Source of the DNA: Methanococcoides sp. AM1
Lineage (GTDB): Archaea; Halobacteriota; Methanosarcinia; Methanosarcinales; Methanosarcinaceae
DNA length: 64,000 bases
Reading direction: 5' to 3'
NCBI RefSeq assembly: GCF_900774055.1
Contig: NZ_CAAGSW010000004.1
Location: forward strand, 248,001-312,000
Positions 1 through 64,000 of this stretch are shown here, in pieces (positions within the stretch are counted from its first letter, which is position 1; every line of letters starts with the position of its first letter). The position numbers were made by a program, and so were the translations under genes. Below the pieces are notes generated by a model that was not told where the DNA came from, did not search any database, and saw nothing but the letters and a program-made list of their open reading frames with translations.

Positions 1-891
1 TACACGCAGGTTTCCGGACTTGAAACTCTGAAGTGTTTTTGTACGGTGGGTCTGGGACTTGTTACCGTGAATAGCCCCGGCAGGAACATTGTTCTTGTTG
101 AGCATCTCAGTGACCTTGTTAGCACGGTGCTTTGTGCGTGTGAATATGAGAACACACTCCAGATGCTCACCCCTTAGTAAGTGTAACAGTAATTCGTTCT
201 TATCTTCAGAATCCACGAAAAATATGAACTGGTCTATGCGTTCAACAGTTGTTGCCTGGGGAGTGACCTCTACATGCGCAGGATTCGTTAGCAGTTTTCT
301 GGCAAGAGTGGATATATCCGGGGACATAGTAGCTGAAAAGAAAAGCGACTGACGCTTTTTTGGCAGCATTCCAACAACTTTGTAAACATCATTGAGAAAT
401 CCCATGTCAAGCATTCTATCTGCTTCATCAAGTACAAAGTATTCCACATTTGAAAGGTTGACATGTCCCTGCTCTATCAGGTCCAGCAGTCTGCCAGGAG
501 TTGCTACAAGGGAATCCACACCCTTTGAGAGAGCTCTTACCTGTGGTGTCTGACCAACCCCTCCGAAGATCACGGTATGCTTGAAACGGGTGAATTTGCC
601 ATACGTAGCAAAGCTATCCCCGATCTGTGCTGCAAGTTCCCTTGTAGGTGCAAGCACAAGCACCCGAGGAAATCTAGGACGTGGTGCCTTGTAAGATGCA
701 GACATATTGTGAAGAATTGGCAATATGAATGCAGCTGTCTTGCCTGTACCTGTCTGAGCAATACCTATCATATCCCTGCCATTCAACAGATGGGGAATGG
801 ATAGTTCCTGAATAGGAGTAGGTGTTGTATACCCTTCCTCGGACAATGCCCGCTGAAGCGGGAATATTAAATTTAGATTCTCGAATGACAC
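1..891 (-). CDS. DEAD-box RNA helicase (RhlE/CsdA type), 3' end cut by window edge
   Basis: ATP-dependent RNA helicase that unwinds RNA duplexes, in cold-adapted organisms often for ribosome assembly and RNA decay. Visible helicase motifs in order: Q-motif (PTPIQ), Walker A AQTGTGKT, APTRELA, GG, TPGRLLD, DEADRMLDMGF, SAT, and IFTRTKHRA with an AIHGNKSQ-type motif near the edge. The C-terminal part of the RecA2 domain lies outside the window. The start is GTG, preceded by GAGGT 7 nt upstream; no better ATG fits the Q-motif N-terminus. The gene stands alone here, followed upstream by a 392-bp gap. Family assignment is sure; the exact subfamily is inferred. Confidence 0.93.
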   Translation of the reverse strand, partial: MSFENLNLIFPLQRALSEEGYTTPTPIQELSIPHLLNGRDMIGIAQTGTGKTAAFILPILHNMSASYKAPRPRFPRVLVLAPTRELAAQIGDSFATYGKFTRFKHTVIFGGVGQTPQVRALSKGVDSLVATPGRLLDLIEQGHVNLSNVEYFVLDEADRMLDMGFLNDVYKVVGMLPKKRQSLFFSATMSPDISTLARKLLTNPAHVEVTPQATTVERIDQFIFFVDSEDKNELLLHLLRGEHLECVLIFTRTKHRANKVTEMLNKNNVPAGAIHGNKSQTHRTKTLQSFKSGNLRV

Positions 892-1283
892 GTTATACCT
901 CGGGTTAAAGTTAAAACTCGTTGAAAATTGATCCGACTCATCTTATCTGATAAGAAAAGATCATGCTGATTTATGGGTAAACCCTTACAGTTAATTGCGT
1001 ACAGTAAAGGCCTGTGAATTTAATGATAATATTATTGAACACTTTTAATAATATCAAACAGGAATCACAAAGCAGATCCTATAGGTCCGATCATTAAAAG
1101 TTACCATATGTATGCTTGTATCTCCCTCATGAGTAAATGATCGACCACTTTTTGCTTGTTGATTCTGATAAGTAAATGTTTAACAGAACAAAATGTCCAG
1201 ATAAAAATAATAAAAATGTAAGAAAAATAAGAATGGAAGATCAAAAACTTGATCTGCCAAACGTGTTTAATTAATTAGAGTAA
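892..1283. other. Intergenic region between the helicase start and the TRAM gene end
   Basis: AT-rich, and I see no convincing gene in it. It must hold the helicase promoter (minus strand) and the 3' end of the TRAM transcript. An 8-bp inverted repeat (ATATTATT / AATAATAT around a 10-nt loop, about 1028-1053) could be a weak transcription-termination or regulatory hairpin. The helicase leader may be long, but I cannot place its TATA box with confidence. Confidence 0.4.
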
Positions 1284-1487
1284 TTAAACGAGTTCGCCAA
1301 ATGCGAATTTTCTCATTACTTTGGTAACTTTGATTGTTACTTCGTCGCCAACTTTTGTGCTTGGGACAAAGATTACAAAACCGCTTACTCTAGCGATTCC
1401 ATCGCCTTCTCTTGCGGTATCTTCAATTGTTACGTCGTATGTTTCGCCAGCTTCTACTGGAGCAGTTGATTCCATGTTGTTGAACAA
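1284..1487 (-). CDS. Small TRAM-domain RNA-binding protein
   Basis: A stand-alone TRAM domain of about 67 residues, an OB-like beta-barrel that binds RNA. In cold-adapted Methanosarcinaceae, small TRAM proteins are known cold-responsive RNA chaperones (family knowledge). Core features seen: YDVTIEDTAREGDGIARV, then GFVIFVP and GDEVTIKVTKV, ending FAFGELV. The start is chosen at TTG, 8 nt after GAAG, which gives an N-terminus reading MFNNMES; the upstream in-frame GTG at 1496 sits on top of the ribosome-binding site. The upstream leader (1488-1760) is over 200 nt of AT-rich DNA with no gene, which would suit a cold-regulated 5' UTR. Confidence 0.9.
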   Translation of the reverse strand: MFNNMESTAPVEAGETYDVTIEDTAREGDGIARVSGFVIFVPSTKVGDEVTIKVTKVMRKFAFGELV

Positions 1488-1760
1488 ATATTTCACTTCC
1501 TTTAAAGTGCTTAAAAAGATAATAAACAGACTCTAGTAAACATACGAAAAAATAGTAAATACAGTTAAGGAAATACCATCTAGACCTATAATTTATTAAA
1601 TTAGTTTTTGCCTCTAAAAGCACTCCTACCAAGTAATCATAGTATATAACTCTTTTGCACAACAACTCCATAGTTCATACGGTTATTAGAAAAGGTAGCA
1701 TTGGGAAAAATTAAATTGCATGAATTAAAATTGTATAAATTAAAAGAGGCCTTTTAGGAT

Positions 1761-2462
1761 TTATACGTCATTAGCCTCTTTTTCGTTTACTTGCTCATCA
1801 CTAACTAAAATACCATCTTCAAGAGTAATAACCCTGTCAACATACTCAGTATGCCACGGTTCATGTGTTACCATTATAATTGTCTGTCCATAATTGTCAT
1901 TCAATTCTTTGAACACATCCAGAACTTGTTTTGAGTTTCTGGTGTCCAGATTTGCACACGGCTCATCAGCAAACATTATATCAGGCTTTTTGGCTATGGC
2001 CCTTGCAATCGCTACCCTTTGTTTTTCCCCACCGGATAATTCATCAGGAACCCTATCATATTTATCTTTCATACCAACCTTGTCTAATGCTTCAAGAGCA
2101 GTATTATAGGATTCCTTTTTTGATTTCCCTTCCATCATGGAAAGCACATAAACGTTTTCTGCAGACGTCATTTCATTAATGAGCGCATAGTCCTGGAATA
2201 CATAACCGACCTGTGTCAGCCTGTAATAGCTTCTTTCGGCTTCAGGTAAGCTGGAAACCTGCAATCCCCGAATGGTGTATTCTCCGGCGGTCGCATCGTC
2301 CAACAAGGCCAGGATCCTTAACAGGGTCGTCTTTCCGCTACCGGATGCGCCCATAATGGCTACAAATTCCCCTTTATTTATTTCGAACGAAACACCATTG
2401 AGAGCCTTGACAGCAGTTTCTCCTGACCCATAATATCTTTTGAGGTCTTTTACAACGATCAT
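1761..2462 (-). CDS. ABC transporter ATP-binding protein (LolD/MacB type)
   Basis: Cytoplasmic ATPase of an FtsX-type ABC exporter or mechanotransmission complex. It has Walker A GASGSGKTT (residues about 38-46), the Q-loop region GYVFQDYALI, the signature LSGGEKQRVAIARA, Walker B IMFADEP and the H-loop VTHEP. At 233 aa it is the usual length for the LolD/MacB class. The start is the ATG one base after the permease TGA stop, so the two genes are translationally coupled. A longer reading starting inside the permease gene is less likely. Last gene of a four-gene operon: regulator, surface protein, permease, ATPase. Substrate unknown. Confidence 0.93.
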   Translation of the reverse strand: MIVVKDLKRYYGSGETAVKALNGVSFEINKGEFVAIMGASGSGKTTLLRILALLDDATAGEYTIRGLQVSSLPEAERSYYRLTQVGYVFQDYALINEMTSAENVYVLSMMEGKSKKESYNTALEALDKVGMKDKYDRVPDELSGGEKQRVAIARAIAKKPDIMFADEPCANLDTRNSKQVLDVFKELNDNYGQTIIMVTHEPWHTEYVDRVITLEDGILVSDEQVNEKEANDV

Positions 2463-2463
2463 A

Positions 2464-3675
2464 TCATCTTCCCCATATGGCTTTGAGTATGCTCTCTTTT
2501 GATACACTCCATGCAGGAAGTGTGCCGGCTATTACTGATAGTGTAAGCATTGTAATTATGCTCTGGATCAACAGCATAGGATCTATCACGGGCCTTATTT
2601 CCATGGTCTCATAGAATACCACCGGATTTGCCTGGAAATAAAGCATGAGTGAGAAGTATAGGACCAATCCTGCGATTATCCCTAAGGAAACATAGAACAT
2701 GCTAAGGAATGCATAGGATAGTACTATTGATCTTGGGGTAATGCCTACTGCTTTTAAAATGCCGATCTCTTTTTTCCTGTTAAGTATGTTGATATAGATT
2801 ATGATAAGTATCAGTGCTGCACCAACGATCAGGCTCACGAACTTGGACATGACATCTATAGCGCCCATGCTTTGCATTGCCTGCTTTATGAGGGTCTCTG
2901 ATTTATCAGCCCATGTGAAGACCTTCTCATTCACCCCGGCGTCCCTTATCTTGTTCTTCATCTGTTCCTCAGTGCCTTGCTCGTCGATCCTTACAACCAC
3001 AGTAGTAGCTTTACTACCTTCCAGACCATACACATCTTCGATCTCTTTATAGTGAACCAGTGCATTGAGATCAACAAGTTCAAAATTTCCTTCCATGATG
3101 CCTTTGACCTTATAGGTCCTTTTCACACCATTACTGTATGTTACATCAACAAGCGATCCTACTCTGGCTTCACCAAGGTCATCATATATTTCTCCAAAAG
3201 TTGTACTTGTGCCTGATATTATAGAACCAAGGATGATCTCATCCCTGGAAAGCTCACCAAGGAAATCCCCTTCTTTGATAATATATGGGTATTGTGAGAT
3301 CTCATACTCTTCCGCCGGAAGCAAACCGGTCACCGTTGACCCCACCACTTTTTGTTTATGCTCTATCGAGACACCCACATCCAGTCTCTTTGTTGCAGCC
3401 CTTACACCTTCAACTGCCCGGACCTTCTGCAGGACACTATCAGCATCGTTGATGTAGGTATTATCGCCTGAAGGTTCAATGACAACGTCCCCGTAAGGGT
3501 AGTCCTGCATAAATCCAGTAAATAGAACAGTCATTCCCCCTATCATTGATGGAAGGAACACTAAGTTCATAAAAATGAGCGAGAGAACAAAAACTATGAA
3601 CATCAGTGTTTTTTTGTTCCCTCTTTTTATGCTGCTTGCTGCAATGAGAGCCCCCACCCTGATATCGTTGATCAT
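2464..3675 (-). CDS. ABC transporter permease, FtsX/MacB family
   Basis: Integral membrane permease of 403 aa with the classic FtsX layout: one N-terminal transmembrane segment (about residues 24-46), a large extracytoplasmic MacB-PCD-like domain (about 50-265), then three C-terminal segments (about 275-300, 318-345, 370-393). The stretch RKKEIGILKAVGITPRSI between the last segments is the family coupling motif. GAGGT lies 8 nt before the ATG start. It probably works with the ATPase downstream and the anchored CARDB-type protein upstream in lipoprotein, cell-envelope or signalling transport; the direction and cargo cannot be read from sequence. Confidence 0.92.
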   Translation of the reverse strand: MINDIRVGALIAASSIKRGNKKTLMFIVFVLSLIFMNLVFLPSMIGGMTVLFTGFMQDYPYGDVVIEPSGDNTYINDADSVLQKVRAVEGVRAATKRLDVGVSIEHKQKVVGSTVTGLLPAEEYEISQYPYIIKEGDFLGELSRDEIILGSIISGTSTTFGEIYDDLGEARVGSLVDVTYSNGVKRTYKVKGIMEGNFELVDLNALVHYKEIEDVYGLEGSKATTVVVRIDEQGTEEQMKNKIRDAGVNEKVFTWADKSETLIKQAMQSMGAIDVMSKFVSLIVGAALILIIIYINILNRKKEIGILKAVGITPRSIVLSYAFLSMFYVSLGIIAGLVLYFSLMLYFQANPVVFYETMEIRPVIDPMLLIQSIITMLTLSVIAGTLPAWSVSKESILKAIWGR

Positions 3676-3687
3676 ATTGGAGACCTC

Positions 3688-4914
3688 TTATTCTTCTTTG
3701 TCAGCAGAGTTATCATTGCCTTCCATTAACTGTTTGATTATCTCATCCTTTGACTTTTTAGTCCTGTAATTATTGTAGATCAATCCCCCAATAACTGCTA
3801 GGACAAGCAATACGATCGCAGCTGTTCCTACCCCACTGTTACTTTCCAGAACAATGACATTGATCACCGTGTCGACCTGCTCTTCTCCAAAATCATCAAT
3901 ATACGTAATTGTCACAGGGATCTCATATTCCCCTGCTTCATCAGCTATGAAAGTGATAACCGCAGGTCCGTCTTCGTTCGGATCAAGAGTTCCTATAAAG
4001 GATTCTTTTAAGCCCATGAACGGATGGTCAGCATAGACCCTTATTGAATTTATTGTCCTGTCACCGGAGTTTTCGATCCTCATGGTCAATTCCACAGTAT
4101 CATCCACGTAAGGAAGAACAGGATCTACCTTCACAGATGCAAGGTTCAGACTTCCTTTTTTGTCAAGCACGGTTATTTTAATGTCATATTCATCTTTTTG
4201 TTTGCCAAAATCATCTTCATAATAAATAATAACAGGTATCTCAAACTCCCCGGACTTGTCTGCCTTGAATTTGAACAATGCAGTTTGAGTGCCGTTCATG
4301 CCAAGAGTTCCAATTGTAGAATTCTTAATTCCTTCAAACTCATGATCCAGGCTAACTGATACAGATTTTGCAATCGCTTCACCGAAGTTATCTATACCCA
4401 ATTTTAGATCGACCGTATCCCCCTCATAGATGTATTCAGGATTGGTTTCCACAGAAGATATCCTCGGTTCTGCATCTTCACCTGTCACCCTCACCTCAAT
4501 ATCATAATATTTTGTTGTTGTGAGAGCCATATTTGCATGTGTCAATTTCATCTTTATGATATGAGGACCAGGATTAGCATCAGGAGTTGTCCTCATGTGA
4601 TATACAAGATGCCTTTCACTTGTACTATAATGTAATTTCGAAATTGTAGTCACCAGATCTTCCGTAACGATGATATCAGGAGGAATGCTGATTATCTCAA
4701 AGGTAATGTCTTCGGGAGCTTTAGAACCACAACTCTCGAGATCAATAGCCAGGATGAATTCTTCATCGATACCTACCGGATCAGGGCTTATTTCCTATAC
4801 CTGTGCTTCTACGCATATATATCCGGAAGTAGACGATTCAGCAGTAGCGGTTCCAGTCAGGATAACTGCAAAAACTAATAAGAGCAAATATGTTAATTTT
4901 GTATTCTGCTTCAT
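3688..4914 (-). CDS. S-layer/CARDB-type repeat surface protein with in-frame TAG (candidate pyrrolysine at codon 40)
   Basis: Exported, membrane-anchored protein: signal peptide (residues 1-25, ending TGTATA), three tandem immunoglobulin-like CARDB/COG1361 repeats (about 38-150, 155-260, 262-360) and a C-terminal transmembrane segment (about 370-390) with a charged cytoplasmic tail. The frame contains TAG at 4795-4797 (codon 40). Reading continues through it into the first strand of repeat 1 (EISPDPVGID), equivalent to repeat 2 (SSVETNPEYI). The ATG overlaps the regulator's TGA (ATGA), so translation must start upstream of the TAG. A GTG at 4653 would remove the signal peptide and half of repeat 1. 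Best explained by pyrrolysine insertion or lysine replacement (AAG to TAG); a nonsense mutation is the alternative. Confidence 0.78.
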
Positions 4915-5402
4915 GTTCTATTCTCCCCACTTCGAATCTTTTCTGTAAATTCAATAAGATTTTTTAAAATCAGATCTAATGCGATCATTTGATGATGGTA
5001 ATCTTCAATTATTTTGAGTACTTCTTCTGAGCCCTCTGCTTTACTATTCTTACATTTTTCAATTATTGCAGGAAGATCTTTAAGTGCAGGAGCGACCATG
5101 AACTCGCTCTTGGATCTTACTGCATTAATGGTCATTGTCAGCATATCTCTTTGAACTGAGAAGTACAATTTCTTTGAACCGGATCTCTTTGTTTTTTCCA
5201 CTAATTTAATTCCACTAAGCATTTTCATTTCCGCACTAACTGCTGAAAAACTATATCCGGTCATTGCAGAAAGTTCATCCAGGGTTAGCAGATCCGGTGC
5301 AGAATAAAGTATTGCAAGCAATTTCGAGGAAAGTTCATCAAGTCCGTAGGACCTCATCCCCTGATATACAAGATCCTCAAATTCTTTTTTTGCGGTTTTC
5401 AT
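4911..5402 (-). CDS. MarR/GbsR-family winged-helix transcriptional regulator
   Basis: 163-aa DNA-binding protein with a winged helix-turn-helix in residues 18-85 (LTLDELSAMTGYSFSAVSAE as the HTH, then a basic wing KRSGSKKLYF) and a C-terminal helical dimerisation region, the layout of the GbsR/MarR group. First gene of the operon: its TGA overlaps the ATG of the CARDB-type surface gene. It most likely controls its own ABC operon, but no operator was identified. The ligand is unknown. Confidence 0.85.
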   Translation of the reverse strand: MKTAKKEFEDLVYQGMRSYGLDELSSKLLAILYSAPDLLTLDELSAMTGYSFSAVSAEMKMLSGIKLVEKTKRSGSKKLYFSVQRDMLTMTINAVRSKSEFMVAPALKDLPAIIEKCKNSKAEGSEEVLKIIEDYHHQMIALDLILKNLIEFTEKIRSGENRT

Positions 5403-5531
5403 TTCAACGCCTTATTTACATGATTTCCAGTAATTAATAGATATTGTGGATGTTGGATTTATATGTTACGACAATGATATCTGAGGCATTACATCATAAA
5501 CTATTTATCCTATCTGACGATATTTAGACAT

Positions 5532-6623
5532 ATGGACTGGTATGTAGCCGAAGCTGTGGATAAAGCATTGTCCCGAACAAAGAAATGCCTTTTTGAGCCC
5601 TTTGATTTCTGGAAATGGATGAAACTCGCGATCATCGTTATGCTTATCGGTGGTAGTGGGAGCAATTTCAACGGTAGCGGCAATAGCTATTCGTCCAATG
5701 ATTACGACTTCCAAGATTCAGGTCCGTTCGAAGGATTCGCTGACTCGTTCGGAGAACTGGCCGACCAGATCCCCACCAGTGCCCCGGACCTGGGATTGAT
5801 AATCGCAATAATACTATTCATATTTGCCCTTATACTGTTCTTCTCATACGTCTCAAGCGTAATGGAGTTCGTGTTCGTTGACTCCCTGGTAAGCAATGAA
5901 GTGAAATTCTGGGAATACTCCCGCAAATACCTGAGAAAAGGTCTGGGACTGTTCGCATTCAGGCTATTAGTAGGCATCCTTCTGCTTGCCATCATTGTGG
6001 CCATGGCCCTCCCATTTGTACTGCCGTTGATAGTCTCTTCAGGCCAGAACTTAGAAGAGACCATAATGATTGCCATTGTTTCCGCAATATTCCTGCTGAT
6101 CGGCATAATCCTGATAGTAGCAATAATCGGAGGCATCATCAGTTCATTTATCAACCTCTCGATCCCTGTTGCCATTTACACCGAAACCGGCATCTTCCGT
6201 GCATTCGCCAACGTCCTCGGACAATTCAGGAAAGACTGGAAGCAAATAATCGGCTATTGGTTCGGAAGAATGATACTTGGTATTGCTGTTGCGATCATAA
6301 TAGGTATACTCTTGTTGTTAGTGATGATCGCAGTGGGCCTATTCCTCCTGCTCGCAGACCTCCTGTTATACTTCATCCTCACAACGATCATGCCCGGATC
6401 AGAAATCGCCATATGGATAATCCTCGTACCGATAATTCTGATAGAGCTGGTAATTTTCATATTCCTGCTTGCATTGATCGCCCTGCCTGCAAGTGTGTTT
6501 ATGAAGTATCACATGATCACGTTCCTGCAGCAGTGGTATCCTGAAGTGGAAATTCCTTTATTTGATGTAGAGTGGGTCGATGAGGAAAAGGAAGGAGAAG
6601 AGGAAGAAGATAGAGAAGCTTGA
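5532..6623 (+). CDS. Multi-pass membrane protein, archaeal DUF7544-like
   Basis: 363-aa integral membrane protein. After an amphipathic N-terminus (MDWYVAEAVDKALSRTKKCL) comes a short loop rich in Gly, Ser and Asn (about 40-75), followed by about six hydrophobic segments, several with paired I/L-rich stretches, and an acidic C-terminal tail (EEKEGEEEEDREA). This resembles archaeal proteins annotated DUF7544 or glycerophosphodiesterase-membrane-domain-like. Function unknown. It is transcribed divergently from the ABC operon and followed by a terminator hairpin, so it appears monocistronic. Confidence 0.85.
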   Translation: MDWYVAEAVDKALSRTKKCLFEPFDFWKWMKLAIIVMLIGGSGSNFNGSGNSYSSNDYDFQDSGPFEGFADSFGELADQIPTSAPDLGLIIAIILFIFALILFFSYVSSVMEFVFVDSLVSNEVKFWEYSRKYLRKGLGLFAFRLLVGILLLAIIVAMALPFVLPLIVSSGQNLEETIMIAIVSAIFLLIGIILIVAIIGGIISSFINLSIPVAIYTETGIFRAFANVLGQFRKDWKQIIGYWFGRMILGIAVAIIIGILLLLVMIAVGLFLLLADLLLYFILTTIMPGSEIAIWIILVPIILIELVIFIFLLALIALPASVFMKYHMITFLQQWYPEVEIPLFDVEWVDEEKEGEEEEDREA

Positions 6624-6725
6624 TAGATATTATGAACAAGGTTACCGAACACTTTGTGGAAACCTGTATTTACCTTCTGGCAGTAACCGAGCATCACAAG
6701 GAAGTTTGAAGAGAAGAGTTATGAA

Positions 6726-6755
6726 AAAAGGATGCCTAAGCACCCTTCTTTTTTT
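6726..6755 (+). terminator. Hairpin plus T-tract terminator
   Basis: An 8-nt stem AAGGATGC / GCACCCTT with one mismatch and a CTAA loop, followed by a run of seven T. It lies about 100 nt after the stop of the multi-pass membrane protein gene. Confidence 0.6.
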
Positions 6756-6846
6756 GTATTGTTGTATTGAGAAGAGCTTTAGCTTTGTATTTTATAGAGA
6801 CTTGAGGTTCGAACGATTTTAAAGTAAATAGAATAAAAAGAATTAG

Positions 6847-6880
6847 TATATAATTATTCGAATACTCAAATAATTATATA
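6847..6880 (+). promoter_or_regulatory. 12-bp perfect inverted repeat overlapping the TATA region of the next gene
   Basis: TATATAATTATT (6847-6858) and its exact complement AATAATTATATA (6869-6880) flank a 10-nt spacer. The right arm merges with the putative TATA element (ATATATGCTTATAAA) about 40 nt before the start at 6923, a typical place for a dimeric archaeal repressor or activator. Confidence 0.5.
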
Positions 6881-6922
6881 TGCTTATAAACCTACATGAC
6901 TTCAAAAAGGGGATGTAAACTT

Positions 6923-7279
6923 ATGAGTGAACAGAAGATAGAGATTGTGAACTTTGGAATTGAAAATGATAAGTTTGAAGAAGCTGTTGAGGCTTACAAG
7001 AAGTTCCTAAATGAGCAAGGTGTTTACTGCCATGGTGGAAAGTATTCACCTGAAGGAAAGCTTTTTGTGGAACCAGCTACGGAATATATCGAGTATTGCC
7101 ATATGGGTGGAGAAGTACCTGTATCCTACGATCAAGAGACGGATCCTGGTGTAACATTCTTTATGACCACCTACAATGATAAGGTGTTTTTCTTTGATAA
7201 TATCGAGGATGCAAAGGCCTTTTGGAGTGTTTTAGATGCAGTTGATGGCGGAACCTCATCTGTTGTAATGGGAATGTGA
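6923..7279 (+). CDS. Small acidic protein of unknown function
   Basis: 118 aa, soluble, no signal peptide. Visible features: MSEQKIEIVNFGIENDKFEE, a mid-region with CHGG and CHMGGE motifs (two Cys-His pairs), an F-rich strand VFFFDNIEDAKAFWSVL, and an end GGTSSVVMGM. I do not recognise the family. The start is the ATG after AGGGG, not an upstream ATG at 6896 that lacks a ribosome-binding site. Probably single-gene, with the inverted repeat at 6847-6880 as likely control site. Confidence 0.75.
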   Translation: MSEQKIEIVNFGIENDKFEEAVEAYKKFLNEQGVYCHGGKYSPEGKLFVEPATEYIEYCHMGGEVPVSYDQETDPGVTFFMTTYNDKVFFFDNIEDAKAFWSVLDAVDGGTSSVVMGM

Positions 7280-7290
7280 AATTCAAAAAT

Positions 7291-7449
7291 TTATATTACT
7301 CCGATCATAAGGACTTTGCTCTTGCTGTAAAGAGTAGTATGCCCACTGAATAAGCCGGGATGGTTCTGGAACAGCATATCACCCTTAGCTTTCCCGATCA
7401 TATCTTTATAGAATATGCCATCCCCGGAAATCACGTATACTGATGCCAT
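7291..7449 (-). CDS. Possible 52-aa small protein
   Basis: An open frame on the minus strand in the gap before mch, starting ATGGCATCAGTATACG and ending GGAGTAATATAA. It reads MASVYVISGDGIFYKDMIGK, then a Gly/His-containing middle, then SKSKVLMIGVI. The composition is protein-like and it is convergent with the gene ending at 7279, but the ribosome-binding site is weak and no family is recognised. A chance open frame is possible. Confidence 0.35.
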   Translation of the reverse strand: MASVYVISGDGIFYKDMIGKAKGDMLFQNHPGLFSGHTTLYSKSKVLMIGVI

Positions 7450-7537
7450 AATTATCCATCAGATGTTTTTCAGATACCGATAAATTCATATTCTAACCAA
7501 CCCAATCATTGACACCAAACCATGTAGAGTGATTAAT

Positions 7538-8500
7538 ATGATAAGTGTCAACGAAAAGGGATTAGCTATTATTGATGAGATGTTAGACTGGGAAGAAGAG
7601 ATCAAGGTCGAATCAAAGGAACTTGAGAACGGCGCTACCATCATTGACTGTGGTGTCAATGTAGAAGGTGGATATGATGCAGGTATGTACCTCTCACGCC
7701 TCTGCCTTGCAGATCTTGCAGAGGTCTCATACACAAAGGTCGATCTGGATGGCCTCCCAGTACCTGCTATTCAGGTTGCTACAGACCACCCGACAATAGC
7801 ATGCATGGCATCCCAGTATGCAGGATGGAGAATTGCAGTAGGTGACTATTTTGGAATGGGATCCGGTCCTGCAAGGGGTCTTGGACTCAAGCCAAAAGAG
7901 CTCTATGAAGAGATCGGATACAAGGACGATGCAGATGCAGCAGTTCTCGTAATGGAATCCGACAAGCTCCCTACCGAAGAGATCGTTGAATACATCGCAA
8001 AGCACTGCAGTGTCGAGCCACAGAATGTTTACATCGCAGTCGCACCAACCTCATCAATTGCAGGTTCCGTGCAGATCTCCGCAAGGGTCGTTGAGACAGG
8101 TATCCACAAGCTCGAATCAATCGGCTTTGACATCAACACCATCAAGAGCGGTTTCGGTGTCGCACCTATCGCACCTATTGTCGGAGATGACACAAAGTGC
8201 ATGGGTTCAACCAATGACTGTATCATCTACTGTGGTGAGACATACTACACCGTTGAATACGGAGACGCAGAGAAACTTGAAGACTTCGTAAAGAAGGCAC
8301 CATCAAGCACATCCAGGGACTTCGGCAAGCCATTCTACACAACCTTCAAGGAAGCAGGTTTCGACTTCTTCAAGGTCGATGCCGGTATGTTCGCTCCTGC
8401 AAAGATCACCATCAACGATGTCGCAACCAAGAAGTCATTCACCAGCGGTCGCATCAACCCTGGCATCCTTCTCGAATCCTTCGGCATCAAGAACGTATAA
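7538..8500 (+). CDS. mch: Methenyltetrahydromethanopterin cyclohydrolase
   Basis: Converts 5,10-methenyl-H4MPT (or H4SPT) and water to N5-formyl-H4MPT, a core C1 step of methanogenesis and, in reverse, of methyl oxidation in methylotrophic species; cytoplasmic. 320 aa, normal length. Conserved blocks seen: [12 protein letters not shown]-like N-terminus, [56 protein letters not shown] and [18 protein letters not shown]. The start is the ATG 8 nt after GAG; the GTG at 7529 overlaps that site. Followed 58 nt later by a DUF2124 gene, probably cotranscribed. Confidence 0.97.
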
Positions 8501-8558
8501 ATTCATTAACTGAATATGCAGCCATTACGGCTGTATAACTTTTTTTATTGGAGTGATC

Positions 8559-9032
8559 ATGGAAGTAATCAATAACGCCAGTGGAATCGGCGGACTGCTG
8601 ACATCCTTCAGAGAACTTGTGAAGGATTCAAAAAGAATTATGTTCATTGGAACCACCGGTTTCTGTACCCCATTTGCAGAACTTATGGCATACGTGATAA
8701 GGGATGCACCAATTGAAGTCGGATTCATTCCTGACATCAGGCACCACGAAGCAAAAGCAATTGTATCAACACCCAGCGGCATGCAGATCGGCGATGATAT
8801 TGACCATCATGCAGACACGGTCGTGCTTCTTGGCGGACTTGCAATGCCAAAGATGAAGATCGATGTTGAAAACATAAAAGAAAATCTGGACGACATTCTC
8901 GAAAGTGCTGAGAACACACTCGTTATCGGTATATGTTTCCAGTCAATGTTCGATACCCAGTGCTGGATCGGACCGATCGACTTCGATTATATCATCGATT
9001 CTGATCTTTCCGCAAGTACGATCAAGTTGTGA
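8559..9032 (+). CDS. DUF2124-family protein
   Basis: 157-aa cytoplasmic protein with a Rossmann-like pattern (RIMFIGTTGFCTPFAELMAYV, ADTVVLLGGLAMPKMKID, NTLVIGICFQSMFD). It matches my memory of the archaeal DUF2124 family, whose function is unknown. It follows mch closely, and together with restriction to methanogen-type archaea this hints at a link to C1 metabolism, but that is inference. The start is ATG after GGAG; the earlier in-frame GTG overlaps the ribosome-binding site. Confidence 0.8.
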   Translation: MEVINNASGIGGLLTSFRELVKDSKRIMFIGTTGFCTPFAELMAYVIRDAPIEVGFIPDIRHHEAKAIVSTPSGMQIGDDIDHHADTVVLLGGLAMPKMKIDVENIKENLDDILESAENTLVIGICFQSMFDTQCWIGPIDFDYIIDSDLSASTIKL

Positions 9033-9139
9033 ACTAAGGGCACAGCTTCTCTTTCTTATTTTTATTATTTTGGCTATCACTGACAATTGTTGTTACAATT
9101 ATGTGACCATCATTGCATAAGATATCGCGGCATCGGCCA

Positions 9140-10183
9140 TCATTTAATGAAAGCGTCCACCACAACATGCCAGACCCCGGGAGAATATTTCTTGATACGG
9201 TGGCATCCGCGTATCTCAACATCCCTTCCAAGAGCAGAAGCAGCCTCTTTTATCCTCTGAATAGGACGCTCAAAAACAAGTACCTCAGGAGTGGTCTCAT
9301 GATAATGGAGCATACCACCTTCCTTTCGGATGGCTCCTATACCCCTATCCAGATAGTGATGAGTGATCCCCACATAACCCATGATCACCCTGTCAGCGAT
9401 TCCCTGCGGTGTGACCTCTGCACAATCCCCATTAATTGCCTCGACAATTCCCTCGAGGTGGTTCAGCCGTATATTCTCAAGCAGGTAATTGTAGGAAACC
9501 GGATTCAGCTCAATGGAATAGACCTTTTTGGGTTTACCATGAACTGCAAGAGGGATCGAAAAGTAACCAATTCCCGCGAACATGTCCACAACAACCTCAT
9601 CCTTACCGAGCTTGCTCATGCGCTTTCTTTCAGCAAGATTCCCCTTTGAGTACATGATCTTCGTAGCATCCAGTTTGAAAGAACATCCATGCTCTTTCTG
9701 GATAGTTTCAGTTTCCTCACCGATGATGATCTCGCGTTCGGGCTCCCTGAAAGTGCCTTTTATGCCGAAATCCTGTAATACACACCTGCATCTCGGATTT
9801 ATCTCAAGGAGTTTTCTTGCGATATCCTCCCTGTAGCTTTGCAACTCCTCAGAAATACTCACGATAACAATATCGCCAAGTACCTGCCATCCAGATGGAA
9901 CACTACTAAGCAGCTCTTCAGGAACAATTCCACATAGATGCTCTTTTAAGGACATGGCAGAACGATAGAAATCCGGCCCTTCCTGCTCAACGATATCAAA
10001 TGCACTAATATCGGATCCATCAACATCAGATCGATCCATATCAGAAATTACAGGGATCTCAGCAAATTTGCCATTCGGATGTTCAACTATCCTTATCTTC
10101 CTCCCTTTATCCAGAATATTCAAGGAAATAAGTTGATCCTTTACTTTTTCCACATCCCTGACAGAAATTATTACTGCTTTCAT
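9140..10183 (-). CDS. Trm5/Taw2-family tRNA-modifying SAM enzyme, probably Taw2
   Basis: 347-aa class I SAM-binding enzyme of the Trm5/TYW2 family, acting on G37 of tRNA-Phe in wyosine-type modification. SAM motif I VVDMFAGIGYFSIPLAV (about 203-219), acidic loop SIELNPVSYNYL, and RVIMGYVGITHHYLDRGI where Trm5 methyltransferases carry an N-L/P-P motif. The MGY form suggests the aminocarboxypropyltransferase Taw2 rather than the Trm5 methyltransferase; this is from family knowledge and is not certain. Convergent with the DUF2124 gene. Confidence 0.8.
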   Translation of the reverse strand: MKAVIISVRDVEKVKDQLISLNILDKGRKIRIVEHPNGKFAEIPVISDMDRSDVDGSDISAFDIVEQEGPDFYRSAMSLKEHLCGIVPEELLSSVPSGWQVLGDIVIVSISEELQSYREDIARKLLEINPRCRCVLQDFGIKGTFREPEREIIIGEETETIQKEHGCSFKLDATKIMYSKGNLAERKRMSKLGKDEVVVDMFAGIGYFSIPLAVHGKPKKVYSIELNPVSYNYLLENIRLNHLEGIVEAINGDCAEVTPQGIADRVIMGYVGITHHYLDRGIGAIRKEGGMLHYHETTPEVLVFERPIQRIKEAASALGRDVEIRGCHRIKKYSPGVWHVVVDAFIK

Positions 10184-10283
10184 AGACCTGCCTGAATCTA
10201 TGTTAAGAGGAAAATAAACTATCGGTCAGACAGCACATTTTATACAAAAAAACAACGGAATGCGAGAGGAAAATATAAAATCA

Positions 10284-10310
10284 TTCGGATACTACCGAAC
10301 TTTTATATAT
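10284..10310 (+). promoter_or_regulatory. TATA box with adjacent TTCGG/CCGAA inverted repeat; likely leaderless start
   Basis: The hexanucleotide-spaced repeat TTCGG-atacta-CCGAA (10284-10299) directly abuts TTTTATATAT (10301-10310). The TATA centre is about 26 nt before the ATG at 10331, the standard TATA-to-transcription-start distance, so the mRNA would be leaderless. No Shine-Dalgarno is present, which agrees. Confidence 0.5.
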
Positions 10311-10330
10311 CCATTAAGCAATTACTAAAT

Positions 10331-11065
10331 ATGAAAGGCGAAGGTCACACTGCACTATTTTCAAATAGTGATGGCATTATTGCCATCGAGGGTCCGGTAA
10401 AGCTCCAGATAATGGAGCTATTGAAAGATAGTTCGAGATCGTTCGATGAGATCGTAAAATACACAGGAAAAGCAAAATCCACGATCTCCGTGCATCTGAG
10501 TGACCTTAAGCAAAATAACCTTCTGGAAGAAAGGATCGATCCAAAGGACAAGCGTAAGAAGACCTATGTGATGTGTTCCCAGTATGCCGCCTGCTCACAG
10601 AAGCCCATCGTGGAACACTACCATGCGGCACTAAACAAATTTACTACCACATTCGATAGTGAAAGAGATCTACTAACATCTATTCTTCATGCAGTGCAAA
10701 GTGGCTTTGATGCCCAGGGTATCAACCACAGGCCAATAATGGAAACCATCGGCCAGGACGTTGGTATGAGGGTCGCTGAAAATTTTACATCCACATACCT
10801 TGAGGGGCTTTTTGAAGAAGTCGTCGATTATTGGGAGACTCATAATCTCGGATACATTTCTGTTTTATCCTATGATCCCCTGGCAATACAGATCGAGGAT
10901 TGCTTTGTGTGTAAAGGCTCACCTGACATCGGACAAAAACTCTGCTCTTTTAGTGAAGGACTTCTTCAGGGAATAATATACCAGAAACTTAACATGCAGT
11001 GTAATCTTGTGGAGATCAAATGCCATGGCAATGGCGATGACCACTGCCTTTTCGTAATGCAATGA
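10331..11065 (+). CDS. ArsR-type HTH regulator with C-terminal V4R sensor domain
   Basis: 244-aa transcription factor. Winged HTH at residues 20-85 (RSFDEIVKYTGKAKSTISVH as the HTH) and a V4R (4-vinyl reductase) small-molecule-binding domain at about 110-244, with the Cys pattern DCFVCKG...LCSF...IKCHGNGDDHCLF that usually binds zinc. In methanogens V4R domains occur in regulators and in corrinoid-related proteins; the ligand here is unknown. A TTCGG/CCGAA repeat beside its TATA box may be its own operator. Confidence 0.85.
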   Translation: MKGEGHTALFSNSDGIIAIEGPVKLQIMELLKDSSRSFDEIVKYTGKAKSTISVHLSDLKQNNLLEERIDPKDKRKKTYVMCSQYAACSQKPIVEHYHAALNKFTTTFDSERDLLTSILHAVQSGFDAQGINHRPIMETIGQDVGMRVAENFTSTYLEGLFEEVVDYWETHNLGYISVLSYDPLAIQIEDCFVCKGSPDIGQKLCSFSEGLLQGIIYQKLNMQCNLVEIKCHGNGDDHCLFVMQ

Positions 11066-11066
11066 T

Positions 11067-11756
11067 TTAATGAGTTCCTCTGATTACACCGATATCTGCT
11101 TTTACCAGAGGACCTATTTCCGCTACAATTCCCGGACCATCGGTTTTTTCACGGCAGACCACTACACTTTCCAGCAGGCCGATCCTCTCGATGCCGTAGA
11201 TATCCCTTCCATGACCCTTCTTCTTGATCGCACTTTTCAGTTCAGATCGTGTCACAGAGTTCACAATAAGCCTGTCGGTAGCTGCTTTTTTCCATCCCCA
11301 GAGAAGGTCGAGCTGGTCCTTAGTAAAACGGCCTGTGATCATACCATCCTGTCCTTCGATCCTGACAGAAACCGGGAAATGTGGGATCAAGCCAAAGCGG
11401 GATGCTATCTGTGAAACACTGCCCACACCAAGAGCTTTTAGAGCCTCCGGCAGGAGCTTTACAGTAACACCGATATCAACAGTTATCCCTTCATCATCAA
11501 TTGAGGAAATAGAGCCCTTGTAGGCCACAGTATTTTCTACTTTGGTAACAGGAGTGCCATATTTATCGGTCAGGAAATTGGCCGCAAATACTTCATCCTC
11601 GCCTGAAACATTTGCCTGAAGCCAGCCTTCGGAATTTACTGAAACTTCGACGGTGGCATCAATATCCTTAAGTTCGTTTTCCAGCATGAACGCTGCAGAG
11701 CTTAACGCACGTTCTAAATTAGCGTATAGTTTGATAGTTAAAATTGCTGTTTCCAT
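11067..11756 (-). CDS. DUF2110-family protein
   Basis: 229-aa archaeal cytoplasmic protein with the look of DUF2110: ILTIKLYANLERALSSAAFM at the N-terminus, a SIDDEGITVDIGV barrel-like centre and a C-terminal part KSAIKKKGHGRDIYGIERIG that resembles an RNA-binding surface. Function unknown; the family often lies near translation or tRNA genes, and here it is next to a MarR regulator and trm1, all on the minus strand. Confidence 0.75.
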   Translation of the reverse strand: METAILTIKLYANLERALSSAAFMLENELKDIDATVEVSVNSEGWLQANVSGEDEVFAANFLTDKYGTPVTKVENTVAYKGSISSIDDEGITVDIGVTVKLLPEALKALGVGSVSQIASRFGLIPHFPVSVRIEGQDGMITGRFTKDQLDLLWGWKKAATDRLIVNSVTRSELKSAIKKKGHGRDIYGIERIGLLESVVVCREKTDGPGIVAEIGPLVKADIGVIRGTH

Positions 11757-11780
11757 GGCTACTCATTGAACAGCAAGCAT

Positions 11781-12359
11781 TTAACCGTTTTTGTTCAGAA
11801 GGGACAGGAATACTTCCCTTGTAGCATCAAAGGCAATGATAACCTCACTATCAACAGGAATATCAGAAGAATCGATCGCCTCACCGATCATCGCTAGTTC
11901 ACGGCTAAATGGTCCAAGCTTTCTTTTGGAAGTCTCGGCATCAGCATTAGAATCCACAAGTTCTTTGTAAATACTCTCAACCTTGAGACGCAACTTTTTG
12001 ATCCTGTCCAGGATCTCAGCAGAAGTCGGATCAAGTTCAACATTACTAACCTCATGCCTGCCCTCAAGATCATATTCATCCGGAAGCTCACCACCCAGAG
12101 AGATGATAAGGTCCTTCAGGAGGGAAACGACATTGTGCCCTTTTTCGGTCAACTCAACATACTTGATGCGCCCTTCAACAGAAAACACTACAAGACCATC
12201 CTCCTCCATTCTTGACATTATCTTTGTTGTATGTGCGAATGTGGAATTGATCTCTTTTGTGATAACAGAGGCATATGTCCTTCCATAGAACCAGATAGCC
12301 AATAAAGCAAGTGTTGGCTTCTCCTGCAAGAACAGATATTCCGGGTTTTCCTTTGCCAA
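11781..12359 (-). CDS. MarR-like winged-helix regulator with coiled-coil C-terminus
   Basis: 192 aa. The N-terminal 80 residues form a winged helix (PTLALLAIWFYGRTYASVIT, THTTK-like recognition segment TFAHTTKIMSRMEEDGLVVF, wing VEGRIKYVELTEKG). The C-terminal half is helical and charged (EILDRIKKLRLKVESIYKEL), likely a dimerisation coiled coil. Regulon unknown. It lies 24 nt upstream of the DUF2110 gene, so the two are probably one transcript. Confidence 0.82.
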   Translation of the reverse strand: MAKENPEYLFLQEKPTLALLAIWFYGRTYASVITKEINSTFAHTTKIMSRMEEDGLVVFSVEGRIKYVELTEKGHNVVSLLKDLIISLGGELPDEYDLEGRHEVSNVELDPTSAEILDRIKKLRLKVESIYKELVDSNADAETSKRKLGPFSRELAMIGEAIDSSDIPVDSEVIIAFDATREVFLSLLNKNG

Positions 12360-12492
12360 TCTAATCTCCTCTGAATATATATTAATAACTGAATACTTTT
12401 CAACAAAATAATGATTATCTAATTTGATATATATTACTTTCTATAGTACATCAATCGTATATGAAAATATATGATAGTGTAATCCTATTAGC

Positions 12493-13659
12493 TCACAGTG
12501 CCCTCAGGACATCTTTTATGCGATCAAGCTCTGCATCGGTCTTAAAAGAGGTGCCGCTAAAATGCGTTCTTGAAACACTGGCACCTGTTTCCCGAAGGGC
12601 TTCGACAAAAGCATCCATTGGAGGTGCCGAAATTCCAATCCTTTTACATATCAGATGTTGATCATAGAAGAAAGGCATGTCAGATTCATCCCGACAGGCA
12701 ACAATGATCTTCTTTGCCTGCTCTTTCTTACCAAGATCCAGAGATTCCATTTCTGCCAGAACCTCATCACAGAACTCCTTTTCATGCAGTTGTCCCAGCC
12801 ATAGAGGACCCGCGATCTGCATATTGCTATCACATGAAGGGCATTTATCATCGATCGCAACAGCCAGCCCATGGAAAAATCTCCTTTGTCCGCATTTCTC
12901 ACAATGGACAAGGAATCCAAGTTCCTTGAGAGTCCTGTCTGCCTGTTTAGCACCTTTTTTAACCTGAAGATAAGCACGTACATAATGCCTCGTAGCATGT
13001 GAAAGAAGTGGGATCATGCCTTTATCATGCTTTGCAAGTTCCCTTGCAACTTTGCCAAGAAGGATGCGCACGCCCATCTCACTATGGAACTCATTGTTCA
13101 ATGGCACAGCAGCATATTTCCGCATTCCTGAATTAAAATGCGCACCGCAAAGTGGAGCGGTATCCGTGGCAGTGACCTCAAGAAGATGAACAACTGACCT
13201 TGTCGCAGCATCCAGGTAAGGTGCCGGACTTCCAAAAGGATCGAGGTCCACAATATTGAACCTTCTCTCATGCATCAGAACATTCGCGTTCTTGCATGTG
13301 GCTTCTGCGTTCTCCGAAAGACCGGTAAGTTCGATATTCTCAAGAATAAGCTCAAAGGCCTCATCGCTCCAATCGTTCAAAGTAGTTGAAACACCAACCT
13401 CATTGGCGATCCGAAGTCCCCTTATACCTGATGCTGACATGGTATCAACATATCGTATATCAGATATCGCGATCTCCTTCTGGAATGCAAGTCTCCTTGC
13501 ATACGCTAAAGTAGCTGCGACGGAGATATCGCGATTCAGTTCCATATGAGGATTGTAGAATACCGGTGCTTCTGATGGCGGGAATGGCACGCCTTCAGGA
13601 GGTACCGGTACAAGGACCGTAGTATTACCTTCGGTTACCTTTGTGCTCTTCATCTGCAT
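12493..13659 (-). CDS. trm1: tRNA (guanine(26)-N(2))-dimethyltransferase
   Basis: Makes N2,N2-dimethylguanosine at position 26 of tRNA with SAM as donor. 388 aa, normal for archaeal Trm1. Seen: [11 protein letters not shown] and [15 protein letters not shown] (N-terminal signature), [16 protein letters not shown] (SAM motif I), [16 protein letters not shown] (catalytic DPFG), and a zinc site [10 protein letters not shown] / [10 protein letters not shown] in the C-terminal domain. The start codon has no strong ribosome-binding site; the ATG at 13653 is an alternative. Confidence 0.96.
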
Positions 13660-13682
13660 ATTTCACGATGTACAGTCCACCA

Positions 13683-14117
13683 TCATTTAACAATAACGGT
13701 ACTGTTCATACTGTTCCATGGAGGGACAGTGAAATTATAAGTTCCTGCCTCTGTAAAGGTGTAATTGAAGCTCATTCCGTAATTGATCCTCTGCTCCTCC
13801 CAAAGACCATCTTCACTTATAACCTCAAATATGAGTTTCCTCTCGCTCTGATCATTTCTCCAGTGTACAGTATCCCCCTTATTTATCTCAAGATAATTGG
13901 GTATTGCAGCATACCTATCCAACCTTATTACGTAGACCTGAGGTTCGATGACCTCTCCGTTCTCATCAACAGGAACATCATCGTCTGAGACGTTCTCATC
14001 AGGAACATCAACAGGAGTTTCGTTCTCTTCCTCAGTTATGTCCCCATTGTCCCCAATACATCCTGCCATCAATAAAGATGATAGCACCAATATTAATACC
14101 AGTATTTTACTCTTCAT
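13683..14117 (-). CDS. Lipoprotein with cupredoxin-like domain lacking copper ligands
   Basis: 144-aa secreted lipoprotein: signal peptide with lipobox LMAGC (Cys19), an acidic linker (residues 24-58, rich in D/E/V/P) and a plastocyanin-like beta domain (62-144) with LEINKGDTVHWRND and AGTYNFTVPPWNSMNSTVIV. In functional blue-copper proteins the segment after GTY carries Cys, His and Met ligands; here only Met remains and the first His site is also absent, so it probably does not bind type-1 copper. Role unknown, likely cell-surface. Confidence 0.8.
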   Translation of the reverse strand: MKSKILVLILVLSSLLMAGCIGDNGDITEEENETPVDVPDENVSDDDVPVDENGEVIEPQVYVIRLDRYAAIPNYLEINKGDTVHWRNDQSERKLIFEVISEDGLWEEQRINYGMSFNYTFTEAGTYNFTVPPWNSMNSTVIVK

Positions 14118-14253
14118 TTGAATTCACAATGACATTTGGTTTTCAATATATTATAAACGTTGCCTGTAAACCATAACAGATACCTATTTAAGTTACGATT
14201 CTAATTTGAAATACCATTTATTTGCGTTGATCTGCGCAAAAGAGGTGAATACA

Positions 14254-14832
14254 TTGACAGAAAAAAACAGCGTAGGAGAGAAGATACGCCAGTTCCGTGA
14301 GAATCATGAGATGACCGTGGAAGAGCTGGCCAAAGAAAGTCAGAGCAGTGTGGAACTTATAGAAAAACTGGAAGCAGGAGATTTGATTCCATCATTGACA
14401 CCTCTTTTGAAGATCGCACGTGCACTGGGAGTACGTCTGGGCACATTCCTTGATGATATGCCACAGACCGGTCCTGTCGTAGTAAGAAACGGAGCTTCAT
14501 CCAACGTAGTTCGTTTTTCCGGAAAATCCAAAAGCTCTGAAGAAAGTGCACTCGATTTCCATTCACTTGCAGCAGACAAGCAGGACAGGAACATGGAGCC
14601 ATTCATAATTGATGTCCACCCTTTCAAGACTGCAGAGGAGCACGAACTATCATCCCATGAGGGCGAGGAGTTCATCTATGTGCTTAACGGCAACATAGAA
14701 GTGACATATGGAAAAGAGAACTACACTTTGTCCGCAGGGGACAGCATCTATTATGATTCCGTTGTGCCACATGATCTACATGCAACAGAAAATGAAGCAA
14801 GGATACTGGCAGTAGTCTACACACCTATCTAA
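14254..14832 (+). CDS. XRE-family HTH regulator with C-terminal cupin domain
   Basis: 192-aa regulator: HTH_3 domain at about 6-62 ([20 protein letters not shown]) and a cupin sensor domain at about 120-190 ([33 protein letters not shown]). The start is TTG, 8 nt after GAGG of GAGGTGA; the nominal ATG at 14206 adds a 16-residue leader without a ribosome-binding site. First gene of an operon with a thioesterase and an acyl-CoA ligase, so the cupin may sense an acyl or fatty-acid-like compound. Confidence 0.88.
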
Positions 14833-14842
14833 GGGATGAAAA

Positions 14843-15244
14843 ATGTTCGTTACAACTGTGACACCGCGATTTGGTAATATCGATGGCCTTGGCCATGTCA
14901 ACAACACTGTACTTCCGGAATGGTTCGAACTGGCAAGAAACCCCATATTCAGGATGTTCCAGCCAGATCTTGACCTGAACCATGAAAAGTGGAACCTTAT
15001 CATGGCAAGGATCGATATTGATTTCCTCGGAGAGATGTTCTTTGACGGGGATGTTGAAATAAGGACCTATGTCCAGAGACTAGGTAATAGTTCCTTCACC
15101 TTGCTACATGAGGCCTGGCAGAAAGGAGAACTAAAGACCAGGGGAACTGCCGTTATAGTACATTATGATTTCATCAACAAGAAATCAGTTCCTTTACCAG
15201 ATGACATCAGGGAATCATTAAGTGAACACCTCATCGCAGATTAA
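14843..15244 (+). CDS. Acyl-CoA thioesterase, hot-dog fold (4HBT family)
   Basis: 133 aa, the normal size for a 4-hydroxybenzoyl-CoA thioesterase-like hot-dog protein. Motifs: RFGNIDGLGHVNNTVLPEWF (the D-x-x-G-H-V-N-N signature of the YbgC/FatA-type group) and IDIDFLGEMFFDGDVEIRTY. It hydrolyses acyl-CoA thioesters; the substrate is unknown. It lies 10 nt after the XRE-cupin gene and 36 nt before the acyl-CoA ligase, consistent with one acyl-CoA-related operon. Confidence 0.88.
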   Translation: MFVTTVTPRFGNIDGLGHVNNTVLPEWFELARNPIFRMFQPDLDLNHEKWNLIMARIDIDFLGEMFFDGDVEIRTYVQRLGNSSFTLLHEAWQKGELKTRGTAVIVHYDFINKKSVPLPDDIRESLSEHLIAD

Positions 15245-15280
15245 TAAAAACGAACAACAGAATCTATAGGACCTGATATC

Positions 15281-16924
15281 ATGCTATTTACTGAATCTAC
15301 TATTGGCGAGTTCTTTGAGGAACAGGTTAGAAAGGACCCTGACAGGGACTTTATTGCCTATCCTGACCGAAACCTGCGTTTTTCATACCAGGAATTCAAT
15401 GAAAGGGTCGATGACCTTGCAAAAGGGCTTTTGTCCATAGGGATAACAAAAGGTGACCATGTTGGTATATGGGCACGTAATGTACCTGACTGGCTTACGT
15501 TCATGTTTGCAACTGCAAAGATTGGTGCAGTACTGGTGACAGTGAATACTGCATACAAAAGCCATGAACTTGCCTATGTCATGAAACAGTCTGACATGAA
15601 AGCGCTCGCGATCGTTGACCACTTCAGGGATGTCGATTACGTTGAGACTATCTACGAACTGGTGCCTGAGCTGAAGACCTGCAAGAGAGGAAATCTCAAG
15701 AGCGAGGAATATCCAAAACTTGAAAGTGTCATTTTCATAGGACAGGAAAAACACAGGGGTATGTACAACACCGCTGAGATGTTGCTTCTTGGAAAACACA
15801 CCAGCAGAGATGAACTTGATCGCATCAAGACGACCCTTGGTTGTGAAGATGTAATCAACATGCAGTACACTTCAGGAACCACCGGTTTCCCGAAAGGTGT
15901 CATGCTCACACACAAGAACATCCTCAACAACGGATACTACATCGGTGAAAGACAAAAGTTCACAGAAGAGGACAGGCTTTGCCTCCCGGTACCACTGTTC
16001 CACTGTTTCGGTATCGTACTCGGTGTTCTTGCAACCCTCACACATGGCGGAACCCTTGTAATGATAGAGCTATTCGACCCCCTCGTAGTACTGGCTGCGG
16101 TACAGAAAGAGAAATGTACTGCACTTTATGGTGTGCCTACAATGTTCATCGCAGAGTTCTCACACCCAATGTTCGAAATGTTCGACATGTCCTCCCTGAG
16201 GACCGGCATAATGGCAGGTTCACCATGTCCGATAGAGGCTATGAAGAAGGTCATTGATGATATGAACTGCAAGGACATAACCATTGCATATGGCCTGACC
16301 GAAGCATCACCTGTATTCACCCAGACAAGCACTGACGATACTATTGACCGCCGTGTGAGTACTGTAGGTACCTCAATGGATCATATTGAGGTCAAGATCG
16401 TGGACCCCGAGACCGGGGAAATTGTCAAGCCAAATGAGCAGGGTGAGATATGTTGCCGCGGATATAATGTGATGAAAGGCTACTACAAGATGCCTGAAAT
16501 GACCGAAAAAGCCATTGATAAAGATGGATGGTTACACAGCGGTGACCTTGCAACAGTGGACGAGAACGGGTACTACCGCATTACCGGAAGAATAAAGGAC
16601 ATGATCATCCGCGGCGGAGAGAACATCTACCCAAGAGAGATCGAGGAGTTCCTCTATACCATTGATGGCATTAAGGATGCACAGGTAGTCGGTATCCCTG
16701 ATGAGAAATATGGCGAGATAGTAGGTGCATTCGTAGTTCTTAACGATGATTCTGAGCTTACTCCTGAAGATATACGGGATTACAGCTTGACAAAGATCGC
16801 ACGCTACAAAGTTCCAAAGAACATCTTTATAGTTAAGGAATATCCGCTGACAGCCAGTGGAAAAGTTCAGAAGTTCAAATTACGCGATATGGCAGTTGAA
16901 CTCCTGGAAAATAAGAAAAAGTAA
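15281..16924 (+). CDS. AMP-dependent acyl-CoA synthetase/ligase
   Basis: 547-aa cytoplasmic enzyme of the adenylate-forming family: activates a carboxylic acid with ATP and couples it to CoA. Motifs: P-loop [18 protein letters not shown] (about 193-210), [11 protein letters not shown], the [13 protein letters not shown] hinge region, [19 protein letters not shown], and the C-terminal lysine in [14 protein letters not shown]. It most resembles medium/long-chain or branched acyl-CoA ligases. Third gene of the operon with XRE-cupin and thioesterase; the ligase and thioesterase may run opposite reactions on the same acyl group. Confidence 0.92.
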
Positions 16925-16936
16925 GATTCGACATCT

Positions 16937-16965
16937 ATTAAAGGGTCCTCAAAAGGCCCTTTAAT
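16937..16965 (+). terminator. Strong hairpin terminator after the acyl-CoA ligase
   Basis: Nine perfect base pairs (ATTAAAGGG / CCCTTTAAT) plus CC/GG with a single bulged T, loop TCAAAA, then TGTTCTATTTT. It ends the operon about 13 nt after the ligase stop. Confidence 0.72.
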
Positions 16966-17040
16966 GTTCTATTTTAAAAGTTCTGATCCAATATTTCATA
17001 CTAGAAAGATTTTCTAACATCCATTGTAATTTTCGTACCT

Positions 17041-17433
17041 TCATTCATACAAAGAGATATCGTACTTCAATTTAGTGATGTTAGAGGCACATGTCGCTCC
17101 ATCTTTAATGAAATCCTCGATATTACTCTTAAGCATTGAAGGATGAGATACTCCGGCAAGACCCTGCAAAAAAGTGCCCCCACAAAGAAATACGAAAGTG
17201 GGTGTTCCTTCTACCCCATATCTTTCCGCAGTCCATGGACTCTGTTCTGCATCGATCCTGACAAATTTACAGGATCTGCTGAACTCTTCGGCATACTCCC
17301 GAAAATAAGGTTCTATTGCCTTGCAGTGAGGACATGTAGTAAGATAGAACATTGCCACGACTGGAAGTGATTCCTTTTCAACTAGCTTTTCCCAATTTCC
17401 ATCGGTTGCTTCTACGATAAGTTCATCCTGCAT
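17041..17433 (-). CDS. Thioredoxin-family protein with CPHC active site
   Basis: 130-aa cytoplasmic protein with a thioredoxin fold: VVAMFYLTTCPHCKAIEPYF (active-site CPHC at about 34-37), RIDAEQSPWTAERYGVEGTPTFVF with the cis-proline GTPT. CPHC is the DsbA-type dipeptide, usually more oxidising than CGPC. A short C-terminal extension includes one more Cys (ATCAS). The electron donor is unknown. It is divergent from the MATE gene. Confidence 0.9.
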   Translation of the reverse strand: MQDELIVEATDGNWEKLVEKESLPVVAMFYLTTCPHCKAIEPYFREYAEEFSRSCKFVRIDAEQSPWTAERYGVEGTPTFVFLCGGTFLQGLAGVSHPSMLKSNIEDFIKDGATCASNITKLKYDISLYE

Positions 17434-17611
17434 ATTATCCCCACATAATCAATAGCAGTAATAAAATAAATAGTCACTGTTTTTGATGTTCCTGCCAGAA
17501 TTATAAGATAGTAATTCTAATCCAATCGACCTTAGAAAGGTCCAACTAAATATAAGTACAAGAAGTTCTCTTTTTGCATATTCCTTCAATAAACAAAAGA
17601 GATAAAATATA

Positions 17612-18958
17612 ATGCACAAGAACGATGCAATGCTTGGGAATGAATCCATCGGCAACCTCATAGTCAAACTATCAACACCCGCCATAGTAGGATTGCTTGT
17701 ACAGGCATTATACAACCTTGTGGACACCATTTTTGTCGGAAGGGGGCTTGGAGAACAAAGCATGCTGGGAATCGCCGGCATATCCGTAGCTTTTCCGGTA
17801 CAGATCCTCATGATGGCGATCGCCCTGGGAGTCGGGATCGGAGGTTCATCCATAATCTCAAGAGCTCTGGGCAAAAAAGACATAATAAAAGCTGAGAAAA
17901 CGGTTGCCAACATGGTCACACTGGTAGTCACCGCCAGTATTGCCTTTACAGTTCTTGGACTGATATTTCTGGACCCCATGCTAAAGGTCTTTGGTGCTTC
18001 TGATATTGTACTCCCTTTTGCCAACGAGTACACCAGGTACATTGTCATCGGAACGACATTCTTCACATTCTCTGCAGCCATGAGCAATGCTATCCGTGCA
18101 GAAGGAAATACAAAGTTTGCAATGGCTATCATGCTGGTCTCCAGCGTTACGAACATAATCCTTGATCCACTGTTCATCTTCGAGTTCGGAATGGGAATAA
18201 AAGGTGCAGCAATTGCTACGGTGATCTCACAACTGGTCGGATGTGTCATGGTTGCCTACTATTATGCAAGCAGCCTGAGCAGGCTGGATTTTATTATTGC
18301 ATACATGATACCTGACACAGGAATACTTGGCGAGACCATTTCCATCGGAATGTCTGAATTCATATTCAATGTAGTGGAAAGTAGTCTCTTCCTTCTTTTC
18401 AACCAGAGCTTACTGTTATACGGAGGAGATATATCGATCGCGGTCTTTGGTATCATCATTAAGGTATTCATGCTTACACTCATGCCAATTATAGGGATTA
18501 AACAGGGAATACAACCAATAGTAGGATACAACTACGGAGCTAACGAGTATGCAAGGGTCAAGAAGACAGTCTCCCTTTCGAATTATATTGTCACAGGAAT
18601 GTGTATCGTTAGTACTGTCATAGTTTTCCTGATACCGGAGCAGATCATTCGTGTTTTCAGTGATGACCCCGAACTTATATCCATGGGAATCACAGCCCTG
18701 AAGATATCATTCCTTATGATGCCATTCATTGGTTACCAGGTGGTTGCCACTGCACTATTGCAATCACTGGGAAAATCAAAGGGATCGCTTGCAGTTACAC
18801 TCTCCAGACAGATAATATTCCTGCCACCACTGGTAATTATCTTACCTTTGTTCTTCGGCCTTAATGGCATATGGATATCGTTCCCAATCTCGGATTTTCT
18901 TGCCTGCGTGGTCGCAGTGCTCATTACGAGGAAAGAAATTACCAGCATGAGAGCATGA
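17612..18958 (+). CDS. MATE-family multidrug/cation antiporter
   Basis: 448-aa membrane protein with about 12 hydrophobic segments in two homologous halves. Characteristic pieces: LSTPAIVGLLVQALYNLVDT in TM1, FVGRGLG, IGGSSIISRALGKKD after TM2, and GIKQGIQPIVGYNYGA in the second half. It exports cationic or organic compounds using a Na+ or H+ gradient (family knowledge). Single gene. Confidence 0.92.
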   Translation: MHKNDAMLGNESIGNLIVKLSTPAIVGLLVQALYNLVDTIFVGRGLGEQSMLGIAGISVAFPVQILMMAIALGVGIGGSSIISRALGKKDIIKAEKTVANMVTLVVTASIAFTVLGLIFLDPMLKVFGASDIVLPFANEYTRYIVIGTTFFTFSAAMSNAIRAEGNTKFAMAIMLVSSVTNIILDPLFIFEFGMGIKGAAIATVISQLVGCVMVAYYYASSLSRLDFIIAYMIPDTGILGETISIGMSEFIFNVVESSLFLLFNQSLLLYGGDISIAVFGIIIKVFMLTLMPIIGIKQGIQPIVGYNYGANEYARVKKTVSLSNYIVTGMCIVSTVIVFLIPEQIIRVFSDDPELISMGITALKISFLMMPFIGYQVVATALLQSLGKSKGSLAVTLSRQIIFLPPLVIILPLFFGLNGIWISFPISDFLACVVAVLITRKEITSMRA

Positions 18959-19076
18959 TCACACAAGATCGGAAAGAGAGGAAATAATAGGATCGTGACA
19001 AGTATAAATTAAAATGAAAAGTAAAATAAATTAGATTAAATCAAATAAAAAAGTGAAAATGATGGACAGATAGCCA

Positions 19077-20465
19077 TCATTCCATTTTCTGTTGTCTTTT
19101 CCTGTAATAGAAATATATCAAAGGTACTACTAAAGCAAGTAGAAGTACTGCTACAGAAAGCGGGCTTCTTAGCCACCCCATCCTGACCTGAGACTCGATC
19201 ATAGTTTTGCCTTCAGAGGCAACTTTATTTTCAGAATCGATAACCAATGCCTCATCAAATGCCTCCAGCGCCTTGTCATACTCCTCAAGCTCATAAAGGC
19301 TATATCCCTGACCAATAAGTGCAAGGGAATGTTCAGGATCCAATTCAAGAACAGATTCAAAAGCAGCAAGGGCCTCATCGTGGCGGCCAAGATCAAATAG
19401 TACGCGACCAAGGTTGTAAAGTACGTCCGCATCTCCAGCGAAGAGTTCAACAGACCTTTCATAAGATATCAGGGCATCTTCAAGAAAACCCAGCTCAGAA
19501 TAAGCATCCCCTCTTCCTGCCCATGCTTTTGCATAGGTACTGTCAGCCTCTATTGCTGCATCGAATAGTTCGATAGCTTCCTCGTAATTGCCAAGAGCAA
19601 AGAGTGAAAAACCCTTACCACTTAAGGCATTAACATAACCCGGATCGATCGCTATTGCCTCATCAAAAGCATTTATTGAATCCTCGAATTCTCCCATCTC
19701 ATAGAGACAATAACCTTTGCCTGACCAAACAGAAGCATCTCCCGGATCTTCTGCGATCACATGATCGTAAGCATCAATAGCTTCTTCATAGAGTCCGAGA
19801 CCATAGAGAGCATCACCCTTACCTATCCATGCAACCAGATAATCCTCATTCATCTCAATTGCCGATTCAAAATTATCGAGAGCTTCCGAATACCTGTTCA
19901 TTTCAAGAAGTGAATAGCCTTTGCCTGAATATGAATAGATGAAACCCGGATCGATCGATAAGGACATGTCGTATGCTTCAAGAGACTCACCATACTGGCT
20001 GAACTCATAAAGGATACGACCCTTTCTATACCAGATCTGAGCATCATCATCACCCATAGCAGTTGCTTCATCATAGAGAGACCATGCTTCATCATACATT
20101 CCAAGCTTTATGAGAGAATCTGCTTTGCCTGCGTATGCATCCATAGAATCCGGATTATACAATAGAGCCTGGTCGTAGGCAGCTATAGCTTCCTCATAAT
20201 TACCAATATAGTAATATGCATCGCCTTTACCCAGCCATGCAGCCGAGTGTGTTTGATGCAAGCTGATAGCATAATTGAATGCGTTCAATGCACCTTCATA
20301 GTCCCCTTCATCAAGCATATCATTCCCGCTTGCCACCCATTCAGTTACAGAAGAAGCACTTACAGAACTCATTGATAATGTTAATAGAAGTAAAATTAAC
20401 GCTGGTAAAAGCAGCGCTTTTTTGGCACATTTTTTCTTTGTGACCAACTCCAAATATTCTGACAC
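19077..20465 (-). CDS. Exported, membrane-anchored TPR repeat protein
   Basis: 462 aa: a signal sequence after a basic start (KKALLLPALILLLLTLSM), about 11 tandem TPR units (residues 45-420; each unit has forms like AWLGKGDAYYYIGNYEEAI), and a C-terminal transmembrane segment (LSVAVLLLALVVPLIYFYY) with a basic tail. The repeats would face outside and the tail the cytosol. The start is GTG, close after AGGTGG; an upstream TTG overlaps the site. It is upstream of the SPFH/PEGA genes on the same strand but 133 nt away, so joint transcription is unclear. Confidence 0.88.
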   Translation of the reverse strand: MSEYLELVTKKKCAKKALLLPALILLLLTLSMSSVSASSVTEWVASGNDMLDEGDYEGALNAFNYAISLHQTHSAAWLGKGDAYYYIGNYEEAIAAYDQALLYNPDSMDAYAGKADSLIKLGMYDEAWSLYDEATAMGDDDAQIWYRKGRILYEFSQYGESLEAYDMSLSIDPGFIYSYSGKGYSLLEMNRYSEALDNFESAIEMNEDYLVAWIGKGDALYGLGLYEEAIDAYDHVIAEDPGDASVWSGKGYCLYEMGEFEDSINAFDEAIAIDPGYVNALSGKGFSLFALGNYEEAIELFDAAIEADSTYAKAWAGRGDAYSELGFLEDALISYERSVELFAGDADVLYNLGRVLFDLGRHDEALAAFESVLELDPEHSLALIGQGYSLYELEEYDKALEAFDEALVIDSENKVASEGKTMIESQVRMGWLRSPLSVAVLLLALVVPLIYFYYRKRQQKME

Positions 20466-20601
20466 CAAACCACCTTTTTAAATTATAAAATATATAAAGT
20501 AAATAACATATAAGAATCAAATGCATCAGTTATATGCTTTTTCAGTGAAAAAAAGAAAAAAATAAGGGATGGTGGATTCAGACAAGAAATTATTTGCCGG
20601 T

Positions 20602-22392
20602 TCAGTCCAGCCTTTCCCCACATTCTTCACAGAACTTTGCATTATCCTTTACTTCTTTTCCACAATTCGGACACTTCCTGACCTCAGGTTCCGAACCTAT
20701 AGTAGAGCGCTGGATAAGGCTGTCAGTGATATTGGTAGTTCTTATGTTATATTGCATGGACCCCTCATCAACAAAAAGCTTGATATCGGTCCTCTTTTCG
20801 ATCTCTTCCAGCATCTTATGATAGAAGCCGGTAAGTGCATCTTCTTTTTCAGCCCATGCCCTCAATATAAGGCGCGATCTGCGCTTGCCTACAACTTCAA
20901 CATAGGAAGCATATTTCAGACCGCTGACCCCTTCAGCATAGAACCTTGCAACACCCGTGAAAAGACTTGGTGTTGACGTGATCTCCGGCTCGATCATGTA
21001 CATGTTCATGTCCTTGAGAACTCTTGTAGCAATATCGAACAGGTTCTCTGCAGGGATCTCAAGGTCTTTGGAGTCTTCCTCTGCTGAGATCAATGTCGTG
21101 ACCACCGACCTCCAGGAAGGTTCATCGATCTGCCTGACACGAAGTACCGGACACACCACACTTACCATCTTGCCTTCAAGATCAACATGGCTACGCTTTT
21201 TTGTGTTATAATCATAGTAATCAATGCCTGCGGAGATCTTACAATCACCACACTCACCAGTAGGACGGACCTCAAATGTAACTGTCTTACCTTCACCGGG
21301 TTCAAGCATCGAGATCGTTTTCTCAGCCTCTTTTAGCAGGAAAACATCAGGTACAAAAAGAGTAACTCTGATGTCACCTATCGGTTCAGAAGTATGGTTC
21401 TCGACCTTTACTTTGTATTGAAGAAGAGCGCCACGGTAGTTGAAAGCAGATTTTAGCACAATAGAGCCACTTTCCTTCAAAGGCGAAGATGGTGCTTTCC
21501 CGACACCAGCTCCCATGGGCATGGATGGAGCTTTTTCGGCTTCAGTCACTGTTTCAGGAACTTTTACCGGCTCAGGCTTACTGGCAGTCTTTGAGGAACG
21601 ATCAACCTTTGCAGGACTAACTCCAAAACCACCAGCTGCAGATCGTTTAGACTTCTTGTTCCGCCTTCGTGCTTTAATGATGCCCCTTAAGAATAACACC
21701 ACAAAGATGAAGGAAAGAATAAGAAGAAGGACACCAGCCCCATTGTTACTATTATCGTAATCGTCATAGTATGTGGGGTCGATCCTGTCAGAGTCACCGC
21801 TGGAAGATCTGCTAAAATCTGAGACGGAATAATATTGGACCTCACCGGATGAGATGTAGAAACTTGCCTGCATATCATCATATCCTGATGATTCCAAAGT
21901 TACAGAATGGTAACCAGGTTCAAGATTACTTAACTGTATGAAAGTGTAGCCATCGCTTGTGTCATAATAATAACTGTTGAGATAGACATCGTACCCTTTT
22001 GGAATTGAGTAGAGCACTATAGTCCCTTGTGAGAAATCCTTATAGAATATATAAAGACCATCGATATCCATCTGGTCAACATATGATCCCGAATAGATGT
22101 CTTCTATATCAAATTCCAGGGAAAGAAGGTCGTCGTCATAATCGAAATAATCCCCTTCATAGTAGATAGCATTGTGAACATCATAGCCATTCCATGTAAC
22201 GGAGATCTGGGCATAGTCATTGTACGTATCAATATCAATTATATTAAGAACATATCCATCTTCCAGCCAGAAAGATTCACCCTCAGAGAGTGCAACATTA
22301 TAGTTCAGAGTTGACGAAGCACTGCCTGCAAAGGATAATGACAAGACCAAAACGGATAATAATATCAGTATTTTCACGTGTTTTGCTATCAA
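20602..22392 (-). CDS. PEGA-domain transmembrane protein with cytosolic C-terminal zinc ribbon
   Basis: 596 aa. Order: signal peptide (1-27), a Tyr/Asp-rich extracellular region (30-120), a PEGA domain (about 125-185; SIPKGYDVYLNSYYYDTSDG and LEPGYHSVTLESSG), a transmembrane segment (about 218-238) followed by a basic stop-transfer KARRRNKKSKR, a Pro/Ala linker (255-300), an NEW/CARDB-like beta domain with GECGDCK (about 305-410), an unassigned alpha/beta domain (420-545), and a double zinc ribbon CPNCGKEVKDNAKFCEECGE at the C-terminus. It shares this ribbon type with the SPFH protein next to it. It could recruit the ESCRT-like factors to the membrane; this is inference. Confidence 0.85.
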   Translation of the reverse strand: MIAKHVKILILLSVLVLSLSFAGSASSTLNYNVALSEGESFWLEDGYVLNIIDIDTYNDYAQISVTWNGYDVHNAIYYEGDYFDYDDDLLSLEFDIEDIYSGSYVDQMDIDGLYIFYKDFSQGTIVLYSIPKGYDVYLNSYYYDTSDGYTFIQLSNLEPGYHSVTLESSGYDDMQASFYISSGEVQYYSVSDFSRSSSGDSDRIDPTYYDDYDNSNNGAGVLLLILSFIFVVLFLRGIIKARRRNKKSKRSAAGGFGVSPAKVDRSSKTASKPEPVKVPETVTEAEKAPSMPMGAGVGKAPSSPLKESGSIVLKSAFNYRGALLQYKVKVENHTSEPIGDIRVTLFVPDVFLLKEAEKTISMLEPGEGKTVTFEVRPTGECGDCKISAGIDYYDYNTKKRSHVDLEGKMVSVVCPVLRVRQIDEPSWRSVVTTLISAEEDSKDLEIPAENLFDIATRVLKDMNMYMIEPEITSTPSLFTGVARFYAEGVSGLKYASYVEVVGKRRSRLILRAWAEKEDALTGFYHKMLEEIEKRTDIKLFVDEGSMQYNIRTTNITDSLIQRSTIGSEPEVRKCPNCGKEVKDNAKFCEECGERLD

Positions 22393-22533
22393 GATCGTAC
22401 ACCTGTGGTAACTATCATATTGTGTTAAATTTGATCGTAATTCGTTATTTCCGGAGCAAAGCTATACTTATAATAGATATCGTTCTTATAAGCATATTTT
22501 TGAAAATATATTATTTGCCCTTAAACACTGGAT

Positions 22534-23820
22534 TTAAGCGAGCTTGTTCCCGCACTGACCACAGAAATGTGCTTCTGCAGGGACTGTGCTGCCACAGCCA
22601 GGGCATTTCTTTACACCCGGAGTCCTGCGGGCCTGTGCAGCACCCATCATTTCCGCATCCAGTTCCTTTCTGCGATATGAATCCTCACGCTCGCGGTCCT
22701 CAACATCCATCATGAACCGGACCTTATCCTCTTTTGCAATGTTCTCCGCTTCTTTCATTTTAGCAAGGGCTTCAAGCTGTTCAGGAGACATATTCTGGAA
22801 CTCACGGCCCTGTGCAATGACCTTTGCAACATCGGAACCGCCTTTTTCCATAACATTGCCCAGATATTCCATGTCACGAGAATGTTTACGGTCGCTCATG
22901 TCCTCATCAAGTTCAAGATCATCCCTTTTGGCTCCGGTATTTGCCTGCTTCCATGAAGAAAAAGTATCTATTGCCTGTTTTGCTTCAACAGCATCGGCCT
23001 GATTCTCGATATGTGAGATCCTTGACCTATGAAGAGCATCTTTCTCCTCTTCTGTCCTGTAATGAGCTGCACTTACTGTTTCTTCTGCAAATCCAGCCCT
23101 CGTGGCTGCAACATTTATCCGGCTGTCACGGTCCAGATCGCCCTCATTTTCAAGAGCGGACATTTCTTTAAGCTCTTCACGAACCTGGAACTCACTACGT
23201 TCCTTTCTCACAACAGCATAGTTGCCAAAGTCCCACTCACAAGTGTATTTTACAAGCTCGAGTCCCCATAACAAAAGAGTGTCCTTAAGCTGCATTTCAA
23301 GCTCATTTTCCAATCTCAGCTGAAGATCACGGTTACCATAAAGGGATTCAATATCTTCACCATGAACTTCCGGTTCAAGGACACGGGTTATTGTTTCGCT
23401 TTCAAGGCGATCGTAAATATCGAAGATAGAGAGATTTCTTTCCCCGTTCTTCTCCGGAACCGTGTAGGAGAATATCATGTTAAAGAACTTTTTTGAATCG
23501 TTGATCGTGAATCTCAGGATACCTCCACACCCAACTTCCTGATCATCGCGGGTCCATAGACCGGGAACTTCCCACCTCAGCTCCTTAAAGGAGGTGTCGA
23601 TCAGAGCAACATCCACATCCTTGCGTAAGGTTCCTGGTTTTAGCAGGCCACCGACTCTCATCTTTCCACTGTCAATGATGTCTTCAACTACACCATTCTT
23701 TATCATCACAGCTTTCTCATTAGGTGAGAGAGTAATAGACTTGCTGAAGAAACCTTTTACATTCTTCTTAGGGATAACACGTGCAATATCATCAAGATCC
23801 TTCTTCCATTTGAACGCCAT
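22534..23820 (-). CDS. SPFH (band 7)-domain protein with C-terminal zinc ribbon, YdjI-like
   Basis: 428 aa, no transmembrane segment. An SPFH-like domain (about 20-235: KSITLSPNEKAVMIKNGVVE, GILRFTINDSKKFFNMIFSY), then a charged helical region (240-400; ERSEFQVREELKEMSALENE) and a zinc ribbon CPGCGSTVPAEAHFCGQCGN. This matches the YdjI / 'virion core protein' type which, in bacteria, lies with PspA genes (PspA belongs to the IM30/ESCRT-III superfamily). The ATG is 10 nt after GGAGG; the longer reading to 23910 lacks a site. It is divergent from the ESCRT-III-like operon, sharing a 170-bp promoter region. Confidence 0.87.
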   Translation of the reverse strand: MAFKWKKDLDDIARVIPKKNVKGFFSKSITLSPNEKAVMIKNGVVEDIIDSGKMRVGGLLKPGTLRKDVDVALIDTSFKELRWEVPGLWTRDDQEVGCGGILRFTINDSKKFFNMIFSYTVPEKNGERNLSIFDIYDRLESETITRVLEPEVHGEDIESLYGNRDLQLRLENELEMQLKDTLLLWGLELVKYTCEWDFGNYAVVRKERSEFQVREELKEMSALENEGDLDRDSRINVAATRAGFAEETVSAAHYRTEEEKDALHRSRISHIENQADAVEAKQAIDTFSSWKQANTGAKRDDLELDEDMSDRKHSRDMEYLGNVMEKGGSDVAKVIAQGREFQNMSPEQLEALAKMKEAENIAKEDKVRFMMDVEDREREDSYRRKELDAEMMGAAQARRTPGVKKCPGCGSTVPAEAHFCGQCGNKLA

Positions 23821-23990
23821 AGTTCCAATACCTCCATCATCCGGCAATATGCTATAGAATAACATTGGACAAATAATATATAAAATGTTTTCTATTGTAT
23901 ACATAGGCATACGATATCGCAGATATCCACCTATCGATCTGCAGTTATATCAAAACAAAAATAACAAAAACCTGAACATGAGGAGATAAA
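23821..23990. promoter_or_regulatory. Divergent promoter of the SPFH gene and the ESCRT-like operon, with repeated GATATC sites
   Basis: Minus-strand TATA TTTTATATATTA (about 23873-23884) fits the SPFH gene; a weaker plus-strand TATA (TTATATC, about 23944-23950) fits the operon starting at 23991. Between them are two GATATC palindromes 9 bp apart (23913-23918, 23922-23927) and a GCAGAT/ATCTGC inverted repeat (23919-23942). Tandem short palindromes are typical operators for ribbon-helix-helix repressors, and the first gene downstream encodes one. Confidence 0.5.
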
Positions 23991-24146
23991 ATGGGTCGTT
24001 CATATCCAGTAAGTGCAAGGATCTCAGAAGACAGCAAACAATATCTTCAGCATCTTGTTGAAGAAGGAGTTGCGATCAACACGTCTGAAGCATTGAAAAT
24101 ATGTATAAGGTATGCCAAACAAAAGAAAATGGAGGAGGAAATATAA
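23991..24146 (+). CDS. Ribbon-helix-helix (CopG/Arc-type) small DNA-binding protein
   Basis: 51 aa. The start is ATG after AGGAG. Sequence features: GRSYPVSARISEDSKQYLQH (beta strand plus helix A), then VAINTSEALKICIRYAKQKK (helix B), a clear RHH fold. The TAA stop overlaps the ATG of the next gene (TAATG), so it is translationally coupled to the ESCRT-III-like gene. Likely an autoregulator of the divergent promoter; target sites are inferred. Confidence 0.8.
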   Translation: MGRSYPVSARISEDSKQYLQHLVEEGVAINTSEALKICIRYAKQKKMEEEI

Positions 24147-24715
24147 TGGGATTCACCAATCCATTCAAGAAAGTATCACCTGAAGAACTGAAAACAAAGT
24201 TATCAATGTCCGAACAGAGATTGACAGCACGAGAAAAAGAACTTGGCAAAAAGAGAGAAGCAGCTCGTACAAAGGCCAAGGAAGCTCTTTCGGAAGGTAA
24301 CGACAGGGAGTTTAGGGTAGCCTCCCGCAGGTATTCGATGGTCGATGGACAGGTGAATACCATCGGCAGCATGGTAGAGATGGCACAGTCCATGACCGAT
24401 GTTATCGAAATGCAGACCGGACTAAAAGAAGTAGTTGAAATCGGAGATAACCTCGGAAAATGGCAAAAAGAACTTGGTTTTGATACATCAAAGCTTGAAG
24501 GGGCTGTGACCAATATCCGTACATCCATGGAAAAAGTGAATACCGCCACCAGTATGATGACTTCTTCAATGGATGCCGCTATGAACGGAGGTTCAGAACT
24601 CAGCGAAATACAGGATTCACTCAGGTCTGAGTTACTGGCAGAACTTAGCACTGATACATCATCCAAAGATGAACTATCAAAGAAGATAGAATCAGAAATA
24701 GCTGAGTCAGAATAA
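24146..24715 (+). CDS. ESCRT-III (Snf7/CHMP)-like helical protein
   Basis: 189 aa, almost entirely alpha-helical, no signal or transmembrane segment. Order: short N-terminal MGFTNPFKK, a long basic helical hairpin (10-80: SEQRLTAREKELGKKREAAR, SEGNDREFRVASRRYSMVDG), helices 3-4 (80-160), then an acidic C-terminus (EIQDSLRSELLAEL). Basic N-terminal helices plus an acidic autoinhibitory tail is the ESCRT-III layout. The segment LRSELLAEL resembles a MIM-type motif that would bind a MIT domain, and the next gene encodes a MIT-AAA ATPase. The start is ATG, 8 nt after GGAGGAGG. Alternative: PspA/IM30 or unrelated coiled coil. Confidence 0.75.
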   Translation: MGFTNPFKKVSPEELKTKLSMSEQRLTAREKELGKKREAARTKAKEALSEGNDREFRVASRRYSMVDGQVNTIGSMVEMAQSMTDVIEMQTGLKEVVEIGDNLGKWQKELGFDTSKLEGAVTNIRTSMEKVNTATSMMTSSMDAAMNGGSELSEIQDSLRSELLAELSTDTSSKDELSKKIESEIAESE

Positions 24716-24756
24716 TCTACCGAGATCCTACTGACAAACACTGCGGAGGTGCAAAT

Positions 24757-25899
24757 CTGGAATCTGCAAGTTCACTGGCAGCGCAAGCTAGAGGCTATGC
24801 AAAAGCTGCCAAAACACTGGAAGGAGAGAAAGAGAGGGCAAGAGAGCTATATTTAAAGTCGGCAAAGCTCTACAACGAAGCTTCAAAGCTCTCAACTGAC
24901 AAAACAGATAAGAATACACAGCGTGATCTTGCAGAGCACCTTTTTACAAAAGCACAGTCACTTAAAAGATCAGGTGTCCAGTATTCCGGATCAGGAGGAG
25001 GGGGAAAAGAGGACACTGATGAATCATCATTATCAAAAGATGACCTGATAATGACAGAAAAGCCGGACATCGGATTTTCTGATATTGGGGGCCTTGAGAC
25101 CGTAAAGGAAGATATCAGAAAAGCGATAATATATCCTTTCACACACAAGGAACTCTACCAGATGTATGGACAGAAAGCCGGTGAAGGAATACTCCTGCAC
25201 GGACCCCCCGGTTGTGGTAAGACAATGATGGCAAAGGCCGCCGCAAAGGAGTGCGGTGCTGACTTCATCAGTGTAAAAACCAGTAGTATTGTAAGCAAAT
25301 GGGTAGGTGCTTCCGAGAAGAACATAAAGAAGGTCTTTGACACTGCCAGAGAATGTGAGAAAGCAATCATCTTTTTTGACGAGATCGACTCCATTGCTGG
25401 CAGGCGAAGTGAAGCTGAAGACTATGCTAAAAGAGTTGTCAATGAACTGCTTGCCCAGATGGATGGAGTGGATACAACCGATGATAACCTGCTGGTCCTT
25501 TCAGCTACCAACGAGCCATGGGCCATAGATCCGGCACTTCGCAGACCGGGACGTTTCAGTAAACTCGTTTTCGTGCCGGAACCAGACCTTCCTGCGAGAA
25601 TTGCCATCTTTAAGATCAATCTGAAGAAAAGACCGATCGATGCTGATGTTAATGTAGATAAACTTGCAGAGATTACCGAGTCATATTCCGGAGCAGACAT
25701 TTCAGCGATCTGCAAAGAAGCTGCTGACATCCCCCTTGGAGAGGCACTTCGTGGCGCAGAGCCCCGGAAGATAAAGATGGATGATTTTATCAAAGTACTT
25801 GAACAAAGGAAACCTTCCATCACCAGCTGGTATTCCGAAGCACAGCGTGAAATAAAGAAGAGCGGCGAAGAGGAAGTCTTTAGCGAGCTATTCCACTGA
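24757..25899 (+). CDS. Vps4/CdvC-like AAA ATPase with N-terminal MIT domain (CTG start)
   Basis: 380 aa from a CTG start placed 7 nt after GGAGG. The first ATG in frame, at 25051, would delete about 98 residues including a MIT-like three-helix domain (about 3-72: LAAQARGYAKAAKTLEG, ARELYLKSAKLYNEAS, EHLFTKAQSLK). AAA core: Walker A GPPGCGKT (about 149-156), pore loop SKWVGASEK (about 181-189, the Vps4/meiotic-clade form), Walker B IIFFDE, SRH ATNEPWAIDPALRRPGRF with arginine fingers, and a short C-terminal helix. ATP hydrolysis would disassemble or remodel ESCRT-III-like filaments from the adjacent gene. No ATG/GTG/TTG start exists upstream in this frame. Confidence 0.88.
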   Translation: MESASSLAAQARGYAKAAKTLEGEKERARELYLKSAKLYNEASKLSTDKTDKNTQRDLAEHLFTKAQSLKRSGVQYSGSGGGGKEDTDESSLSKDDLIMTEKPDIGFSDIGGLETVKEDIRKAIIYPFTHKELYQMYGQKAGEGILLHGPPGCGKTMMAKAAAKECGADFISVKTSSIVSKWVGASEKNIKKVFDTARECEKAIIFFDEIDSIAGRRSEAEDYAKRVVNELLAQMDGVDTTDDNLLVLSATNEPWAIDPALRRPGRFSKLVFVPEPDLPARIAIFKINLKKRPIDADVNVDKLAEITESYSGADISAICKEAADIPLGEALRGAEPRKIKMDDFIKVLEQRKPSITSWYSEAQREIKKSGEEEVFSELFH

Positions 25900-25917
25900 T
25901 AACAGAGAGTGAACGAT

Positions 25918-27210
25918 ATGGATCTGGAATCCCATCCCACAACATTGCAGGAAGAGAACAGGAAAAAAGTGCATGAACTCCTGAAGAGCACGCATTCACG
26001 TATAGAAAAACTGATCCAGAAGACATATCAACAAAAGGATTCAGCCGCTACATCACAACTTCGACAGCTTCGAACGAGGATAACAGGACTGATATCAGAA
26101 GCTGAAAAGAAAGAACTTGACTCCTTCGGAAGTCACGAAGGTAATATTGATGATTTCTATGAGAATGAAGAAAGATTCGTAGAAACATCCAGAATGCTGC
26201 TTCAGGAAGTGGAGAATGGCATTACTACCGGCGAAAGTGTCGACGTATTTACTATCAGTGACCTTGTGGATAAAATGGAGATGGGATTTAGCCACAGGAT
26301 CGAGCTTACAAACAAGAACCTGAGCGAATATGAGAACAGGATCGTAAGTAAAAAGCAAACCGAAAAGGAAGAAAGCGAAAGGCAGGAAAAAGAATTAAGA
26401 GAGAAAGAGCAGAAGGAAGCTGAGGAAAAGGATCTTGCAGAAGACAAAACTGAACTTTCTGAAATATCTGGAACTTATCCCTCCGAACCCGGGACCAATT
26501 CAAGCGATGATATTGTAGCTGAACCTTCGGCCCTGAATAACGAACAGACCCCTGCTAAAAAAGATGAACTCGATACTGGAACGCTTTCAAAACTTTACAG
26601 TTACATCAATGCTCTGGAGCAAAAATTTGAGAAACATCATCCAGAGATATCCTATGATGGAGAATACATCGCAGACAAACAATGGAAGGTCGAGCTTTCA
26701 AAAAAAAGTGTCCGTGGCACCATAAAGGAAGGTAGGTTCAGATCCCCAATGCTTATTGTCGATAACTACTGGAAATCCATAGATGATAAAAGAGATATCA
26801 TCGAGATGATACAGGCAAAAGCAAGTACCATCGAACAAAACCAGTATATGAGCCTATGCTTTATCAGCAGCTTCTGGGATCAAAGCATAAAGGACTGGGT
26901 AAAAACATATTCACATCAGAGACTGGGATTTTTCATCTACGATCTGGCGGAAGACGATCTTGCCTATAATGAAACTGATGAAAATAACCGTAAATTCGCA
27001 TTCTGGCATTCCTCAAACGGAAACATTACTAAATTGACAGAGATCGTAGATCAACTCATTGAAGATGAAGAATACTTTGGCCTCGATGATGTTATGGAAT
27101 ATTCCGGGCTTAACTTGAGCGGAGCTAAAAAATTTATAGGCGGCCTTGTCAAGAAGAAAGTGCTCATCGATGTTGGGCTGGACTCACCAAAATATACAAG
27201 ATCAAAATAA
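25918..27210 (+). CDS. Coiled-coil protein with unassigned C-terminal domain, last gene of the ESCRT-like operon
   Basis: 430 aa, cytoplasmic. N-terminal helical region (1-140), a highly charged coiled coil (140-185; ESERQEKELREKEQKEAEEK), a Ser/Pro-rich linker (190-230), then a globular alpha/beta domain (about 235-380: KQWKVELSKKSVRGTIKEG, QYMSLCFISSFWDQSIKDW, RLGFFIYDLAEDDLAYN) and a winged-helix-like tail (VMEYSGLNLSGAKKFIGGLV). No family recognised. Its GAGTGA site and ATG lie 18 nt after the AAA ATPase stop. A GTG at 25909 is in frame but overlaps the site. Its position suggests an adaptor or effector of the AAA ATPase. Confidence 0.8.
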   Translation: MDLESHPTTLQEENRKKVHELLKSTHSRIEKLIQKTYQQKDSAATSQLRQLRTRITGLISEAEKKELDSFGSHEGNIDDFYENEERFVETSRMLLQEVENGITTGESVDVFTISDLVDKMEMGFSHRIELTNKNLSEYENRIVSKKQTEKEESERQEKELREKEQKEAEEKDLAEDKTELSEISGTYPSEPGTNSSDDIVAEPSALNNEQTPAKKDELDTGTLSKLYSYINALEQKFEKHHPEISYDGEYIADKQWKVELSKKSVRGTIKEGRFRSPMLIVDNYWKSIDDKRDIIEMIQAKASTIEQNQYMSLCFISSFWDQSIKDWVKTYSHQRLGFFIYDLAEDDLAYNETDENNRKFAFWHSSNGNITKLTEIVDQLIEDEEYFGLDDVMEYSGLNLSGAKKFIGGLVKKKVLIDVGLDSPKYTRSK

Positions 27211-27409
27211 TGCAAGGTCAGGTATAAAGAATTAACAGCACAATCAATCAATCGGACATAACTATTGATGCATTACTTTTTTTAACGAAATGAACTTGTT
27301 GATAGATTTAACTATTGGGTTAAATGAATTAAATTAAACGAGTTAAATTATTAAAGTTAAGCAATCAAAAATAAATTAAATTAAAAAAAGATAGGAAAGA
27401 GTGAAATAA

Positions 27410-27817
27410 TCACTCTTCTGCAGGTGCTTCAGCTTCTGCACCGCCACCGAGGATGTCCTCAATGGTCTTGTCACCGTATGCAGTAACCTTTGTGTTGATC
27501 TGAGTAACATCTGTTGCAACTTCCCTTCCACGAAGGAACTTTCGGCGGCGTACACCTTTTGCTTTTGCTGAATAGCCGACGCCTCTTGCAATAAGGATCT
27601 TCTGCCTCTTTGAACCCGGAAGGTCAGGGCTCATTACGAAACCACTGTTGTCGGTACCACCTGTGATTGTCAGGGTATATCCATCCAGACCTACTGTAGA
27701 ACCATCTACGGTATGGCCAATAGCCTTACCGATATACTGGTTTGCTTCAGCACCAGTGATATCGAACTGGTAGGTCTTGGTTTTTGGATCTGAAACTACA
27801 ACTTTAAAATCTGCCAT
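27410..27817 (-). CDS. rps6e: Ribosomal protein S6e
   Basis: 135-aa small-subunit ribosomal protein. Diagnostic sequence: [59 protein letters not shown] and the basic [14 protein letters not shown]. The short acidic C-terminal tail ([12 protein letters not shown]) is usual in archaeal S6e. Downstream of infB, with an inverted repeat in between. Confidence 0.97.
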
Positions 27818-27872
27818 GATTTGCCTCCAAATATTAGTAATATTTATCTATTGTTTAATTAATTTGATCTGG

Positions 27873-27893
27873 TATATGTCTAACAGACATATA
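27873..27893 (-). promoter_or_regulatory. 8-bp perfect inverted repeat between IF2 and S6e genes
   Basis: TATATGTC and GACATATA flank a 5-nt loop TAACA, in the 84-nt gap between the IF2 stop and the S6e start. It may be an IF2 terminator, an mRNA hairpin, or part of the S6e promoter (AT-rich, TATA-like); the sequence alone cannot decide. Confidence 0.4.
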
Positions 27894-27901
27894 TATTATA
27901 T

Positions 27902-29677
27902 TTATTTCGCCCAGAAGGGGTTGTCCCTTCTTTTGATCTCAAGAAATGCATCCATTGCGTCTAATTCATCCGCCGAAAGTGAATCGTAAAGTTCATGCTC
28001 AAGGATCTTGGCATGTCTTTCAGGTATATTTGCATGCAGGACGTCGCCTTCGTGTATCTGCCTTCCCACGGTTGGCCCTTCGATACTCATAGCAACTTCC
28101 ATTCCAGTGCGTGCTTCACCAACATTCTCCCCACGGGATTGAAGACCTTTTATGGTACCAACAACAATGCCATCTTCATTGGTTACATCTACCTTGGTCT
28201 TGACAACTCCACCAATGACCCTTACACCTACAACAGCCGGTTTGCTCTGCCTGAACGTACAATCCGGCATGATGGTGAACATTCCAGGCTTGATGATGGT
28301 CTCGGAGATGGTCTTCTCAGAAAGTGCACGCTGCTCTTTGATCCAGTCCTTATAATCGTCAATAAGACGATAGATGACATCATTCATGAACAGTTTGACA
28401 CCTGTAGATTGTAACTTCTCCTTTGCATCAGGAAGAATATTAACATTAAATCCAACTATCACAGAGTGGAATGGGTCTTCAATAGCTGAAGCTTCCACAA
28501 TATCCCTGTTAGAGATATCACCAACATCTGCTTTGCGAATAGGAATATCTTCTTTCTTCAACTCATTTACGAGAGCTTCAAGAGATCCGATAGTATCTGC
28601 TTTGATGCTTATACCGCTCTGGTCAGTATCGATCTGAACGTCCTCAACCTCACTGCGAACTTCCTCAACAACCGTCTCAAGTGTCTCAGGAGTTGCTACC
28701 CTCACAGAACCGCCTGAAAGAGCTCCATCGAGATTCGGAGCTGAGACCTTTACACCAACAGCAGCAGTTACCTTGCTGACCTGCTTGAACTTATCCTCCA
28801 CATTAATTTCGGAAAGGACACGAGGTTTCAGCACTGCACGCACTTTTGTCTGTATAGGTTCATTCAGGCTTCCAACAACGATCGTATCGCCTTTTTTCAG
28901 TGTTCCGTCATAAAGTATAAGATCAAGAGTGGTTCCAAGCCCACGTTCTTCCTTTACTTCGAGTACGGTTCCGACACCCGGACCTGTTGCATCGTAATGC
29001 AGGTTGGATTCCAGGAATCGCTGTGCCAGTCCCAGAAGCACCATCAAGAGGTCAGGAATTCCTTCCCCGGTAATAGCACTGATAGGTATGACACCAACAT
29101 TATGCTGGAAATCGGCTACGCGATCATATCGATCCGAGCTGAACCCATGATTATAGAGCTCACCAATAACTTCATAGAACTTGTTGTCCAGACTGGTCCT
29201 TACATGCTCGCTTTGCTTGTTGTAGGATGCCATGAAAGGAGAATCTTTTTGCGGGTTCCAGCCATGGATCTTGTCGATCTTGTTGGCAACCACTACAAAA
29301 GGAGTTTTGTGCTGCTTCAATATGTGCAGGCTTTCAATGGTCTGGGGCTTGAAGCCCTCATTAATATCCACTATAACAACAGCAAGGTCCGCAAGAGCCC
29401 CGCCACGACTCCTAAGGGTCGTAAAAGCGTGATGACCAGGAGTGTCAATGAACAAAAGGCCCGGAACAATGAACTGGTCCAGTAAACCGGGATTTCCACA
29501 TTTCTCCACAATGGAGCCTATAGGAACCTCGGTTGCACCGATATGCTGGGTAATAGCACCAGCCTCCCCGGACACAACCGCACTTCCGCGAATGTTATCG
29601 AGCAGTGAGGTCTTTCCGTGATCCACATGCCCCATTACACATACGATAGGGGTTCTTAAGTCATCCTTTACAGCCAT
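27902..29677 (-). CDS. infB: Translation initiation factor IF-2 (aIF5B)
   Basis: 591-aa GTPase that helps place initiator tRNA on the ribosome and join subunits. G motifs: GHVDHGKTS (16-24), DTPGHHAF, ANKIDKIHGW, and SAITGEG; the beta-barrel domains II and IV follow, ending with GDVLHANIPERHAKILEHEL. Archaeal/eukaryotic short form without the bacterial N-terminal extension. No intein is visible (inteins do occur in this gene elsewhere). Confidence 0.97.
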   Translation of the reverse strand: MAVKDDLRTPIVCVMGHVDHGKTSLLDNIRGSAVVSGEAGAITQHIGATEVPIGSIVEKCGNPGLLDQFIVPGLLFIDTPGHHAFTTLRSRGGALADLAVVIVDINEGFKPQTIESLHILKQHKTPFVVVANKIDKIHGWNPQKDSPFMASYNKQSEHVRTSLDNKFYEVIGELYNHGFSSDRYDRVADFQHNVGVIPISAITGEGIPDLLMVLLGLAQRFLESNLHYDATGPGVGTVLEVKEERGLGTTLDLILYDGTLKKGDTIVVGSLNEPIQTKVRAVLKPRVLSEINVEDKFKQVSKVTAAVGVKVSAPNLDGALSGGSVRVATPETLETVVEEVRSEVEDVQIDTDQSGISIKADTIGSLEALVNELKKEDIPIRKADVGDISNRDIVEASAIEDPFHSVIVGFNVNILPDAKEKLQSTGVKLFMNDVIYRLIDDYKDWIKEQRALSEKTISETIIKPGMFTIMPDCTFRQSKPAVVGVRVIGGVVKTKVDVTNEDGIVVGTIKGLQSRGENVGEARTGMEVAMSIEGPTVGRQIHEGDVLHANIPERHAKILEHELYDSLSADELDAMDAFLEIKRRDNPFWAK

Positions 29678-29839
29678 AGTGCAGCTCCCTTTGGAATTAT
29701 CTTATTGATCAGATCAGTGATAAAAAATATATCCAGGGCCAATATGACCCTTTGAATATGACATCCACGACAGGCCGGAACTGGCCCGACCCGACGCTTC
29801 AGAATATCATTCAGTTATCGATGGTTCGATCCTTTAGGC

Positions 29840-30289
29840 TTACTCGTAAAGCTGTCCTTCATCGATCCTGGAATAGCCTGTGATCTCAGACTCTTCAAAG
29901 TGAAGAGCGATCTCACGCTCTGCTGATTCAGGAGCATCTGATGCGTGGACAACGTTCCTTCCGGTCTCGATAGCGAAGTCACCACGAATGGTGCCAGGTA
30001 ATGCTTCTACAGGATTTGTAGCACCGTTGACGGCACGCATGATCTTGATAGAATCCTTGCCTTCTACAACCATTGAGACGGATGGTCCTGAGGTCACATA
30101 TGAAACGAGGGAACCAAAAAATGGCCTCTCGGTGTGCTCTTTATAGTGATCCTTTGCAGTAGCCTCGTCCATTACGCTCATCCTCAAAGCTGCGAGCTTA
30201 AGTCCTCTCTTCTCGATCCTTGAAAGGACCTCTCCGACAAGACCGCGCTGAACGCCATCAGGTTTGATCATAACATAAGTTCTTTCCAT
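29840..30289 (-). CDS. ndk: Nucleoside diphosphate kinase
   Basis: 149-aa enzyme exchanging the gamma phosphate between nucleoside triphosphates and diphosphates through a phospho-histidine. Seen: [60 protein letters not shown] (catalytic His in NVVHASD), and [10 protein letters not shown]. The ATG start is 8 nt after GGG; the upstream GTG overlaps that site. Downstream of L24e in a translation gene string. Confidence 0.97.
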
Positions 30290-30302
30290 CAGAAACACCC
30301 GC

Positions 30303-30491
30303 TTATGCTTTCTTCAGGTATATCCTACCCTGTTCTGTCCAGACAGTACGCCTTGGAAGTCTTCCAAGATCAAAGTTACCCTTGCACTTTGAAGAACAGA
30401 AATAATAGGAGGAACCATCTTTCTTTGCGAAGAGCAAGCCGGTTCCCGGCTCAAGTGGCTCACCACAGAATGAACACTTTCTCTGTTCCAT
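30303..30491 (-). CDS. rpl24e: Ribosomal protein L24e
   Basis: 62-aa large-subunit protein with a zinc-binding C4 site: [15 protein letters not shown] then [14 protein letters not shown], ending RTVWTEQGR. The start is the ATG 8 nt after AGG of AGGTGA; this site also overlaps the S28e stop, so the two genes are translationally coupled. Confidence 0.95.
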
Positions 30492-30496
30492 TATCA

Positions 30497-30712
30497 TCAC
30501 CTGGTAGTTAATTTCTTAGCCTCTCTTGATGTCTCCATAAGCATGAAAACATCGCCTATCCTTACCGGACCGACACAGTTTCTTGTAATGATCCTGCCTT
30601 TGTCACGACCCTCAAGAACCCTGCACTGGATCTGGCTTGCTTCACCATGCATACCAGTGTTACCGATAACATCGATAACCTCGGCTGCGAAGCCTGTATC
30701 ATCCTCTGCCAT
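30497..30712 (-). CDS. rps28e: Ribosomal protein S28e
   Basis: 71-aa small-subunit protein: [59 protein letters not shown], ending KKLTTR. Part of the L7Ae-S28e-L24e-Ndk run that is conserved across Archaea. Confidence 0.96.
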
Positions 30713-30734
30713 TTGAGATGCCTCCGGTTATCGT

Positions 30735-31088
30735 TTATTTGAGTGCACTGATTTTCTGTGCAACGTCTTCTACAAGTTCGCCGCCCTTTCCTGCATCAGT
30801 GATCACAACAGCTGCACAGCCGACACCTATGCCACAAGCTGCACCAAGCTCTTTCTGCTGTTTTACAAAAATGTATGGTGTGTTCTTTTCCTCGCAAAGA
30901 GCAGGAATGTGAGCAACAACTTCTGCTGGCTCGATGTCATCTGCAATGACAGCAAGCTTTGTAATGCCTCTCTCGATAGCTTTTGTTGCTTCGTTTGTAC
31001 CTTTCTTGATCTTTCCGGTGTCTCTTGCGAGTTCGATTGCTTCAAGTGCTTTATCTGCTAATTCGTCAGGAACGTCAAATTTTGCCAT
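30735..31088 (-). CDS. rpl7ae: Ribosomal protein L7Ae
   Basis: 117-aa kink-turn RNA-binding protein, a component of the ribosome and also of box C/D and H/ACA RNPs and archaeal RNase P. Seen: [20 protein letters not shown] and [20 protein letters not shown] (kink-turn-binding loop), [20 protein letters not shown]. The ATG is preceded by GGAG; a longer reading to 31133 is without support. It will also serve the box C/D RNA encoded in the tRNA-Trp intron of this window. Confidence 0.97.
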
Positions 31089-31304
31089 ATTAAATTCTCC
31101 TTCGAAACCGCACCTTATGTTGCGGCTTGTCATTATTCATTGTAATTCACTTAACGCAGCAAGTTATTTTTCCCGAATGGAACAACACTTACATGCGCCG
31201 AAGTATTTGGTATGAATCGCCACAGTCACATATATAGCTTGCGCCAAAATACAACGCATATTGCAGAAAATATATCGATAAAGAAAAAAAGGTGAGACGG
31301 GATC

Positions 31305-32150
31305 TCACCATGCAGGCTCCATAGCCAGAGAATAGAAGTTCGAAACATTGGAACTCACAGTAACTTTCAGGATGTCATCCTCTGAATAGACATCATAAAA
31401 GAGAGCACGGTCTGAACTGTTAGCTGCAAAGGATGTTACATTGTTAATAGTACCCTCTGTTGGGTTCAGGTAGACAGCGGTCCTTGAGTATGACATATCA
31501 TCCTCAAGTTTCATTCCAACATAGTATTGATCCGCAAAACCATCATTCACTACAAGCAAACGCTGCATTTCAGCTCCCGGTTCTACGAATTCAAGAATAC
31601 GATCAAACTCGGTAGTTGGTGTAGATTCGCCTTCAATTGCATCCAGAACAGACTCCAGTTGATCTTTCTCACCCAATAACATTGGTTCACCGACCACATT
31701 GTACGCATCGTTGCCACGAGACAGAAGCTGGTAACCATTGTAGAGATCTGGTGACAAGTAATACTGGAATGCCACGATTTGCGGAGAGATCTCATGCATA
31801 TTGAACCATGTTCCATCAGCATATTCTGCAGCATACATCTTAGTTACCTGTGCCCCATAGATGCCATCAAGCTGTGATGTATTTCCTGTGATCAACTCAA
31901 GAGGAGTGCCTCTAATAGCCTGTATATCAAAATACTGTACAGCAACAGCATTTTCAGCTGTTACCGCAAGCCCGTCACTAATAGAGTTCAATTCGTAATC
32001 CACGTGTTTGCCAGGTATGGAATCAAAGCTGGCCGCTTCTATAGATGAACTGTCCCCATTTGCCTGATTCGAATTTCCAGTGAAAAAGAAAGGCAGTATG
32101 GACATTACCATAATGACCGCCAAAAAGATCGCTATATATTTCTGATTCAT
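31305..32150 (-). CDS. Exported or membrane-anchored protein of unknown function
   Basis: 281 aa. A single N-terminal hydrophobic segment (YIAIFLAVIMVMSILPFFF) serves as signal peptide or anchor, followed by an Asn/Ser linker and an extracellular domain (about 45-281) with ITGNTSQLDGIYGAQVTKMY and several Tyr-rich strands. I do not recognise the family. Alone on its transcript, between the L7Ae promoter region and the PAS/GAF sensor gene. Confidence 0.75.
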   Translation of the reverse strand: MNQKYIAIFLAVIMVMSILPFFFTGNSNQANGDSSSIEAASFDSIPGKHVDYELNSISDGLAVTAENAVAVQYFDIQAIRGTPLELITGNTSQLDGIYGAQVTKMYAAEYADGTWFNMHEISPQIVAFQYYLSPDLYNGYQLLSRGNDAYNVVGEPMLLGEKDQLESVLDAIEGESTPTTEFDRILEFVEPGAEMQRLLVVNDGFADQYYVGMKLEDDMSYSRTAVYLNPTEGTINNVTSFAANSSDRALFYDVYSEDDILKVTVSSNVSNFYSLAMEPAW

Positions 32151-32310
32151 TTATACACTCCAGGATAAATATTAGAAGTGCTCTAATAAAAGCACTTTTT
32201 TAAAAGTTGGAACATCCTATCTACATACTCATATATAAGGCTCTTTGTTTTGCCCCGACAAACAAAAAAAGGCCAGTTTGAAGTTTATTCGGTCGCAATA
32301 TGGAGCGAAC

Positions 32311-34830
32311 TTAATCAAGAAAACGGGAGGTAGAGATAACACAGGGCTGACCGGACCATTCGCTGCACATAAGCCTTGACTCAACTTTATGCAAAGGACC
32401 TTCAGCACCCACCATAGATGTTTCGAAAACGATCGTTTTTCCCACCTTTACTTTCGAGAGAACAGAATCCAACCGATCCCATTCGGAATCCGGGTGCAGT
32501 TCCAGATAATGCATATCAGAAAGATCATCTTCCAAAAATCCCAGACAGTCTGCTACAGCCTTGTTAGCATAAAGGACATACCCGTCCATATCCATCACGA
32601 CCATCAAATCGTCCATCATATCAACAAGGGATCGAAGATCTTTATATTTTTGAGCAATACCAGAGGAAGATCGCATTTTGGAGATAGCAATACCGATCTG
32701 GTTAGCTATCGTTTCAAGGGAACTGCGTGAATTATCAGGGATCTCATATTCACTGTGTGATGATAGGCAAAGCGCTGCTATAACATTGCCTTCATGCTTC
32801 ACAGGAATAATGGCAGTACCATGAAGACCTTCATACTGGAGTTTTTCCCCGGCACCGATCGCATTCAGTTCGGAATGATGTTTATAAACTGGCTGCCCGG
32901 TCATGACCAAACGGTTATGGACAGAGTTCCTTGGGAAAACGGAAGTATCTTTCACAAAACGCTCCGACAGGCCTTCGTGTGCAACAAGCTTCAAATCACC
33001 TGTTACTTCGTCCAGAAGATAGAATCTGCCGGAATCCACAGGATCGACCTTCAGGCTAAAGCTCAGCATCTGCTCGAAGGTTTCCTCAATTGTATTAGCA
33101 GAACTAAGGACCGTGTCAAGGTCAAGTTGCACATGCATGAAATCATCAGAATGTTTCCGATCCGTAACATCCACGATAATACCCTGCAAGTACCTTACAT
33201 TCCCCGTCTCATCGTGTTTTATGAACGTCCTTTCATCAACCCAGCGCACGTCCCCGAACTTAGTAAATATGCGATACTCCTGGTTAAAGTCCATGAAGCC
33301 TGCATCCACCCTCTTGGCAAGCTCTTTTTGCACACGCTCCAGATCATATGGATGGACTATGTCACCATATACAAGCTTACCCGAAATAAAATCATTAACA
33401 GAATAACCAAACTGGGCAACATTCTCAGACACGAACTCAACAGGCCAGTTCTCCTCGGCACGCCATAAGAATACAACAGCAGGGCTGCTTTTGATCACAT
33501 CACCCAGGATCTTCTGAATATCAAGGGAGCGACGAAGTTCCGCATCTGCCTTTTTGTGTAATAGGATATTCCACATCCCATTCATCAGAAGTGTTACCTG
33601 CCTCACATCTGACAGGTCATAATCCCCACATTTATTGCCAAGGCCAACAAGGGCAACAACATGATCCCTTTCAAATATAGGAATGCTCAGAAATCTCGTA
33701 ATAGCCATATGCCCATCAGGATAGCCTTTTTTCGAAGGATTATCTGCAGAATAATCATTGATAATAATAGGAAGTTTCTGCTTTAGAGATTCAGTCCAGA
33801 GACCAGCATGATCAAAATGAGATCCGGCATCCCTAACCATGAGTGAGCATTCCTTCATCGCCTCTCCGGACCACGAGTCTATTGTAACTGTAGATTCATC
33901 CACATCCACAAAAGCAAGATATCCAACATGGCTTCCGGTCAGCTTTACTGCTTCTTCCAGAGAATAATCCATGATCTCCCGAACAGATGAATCGGTCATC
34001 TGATAAAGATTCAGCACCGCTTCGATACGCAGTTCCTCTGTGTGCAACACATTTTCGATCTTCTTACGCCCGGTGATATCAACTATAATACCCTGGAGAT
34101 ATGTGACCTCACCCTTTGAATTGTGATGAAGATGTGTCCTCTCATCCACCCAGCGAACTTCACCCGACCTTGTCAGTATCCGGTATTCCTGAAAGAAATC
34201 AGAATAGCCACCTTCAGTCGATTTAGAAACTCCTGCACGTACCCGACCGATGTCTTCCGGGTGCACAATATCAGCATAAACAAGCTCCCCCGAGGTGAAC
34301 TCTTCCACTGAATAACCGAACATATCAATGTTCTTCGAGACGAACTCAACAGGCCAGTCATCTTCAGCACGCCATAAGAAAACAACAACCGGACTGGAAT
34401 TTATGACCGATTCCAGCGTGTTCTTCATTTCCAGTGCACCATCCAGAAGTGCAATATCATCCATTCTCTGTTCAGTTATATCAACAACTATCCCGTGATA
34501 GAACTTGAGCTTACCAGAATCGTCATAGTGGACAGATGTCCTTTCATCTACCCACCTGACATCACCTGATCTGGTGAGAATACGATACCTTAGATCAAAG
34601 CTTGTATCTTCTTTGCTAACATGCCAGGATGCTTCGGACATGACCATATCCGCATCATCAGGATGTAAAATATCAACATATCGGAGTTTACCGGAAATAA
34701 ATTCCTCCGGATCATAACCGAACTGAGAAATATTCTCAGAAACAAAATCCACAGGCCAGCCTTCATCTTCCCTCCAGACAAAGACCACTGCAGGACTTGA
34801 GTTGACCACAGATGAAAATACCTCTTCCAT
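32311..34830 (-). CDS. Multi-PAS/GAF sensor protein without a kinase domain
   Basis: 839 aa, soluble, no transmembrane segment. Order: PAS-PAC 1 (about 5-125), PAS-PAC 2 (138-258), GAF (268-420), PAS-PAC 3 (435-558), GAF (570-715), PAS (725-830). The three full PAS units are near-duplicates (each with SSPAVVF[LV]WR and VRWVDERT). No HisKA or HATPase follows before the TAA, whereas most related methanosarcinal proteins end in a histidine kinase. It may act through another kinase or regulator, or be a truncated kinase. Confidence 0.87.
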   Translation of the reverse strand: MEEVFSSVVNSSPAVVFVWREDEGWPVDFVSENISQFGYDPEEFISGKLRYVDILHPDDADMVMSEASWHVSKEDTSFDLRYRILTRSGDVRWVDERTSVHYDDSGKLKFYHGIVVDITEQRMDDIALLDGALEMKNTLESVINSSPVVVFLWRAEDDWPVEFVSKNIDMFGYSVEEFTSGELVYADIVHPEDIGRVRAGVSKSTEGGYSDFFQEYRILTRSGEVRWVDERTHLHHNSKGEVTYLQGIIVDITGRKKIENVLHTEELRIEAVLNLYQMTDSSVREIMDYSLEEAVKLTGSHVGYLAFVDVDESTVTIDSWSGEAMKECSLMVRDAGSHFDHAGLWTESLKQKLPIIINDYSADNPSKKGYPDGHMAITRFLSIPIFERDHVVALVGLGNKCGDYDLSDVRQVTLLMNGMWNILLHKKADAELRRSLDIQKILGDVIKSSPAVVFLWRAEENWPVEFVSENVAQFGYSVNDFISGKLVYGDIVHPYDLERVQKELAKRVDAGFMDFNQEYRIFTKFGDVRWVDERTFIKHDETGNVRYLQGIIVDVTDRKHSDDFMHVQLDLDTVLSSANTIEETFEQMLSFSLKVDPVDSGRFYLLDEVTGDLKLVAHEGLSERFVKDTSVFPRNSVHNRLVMTGQPVYKHHSELNAIGAGEKLQYEGLHGTAIIPVKHEGNVIAALCLSSHSEYEIPDNSRSSLETIANQIGIAISKMRSSSGIAQKYKDLRSLVDMMDDLMVVMDMDGYVLYANKAVADCLGFLEDDLSDMHYLELHPDSEWDRLDSVLSKVKVGKTIVFETSMVGAEGPLHKVESRLMCSEWSGQPCVISTSRFLD

Positions 34831-35160
34831 AGATTCTGCATCAAGAAAAGGTATTTTTGCCCTATTTTCATTCGTTTTTCTGGCAGTAATATGATCAACA
34901 CCAATAAATTTGTAGATATATATTAGATAATGAACCTATTTATACATTAATACAAAGAACATACAAAAAATCATTTTGTTTTTTATAAGTATGTTATATT
35001 TTAGAAAAGAATTTACCTTAACAGGTCAAAAAACGACAATTGATGCTATAGCCATGGTTAACAGGATAACTAAAGCTAACGGGATGATCACAGTCAACAT
35101 TACATGAAACTGACATCCTTCTGCAAAAACTATATCAACAGCCTTATTCTAATTCAACCT
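34831..35160. other. Divergent promoter region between PAS/GAF sensor and TPR genes
   Basis: Very AT-rich. TATA-like stretches lie near 34915-34925 (minus strand) and near 34980-35000 (plus). An ATG at 35104 is in frame with the TPR gene but has no ribosome-binding site. I see no RNA gene or repeat here. Confidence 0.4.
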
Positions 35161-36066
35161 ATGGGCATTTTCAAGGATATCTTTAGTCAAACATCTTACA
35201 GGCGAAAGCTAAAGCAGATGGAAAAATCAGCAGAGAGCATATTTGGAAAAGGCTACGTTCTTTTTGAAATGGCACGTTATGAAGAAGCACTGGAAAAATA
35301 TGATGAAGCTGCAGATATGCTGGAAGAGACGCAGCAAATGTTGCTGGAAAGTGATATGGAAGATGAAGCAAAGAGGATCGAGAAAAAAGCAAGAGATGCC
35401 CGATTCAACAAATGTTTTATTCTTTTTAAACTTCAACGATTTGAAGATGCACTTGAGATCATCGATGAAGCACTAAGTAAAAGTCCCGAAGATCCAAGGA
35501 TCATATTCAGCAGAGGTTTTGTTCTGTTCAGCATCAGTCGATATGAAGAGGCACTTGAGGTCCTTGATAAAGCCATTGAGATGCAACCGGAATTGCCTGA
35601 TGCATGGTACTGCAAGGCGAATGCTCTCTATCAAATCGAACGCTTTGAAGATGCACTTGAAGCATATGAAAAAGCCATCGAATATGCAGGCATAATGAAT
35701 TTTGAGTTCCCACGCTATTCTCTCCTGAACATAGACCCCGACCCCACATTAAAGACAAATGCTGCAGGAGTGTGGTATGCTAAAGCAAATACTCTTGATA
35801 AGCTGGGACGGCAGGAAGAAGCTATCGAAGCATACAGAAGCGCACTCGAAATAAAAAAAGCATTCCCTGATGCATGGTATTGCCTGGGCAACTGTCTGGC
35901 AGATGTCGGCAGGGATGAAGATGCATTAACGGCTTTCACTAATGCAGTTCACATTGAACCGGATTTCAACGCTGCACGTGAGAACAAAGCAGAGATACTA
36001 TTAAAACTTGGAAGGCAGGAAGAAGCAAAAGAAACGCTTGAATATGAACCAAAGACCGATAGGTGA
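35161..36066 (+). CDS. Cytoplasmic TPR-repeat protein
   Basis: 301 aa, no signal peptide when started at MGIFKDIFSQ. Six or seven TPR units, each with the AWY[CA]KANALYQIERFEDALE pattern, and two insertions between units (residues 60-85 and 170-190). A protein-interaction scaffold. A start at 35104 would add 19 residues; neither start has a Shine-Dalgarno, so the choice rests on family similarity. Partner unknown; it is divergent from the PAS/GAF sensor. Confidence 0.82.
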   Translation: MGIFKDIFSQTSYRRKLKQMEKSAESIFGKGYVLFEMARYEEALEKYDEAADMLEETQQMLLESDMEDEAKRIEKKARDARFNKCFILFKLQRFEDALEIIDEALSKSPEDPRIIFSRGFVLFSISRYEEALEVLDKAIEMQPELPDAWYCKANALYQIERFEDALEAYEKAIEYAGIMNFEFPRYSLLNIDPDPTLKTNAAGVWYAKANTLDKLGRQEEAIEAYRSALEIKKAFPDAWYCLGNCLADVGRDEDALTAFTNAVHIEPDFNAARENKAEILLKLGRQEEAKETLEYEPKTDR

Positions 36067-36534
36067 TCAATACATCATCTTATCAGGTTTTTTCTCCCAT
36101 TCAACCAGCAATTTGCGGCAGCTTTCACATTCGATATTGGTCTTTTCCAATACGGATGGCGAAGCACCTTTTTTCAGTATATCATAGATCATGCCATCGT
36201 CAAACCCTATGGAAGCAACTTCATCGGTACTGGTCCCGTAATATAATTTCCTTATACGCGCCCAGCATATGGCAGAAAGGCACATTGGACAGGGCATGGT
36301 AGTAGCATATAGTTCACAACCTGAAAGGTCGAAGGTCTCAAGAATTGAAGAAGCTTCGCGTATCGCAACTATTTCAGCGTGTGCAGAGGGGTCGTTGGTG
36401 CCAAGCACTTTGTTATGTGCCTTTGAAAGGACCTTTCCATCCTTTACAATAACAGCTCCGAAAGGACCACCTTCATTATTTTGCATGCCTTTGCGTGCTT
36501 CCTCCACGGCAATTTCCATGAAGTTATCAGACAT
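36067..36534 (-). CDS. Nucleoside/guanine deaminase, CDA superfamily
   Basis: 155-aa zinc hydrolase. Zinc and catalytic motif HAEIVAIREAS (His and catalytic Glu) and PCPMCLSAI with two Cys ligands, in the arrangement of guanine deaminase (GuaD) and TadA-like enzymes. N-terminal AVEEARKGMQNNEGGPFGAV and C-terminal end EWEKKPDKMMY fit the GuaD group. It would deaminate guanine to xanthine (or a related purine) in salvage; tRNA editing is less likely. Confidence 0.88.
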   Translation of the reverse strand: MSDNFMEIAVEEARKGMQNNEGGPFGAVIVKDGKVLSKAHNKVLGTNDPSAHAEIVAIREASSILETFDLSGCELYATTMPCPMCLSAICWARIRKLYYGTSTDEVASIGFDDGMIYDILKKGASPSVLEKTNIECESCRKLLVEWEKKPDKMMY

Positions 36535-36537
36535 GTG

Positions 36538-37134
36538 TTACTTTTTCCCCTCGAGGTAGTTCAGAAGAAACTTCATTGCATCCTTTTCAGCTTTACCGCC
36601 ACATTTGTTCACAGTGCAGGAATAAGCCTTGATAAGCCTCATGTATTTTTCATCATTTGTCAGCTCGTAGCGTGTAGCATGCACACAAGATTCTATAACG
36701 AGATTAAATCCCCGGTTTACCGACCTAAAAACATGTTTGTTCATCCGCGCATGGAGAGGTTTTAATTTTGCCACCATCGCCTCAGGTGTTTCCTTCATGT
36801 CAACACACTCAAAAACGGCCCATGATACTGCGTCCTTGAGTACTGCAAACCCACGTTCATCGTGAGTGAAAACTTCAAATTCAGAATTATCGATATCACC
36901 AAACGTGGTGCGCACAAAAAGAAGGGGATCATAGACAAGGTTGGCCACAAGCCTATGCTCTGCCAGGACATTACTATATGTAGTAGAGCCTTTGAAAAGT
37001 CGTACAAGCAACTCATCACCCTTACGAATGATACCCATTGGAGCAGCATTTGGAGACCAACCCTGATAGGTGGTCACTATCATTTCACTTATGCCTTCAT
37101 TTATACCAAACGTATCAAGATCAATTTTTGCCAT
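36538..37134 (-). CDS. DUF447-family (FMN-binding-fold) protein
   Basis: 198-aa cytoplasmic protein of the archaeal DUF447 family, a split-barrel flavin-binding fold by family knowledge: GISEMIVTTYQGWSPNAAPM, FKGSTTYSNVLAEHRLVANL, then a helical C-terminus with HATRYEL. Function unknown. It directly follows the CitG-like gene and the MMP9 gene on the same strand, a recurrent neighbourhood in methanogens. Confidence 0.82.
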   Translation of the reverse strand: MAKIDLDTFGINEGISEMIVTTYQGWSPNAAPMGIIRKGDELLVRLFKGSTTYSNVLAEHRLVANLVYDPLLFVRTTFGDIDNSEFEVFTHDERGFAVLKDAVSWAVFECVDMKETPEAMVAKLKPLHARMNKHVFRSVNRGFNLVIESCVHATRYELTNDEKYMRLIKAYSCTVNKCGGKAEKDAMKFLLNYLEGKK

Positions 37135-38105
37135 TAGAATCTCAAGCCCCCAAGCAACGTTATAAAAATGCCTGCTATTACCATATCTGCCGTAGATCCA
37201 GGATTTAACCTTTTATCAAGTAAATCCTCATCGAAACTCTCGATGTCTCCCCAGAATAAAGACATTTTGTAATCGTTATTCTCTATTTTTGAAATAATAT
37301 ACTTTGCTTGCATAGAAACATTTTCCGCTGTTTCTATATTAGTCTTTGTCTGGATGAACGTATCCGGATTTTCAGAAAGCAACTTCAAAAATGTGTAAAC
37401 GATGACCTGATTAATATCAGGGATAGAATCTTCATCATCAGAAGCGGTCATTAAGCGATTTATTGTCTGTGCACAATATGCGCATGTTTTGAACCCATTG
37501 ACCCACTCGTTGGCTATCTGATCATACCCCTGTGACATTACCATCAGATCGTATAATGTAACCCCTTTTTCCTTCAATGAGCCCAGCGACCCTTCATCCT
37601 GAAGATCGAACTCATCCACATCATTCACACGCACCCCTGCTGAACTGAAACATTTGTAGAAATCCAGGGCATCGTCTGTATTCGTTGACATTACGATCTC
37701 ATGGGCGCGACTGACAAGCCTGTCCACATCAAAGGTTCCGTCATTTTCCAGAAGATCCCCTGCAGCCATAGATAGCGGGATAAGAAGAAGAAATGCACCG
37801 AAATGGGTGTTACCACCAGCTTGCCAGGAATTGCTCTGGCAAACAGCGTTCTTTAAGCTCTCACCAATACCAGTGCATCCTCCGGATGCATCTTCAATTA
37901 CAGGATAGATGCTTACAGCAGATGCAAGGAAGTGCTCGTACCTGGTGTCATCGTAATCATGGTGACGGTCAATATTTCCAGGTTTCGGAGAAGCTGAGAC
38001 CTCCAGGATCATTGCAAGCTGGGCACAACGCGCAATATATGATGCTGCAGACTTCCCGTTACAGCTCAGTCCATTGGCTGTTGTCCCATGATAATTAAAA
38101 TTCAT
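37134..38105 (-). CDS. Triphosphoribosyl-dephospho-CoA synthase (CitG)-like protein
   Basis: 323 aa, CitG family: SASPKPGNIDRHHDYDDTRY (the SPKPGNVDR signature), HFLASAVSIYPVIEDA, GGNTHFGAFLLLIPLSMAAG. In bacteria CitG makes the prosthetic group of citrate lyase or malonate decarboxylase, but methanogens lack those, so the substrate here is probably a different dephospho-CoA-like nucleotide. It overlaps the DUF447 gene and follows MMP9, pointing to a shared pathway. Confidence 0.83.
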   Translation of the reverse strand: MNFNYHGTTANGLSCNGKSAASYIARCAQLAMILEVSASPKPGNIDRHHDYDDTRYEHFLASAVSIYPVIEDASGGCTGIGESLKNAVCQSNSWQAGGNTHFGAFLLLIPLSMAAGDLLENDGTFDVDRLVSRAHEIVMSTNTDDALDFYKCFSSAGVRVNDVDEFDLQDEGSLGSLKEKGVTLYDLMVMSQGYDQIANEWVNGFKTCAYCAQTINRLMTASDDEDSIPDINQVIVYTFLKLLSENPDTFIQTKTNIETAENVSMQAKYIISKIENNDYKMSLFWGDIESFDEDLLDKRLNPGSTADMVIAGIFITLLGGLRF

Positions 38106-39234
38106 TCACAGGTTTTTTAGCATTATCTAGTATATAAGTTGCAAGGTCTTTCTTCAGTTTCATGTAATCTGCTGCAGAAAGATCAAGCAGATCAAGAACT
38201 CCATCCCTTAAATAACAGGGTTTTGAGATCTTACAACACCAAACAAGACTGCCAAAACAGGTACTATCCCCGAATTCAAGAGGGGTGTCTTTTGCAAATT
38301 CCATCTTGATATTGGCAAATTCCTTAGGACTGTATCCAAGCTGCCCTGCCTTGTTGTGCACAGCACATGGTTTAACAGGCAGACAACAGAATGCAAGTCC
38401 CCTAAGATCCCCTTCACCACGGCAGACATGCTTTGGTGAATTGTACCAGCCGATCTGCTCCTGAAGCAGGGTCACTTCCTCAACGAGATGATCAATAAGA
38501 TGCGGGTCCTGAAGCACGCCCCTTGAAACAGAGACCATGTCAGCACCTTTTGAGAACATCTCTTTAGCATCGTAGAAATCAAGAATGGAATTGTTGCCTA
38601 TCAGGAATAGCCTTGTAGAGTCACGGACACGCAGTATAGCACTAAGGTCCGCACCTGCGCATTCCATCATAGCATCCAGATGAAGTATATCTGCACCAGC
38701 ATTTTCGATGGCCCTTGCAAGAGCTATATCGTCGACCACATTTGCCCTGACCTTTACAGAAAGAACAACACCTGTTTCTTTGATCTTAGATATCCAGTCT
38801 GCAAGCCTTGGCATGTCCTTCATCAGTGCTTCACCAACACCGATGGATACCATTTCATCCTGCCTGCAGTGGGCATCCAGCTCAAGGATCCCGCCGGCAT
38901 TTTTTATGACCTCAGCAGCTTTGAGCAATGGCTCAAGGGTTGTACTTCTGACATTAAAGGCCACAGCACCATCAATGTTGATAGCTTTAACTTCATTTTC
39001 CAAAAATTCCAGCGGAGTATCGGTTATGAACTCATCCCGACCATTCTCAACAAGCGCCTTAGCCGCTATATTCGTCTCCCCATCCAGATTATATCCGCCG
39101 ATCACAGCAAGACCGGCATTCTTTGCATAATTGTTTGCAAATTCACTGTTGGTAACACCCGCCATTGGCGCAAGGGCTATAGGGTTGCTGAATTTGACAT
39201 AACCAATCTGCAGATCAAAAAGTTCATCACTCAC
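38095..39234 (-). CDS. Methanogenesis marker protein 9 (Dus-like flavoprotein with Cys-rich C-terminus)
   Basis: 379 aa. TIM-barrel with a dihydrouridine-synthase-like core (ALAPMAGVTNSEFANNYAKN, ADILHLDAMMECAGADLSA, GADMVSVSRGVLQDPHLIDH) followed by a Cys-rich C-terminal part (HVCRGEGDLRGLAFCCLPVKPC, STCFGSLVWCCKISKPC) that suggests an Fe-S cluster. This is the methanogenesis marker 9 family, found in methanogens and relatives; biochemical role unknown to me. It heads the MMP9-CitG-DUF447 operon; the CitG-like start overlaps its stop. Confidence 0.88.
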   Translation of the reverse strand: MSDELFDLQIGYVKFSNPIALAPMAGVTNSEFANNYAKNAGLAVIGGYNLDGETNIAAKALVENGRDEFITDTPLEFLENEVKAINIDGAVAFNVRSTTLEPLLKAAEVIKNAGGILELDAHCRQDEMVSIGVGEALMKDMPRLADWISKIKETGVVLSVKVRANVVDDIALARAIENAGADILHLDAMMECAGADLSAILRVRDSTRLFLIGNNSILDFYDAKEMFSKGADMVSVSRGVLQDPHLIDHLVEEVTLLQEQIGWYNSPKHVCRGEGDLRGLAFCCLPVKPCAVHNKAGQLGYSPKEFANIKMEFAKDTPLEFGDSTCFGSLVWCCKISKPCYLRDGVLDLLDLSAADYMKLKKDLATYILDNAKKPVNEF

Positions 39235-39300
39235 AATAATAGCCTCATTAAGGTTTATTTAGCTTAATTTGGGCTGTAAAAGAAAGTAGTTCCATATTAA

Positions 39301-39312
39301 TGTAACGTTACA
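39301..39312. promoter_or_regulatory. 12-bp perfect palindrome between MMP9 and nitrilase genes
   Basis: TGTAACGTTACA reads identically on both strands. It lies in the 138-bp divergent region, next to a TATA-like stretch (GATATATAC, about 39322-39330) that fits the plus-strand nitrilase gene. A dimeric regulator could bind here and act on either gene. Confidence 0.45.
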
Positions 39313-39372
39313 GAACAAATTGATATATACAGAGAGCAAGAGAATCAATCAAAAAGAAAGAGAGGATATCAA

Positions 39373-40227
39373 GTGAAACCTATAAAGGCTGCAGCCATCC
39401 AGATGGATATTTCCCATTGCAAAAAACAGGACAACATCAACAAAGCACTCATGCTTTCTGAAAATGCAATTTCAAATGGTGCAGAGCTCATAGTGCTTCC
39501 CGAAGTATTCTCTACCGGATTCTGCTATGAAGACCTTGACAACGCAGGAGAATCAGAACCCTGCCCTACCATCGAACAACTGAGAGATTTCTCAAGGCAG
39601 AACTCCTGTGTTGTTATCGGATCCATAATACAGAAAAATGGCAAAGAAGAAGAAGAAGAACAAGAAATGGAAAGGGAAGAAGAATTAGAAGGAAAAGGGA
39701 AAGTAGAACGGAGAAAAAATAACTTCACGAATATGGGCTTCTGTATAGAGAACGGGGAGCTTGCAGGAACATACACCAAAACACATCCATTCGGAAAGGA
39801 AAAAGGGTATTTCACATCCGGCGACCAGATCGAACCTATCCGCCTTAAAAGCTATGACCTTTCCATCGGACTGGAGATTTGCTATGAGATGCGTTTCCCG
39901 GAAATTGCAAGAAAGCTGGCTATCGCCGGTTCTGATATTCTTATAACCATCGCAGAGTTTCCAAACCCAAGGGAATATCAGTGGAGATCACTTGCAACAG
40001 CACGTTCTATTGAGAACCAGATATACCATATTGCCTGCAATAGAACTGGTAAAGACCCCAGCTCCACATTCTTTGGAGCCACCATGATCCTTGACCCCCT
40101 TGGAAACGTACTTGCAGATGCAAAAGATAAGGAGTGCTTCATCATTCACGATATCGATCCAAAAATGATGAAAGATACGAGAAAAGCAATTACGGTCTTT
40201 GATGACCGCAGACCTGAACTTTACTAA
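39373..40227 (+). CDS. Carbon-nitrogen hydrolase (nitrilase superfamily) with a charged insertion
   Basis: 284 aa, amidase-type nitrilase with the Glu-Lys-Cys triad: Glu44 in VLPEVFSTGF, Lys136 in YTKTHPFG, Cys170 in GLEICYEMRFPE. An insertion of about 25 residues (91-115) rich in Glu, Lys and Arg interrupts the region between the first two catalytic residues, where most relatives have a short loop. Start GTG. It probably hydrolyses a small amide; substrate unknown. Divergent from MMP9 and convergent with MMP12. Confidence 0.88.
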   Translation: MKPIKAAAIQMDISHCKKQDNINKALMLSENAISNGAELIVLPEVFSTGFCYEDLDNAGESEPCPTIEQLRDFSRQNSCVVIGSIIQKNGKEEEEEQEMEREEELEGKGKVERRKNNFTNMGFCIENGELAGTYTKTHPFGKEKGYFTSGDQIEPIRLKSYDLSIGLEICYEMRFPEIARKLAIAGSDILITIAEFPNPREYQWRSLATARSIENQIYHIACNRTGKDPSSTFFGATMILDPLGNVLADAKDKECFIIHDIDPKMMKDTRKAITVFDDRRPELY

Positions 40228-40236
40228 TGATAGAAA

Positions 40237-41223
40237 TTAGAAACTAAAATGGACATCAAGCCCAAGTATACTATCTGCCCCACCGGCAATATCACGGGCG
40301 ATCTCTGCACACCCAATAGAAGCGCTCCATTTGCCAAGTACATCAGGGTTCACACCAATATGCTTTCCTATCCGATCCACGACATAATCCTCTTCACCCA
40401 TGGAACCAGCAAGAAAAATCTCACCTCTTGATCCATAGTCCTCCATCAGTACCTGCATTGCAGCGATCTCCATGGCTGCGAAAAGTGAAATACGATCCAT
40501 TGCAAGTACAGCCTCATCCTCATTGCCATTCAGGGCATTCAGAAGATCTTCAACACCTGAATAAGGGCTTCTGTTCAATACACCGGCATTCATGAAAGCA
40601 TCATTTGCACTGCATTTGCCTGCATCGACATCCCTAATAGCTTCAAGATCAAGAGGACCATGCTGAGTTCCCGGAGCAAAGATGCAGGCATCGATCGCAC
40701 CTATAAGCTTACCTCCACAGACACCTACGGTCACAGTATTGGAACTGATATCAGAAACTACAAAATCATCAACACCTGTAGAGTAAGCATTGTATGCGAT
40801 CCCGATCTTTTCAGGACTGGTCGAATGTGAAAAAACGTTCATGCGAGAGTCAGTGTTACTTTTCGAATGGATTCCCGGGATCAAAACTGCAGGTATGACG
40901 GATTCCCTTATCGCATCAAAAACACGGGTACCTGCGCCGGTCTTCTTTCCGACACCCTCGATACTGATAACCCCGCGGGATGAAACATCCTTAAGATCTT
41001 CAATAGCAACGATGCCATCACCCATAGAATAGGTAACAGCAGCAAGTTCGATATCCGAAATATGGACTCCCAGACCGGAAGTGACCGAATCAAGGATCTC
41101 CTGTCCGGACATATTTGCTACTTCTGAACGCGGCAGTTCGAAAGTATTTACACCGTCTTTACCGATCCCGGCAAAACGCATTGCATTAGTACCGTGATCA
41201 ACCCCGATGAACATAATTAACAC
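40237..41223 (-). CDS. Methanogenesis marker protein 12 (ASKHA-fold ATPase-like)
   Basis: 328 aa with the sugar-kinase/actin-like fold: MFIGVDHGTNAMRFAGIGKD (phosphate-1 motif), SDISSNTVTVGVCGGKLIGA, GEIFLAGSMGEEDYVVDRIG. This is the methanogenesis marker 12 family, near-universal in methanogens; function unknown. The true start is likely the ATG at residue 4 (MFIGVDHG). Cotranscribed with the DUF2103-like gene 10 nt upstream. Confidence 0.87.
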   Translation of the reverse strand: MLIMFIGVDHGTNAMRFAGIGKDGVNTFELPRSEVANMSGQEILDSVTSGLGVHISDIELAAVTYSMGDGIVAIEDLKDVSSRGVISIEGVGKKTGAGTRVFDAIRESVIPAVLIPGIHSKSNTDSRMNVFSHSTSPEKIGIAYNAYSTGVDDFVVSDISSNTVTVGVCGGKLIGAIDACIFAPGTQHGPLDLEAIRDVDAGKCSANDAFMNAGVLNRSPYSGVEDLLNALNGNEDEAVLAMDRISLFAAMEIAAMQVLMEDYGSRGEIFLAGSMGEEDYVVDRIGKHIGVNPDVLGKWSASIGCAEIARDIAGGADSILGLDVHFSF

Positions 41224-41232
41224 CTTAAAATA

Positions 41233-41580
41233 TTAGATGTCAAAAAGCATGGCGTTAAGTTCTTCCATCACACGCTCACCTTCATCATGAGTGGCAACGG
41301 TCGTAACGATCCTTATTTCCTGTGAAGAAGTGCCATGGGACAAAAGCATTCGCAGGTTACCCCTTTCATCAGGACGCAGTACCTTTGCAGCAAGATTCCC
41401 ACCAGGAGAGCTCTTTCCTTTGACGGTTATAACGGATGGAATGATGCTCTTGACCTCTTCGTGCTGGCTTATGATACCGAGGATCTTTTTTCCCTGACGC
41501 TCACCTATAACAGTGGAGTGCGCACCGTGAAGTTTCCCTTTTAACAAAGCTTCCCAATTTTTAATCGAATTATCTTCCAT
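41233..41580 (-). CDS. DUF2103-like predicted metal-binding protein
   Basis: 115 aa. The segment KLHGAHSTVIGERQGKKILG with two His residues and PSVITVKGKSSPGGNLAAKV resemble archaeal DUF2103/COG4031 proteins, described as predicted metal-binding. The assignment is from memory and moderate. It precedes MMP12 in the same operon. Confidence 0.65.
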   Translation of the reverse strand: MEDNSIKNWEALLKGKLHGAHSTVIGERQGKKILGIISQHEEVKSIIPSVITVKGKSSPGGNLAAKVLRPDERGNLRMLLSHGTSSQEIRIVTTVATHDEGERVMEELNAMLFDI

Positions 41581-41710
41581 GCACGAAATTTGAAAAGCTG
41601 ATATAAAAACATTACTGACATATATAAATCAAAAGGAAAGATATGGAAAAACAAAGTAAATTAAAGTAAAAAAGGAAGGGGATATGGCACCGATCGGTGC
41701 TTCTATCCAC

Positions 41711-42148
41711 TTAAATGTCATGCACGTCGCTCATATCGAGCAGACGGATGTTTGCGCCATCAAGAGCCTTGACAGCACCTCTGATATCATTTACGCGCAC
41801 AATAAGGAATGCTTTCTCGGTCTTTGTTACAAAGGCATAAGCATAATCGATGTTGATGTTTTTTTCACTGAGAACATCTGCGATCATGGCAAGCTGGCCG
41901 GGCACATCCTCCATCTCCACACCAAGAACATTTGTCTCGGATACAGTAAATCCTGCATCATGGAGCACTTTATGAGCTGAATCGGGATTATCCACAACCA
42001 TCCTGATTATACCAAAGTCTCCGGCTTCAGCAATAGTAAAAGCGCGAATGTTAATGCCGGATTCCTTAAACTTCTCAGCGATGTTTGCAAGCCTTCCCGG
42101 CTTGTTCTCTGCAAATAATGAGATCTGTTTGATCATTTTCTCTTCCAT
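41711..42148 (-). CDS. Tandem ACT-domain protein
   Basis: 145 aa, two ACT domains (about 5-70 and 75-140): ISLFAENKPGRLANIAEKFK and LGVEMEDVPGQLAMIADVLS are the paired ligand-binding loops. It probably senses an amino acid, most likely aromatic given its neighbour. It follows the phenylacetate-CoA ligase gene on the same strand by 46 nt, an arrangement seen in many archaea and anaerobic bacteria. Confidence 0.92.
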   Translation of the reverse strand: MEEKMIKQISLFAENKPGRLANIAEKFKESGINIRAFTIAEAGDFGIIRMVVDNPDSAHKVLHDAGFTVSETNVLGVEMEDVPGQLAMIADVLSEKNINIDYAYAFVTKTEKAFLIVRVNDIRGAVKALDGANIRLLDMSDVHDI

Positions 42149-42193
42149 GAGATCAACCCCTTAAGTTCTATTAGAATGACTCCTTCTAAAGTT

Positions 42194-43498
42194 TTATATC
42201 TTTCTGTTATCGATAACTTTCTTTGCCTTACCCATTGAGCGTGGCAATGACCCGTGCTCGACGAGCTCTACCTTAACAGCAATGTTCAGCACGCTCTTAA
42301 GGGCTGAAGCCACCTTTTTCTCAAGGTCCATGATGTCAGTGACCTTATCGCTGAAAGCAGCGTCATTCATTTCGATCTGCACTTTCATGATATCCAGTTC
42401 ATTGACCCTGTCAACGATGATCATGAAGTGCTCGCCAACCTCAGGAATATCCATCAGAACGGATTCCACCTGCCCAGGGAAGACATTGATGCCACGAACG
42501 ATAAGCATGTCGTCAGCACGACCCAGTACACGCATGATACGTGGATGTGTACGACCACATTTACATTCATCCCAGTTCAGAACAGTTATATCACCGATCC
42601 GGTACCTGATAAGCGGCAATGCTTCCTTCACAAGTGTTGTGATCACAAGCTCACCGCGTTCGCCATTTGCCACAGGTTCACCGGTATCAGGGTTGATGAC
42701 CTCTACAAGGAACTGGTCTGCCCATATATGGATACCATTTTGAGACTGACATTCAGTGAAGAGAGGACCACTAAGTTCGGATGTTCCGAATATATCATAG
42801 GCCTTGATGCCCGTGGAATCTTCGATCCTCTTACGCATCTCTTCGGACCATGGCTCGGCACCCAGCACGCCTACGCGAAGCTTTGTATCATCCTGGAAAC
42901 TGATGCCTGCATCCCTTGCAGCTTCGATCATGAACAAAAGGTATGAAGGAGTGCATGCAATGACAGTGGACCCAAGGTCCTGCATAAGTTCGATCTGCCT
43001 GTCGGTATTCCCGGAGCTGGTAGGAAGAACGGTACATCCGGCTTCTTCTGAACCGTAGTGCATACCAAGACCACCTGTGAAAAGACCATAGCCATAGCCT
43101 ATCTGCATGATATCGTCCCTTCCTACACCAATGGATGTCAATGCACGTGCAAGGGAAGTTGACCATGTCTGAATATCATTATCAGTGTAACCGACCACAG
43201 TAGGTTTGCCAGTGGTCCCTGATGAAACGTGGAAGCGTACAAGCTTGTTGTTCGGAACACAGAACATACCTGTTGGATAAGTGTCCCTCAGGTCTTTCTT
43301 GAATGTGAATGGTAGCTTTGTAACATCATCCAGTGTCTTGATGTCCTCAGGTTTTACACCCGCATCATCGAATCTCTTTTTGTAAAAAGGAGAATGCTCA
43401 TAAACATATTTTACAAGCTGGCACAACTTTTGTTCCTGTACTTTTTTTAACTCATCGACAGGCATTCTCTCGATCTGTGGATTCCAGTATTCTATCAT
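42194..43498 (-). CDS. paaK: Phenylacetate-CoA ligase
   Basis: 434-aa adenylate-forming enzyme: converts an aryl acetate plus ATP and CoA to the CoA ester. Motifs: HVSSGTTGKPTVVGYTDND, DIFGTSELSGP, ERGELVITTLVKEALPLIRY, RIMRVLGRADDMLIVRGINV, SMGKAKKVIDNR, plus a CKCG zinc-like pair. In methanogens it is linked to aryl-acid use for aromatic amino-acid synthesis through indolepyruvate oxidoreductase (established for related genes). The adjacent ACT protein likely gives feedback. Confidence 0.94.
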   Translation of the reverse strand: MIEYWNPQIERMPVDELKKVQEQKLCQLVKYVYEHSPFYKKRFDDAGVKPEDIKTLDDVTKLPFTFKKDLRDTYPTGMFCVPNNKLVRFHVSSGTTGKPTVVGYTDNDIQTWSTSLARALTSIGVGRDDIMQIGYGYGLFTGGLGMHYGSEEAGCTVLPTSSGNTDRQIELMQDLGSTVIACTPSYLLFMIEAARDAGISFQDDTKLRVGVLGAEPWSEEMRKRIEDSTGIKAYDIFGTSELSGPLFTECQSQNGIHIWADQFLVEVINPDTGEPVANGERGELVITTLVKEALPLIRYRIGDITVLNWDECKCGRTHPRIMRVLGRADDMLIVRGINVFPGQVESVLMDIPEVGEHFMIIVDRVNELDIMKVQIEMNDAAFSDKVTDIMDLEKKVASALKSVLNIAVKVELVEHGSLPRSMGKAKKVIDNRKI

Positions 43499-43547
43499 AT
43501 TATCACGCTATTGTTGATCAATATTGATGAGGATTTGTCATAACCAC

Positions 43548-44513
43548 TTATAAACTCAACGGGTTTTTCTTATCCTTCAAAATTTCTCTTACCAACTCGA
43601 CACATTCAAAAAGAATAGTGTCCATATCGGCAACGACATCGATGCCTGCTGCACCGGCATGGCCTCCACCAGTACCCTCATAGTGACCACTGATCTCTTC
43701 CATGATCTTGCCAAGATTCACTCCTGCATTTACAGCATCACGCTTTGCACGACCACTCACCCTTATGCTATCGCCACGTGCAGTGCCAACAAAAGCAACA
43801 TCTCCGCCAATATTGATCAGCATAGATGATGCAGAGCCGCCAAAGGAACTTACATTGGATGTCACCACAAGCCAGTCATTAATACGCTCGATAGTTGCAC
43901 GTGAAGCAGACTTGAGCATTGCGATCCTCATCGAGACATCCTGAGGAGTTGAAGCCATCAAGTCAAGCACCTCCGCATACTCCACACCACTTGACTCGAT
44001 TATCTCACCAAATGTCTTGAAGGTCTTGCTTGTAGCATGCTTGAAATGCCCGGTATCCGTAACGACCCCTGCCATCAGGCCCAATGCCAGTCGGTGCATG
44101 ATGGGAGCACCCATGCAGGTTAGTACATCATATACGATCTCCGCCACAGATGTTGCATTGCGGTGAAGGTAAAAAGCAGCATTTTCTGTAAGTGCAGTAG
44201 TTGCATGATGATCTATCACGCAGTAATTAGAAAGTTTAATGTCATTAAGCTGTGCGCTGGTAGATGTATCTACTACCACTACCAGATCATAATCTTCCGG
44301 ATTTGGACTTTCTACTACATCGATCTCTAGCTTATCAACAAGAAGGGAGGCAACTCTGTTGCTACCATCTACCAGACCTACGGTCCCCCCTATTGCTTCA
44401 GAGAGTGCAAATGCACTACTTATAGCATCAGGGTCGGCATTGCGATGGCATAGATATAAGATGTTGTGATAATCCAGAAGTCTATTGTAAAAGCCAACTT
44501 CATCAACCTGCAT
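43548..44513 (-). CDS. DHH-family phosphoesterase (RecJ/GAN- or NrnA-like)
   Basis: 321 aa. DHH motifs: CHRNADPDAISSA, VVVDTSTSAQ, VIDHHATTAL (DHH), and VTDTGHFKHAT; then the DHHA1 domain with GGGHAGAAGIDV. Manganese-dependent nuclease or nanoRNase by family. It ends the exosome superoperon, 66 nt after the prefoldin gene; a role in RNA degradation is plausible. Confidence 0.92.
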   Translation of the reverse strand: MQVDEVGFYNRLLDYHNILYLCHRNADPDAISSAFALSEAIGGTVGLVDGSNRVASLLVDKLEIDVVESPNPEDYDLVVVVDTSTSAQLNDIKLSNYCVIDHHATTALTENAAFYLHRNATSVAEIVYDVLTCMGAPIMHRLALGLMAGVVTDTGHFKHATSKTFKTFGEIIESSGVEYAEVLDLMASTPQDVSMRIAMLKSASRATIERINDWLVVTSNVSSFGGSASSMLINIGGDVAFVGTARGDSIRVSGRAKRDAVNAGVNLGKIMEEISGHYEGTGGGHAGAAGIDVVADMDTILFECVELVREILKDKKNPLSL

Positions 44514-44579
44514 TTCTACCTCTCATCTTTCCCAAAGAATATAGAATCTCTGAAAAGATAATCGGTGGGTTTACAAGGA

Positions 44580-44933
44580 TTACTGTCCCTGCGTACCCAT
44601 TGCCTGCTGAAGTTGTTCCTGGAGCTGGGTAAAACGCTTTGAGATGCGTTCTTCCTGACGGGACAGTGACTGAAGTCTCAATGAAAGTGTATCAAGTCTT
44701 TCTTTGAGTTTTGTTACGGTCTCTTCCTTGGTAGACTGGATCTGAAGGTCTCCTACAGCCCTGTAAACAACAGCGTCATCTGAAAGCTTTTCAAGTTCTT
44801 CAAGTGCCATTTCTGACTCTTTCTGCATAGAAGCCATCTGGTTCTTCTGCATTGCAAGAGACTGCGCTTGCTGCTGAACCTGCTGCAATTGTGCAAGCTG
44901 GTTCTGTACTTGTGGGGGTATTTCTGAACTCAT
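44580..44933 (-). CDS. pfdB: Prefoldin beta subunit
   Basis: 117-aa coiled-coil chaperone subunit: QVQNQLAQLQQVQQQAQSLA, a hairpin YRAVGDLQIQSTKEETVTKL, then LSLRLQSLSRQEERISKRF. It forms hexamers with the alpha subunit and passes unfolded proteins to the thermosome. Standard place downstream of Pcc1 in the superoperon. Confidence 0.95.
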   Translation of the reverse strand: MSSEIPPQVQNQLAQLQQVQQQAQSLAMQKNQMASMQKESEMALEELEKLSDDAVVYRAVGDLQIQSTKEETVTKLKERLDTLSLRLQSLSRQEERISKRFTQLQEQLQQAMGTQGQ

Positions 44934-45016
44934 TTTGGTTTCACCTGACCAATCAATAAACCTGAAATGATTTTAATGTTTCTATCACGAATAAGGTAAA
45001 ACAAAAAGCAGGCATC

Positions 45017-45271
45017 TCATATGCCATTACAGGCATTCCTGCTGACCACACATACATCATGTGCAATCTGCACAAGACGGAGCCACGTATTTAATGTTGA
45101 ACGCATGGAAATAATATCGTCAGCACTTACGCACATTACGAGAGAAGAATTCCTGACCTCCACATTTACAGAAGACCTGTCAGTTACAGTGGTCTCCAGC
45201 TCAGGCAGGATTGACCTATAGACAGCTTCGGCATCATCCATCATTATAACAGATTCTGAAAATAGCTTCAA
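45017..45271 (-). CDS. KEOPS complex subunit Pcc1
   Basis: 84-aa subunit of KEOPS, which makes t6A37 in tRNA. Features: AEAVYRSILPELETTVTDRS, VEVRNSSLVMCVSADDIISM (dimerisation strand), RSTLNTWLRLVQIAHDV. The ATG overlaps the Brix gene stop by 4 nt (ATGA type), so translation is coupled. Confidence 0.9.
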   Translation of the reverse strand: MKLFSESVIMMDDAEAVYRSILPELETTVTDRSSVNVEVRNSSLVMCVSADDIISMRSTLNTWLRLVQIAHDVCVVSRNACNGI

Positions 45272-45735
45272 ACAGCTGCCTCCGGCACCCTGTAGCTTTT
45301 TACATTGAGTCTGAAAAGTAGTTTACCTGAATACAGGAACTCCATCCTGTCATCTTCTACACGGATACATTTAGCCATCCCATCACATTCGTCATTAGGA
45401 ATGCCAAGGTAATGTGACAGCATATTTCCAAGTTCACCGTCCCCCATTAGAACAGGTTCCATGGATTTGAGGTTGGAAAATTTGTAGCCATCAGGATAGA
45501 AAATGCTCAAACGAATGGACAAAAGCTCTGCCCCATCCTCATCGTAGAATATGAGGCTTCCGGGACTTCCATGATAATCACCAACGACGACTAAATTGGT
45601 ATCGTCGGAATATGACATAACGTCAGCAAGACCCATTTTACCCCGGGTCAAATACTCGCAATTAAAAAAAGATGCCAAATACTTGCACAAAGTACGAGTA
45701 TTGGCAGAAGGTTTGCGAGAAGAAGTTATCAACAT
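45268..45735 (-). CDS. Brix-domain ribosome biogenesis protein
   Basis: 155-aa archaeal Imp4/Brix protein acting in rRNA processing: ITSSRKPSANTRTLCKYLAS (Brix signature), then alternating strands to FLYSGKLLFRLNVKSYRV. Archaeal Brix proteins are short single-domain forms, as here. Between rpoP and Pcc1 in the exosome superoperon. Confidence 0.92.
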   Translation of the reverse strand: MLITSSRKPSANTRTLCKYLASFFNCEYLTRGKMGLADVMSYSDDTNLVVVGDYHGSPGSLIFYDEDGAELLSIRLSIFYPDGYKFSNLKSMEPVLMGDGELGNMLSHYLGIPNDECDGMAKCIRVEDDRMEFLYSGKLLFRLNVKSYRVPEAAV

Positions 45736-45741
45736 GACTTC

Positions 45742-45882
45742 TTACTCGGCTTTGACTGTTTTGATCGATGCCTGCGGCCTTTCCTTTACAAGAATCCTGT
45801 GTCCACAATAAGGACAGCGGATTCCGGTATACTCGTAGTCGATCTCGACCGGGCGCTTGCATCGAGTGCACTTGTAGTCCAT
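45742..45882 (-). CDS. rpoP: RNA polymerase subunit P (Rpo12)
   Basis: 46-aa zinc-ribbon subunit of archaeal RNA polymerase: [36 protein letters not shown], with four zinc Cys. Stop TAA lies 6 nt before the Brix start; the ATG lies 4 nt after the L37Ae stop. The gene is short but unambiguous by sequence and position. Confidence 0.95.
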
Positions 45883-45886
45883 ATGA

Positions 45887-46174
45887 TTACTCAACCTGCT
45901 CAGTGGCTTTCTTAACAGACCTCATTACAGTACTACCTACTGTAGTAGTTGGAAGGTATGTGCCACCTGCAAAGGTATATCCACACTTTTTACATTTCCA
46001 GATGCCGGTCCCAACTCTCTTTACAGTCAGGCGTGCACAGTTTGCACACTTGTGTGGCATGTGCATCTTTTCTTCAAGATCCGCAACCAACTTACGGTCT
46101 CTTCTTCCATAGCGTGTGCCGAATCTTCCTGCAGATCGGGACACACGTCCTTTCTTTGAGTATTTTTTTGCCAT
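45887..46174 (-). CDS. rpl37ae: Ribosomal protein L37Ae
   Basis: 95-aa large-subunit protein with a C4 zinc ribbon: [59 protein letters not shown]. Typical archaeal length, slightly extended at the C-terminus ([10 protein letters not shown]). Confidence 0.96.
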
Positions 46175-46267
46175 TATAATCGTCTCCTTGATGTGGATTC
46201 CTTAATAATCGAGCTTATAATGATCGGATAAATCGTCATGAACTGCTACGATGAGCATCGATCAAAC

Positions 46268-47050
46268 TCATATGTTAAGGAGGTACTCCTCCCTTATCTT
46301 AGCGCCTATTTCACATGATTTTTCAACAGCTTTCAGGAACTTTTCCTCTGAAAGCGAGCCTGCGCCGCTCTTCTGCATGGCACAGATCGAACCATCCTGG
46401 TTGGAAACGATAGTGACCTTTGTATCACAGATCGACTCCTCGTTGTTGCTTGCATCAATGAAATACTCGCCTCCAACATTAACGAAGGTAAGTGATACAG
46501 GCATCTCACGAATAGGCATCTTCGTATCCTCTCCACGGCCTTCGCGTTCTGCCGGGATGGTTGCTGTCATGAGAGCTGCAATTGCACCAAGTGATGCTGC
46601 ATCAAGCAGGTTTCCGCTGTCGTTCAAGACATGGACGTCTAAAAAGACCATCCAGACCTCTTCTCCTTCCGTAATACACAACTTGTTTAAATCAATTGCG
46701 CCTGATTCACGAATACCACGGTCGACCACGCGTGCCATTTCGATAGCTTTGGGCCTTGGAGGGCCTGCCTCGAAGTCTGGTGAAGCGATCGGGTTCAATT
46801 CCATGCTGGTGATTATAACACCCTTATCAGCAGAATCCGGGAAAGGTGTACCGACCTGAAGCTTTACACCTACAATGACCTGAGTATCGCCGTAGCAGAC
46901 CTTTGCAGAGCCTTCTGCTTTGTCTATGACATTGGTCTCAAGTTTAATGTCACGCATCTCATCGAATGCACGACCATCCTCACGCTGACCCTTGAGAGCC
47001 AGGTTGAATATGAAATCTTTTTTCAGTCTTGATACAGCTTCATTGCTCAT
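46268..47050 (-). CDS. rrp42: Exosome subunit Rrp42
   Basis: 260-aa inactive RNase PH-fold subunit of the archaeal exosome ring; helps bind RNA for the catalytic Rrp41. Seen: LALKGQREDGRAFDEMRDIK, YGDTQVIVGVKLQVGTPFPD, DRGIRESGAIDLNKLCITEG, HVLNDSGNLLDAASLGAIAA. The start (MSNEAVSRLKKDF) is 11 nt upstream of the Rrp41 stop, with GAGGGTGA before it; a longer reading to 47113 is an overlap artefact. Confidence 0.95.
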   Translation of the reverse strand: MSNEAVSRLKKDFIFNLALKGQREDGRAFDEMRDIKLETNVIDKAEGSAKVCYGDTQVIVGVKLQVGTPFPDSADKGVIITSMELNPIASPDFEAGPPRPKAIEMARVVDRGIRESGAIDLNKLCITEGEEVWMVFLDVHVLNDSGNLLDAASLGAIAALMTATIPAEREGRGEDTKMPIREMPVSLTFVNVGGEYFIDASNNEESICDTKVTIVSNQDGSICAMQKSGAGSLSEEKFLKAVEKSCEIGAKIREEYLLNI

Positions 47051-48062
47051 ATTTCTCACCCTCTTCCTCAGTGGACTCCTCGCCCTCTGGCTCTGAAGCG
47101 ACTTCTTCTTCATTTAATTCTGCTGCTTCCCCGATCTCTTCCTCGCTCACTTCAAATTCAGTGACGTCTTCTTCGAACATGGCTTCAGCTTCTTCGACCT
47201 CAACATCTTCAGCTTCTGCAACTTCGATGTCTTCGATGTCATCACTTTCTTCAACATCATCCTCTTCTTCAGCTGCTTCAGAAACTTCTTCTTCCTCGGA
47301 CATGATGTCAGCCTGAAGCTCAGCATCTTCAAGGACCTCTTCCTCTTCAGCACTGCCAAACCTTTCTAAAAGAGCTGCTTTCTGTATTGCAAATATCTGC
47401 TCACAGCCTTCCCTGACCATCTCAATGCCCTTGTTGATCTCCTCAACGGTCAGATTTCCGTCCATCTGCAAGAGAGTTATCTCACCATCTTCGGTCATTG
47501 CAATAGGCAGATCAGCGTCACCATAGTTGTCCTCAGGTTTGTTAAGATCGATCACAAGCTGACCATCCACTTTACCGACAGCACAGGCAGCCACCAGTCC
47601 CTTCATAGGGATACCGGCATCCACTAATGCGAGTGTTGCAGCATTGATTGCTGCTGTTCTTGTTCCTGCATCAGCCTGAAGGACCTCTGCGAATACATCG
47701 ATAACAGCAGATGGGTAAAACTGCTTCATAACAACAGGCTCGAATGCTTCTCCACTTACTTTGGATATCTCAGTGCTTCTCCTGCTTGGACCAGGACGTA
47801 TACGGTCCTCAACAGAGAATGCTGCCATATTGTACCTGTATCTTACAAGCGCTTCACCTGGGCGCTGAAGCCTGCGTGGGTGAAGTTCCCTTGGGCCATA
47901 AACTGCAGCAAGAACCTTGTTATTACCCCATTCAAGATAACATGAACCATCTGCCCTTGAGAGTACGCCCATCTCAACGGTCATAGGGCGGATCTCATCA
48001 ACACGCCTACCGTCAAGGCGAATCCCGTTTTCATCAATAAATTTTTCCGGTTTATCACTCAT
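47040..48062 (-). CDS. rrp41: Exosome catalytic subunit Rrp41 with a long acidic C-terminal tail
   Basis: 340-aa phosphorolytic exoribonuclease. Core (1-236): IRLDGRRVDEIRPMTVEMGV, RADGSCYLEWGNNKVLAAVY, RPGPSRRSTEISKVSGEAFE, ADAGTRTAAINAATLALVDA, and DNYGDADLPIAM with the catalytic acidic residues. Residues about 237-340 form a tail in which Glu and Asp make up around half of positions, absent in standard Rrp41 proteins of about 245 aa. The tail is encoded in the same frame with normal codons. It overlaps rrp42 by 11 nt. Confidence 0.95.
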   Translation of the reverse strand: MSDKPEKFIDENGIRLDGRRVDEIRPMTVEMGVLSRADGSCYLEWGNNKVLAAVYGPRELHPRRLQRPGEALVRYRYNMAAFSVEDRIRPGPSRRSTEISKVSGEAFEPVVMKQFYPSAVIDVFAEVLQADAGTRTAAINAATLALVDAGIPMKGLVAACAVGKVDGQLVIDLNKPEDNYGDADLPIAMTEDGEITLLQMDGNLTVEEINKGIEMVREGCEQIFAIQKAALLERFGSAEEEEVLEDAELQADIMSEEEEVSEAAEEEDDVEESDDIEDIEVAEAEDVEVEEAEAMFEEDVTEFEVSEEEIGEAAELNEEEVASEPEGEESTEEEGEKYEQ

Positions 48063-48112
48063 ATTCAATCTCCAATTTCATCTCTTTACTCCCATATTTC
48101 AGCAGGCCTTGT

Positions 48113-48901
48113 TTATGCCTCATCCACTTCATCGTCGAGGAGAGCATCGACCTTACGACAGGTTTCTTCTGTAACATTGTCTTCTTTTGCGGGCAGAGTT
48201 GACCTTTCTTCCTCTATCAGCTCATCCGCATCCGACTCCGCAACCGTTTCCGGTTCATTTCTCAGGAACCTGCCCACTTTATCCGTTAAACCGGATATAT
48301 GAGATTCACGTTCGATCATTTCGATAGCATCCGCCAGATGATCCATATCATCTGATCTTCCGTTGATCCAGATACGGCCGTTCTTTCCTACGAACACATC
48401 ACAGTTCGACTCTTTCTTAAGGATCGATACCATGGAACCACTATGACCGATCACACGAGGGACCTTTGCAGGTACAACATCGATGATACGACCTTTTGTC
48501 AGCACTCTCGTACCAGGCTCACGCATGGTAAGTTCCACTTTCATGGACTTGCTGACATCCTTTACACGAACAATTACGCAATCCCCGATAGTCATACATC
48601 CCCTCATTTCTGAGGAATCTACGCGCTTTGGATATTCGGAAACATGAAGCAATCCGTCATAAGGAGATCCAGTTTCCATTATCCAATTCGAAGGAGTTAC
48701 ATCAATTACAGTACCGATTATGTAATCCTTGCGTGAAGGATAGTACTTTCCTGAAAAAGGTACAACTGAAGCTTTGTTCTTGACGTTTGCAATTCCATAG
48801 AGCAAGGAATAGACCTTGCCGTCCTTTACATATGTTCCCGGTCCGGCCATTTTCTCCTTATCAGAAAGGAGCTGTCCGGGGATTACGATTTTCCGATCCA
48901 T
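48113..48901 (-). CDS. rrp4: Exosome RNA-binding subunit Rrp4
   Basis: 262-aa cap protein that feeds RNA into the exosome ring: N-terminal domain with PGQLLSDKEKMAGPGTYV, S1 domain (about 60-140; IIGTVIDVTPSNWIMETGSP), KH domain (about 145-200; VPRVIGHSGSMVSILKKESN, GRIWINGRSDDMDHLADAIE), and an acidic C-terminal tail (about 220-262) that parallels the acidic tail of Rrp41. Confidence 0.95.
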   Translation of the reverse strand: MDRKIVIPGQLLSDKEKMAGPGTYVKDGKVYSLLYGIANVKNKASVVPFSGKYYPSRKDYIIGTVIDVTPSNWIMETGSPYDGLLHVSEYPKRVDSSEMRGCMTIGDCVIVRVKDVSKSMKVELTMREPGTRVLTKGRIIDVVPAKVPRVIGHSGSMVSILKKESNCDVFVGKNGRIWINGRSDDMDHLADAIEMIERESHISGLTDKVGRFLRNEPETVAESDADELIEEERSTLPAKEDNVTEETCRKVDALLDDEVDEA

Positions 48902-48912
48902 AAATTAGCCTC

Positions 48913-49605
48913 TTACAAAAGTTTGGTTTCAGCATCACCTTTTGTCAGATGGTTTACAAGACCGTAAAAATCATTCTGCAATCCTGCAGGCATCTTGACC
49001 ACAGCAACCCATGATCCATCATTTTCCCATCTATCCTTGAGCATAGTACCGAACTTAGCAATATCACCATATGATTTACCAGCGTATTCTGCAGGGACCT
49101 TGACCTCTACCTCTACTTCTTCAAAGCGTATTGGTATAATTGGCCTGATCGCCTTCATCACAATGTTGACCTGCTCATCGACGCTTTTCAATGGGTCAAT
49201 ATGAACTTTTGCTTCACCCATGGCCTTCTCTATACGTGCCGCTGGATGAGGGGTCCTTGTTTGTGGATTGATAGCGTTCTGTGCAATAATGGAAATTACC
49301 TGTTTGGTCTTTTCCTCAAGAATATGTTTCCTCTGCTCTTTAGTGAGCTGAAGTTCACCGTGTTTTATAATATGTGCTGCGATCTCGAACACATCAGTGG
49401 TCTCGAACGCATTGGAAAGATCTGACTCGGCCACATGATCTCCGGTACTGGCATCCTCAAAGATGGACTCGACTGCAAGAATATCCTCGATCTTTACGTT
49501 GCCACCTTTCTTGAATTCCAGTGCTCCATCAGGGTCTACAAGTACTTCATAATGTTTGCTGCCTTTCTTCAACCTTGCAACCAATGATTCATCAAGTGAT
49601 ACCAT
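48913..49605 (-). CDS. sdo1: Ribosome maturation factor SBDS (Sdo1)
   Basis: 230 aa. Evicts aIF6/eIF6 from new large subunits (known for the family). Seen: SLDESLVARLKKGSKHYEVL, VKIEDILAVESIFEDASTGD, ELQLTKEQRKHILEEKTKQV, HPAARIEKAMGEAKVHIDPL, PIIPIRFEEVEVEVKVPAEY. Between psmA and Rrp4 in the superoperon. Confidence 0.95.
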   Translation of the reverse strand: MVSLDESLVARLKKGSKHYEVLVDPDGALEFKKGGNVKIEDILAVESIFEDASTGDHVAESDLSNAFETTDVFEIAAHIIKHGELQLTKEQRKHILEEKTKQVISIIAQNAINPQTRTPHPAARIEKAMGEAKVHIDPLKSVDEQVNIVMKAIRPIIPIRFEEVEVEVKVPAEYAGKSYGDIAKFGTMLKDRWENDGSWVAVVKMPAGLQNDFYGLVNHLTKGDAETKLL

Positions 49606-49646
49606 AATCTACTCCCTCCTATTTACTAAGCAATTTTTAAAATGAA

Positions 49647-50420
49647 TTACTCTTCCGGCTGGCCCTCGGACTCTTCCTCTTTGTCGTCTTCCTTGTGTTC
49701 TTCAAGAATACGTTCCACAAAGGATGCGACCTCTTCTTCGGGACATTTTCTGAACTGGTGGTCTTCAAGAGTTACCATACCCACTTCAAGTGTGGATGCA
49801 TCCAGTTTCATATCTGTTGCTCTGTAAAGTGCTTCCATACCAAGCATAACAACTTCATCCATGGTCATGTCATCGCGGTGTTTTTCCTCGAATGTTTCCA
49901 TGAAGGTGTTCCTACCTGCACCAATAGCAGTTGCCTTGTACTCAAGAAGTGCACCGCTTGGATCGCTTTCAAATAACCTTGGTTTGTTGTCATCAACGCC
50001 TGCTATCAAAAGAGCAGTGCCATACGGACGAACTCCGCCATATTGGGTATAGGTCTGCTTATGGTCGCAGATCTTCTTGGAAAGGACCTCTACACCTATA
50101 GGCTCGTCATATGTGACCATATTTACCTGGGCTTCGACCCTTGCACGATCTACAAGTGCACGTGCATCTGCAACAAGGCCTGATGTTGCAACACCTATGT
50201 GCTCATCTATCTGGAAGATCTTTTCAATTGACTCTGCCTCTATCAATCTGCTTGTGATCCTCTTATCTACCAACAGAACCACACCGTCCTTTGCTTTTAT
50301 GCCAGCTGCCGTAGTACCTCTCTTGACAGCCTCCCTTGCATATTCTACCTGGAAGAGCCTTCCATCAGGACTAAAAACAGTAATTGCTCTATCATAACCC
50401 ATTTGTGGTGCCATTTGCAT
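49647..50420 (-). CDS. psmA: Proteasome subunit alpha
   Basis: 257-aa alpha ring subunit of the 20S proteasome: [40 protein letters not shown] (alpha signature), [40 protein letters not shown]. The C-terminus is an acidic tail ([18 protein letters not shown]). Start ATG has GGAG 10 nt before it; ATG at residue 3 is an alternative. Confidence 0.96.
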
Positions 50421-50534
50421 GATCTTTTATCTCCTACTATTTACTTTCGTGATGCTAAAAAACGTATGAATAGAGTTTCTGTACATTCACCTAGTTCACT
50501 TATAACTTATTTAAATTATTCTATAAATGGATGT

Positions 50535-50897
50535 TCATGGTTTTTCTTCAGGACTATATACCGTACACCCTTCTAAATACTTATTTGTTGCTCCATGAAC
50601 AGTACCTGATATACCCAGAACATGGATAATAACAGGATTCCCATTAACTGAGCTCACTGAAGCAAGAACTGCACGTGTCATATCAACTCTTTCCCGGAGG
50701 CAACGTACGACGCCCCTGGAATCCTCAAAATCAAGTAATCTTATATCACATTCACTTGAACCCTGATCACCGATAAGCGACCCTGCACACGAAAATATCT
50801 CGCGAAGAAGGTCACTCCGATCCACACCAGCCCCACCTATAAGTTCAAAGGCAAAGTACCTTTTATTAGTACGCTGTGTCGGAGGAAGTATCTTCAT
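50535..50897 (-). CDS. rnp2: RNase P protein component 2 (Pop5)
   Basis: 120-aa protein subunit of archaeal RNase P: RTNKRYFAFELIGGAGVDRS, RDLLREIFSCAGSLIGDQGS-type helix, and GVVRCLRERVDMTRAVLASV. Pairs with Rpp30, whose gene ends where this one starts (ATTAATG overlap). Confidence 0.93.
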   Translation of the reverse strand: MKILPPTQRTNKRYFAFELIGGAGVDRSDLLREIFSCAGSLIGDQGSSECDIRLLDFEDSRGVVRCLRERVDMTRAVLASVSSVNGNPVIIHVLGISGTVHGATNKYLEGCTVYSPEEKP

Positions 50898-51625
50898 TAA
50901 TCCTCACCATCCATGCCAGAAAGATCATCCTCAAGGATCTCCACACCTTCACATATGAAATTAGTACCACGGCGAAATCTTCTTATGATGTCTGCCGGAG
51001 TCTCACTCAAAGCCATTAAGGCCTCATCGCGTTCCATTCCAAAAAGTGTTGCCAGGGCCATCATCTCTCGCGGAGCACGCAGACCATAGGAGAATGATGC
51101 ATTATTCGTAAGCAAAAACGGAACATCATATTTCCTTGTAAGTGCCAGGATCTCCCTGAAATGGGAAAGACTGTGCACACGCCGACCTCCGCATAACATT
51201 ATCAGAGAAGCCATATCAAATGCAATTGCGACATTATTATCACTTGCGGACTTTGCAAGCACATGGTTCAATCCGCATCCTTTTGGAGTGCCGGGATGCA
51301 AAAGTATATCCACATTCGGATTTTCCACAGCTGCACGATTTATGCCCTCATCGCCGCCATGTACAGCAAGTATCTCCATTTTTTTGCGATATTTTCCCAC
51401 AAGTCCATGGAGCTTTGAAGGATTAGAAGAGACCAGTTCGACTCCTCGTAATATCTCAAACCCGTTGTCAGAACTACCTTTTGAAAGAGAGTCCGAATTC
51501 GAATGATTAGTTAGTGCAATGCCACCAAAACCCAGATGTTTTGCCATTGCAACCATTTCTTCCTGCGTACTTTTGCCATCTGGTGCACAATGAACACAAA
51601 GGTCATAGAACACAGGATCAGCCAA
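50897..51625 (-). CDS. rnp3: RNase P protein component 3 (Rpp30)
   Basis: 242-aa TIM-barrel subunit of RNase P: FYDLCVHCAPDGKSTQEEMV, ILAVHGGDEGINRAAVENPN, LLHPGTPKGCGLNHVLAKSA, VPFLLTNNASFSYGLRAPRE. The start is TTG (reading MADPVFYDL), 6 nt after GGAGG, overlapping the stop of the upstream RNA-binding gene; the TTG at 51640 overlaps the ribosome-binding site. Confidence 0.93.
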   Translation of the reverse strand: MADPVFYDLCVHCAPDGKSTQEEMVAMAKHLGFGGIALTNHSNSDSLSKGSSDNGFEILRGVELVSSNPSKLHGLVGKYRKKMEILAVHGGDEGINRAAVENPNVDILLHPGTPKGCGLNHVLAKSASDNNVAIAFDMASLIMLCGGRRVHSLSHFREILALTRKYDVPFLLTNNASFSYGLRAPREMMALATLFGMERDEALMALSETPADIIRRFRRGTNFICEGVEILEDDLSGMDGED

Positions 51626-52073
51626 ATAATTCCTCCACAATATATCCGGCCTGCTGGCGGTCCTTTGGATATGTTTCTATCTTCAACTTCACGATTATCG
51701 CATCAGAAGAAGAGGAAAGTTTGACCTTACCATTATATGCCGCCTGCTTATCGAACCTTAAGTGAAACATCTGGTCCTCATCCAGCCTGTCAGGCATCTC
51801 ACTTCTAAGTAGTCCCACGTCATCAGGAGACATATTACTACGAACAAATGTTGCAAAAGCACGTGTGTCAGGTTTTCGTTTGATGGTCGTGCTTAAAAGT
51901 GAAATCGGGTTACCATGGTAACCTTCTATATTCAGTACCTCAACATACTTCCCAGTATCAGTACACTTGCCTTTATCAAATGAATTTAATAAAAAGAGGT
52001 CCAGAGCATCTCTTACTCTGGACTCATCCTCTGTAGCATGTGCGGTTACACGCACAGATATATAGTGAATCAC
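51618..52073 (-). CDS. RNA-binding protein of the COG1325 family (predicted exosome-associated)
   Basis: 151 aa. Family features: [79 protein letters not shown]. Predicted from gene order to act with the exosome; biochemical role not known to me. It overlaps L15e at its start and Rpp30 at its end. Confidence 0.85.
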
Positions 52074-52672
52074 TTTCTGCTGCTGTTGATGTTTGATCTG
52101 ATGCTTGGTCTGGTCTTTTCAGTACCGGTACCGCGCGTCCTCATACCTCTGCCTTTGCGACCTGCACTGGTCTTACCGCGGAATGCCCTTCCACTGTGAG
52201 CCTTGTCACAGATCCAGTTGAGATTCTTGTCGCTTTTGATAACAGGGTGGCTTGGATCAACAAGGATAACTTCATACCATTTCTGTTTACCGTCTTCGCC
52301 AACCCAGTAAGAGTTAAGTACTTCCATGTTAGGGAATTTCCTGCTTGCACGCTCTTCAGAGATCCTCTGGATGCTCTTGCCGACAGTTATCTTGTTCTTG
52401 CCTGTGTGCTGAGTACGCCTACCACGGATGTAACGGGACTTCCTCATGCTACCCCTTCGTACCTTTACACGAGCTACGACGATACCCTGCTTTGCCTTGT
52501 AACCAAGTGCTCGTGCACGGTCGATACGGGTTGGCCGCTCTACTCTTGTGACTGAGCCTTCCTTTCTCCATACCTGAAGTCTTTCCCACCTGAGATCACG
52601 AACATATGAATCCCCGGGGTTCTTCCATGCGTCTCTTACATATCCATAAAATGATTTTGACAATTTATTCAC
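52070..52672 (-). CDS. rpl15e: Ribosomal protein L15e
   Basis: 200-aa large-subunit protein: [80 protein letters not shown], and a basic C-terminus. It is the first gene of the exosome/proteasome/RNase P superoperon running to 43548; the tRNA-Trp gene lies just upstream. Confidence 0.97.
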
Positions 52673-52852
52673 CTTGTTTCACGTTAGTTTCACGGTTCAG
52701 CCAAAATTACTTCGGCCACACTCCTACGGGACTCTCATCCCGACAATGAAACATTCGGTAGTACATACAACATACCATTTAAAGCTTTGTATAAGACAAA
52801 AACCAAAAGAAGCAAGGCTATTTGAAAATTAATAAAATGAAAAGAAAGGACG

Positions 52853-53051
52853 TGGGGCTGGTGAGATTCGAACTCACGATCGACGGGTCTCTCCGAACAC
52901 TGCCATTACGACAGTAAATGTTCTTAAAGAACACACATCAGTGCTCCAACGGTTCCTCACTGACCCACCCCGTCGGGTAGATCTCAGCAGACCCGTTGTT
53001 CATCATTTATCCGCTGGAGCCCGTCGCCATTCCTGGCTAGGCCACAGCCCC
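52853..53051 (-). tRNA. tRNA-Trp (CCA) with a 125-nt intron at 37/38
   Basis: Exon 1 53051-53014 (acceptor GGGGCTG, D arm, anticodon loop CTCCAG); exon 2 52888-52853 (ACCCGT, T arm GTGAGTTCGAATCTCAC, acceptor CAGCCCC, discriminator A). The mature 74-nt tRNA has anticodon stem ACGGG/CCCGT and anticodon CCA, so tRNA-Trp. No CCA is encoded. The exon-intron junctions form a bulge-helix-bulge: 4-bp helix CTCC/GGAG flanked by 3-nt bulges AG^C and AG^A, with a further 5-bp helix GGATA/TGTTC. The intron lies in 52889-53013 and is a guide RNA (next entry). Confidence 0.97.
52889..53013 (-). ncRNA. Box C/D guide RNA within the tRNA-Trp intron (targets C34 and N39)
   Basis: Box C ATGATGA (53006-53000), guide ACAACGGGTCTG, box D' CTGA (52987-52984), box C' GTGAGGA (52960-52954), guide ACCGTTGGAGCA, box D CTGA (52941-52938). 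Each guide is 12 nt. By the fifth-nucleotide rule, the D guide (GTTGGAGC) places methylation on C34, and the D' guide (CGGGTCTG) on C39 of spliced tRNA-Trp; it pairs across the exon junction. The same function (C34 and U39) is established for euryarchaeal tRNA-Trp introns. Confidence 0.9.
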
Positions 53052-53170
53052 GCAACCTTGCGATTGCAACCCTCAGATACATCTCATCGATGATATAGGT
53101 ATCGGTATGAGGGACAGAAAAATCGGGTATAGAATGCACCCAGATACATTCAAACCCACGACAATATCAA

Positions 53171-54217
53171 TTATTCCGCATCTATAAGGTCAGCAAGCTC
53201 AACACAGATTTTTTCGATCTCTTCACGGATGCTGTCCACAGACACACCCAGAAGACCTGCAAGATAAAGTGCACCGCCTGCACCAACGCCTTCTTTAACA
53301 TACCCAAGCTCATACTGCCTCAGGCCTTTGTGTGAAGAACGACCAAATCCAGGGTCAATAGCATGCATATCCGCATCAAGCGCTTCAATGATCTCATTGA
53401 AATTGGCACTTTCATCATCTACCACATAGCTAGTGGTCACAATAGAGACATTACTGAGATCAGTACCTGCATGTTTCATGAAAGCATATACAGCTGCCAT
53501 CTGAGTACCTCCCGCAAGGATAACACGCTTACCCTTAAGGCCTTCCACAAGACCTGCGGTTGCCGGCATCATAGGATCACCAAGACATGAAAGGGCCTTT
53601 AGAGGGTCAGACCGCAGACTTCCCTTTGTAACGCCTGAGACCTCCATTGCTTCACTAACCACTTTTTGCTTTAAAGCAACCGGGTTTTCAGAAGAGCTGC
53701 TACTCACATGACCATCGTACCCAAGAGCATTGAGCACACCCATTGCAGTGGTCGTTCCGGCAGGAGTACTTTCCCCGATCACGAACATGTCATGATCATC
53801 GCGCACCTTCTCACCAACTTCACGTGCACGCTCAATAATAACCTCAACATCATGAACCGCGATCTCCTTACGGATATCCTCACCGGGTTTAGCACCAAGG
53901 TCCTCAAATGGAACCTTAGGAGCGATCTTTAAACCTGAATTAACGAATAGATGAGGCACATTTGAAAGCTGTAAAGATGCACGCGTGATAAGGCCTGGAG
54001 TGGGAGTGTTGTAAGGAGGGGTCATGGGAATTACCGGAGTACTGATGATACCACCGGTCTCCACAAGTTCTGCATCCCCTGTGGGAGTATAGTCCGTCAG
54101 TTTGGCAGTCTTTCCTGCTGCAGATATCTTTTCAATGTATGCAGTTTCAGTATTTGCCAGCACACAAATGAAAAGTGGCTTTTCAGGTTTCTTATCATTA
54201 GCTATCAGAGATTCCAT
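53171..54217 (-). CDS. cobT: CobT-like nicotinate-nucleotide phosphoribosyltransferase (TIGR00303)
   Basis: 348 aa. The family activates the lower base of corrinoids as the alpha-ribotide; methanogens use 5-hydroxybenzimidazole (known). Seen: NTPTPGLITRASLQLSNVPH, FVNSGLKIAPKVPFEDLGAK, FVIGESTPAGTTTAMGVLNA, ILAGGTQMAAVYAFMKHAGT, DPGFGRSSHKGLRQYELGYV. Start ATG (MESLIAN) is 8 nt after AGGG; the GTG at 54226 overlaps that site. It supplies cobamides for the methyltransferases of methylotrophic methanogenesis. Confidence 0.9.
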   Translation of the reverse strand: MESLIANDKKPEKPLFICVLANTETAYIEKISAAGKTAKLTDYTPTGDAELVETGGIISTPVIPMTPPYNTPTPGLITRASLQLSNVPHLFVNSGLKIAPKVPFEDLGAKPGEDIRKEIAVHDVEVIIERAREVGEKVRDDHDMFVIGESTPAGTTTAMGVLNALGYDGHVSSSSSENPVALKQKVVSEAMEVSGVTKGSLRSDPLKALSCLGDPMMPATAGLVEGLKGKRVILAGGTQMAAVYAFMKHAGTDLSNVSIVTTSYVVDDESANFNEIIEALDADMHAIDPGFGRSSHKGLRQYELGYVKEGVGAGGALYLAGLLGVSVDSIREEIEKICVELADLIDAE

Positions 54218-54246
54218 TTTTATCACCCTCCCATGTCATTATAATA

Positions 54247-55683
54247 TCAGTAAGTCTTTGCAACGTAAACCCTTATGCTGGTATCTTTGCCACACATAGG
54301 ACACTTATAGTTCCCATCTTCATCCTGATCAGTAGGAATTCCAAGTATACCTGCACCAACCTCTTCATCCATTTCAAGTCCGCATTTCTCCTCGCCACAC
54401 CATGGGACATGTGCAATACCTTCAGAGACCTTCTCTTTTATCTCTTCCACAGTAGTACAATCGAATATACGTGCTTTAAGGTTCTCTTTTGCATTCTCCA
54501 GAAGGGAGAACTGGATGACTGCGAACCTCTCGATCACTTCATTAGCAATCGATGAAAGAGGTACCTGTTCCTTCTCACCAGTATCACGCCTTACAAGCAT
54601 AGCAGCTTCCTTCTCAAGGTCCTTCGGACCGATCTCGATCCTTAAAGGAACACCCTTCATTTCCCATTTGTAGTACTTGGAACCAGGACGCTTGTCACTA
54701 TCATCGATAGTAACACGAACACCTGCAGCTTCAAGAGTTTCCTTTACATCATTGCATGCGGCCAGAACGGCTTCAGATTTCTTGAAGAGGATCGGAATGA
54801 TCACTGCCTGGACAGGTGCGACCTCCGGTGGCATGACAAGCCCCTTGTCATCACCATGAATAGAGATCAGAGCAGCAATAGAACGTTCAGAAACACCATA
54901 GCATGTCTGGTGAGCATAGACCTGCTCCCCTGTAGCATCCTCATACTTGATATCGAAGGTCTTTGCAAAATTGTCACCCAGATGATGGGCGGTTCCGACC
55001 TGCAATGTCTTGCCATCAGGCATCAGTGCATCCACTGCGATCGTATAATCAGCACCCGGGAACTTGTCCCAGTTAGGTCGTTTTGAAGGCAGAACAGGAA
55101 CTGCGAGCCTTCTGTAGAACTCAGAATATAACCTTATGGCCTCATCCACCTGTGCAGCAGCATCATCCCATGTAGCATGTACTGTATGAGCCTCCTTGAA
55201 AGATGTGATCTCACGAAGGCGTATAAGTGGTCGGGTATGCTTTGTTTCATACCTGAAAGTGTTGACGATCTGATACAATTTCAATGGAAGATCAGCATGT
55301 GAACGTACCCAGAGACGGTACATCGGATAAATTGCAGTCTCGCTGGTAGGACGAAGTGCAAGCTTTACATCAAGAGGAGTTGTTCCCCCGTTCAATACCC
55401 AGTAAACCTCATTCTCGAAACCTTTAATGTGCTCAGCTTCTTTCATGAACTCATTCTCAGGTATCAAAAGAGGAAACATCGTTTCCTGATGGTCCTTGTC
55501 GAGAAGTTCACGAATTATCCTATAAACGTTCCTGCGAATGGAAAAACCAAAAGGATACCATACGTACGAACCCTTCACAGGATAACGTACATCCATGATC
55601 TCTGCTACCTGGAGCAAGTCGTTATACCATTCACTAAAGTTCTCTTTTGGAGGAAGCGCTGCTTCTTTTTCTTGTTCGGCCAT
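54247..55683 (-). CDS. proS: Prolyl-tRNA synthetase, archaeal/eukaryotic type
   Basis: 478 aa. Class II synthetase: motif 1/2/3 regions [60 protein letters not shown]; anticodon-binding domain (about 285-400), then a C-terminal zinc domain ([19 protein letters not shown]) ending in Tyr, as in this type. Start is ATG (MAEQEKE) after GGTGA; the ATG at 55713 adds 10 residues without a site. Confidence 0.96.
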
Positions 55684-55753
55684 AATGTCACCAATAAGAT
55701 CAAAATGATTCAATTAGAATATTTAGTTAGAATTGTGTCAGCTAACACATGCA

Positions 55754-56419
55754 TCATTTATATTCATTTCCAATAGGCTGGATCTTATCAGAAGAATCGA
55801 CTTCCAGCTCGGAAGAATCGATGTCAAACACTACCATACCACTATGGAGATTAGCTGCTTCTTCTTCAGAAAGAGTACGAGATGTAGCTTTTTCAGAAAT
55901 AATAGCACTGTTTCCCAGAGGATCTTCGATAATTACCTTTAATGGAAGTTCACCCTCAATAGCTTCCTCGAGCATCTTCTGTAGCTCTAAGCCACGTTCA
56001 TGTGCTTCAGGTTCATCCTTTACCCACTCAGTGGCAGTCACAACAACAGATCTGACCCTTTCAAGGATACCTTCAATATTTGTCACATAGGACTCTGAAA
56101 CTGAGCCCGGTTCAACGTCAATTCCCAGATCAGGAATGCGGATAGTACCTGACGTGGAACGAATTACCCTTGCATTAAGATCTTCCAGGCCCTCTACCAT
56201 CATTTCAAAACGCACTGGCTCTTTTTGCGTCAGGATCATAGTGTCAGTGAACCTGAAACTACAGTTAGAACAAGTAGTCGAAATATACATCACTTCCCCG
56301 AAATAGGGGATCTGATCGCCATTCCACTTAATAACAAGCTCCTCATGGCAGAGAGGGCATGATGTTCGTGTTTCAAAAGATTTCCGGGATCCTTCCCCGG
56401 AATCGTTCTCTGTGCTCAA
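55754..56419 (-). CDS. ZPR1-type zinc finger protein
   Basis: 221 aa, one ZPR1 module: a C4 zinc finger (TSCPLCHEELVIKWNGDQIP, STTCSNCSFRFTDTMILTQK) and a beta-rich domain (IRIPDLGIDVEPGSVSESYV, TNIEGILERVRSVVVTATEW, LKVIIEDPLGNSAIISEKAT). Eukaryotic ZPR1 binds eEF1A and assists its folding; the archaeal single-module form is less studied. Its start overlaps the sepF stop, so translation is coupled. Confidence 0.9.
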   Translation of the reverse strand: MSTENDSGEGSRKSFETRTSCPLCHEELVIKWNGDQIPYFGEVMYISTTCSNCSFRFTDTMILTQKEPVRFEMMVEGLEDLNARVIRSTSGTIRIPDLGIDVEPGSVSESYVTNIEGILERVRSVVVTATEWVKDEPEAHERGLELQKMLEEAIEGELPLKVIIEDPLGNSAIISEKATSRTLSEEEAANLHSGMVVFDIDSSELEVDSSDKIQPIGNEYK

Positions 56420-56796
56420 TACCTTCCACCAACTATCTTAGACCTGTCTATCTTGACGCCTGTTGGTGTAACAAGTACCTGGTCATCCTTGATACCCGCA
56501 ATATCACCATGCACATCGATGACTACATCCTTCAGGTCCTTGAGTGCCCTGTCGAGCATGAGTTTGTCAGCTTTGATGTTGGAGATATCGATCATGAGGA
56601 TATTGCCATCATAGACCTCTTTCTTCAGACCTGGAAGCTCATTCAGGTTCGTAAGTTCTGCCACTCTGACATAGGTCTCTGCAGGTTCATCTGCCAGTTC
56701 CTGCTCAAACTTGCCGAGATCAAGCTCGGTATATTCGTCAGCATCTGTTGCACCCTTTGATCCGCTTCCAAATAATTTGTCCATGAAATTTGCCAT
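56416..56796 (-). CDS. sepF: SepF, FtsZ membrane anchor
   Basis: 126 aa: an N-terminal amphipathic membrane helix (MANFMDKLFG), an acidic linker, then the SepF domain (about 45-125: AETYVRVAELTNLNELPGLK, ILMIDISNIKADKLMLDRAL, DVHGDIAGIKDDQVLVTPTG). In archaea with FtsZ, SepF is the membrane anchor for the ring (established). Start at the ATG after AGGTG. It indicates FtsZ-based division in this organism. Confidence 0.92.
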   Translation of the reverse strand: MANFMDKLFGSGSKGATDADEYTELDLGKFEQELADEPAETYVRVAELTNLNELPGLKKEVYDGNILMIDISNIKADKLMLDRALKDLKDVVIDVHGDIAGIKDDQVLVTPTGVKIDRSKIVGGRY

Positions 56797-56979
56797 AGTC
56801 CGCACCTTTGTGTTAAAATTTTATTGAATGGATATAGAATATATCACTATTAAGTCTTTTAATATTTAAGCCATTAGCCATTTTAGGCACTTTTAGCTTT
56901 GCAGCAATGTTAACGGGTTTATTATGTATGGTCATCATATTTTAATGATGGCTTTGCATTCAAAAATATCGCCGACATC

Positions 56980-57465
56980 TTAGGCTTCAAGATTCCACAG
57001 GTCGTCCCCTACATGATGAATGGATTTTACTGCTTTCCCGGACTTACCGACCATCCCGCTTCCAGGTATTAGTGCACGACCAATAGCAAGCGGTTTACCG
57101 TGAGTCTCTTCTGTGATTATAACAAGATCGTTCGCCGCAATTTCAGGATCAGCACTTACGATACCCGGACACATTATATCTGCACCGTTGACAACAAATT
57201 TTACTGCTCCGGCATCCACTGTCACTTTACAGCAATCAAGCCCAAGCTCCAGTACGCCCCTTACAGTTGGGAAAGGATGCTCGTCCCCTTCATGGAAGAA
57301 CAGGATACCCCCATCCACGATTATGATCTTAAACCAGTCCGCAGTAGCACTTTCTAACTTTCGCTCTTCGATCTTGTCAATGACATCACCAAAGGAGGAC
57401 CTAAGGGAAGTCAACAATTTATTCTTTGCAGATTTTCGTAGTTGAACTCTGGACTTTATTTTCAA
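56980..57465 (-). CDS. PUA-domain RNA-binding protein
   Basis: 161 aa, like MCT-1/archaeosine-type PUA proteins: N-terminal KIKSRVQLRKSAKNKLLTSL, pre-PUA VIDKIEERKLESATADWFKI, and a PUA domain (about 85-155; VKFVVNGADIMCPGIVSADP, NDLVIITEETHGKPLAIGRA). Probably a tRNA- or ribosome-associated factor. Upstream of sepF, separated by 180 nt of AT-rich DNA. Confidence 0.85.
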   Translation of the reverse strand: MKIKSRVQLRKSAKNKLLTSLRSSFGDVIDKIEERKLESATADWFKIIIVDGGILFFHEGDEHPFPTVRGVLELGLDCCKVTVDAGAVKFVVNGADIMCPGIVSADPEIAANDLVIITEETHGKPLAIGRALIPGSGMVGKSGKAVKSIHHVGDDLWNLEA

Positions 57466-57843
57466 CTTACCACCTTTGATAAGATAATATTAGCTTGCAC
57501 CACATTAAGCATCATTCACCCTTAAACGTTTCGCGCAGTCGATATCGAAAGGGATGGAAAATAAACTGAAACCATAATTTAACGAAGCATTTCAATTCCT
57601 TTAGATAATACCCAAAAAGAACCATGGATTATATCAGATGTTACAAATACCTGAATTATCAAGGCCAAAAAGAAACATTGAAAATCGTGAATGTTTAGAA
57701 CTTGGTCGAATGATACATATAAGTACATTGCAATTCGTATACAGAGAAATTCAAGATAGACATTAATAATAATTCACATTAAGTAGATTATAACCGTCCA
57801 ACTTGACCAGTATTTCTAAAAAACGAATTATGGAGGCCCTACC
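57466..57843. other. Divergent intergenic region between PUA protein and KamA-family genes
   Basis: AT-rich, with no gene or RNA recognised. A GGAGG site (57832-57836) belongs to the downstream KamA-family gene. An ATG at 57830 starts only a six-codon frame (stop at 57848), so it is not the gene start. Promoters for both flanking genes must lie here; I could not assign TATA boxes uniquely. Confidence 0.4.
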
Positions 57844-59139
57844 ATAAGTTATGCTGAGAGAAAGAAGTATTCTGCATACACTCTTTCGAATTACAAAGAC
57901 ATTCATCAGATAAAGGATCTAAGCCAGCAACACCTGGAGGAGATAGAAATTGCTGCACGGATACTTCCATTCCGTGTTAATAATTATGTGGTTGAGGAAC
58001 TTATCAACTGGGATGATGCCCCAAATGATCCGATATTCACATTGACATTCCCTAACAAGGACATGCTGCTCCCACAGCACTACAAAGAAATGGCGGACCT
58101 ATTCCGAAATGATGCTCCGGAAGAAGAGATACAGAAGGAGATACAGAAAATACGCCTGAGCCTTAATCCCCATCCTGCAGGACAACTGGAGAAGAACGTT
58201 CCGGAACACGATGGAAAAATTATCAGTGGAATGCAGCACAAATACGATGAAACGATCCTATTCTTCCCTGCACAGGGCCAGACCTGCCATGCATTCTGCA
58301 CATTCTGTTTCAGGTGGGCACAGTTCATTGGAATGGACGACCTGAAATTTGCCAGTCGTGAGATCGAACTACTAATATCATACATCCAGGAACATCCTGA
58401 GATCAAGGATGTGCTTTTCACCGGCGGGGATCCCATGACCATGAGTGCGGGCCTTCTCAAAAAATATATAGAACCACTCCTTGAAGCAGATATTCGCAGC
58501 CTTGAGAACATAAGGATAGGTACCAAATCACTAAGCTACTGGCCTCAGCGTTTTGTATCAGATAAAGATAGCGAAGATATTCTTTCTCTTTTCAGCAATG
58601 TCACAGAACACAAAAAGCACATGGCTCTCATGGCACACTTCAACCATCCCAGGGAACTTGCCACCGATACTGTGAAGAAAGCGATACAGAACATCCGTGC
58701 AACAGGTGCACAGATACGAACCCAGTCCCCCCTGATAGCACACATCAATGATGATCCTGCACTCTGGGAAGAGATGTGGAGAGAGCAGGTTCGTCTGGGT
58801 TGTATACCTTATTACATGTTCATGGTAAGGAACACAGGTGCAAAGCACTATTTCGATGTACCTATGGCAAGGGCATGGGAGATATTCCAGAACGCATACC
58901 AGAACGTCAGCGGGCTTGCAAGAACAGTTCGCGGACCAAGCATGTCCACTGACCCCGGGAAGATCAATATTCTCGGCGTTCAGGAGATCAACGATGAGAA
59001 GGTATTTGTTCTTGAGTTCCTTCAGGGACGTGAAAGCAACTGGGTGCGCAAGCCTTTCTTTGCGAAATATTCACCAACAGCTTCATGGCTTAATGATCTT
59101 GAACCCGCTTTTGGGCAAGAGAAGTTCTTCTTTGACTAA
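57844..59139 (+). CDS. KamA-family radical SAM protein (lysine 2,3-aminomutase-like), apparent ATA start
   Basis: 431 aa if started at ATA, which sits 7 nt after GGAGG; the frame holds no ATG, GTG or TTG start between its upstream stop and the GTG at 57988. Residues upstream of 57988 (KKYSAYTLSNYKDIHQIKDL, ILPFRVNNYV) continue family-like sequence, so 57988 would truncate it. Radical SAM motif CHAFCTFC (CX3CX2C), FTGGDPMTMSAGLL, MAHFNHPREL, QIRTQSPLIAHINDD. PLP site less clear. It may interconvert amino groups of an amino acid or related compound; substrate unknown. N-epsilon-acetyl-beta-lysine synthesis (AblA) is usually by another paralogue. Confidence 0.85.
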   Translation: MSYAERKKYSAYTLSNYKDIHQIKDLSQQHLEEIEIAARILPFRVNNYVVEELINWDDAPNDPIFTLTFPNKDMLLPQHYKEMADLFRNDAPEEEIQKEIQKIRLSLNPHPAGQLEKNVPEHDGKIISGMQHKYDETILFFPAQGQTCHAFCTFCFRWAQFIGMDDLKFASREIELLISYIQEHPEIKDVLFTGGDPMTMSAGLLKKYIEPLLEADIRSLENIRIGTKSLSYWPQRFVSDKDSEDILSLFSNVTEHKKHMALMAHFNHPRELATDTVKKAIQNIRATGAQIRTQSPLIAHINDDPALWEEMWREQVRLGCIPYYMFMVRNTGAKHYFDVPMARAWEIFQNAYQNVSGLARTVRGPSMSTDPGKINILGVQEINDEKVFVLEFLQGRESNWVRKPFFAKYSPTASWLNDLEPAFGQEKFFFD

Positions 59140-59152
59140 AATAACCATTAAC

Positions 59153-59209
59153 TGCACAGATCATGTTTACACAACATTAAAGATTACTTTAATTCGCACG
59201 ATCTGTGTG
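59153..59209 (+). terminator. Nested inverted repeats after the KamA-family gene
   Basis: An outer 8-bp repeat CACAGATC / GATCTGTG encloses an inner perfect 7-bp hairpin ATTAAAG-atta-CTTTAAT; a T-rich run (CTTTTTGTTTTAATTTTC) follows. Position and T-tract fit a terminator, though the large loop is unusual and a regulatory RNA structure before ileS is possible. Confidence 0.45.
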
Positions 59210-59333
59210 CACACACTTTTTGTTTTAATTTTCATTGTGGCAGCATCATACAATAATATTTAAATTGGTTACTGCATTAGGATGGTATCTATAACGTAGC
59301 CAAGAAACTGGACCTATCCGGGAGGCCACCAGC

Positions 59334-62300
59334 ATGATAAAAGAAGTTACTGATCAGTACAATGCTAATGAGATCGAAATGAAGGTTCACGAGTTCTGGG
59401 AAGCAAATAATGCATACAGAGCAGTACGTGAACACAGAAAAGGCGCCAAGAAGTTCTATTTTGTGGACGGACCTCCATACACAACAGGCCATATCCACCT
59501 CGGTACTGCCTGGAACAAGATAATAAAGGACTCTATCCTGCGATACATGTCCATGAACAACCATGATATCCTTGACAGGGCGGGCTGGGATATGCACGGA
59601 CTTCCTATCGAAGTAAAGGTCGAGGGTGCGCTTGGTTTTGAGTCAAAGAAAGACATAGAAGCATATGGTGTCGGCAATTTCATTGAAAAATGCAAGGAGT
59701 TCGCACTTCGCCAGAAGGATGATATGACCGGTCAGTTCCGCACCCTTGGTGCATGGCTTGACTGGGAAGATCCATACATGACACTCAAGGATGAGTATAT
59801 AGAAGCTGCATGGTGGACATTGAAACAGGCACAGGAAAAAAATCTGCTTGATACCGGAAAGAGAGTCGTTAACTGGTGCCCCAGATGCGAAACAGCTATC
59901 GCTGATGCTGAGGTCGAGTATGAGGACCGTGATGACCCATCTATCTACATCAAATTCAAATTAAAAGATGAAGAGAATGCATTCATCGTTATATGGACCA
60001 CCACCCCATGGACCATCCCATCCAACATCGCTGTGGCAGTACACCCGGAGTTCGAGTATGCCAGAGTAAAGGCATACAACGTTGAAGGTGACAGTGAAAC
60101 ACTGATAATGGCTACTGAACTTGTAGAGAACGTACTCAGAATAGGAAGATACGCAGACTACGAGATCCTTGAGACCATGAGCGGAAAAGATGTTGCAGGC
60201 ATGGCCTATGAGCATCCTCTTGCAGACCTCGTGCCACTCCAGGCTGAGATCGAACACAAGGTCTACAATGCAGATTATGTTACAGCAGAGAACACCGGTT
60301 GTGTCCACATTGCTCCCGGACATGGTGTTGACGATTTCGAGGTCGGTGTAAAGAACGAGCTGCCGATCTTCTGCCCCGTAGGTTCCAATGGTAGCTACAC
60401 AGATGAAGCAGGAAAATACGCCGGCATGAACATCCGCGATGCAAACCGCGTTGTTATGGATGATCTACTCGAGAAGGGACTGCTTATTTCCGAAAAGACC
60501 ATCAGCCACAGGTATGGTCACTGCTGGAGATGCAAAACACCTATCATTTACCTTGCAACCGAACAGTGGTTCCTGAAGATCGGCGAGCTCAAAGAAGCTA
60601 TGCTTGAAGAGATCAAGAAGGTCAACTGGACACCGGACTGGGCAGGTTCTGCAAGGTTCAAGGACTGGATCGAAGGTGCACGTGACTGGTGTATCTCCAG
60701 ACAGCGCTACTGGGGTATCCCAATTCCGGTATGGAAATGTTCAAAGTGTGCAAAGATCGATGTGATCGGCACAAAGGAAGAGCTTCTGGAGCGTTCAGGT
60801 GCAGATGCAGATATTGAATTGCACAGACCGTATGTTGACAAGATCACCATGCCTTGTGATTGTGGCGGCACCATGAAACGTGTGGAAGATGTTTTCGACG
60901 TATGGTTCGACTCTGCAGTGGCATCCTGGGCTACACTTAGGTTCCCGCAAACAAAGGAAAAGTTCGATGAGTGGTGGCCTGCTGACTTTATCACAGAGGG
61001 ACACGACCAGACACGCGGATGGTTCTATTCACAGCTTGGTGCCAGCATGGTAGCATTTGGTAAAGCTCCATACAAGAACGTGCTGATGCACGGTTTTACC
61101 CTCGATGGCAGCGGAAAGAAGATGTCAAAGAGCATTGGAAATGTTGTGCAGCCAGCAGAGGTCATCGAAAAGTTCGGTGCTGACACTCTAAGGGCATACG
61201 TACTTGCATCCAGCGCACCATGGGAAGACCTGAAGTTCAACTGGGATGAGATCGCAACAATACACAGGACAAACAACATTCTGTGGAATGTCTATCGTTT
61301 CCCGCTTCCATACATGGCACTTGACAAGTTCGACCCACAGGAAGTTTCATACGAGTCCGTTGAAGCACACCTGAGAAGCGAGGACAAGTGGATCCTTTCA
61401 CGCATGCAGTCCGTCATTGCGGATGTCAACAAAGCAATGGACGAGAGATTATTGCACAAGGCAATGCGTGCTATTAATGAATTCGTGCTTGAGGACCTTT
61501 CAAGATGGTATATCCAGCTTATCAGGCCAAGGACATGGACCGAAGCGAACGATCCTGATAAACTTGCAGTTTACAGGGTGCTCTACGAAGTATTCGTTAC
61601 AACTGCAAAATTGATCGCACCATTCATGCCACATCTTGCAGAAGAGATGTACCAGAACCTTGTCAGGAATGTCGATGAGAATGCTCCTGTAACCATCCAT
61701 CTTTGCGACTGGCCAACTGTCGACGAGGCACTTGTGGACGTGGACCTTGAAGCACATATGAAAGCGGTACGCTCTATGGTCGAATCATCTTCGAACGCAC
61801 GCCAGAAGGTCGGACGCAAGCTCAGATGGCCTGTATCACGCATCGTTGTCAGCCCTGCCGACGAGAACACCGTTGCAGCCGTTGAACAACTTCGCTATGT
61901 CCTTATGGACCAGACCAACGCCAAGTATATCGAACTTATAGAGATCGGCGAAAGCTGGAAGGAACTCGGAGTTGAAGCCGCACCAAACCCCGGAGCGATC
62001 GGACCTGTCTTCAAGGGAGATGCCGGCAAGGTGAATGCAGCGATCGTTTCGATGGATGCTATGGATCTAAAGAAGGGACTTGCAGACGGTGAAATGGAGA
62101 TATCCATTGCAGATGGCACTAATATCACCATCACAGAGAAGATGGTGAACTTCAGCGAAACACTTCCGGAAGCTGTAGCAAGTGCTGAATTTGCAGGCGG
62201 AGTTGTCTTTGTCGATGCAACCCTTACACGCGAGATCGAATCCGAAGGATACTCAAGGGAAGTTATCCGCAGGATACAGGATATGCGCAAGGAGCTTGAC

Positions 62301-62510
62301 CTCGATGTTGATGACAGCATAAAGGCACACATCCAGATCGACGATGATAGAGTCCTTGACCTTGTACTTGACTTTGAGAACTACATCGCAAAGGAAGTTC
62401 GTGCAAGGGTTCTTGTGGTCGGTTTAGATGTCGATACCACCGGTGAGCTTGCAAAGGACTGGAATGTCGAAGGCATTCCAATGCACATCGCGATCTCAAA
62501 AGAAGAATGA
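59334..62510 (+). CDS. ileS: Isoleucyl-tRNA synthetase
   Basis: 1058 aa, class I synthetase. HIGH motif HIHLG (53-57), editing domain CP1 with [19 protein letters not shown] and the catalytic [10 protein letters not shown], zinc site [21 protein letters not shown] motif KKMSKSIGN (about 594-602), anticodon-binding C-terminal domain. Archaeal/eukaryotic-type (no bacterial C-terminal zinc finger). Start ATG follows GGAGG. MptE follows by 15 nt and is probably cotranscribed. Confidence 0.97.
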
Positions 62511-62525
62511 GACCGAGGTAAGATA

Positions 62526-63149
62526 ATGGATTTTAAGAAATGGGAACCAGTCTACGAGAAGATTCTCGAAGACTTCGGTTTTTCCAGAGAGGATGATGAG
62601 AATTCCGCCATCCTCCTTTCCAATCTATTGATAGGGGCAGGTACTGCCGATACGAACACACTTGAGGAGCTGATCAGCGGAAAGGACGTCCTTGTTTGTG
62701 GCAATGCACCAAAGCTTCTGATCGACCTGAAGGAGGTCAACGTAGAAGACTACGTGATCATAGCAGCCGATGGCGCCACAGCACCCCTGATAGATAAGGG
62801 TATTGTCCCACACGTAATTGTAACAGACCTTGATGGCGATGTGGAAAAAGAGATCCAGGCAAATCAGGAAGGTTCGATCATGGTCGTCCATGCACATGGT
62901 GACAATACTGAAAAGCTGCTAAGATACGTCCCACAGTTCAGGAACGTCATCGGCACCACCCAGGCAGAACCTTTTGGAAACATCCACAACTTCGGTGGTT
63001 TCACGGACGGGGACAGATGCGTCTTCCTTGCACACGAGTTCAATGCTGAAAGCATAACCCTTGTAGGTTTTGATTTCTATGACAAGAACGTGACACCTAT
63101 GAAGGAAAAGAAGCTCAAGTGGGCACAGAGGCTCTTAGGAGCTTTCTGA
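62526..63149 (+). CDS. mptE: 6-hydroxymethyl-7,8-dihydropterin pyrophosphokinase (MptE)
   Basis: 207 aa of the DUF115/MptE family: activates 6-hydroxymethyl-dihydropterin in the H4MPT/H4SPT pathway (known for the family). Seen: WEPVYEKILEDFGFSREDDE, NAPKLLIDLKEVNVEDYVII, AADGATAPLIDKGIVPHVIV, TDLDGDV, VVHAHGDNTEKLLRYVPQF, FGGFTDGDRCVFLAHEFNAE, KLKWAQRLL. It makes a cofactor used by Mch in this same window. Confidence 0.93.
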   Translation: MDFKKWEPVYEKILEDFGFSREDDENSAILLSNLLIGAGTADTNTLEELISGKDVLVCGNAPKLLIDLKEVNVEDYVIIAADGATAPLIDKGIVPHVIVTDLDGDVEKEIQANQEGSIMVVHAHGDNTEKLLRYVPQFRNVIGTTQAEPFGNIHNFGGFTDGDRCVFLAHEFNAESITLVGFDFYDKNVTPMKEKKLKWAQRLLGAF

Positions 63150-63571
63150 AACTTTCTTTTTTTGATTTTACCCAGGCTGGTTTTATTGCAAAGCCAATGT
63201 CTTTTCTTAATCGATAACACAAAGAGGTTATTGAACAGCTTTTGCTTTAGCAATTCGCTACATATTGAAAATCACCAATAATCGAGATCAATATCACTTA
63301 CTGCTTGCCATTCACAACCTGCTTACAGAATAGATAAATAAGATGTAAGCATAAATTTTCTATCAGACAATTGGGGGCAAACTGTCTGAACACCAGAAAT
63401 TAGAATACAAAGAATTACTGAATAGTGTGAGCATGGGGTCGCCCTCCGTTTCCTCGACAGGGGGAGATCGATATAATACTATTCTTTCAAGAAAGGTGAA
63501 GCATAAGAAAGATTTCAGTTATTCTCTTGCTAACACCAATTGAAATTAGATCAACAATGGGGGAACCAAGA
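63150..63571 (+). other. Long intergenic region upstream of catalase
   Basis: Starts with a T-rich run (63155-63166) that may end the ileS-mptE transcript. It contains an inverted repeat TCAGACA / TGTCTGA (63363-63369, 63383-63389) and a TATA-like GATATAATAC (about 63470), leaving a catalase leader of roughly 75 nt or more. A GC-richer patch at 63431-63465 contrasts with the AT-rich surroundings. No complete gene is seen. Confidence 0.4.
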
Positions 63572-64000
63572 TTGAGTGATACAAATGAGAAAACTCCAAA
63601 GGTATTAACTACTGCCTTTGGGATCCCGGTCGGGGACGATCAGAACAGTTTGACAGCAGGGGAACGTGGACCGGTCCTGATGCAGGATGTGCATCTGCTG
63701 GAGAAACTCGGACACTTTGACCGCGAGCGAATACCTGAGCGCGTTGTACATGCAAAGGGTGCAGGTGCAGGAGGTTACTTCGAAGTGACTGCCGACGTTA
63801 CCAAATACACAAAGGCCAAATTCCTTTCAGATATCGGCAAGCGTACTGAAGTCTTTGTCCGCTTTTCAACGGTAGGTGGTGAGAAAGGGTCTGCTGATGC
63901 AGCACGCGATCCGCGTGGATTTGCCATTAAGTTCTATACAGAAGAGGGAAACTACGACCTGACAGGGAACAATACCCCTGTATTCTTCATTCGGGATCCA
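63572..64000 (+). CDS. Heme catalase, 5' part (window edge)
   Basis: First 143 codons of a monofunctional heme catalase: [40 protein letters not shown] (catalytic His in RVVHAKG), [60 protein letters not shown]. Decomposes hydrogen peroxide. Start TTG follows GGGGGAA by 6 nt; an ATG at 63557 in frame adds five residues but lacks a site. The family in methanogens is thought to be bacterial in origin. C-terminus lies outside the window. Confidence 0.93.

Follow-up and report, generated by a model that had tools for sequence, protein, structure and literature searches.

An in-frame TAG at codon 40 of a Methanococcoides gene for a CARDB-type surface protein is, judging from comparison with related genomes, probably a young sense codon, created when a CAG (Gln) codon became TAG and read by insertion of pyrrolysine (Pyl) in competition with aRF1. 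The gene lies near one end of the window, that is, the entire 64,000-nucleotide stretch that was analyzed, together with the following features:

1761..2507, minus strand: LolD/MacB-type ABC ATPase, intact, downstream of the CARDB gene
2464..3675, minus strand: FtsX/LolC-type ABC permease, intact, downstream of the CARDB gene
3688..4914, minus strand: CARDB-type surface protein gene with signal peptide, three Ig-like domains and C-terminal transmembrane segment (CARDB PF07705; AlphaFold)
4795..4797, minus strand: in-frame TAG at codon 40, putative pyrrolysine codon derived from CAG (Gln) (sequence, orthologue comparison)
4911..5402, minus strand: upstream regulator open reading frame (ORF) of 163 aa, with an ATGA overlap with the CARDB gene (NF047500)

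With the TAG taken as sense, the CARDB frame comprises 408 codons, starting with ATG at 4914 and ending with TAA at 3688-3690. Re-reading the sequence confirmed what a preceding sequence-only reading had reported: the frame spans 3688-4914 and contains a single TAG at 4795-4797 (CTA on the plus strand), which is codon 40 and the only stop to interrupt it. Also present, as that reading had described, were the ATGA shared with the regulator ORF and an N-terminus resembling a signal peptide. The regulator ORF bears a weak likeness to the choline regulator CudC (NF047500, E 3e-9, far under the curated cut-off), while the surface protein matched CARDB PF07705 with E 1.1e-8 and 35.6 bits against a cut-off of 22.7. 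Its AlphaFold model (mean pLDDT 78.9) showed beta strands in three repeats, so that a CARDB domain and an Ig-like beta fold, the two marks of a CARDB / Ig-like surface protein, were both found. Contrary to the earlier proposal that the first strand directly follows the TAG, the model places codon 40 within strand 35-43, the first strand of the first Ig-like domain.

All 16 CARDB orthologues, which are 72-92% identical, read through codon 40 without interruption and carry CAG, AAG, CAA, GAG or GAA at this position; TAG is thus not conserved between species at codon 40 and, among the orthologues compared, is private to the source species. Further loci from named genomes showed the same sense codons, except that a single record, titled Candidatus Methanoperedens, has GGA. 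The site appears to tolerate K, Q or E, varying among long polar residues. The nearest named records belong to Methanococcoides species, the closest relative of the protein being that of M. vulcani SLH 33 (92%). At codon 40, CAG is found in M. vulcani and in most of the species near it, AAG only in another branch of Methanococcoides. The ancestral codon was therefore taken to be CAG, and the single change from AAG to TAG that had been suggested from the sequence was rejected. A transition from CAG (Gln) to TAG on the branch of the source species would be the simplest history, and is the likelier one.

A single-base error of assembly or sequencing in an otherwise intact CAG codon could mimic such a change, the TAG having been seen in one assembly only, of 46 contigs. 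We regard this as very unlikely: the genome is 99.93% complete and 0.11% contaminated, a frameshift signature is absent nearby, and a single-species CAG/TAG difference of the same kind occurs in a second genome. That difference affects a PaaK-like AMP-binding ligase (window 42194-43498, minus strand), which is uninterrupted in the window and in other species, and has CAG in the window where M. vulcani, and M. vulcani only, has TAG (codon 202; G004:C10:129036-130340). On this codon comparison, the ligase is the converse of the CARDB case, with the TAG private to M. vulcani.

The 368 codons that follow the TAG are under purifying selection (dN/dS 0.089 versus M. vulcani), and comparison with the sister species revealed no frameshift, indel or second stop among them. 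Since the 16 orthologues are uninterrupted and these later codons are under purifying selection, the CARDB frame past the TAG is, by this sequence comparison, not a chance one; the gene presents an in-frame TAG within a homologous, otherwise intact frame. The intact downstream codons and low dN/dS also speak against a fresh null mutation, in which CAG became TAG, aRF1 mostly terminates there and the CARDB gene is a new pseudogene. This alternative draws on the TAG being private to one species; a comparison with sister species cannot date the change. Substitution counts were 22 nonsynonymous and 43 synonymous on the source branch (ratio 0.14) and 10 and 32 on the sister branch (0.09), a difference that was not significant (Fisher P 0.29). 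The TAG at codon 40 may have arisen too recently for selection to indicate that the gene remains functional, which counts against the sense-codon reading.

A search for pyl genes in the source genome (G000) had been set beforehand as a check whose failure would tell against pyrrolysine, and it recovered the full complement. A complete pylT-pylS-pylB-pylC-pylD set lies in one cluster at about 250.0-254.4 kb of G000:C2; pylT was recognized by ARAGORN as tRNA-Pyl with a CTA anticodon, and pylS, pylB, pylC and pylD all pass their NCBIfam cut-offs. Only one aRF1 passing its cut-off was found in the genome. Two mtmB and two mttB genes are interrupted by one TAG apiece. Two MtmB homologues without TAG (G000:C4:32090-33439 and C4:364686-366047) exist beside the two with TAG. 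We did not count pylB, which ends in TAG, as an additional Pyl case, as the literature takes that TAG as a stop. The presence of a dedicated amber tRNA makes any other suppressor unneeded, arguing against read-through that does not involve Pyl. Equally, re-start downstream of the TAG at an in-frame GTG (4653), where a 321-aa ORF begins, would lose the signal peptide and most of the first part of domain 1. We consider non-Pyl read-through or re-start extremely improbable.

TAG is rarely used as a terminator in the source genome. In the 1.35 Mb covered, it terminates 21 of 1016 ORFs of at least 150 codons (2.1%), compared with a background trinucleotide share of 17.9%. A Pyl-less member of the order ends 23 of 137 such ORFs with TAG (16.8%; Fisher P 2e-11), and a Methanolobus-like member of the family 12.5%. 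Moreover, some of these 21 TAG ends are the interior TAGs of the methyltransferase genes and of two further genes, encoding a lyase and an FrhB-like protein, while in a few ORFs that still end in TAG another stop lies within a few codons. Some archaea reportedly read all TAG codons as Pyl, as laid out in a 2025 'Pyl code' report; we do not claim this for the source genome. A screen for interior stops relative to the sister genome left 7 TAG, 2 TGA and 0 TAA after filtering (P between 0.03 and 0.12 according to the ts/tv assumed), but three of the five G000 TAG matches (C2:497456, 311457 and 444774) lie upstream of a likely start or in doubtful frames. The count was judged too noisy and given no weight.

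The strongest evidence that Methanococcoides decodes TAG as sense outside methyltransferases comes from the lyase and FrhB-like genes. In the former, a member of the fumarase/aspartase family (G000:C4:338237-339592), codon 210 is TAG in seven Methanococcoides species and CAG and TGG in two others; in the latter, with YHS, ferredoxin and FrhB domains (G000:C2:381945-383117), codon 345 is TAG in six Methanococcoides species and TAT (Tyr) in the remaining genomes examined. Between TAG-bearing species, dN/dS past the TAG was 0.05-0.09 for the lyase and 0.03-0.07 for the FrhB-like protein. Because purifying selection past the TAG is strong in both genes, Methanococcoides reads the codon as sense in them. 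The lyase gene seems to lack ATG, GTG or TTG at the expected start, where a conserved G-run is followed by ATATCCG, and it is reduced to a remnant in the M. burtonii genome. Separately, a 432-aa protein without a Pfam match (G000:C2:365753-367051) has TAG at codon 162 in the source genome only, where M. vulcani has AAG.

A PaaK paralogue of the source genome (G000:C3:359366-360706) contains an in-frame TGA, which is lacking from comparable genes in G001, G006 and G007; interior stops here are therefore not always Pyl codons, and this other interrupted gene adds to the case for a null mutation in the CARDB gene. However, TAG seldom serves as a stop in the source genome and is retained as a sense codon by conserved genes, and even partial decoding would yield some full-length protein. 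We thus hold a null mutation to be unlikely, though less so than a sequence error.

Pyrrolysine is the best explanation for the CARDB TAG because the genus has retained in-frame TAG in no fewer than two other genes that do not encode methyltransferases and that evolve under purifying selection. The earlier suggestion that TAG can be read as Pyl in a surface protein gains support from the pyl cluster, the TAG-bearing mtmB and mttB genes and the TAG-bearing lyase and FrhB-like genes. In the proposed course of events, a CAG (Gln) codon would have mutated to TAG in the source Methanococcoides lineage, and Pyl-tRNA(CUA) would now insert pyrrolysine at codon 40 in competition with the single aRF1. 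A full-length, exported CARDB protein would be made, possibly along with some 39-residue truncated product. We infer the decoding of codon 40 as Pyl, its efficiency and a neutral rather than useful change, the exchange of CAG for TAG being probably neutral. The mRNA after the CARDB TAG showed no unusual structure (z -0.23), a point against Pyl decoding, although Pyl insertion at UAG needs no downstream element (review PMC9499178). It is very doubtful that Pyl supply gates export of the CARDB protein, through a CARDB-ABC transporter operon tied to methylamine metabolism, or that a reactive Pyl side chain is used on the cell surface.

The CARDB TAG is likely a further case of a known phenomenon and involves no new mechanism. 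Its direct precedent is Methanosarcina acetivorans Thg1, a non-methyltransferase protein whose gene likewise gained an in-frame amber codon in a single species and whose activity does not require Pyl (PMC2933860). Pyl was physically observed in Thg1, whereas in the exported surface protein it is deduced from sequence. MtmB, MtbB and MttB share the pyl machinery and the codon with the CARDB gene in the source genome; in contrast to the variable CARDB site with its private TAG, their Pyl is a conserved residue with a presumed role in catalysis. In common with neutral amber drift, proposed for Pyl organisms in PMC3639795, and with the 'Pyl code' report, TAG here emerges as an ordinary codon where TAG termination is rare. 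The sequence-only reading of the gene as a non-methyltransferase example of Pyl thus holds, but the novelty it implied does not, Thg1 and PMC3639795 having come first.

Standard annotation would shorten the CARDB gene to 39 codons or label it a pseudogene. The gene offers a tangible example of an exported protein in which one species has exchanged a sense codon for TAG, and the sister species show that Methanococcoides keeps TAG under selection in ordinary genes.
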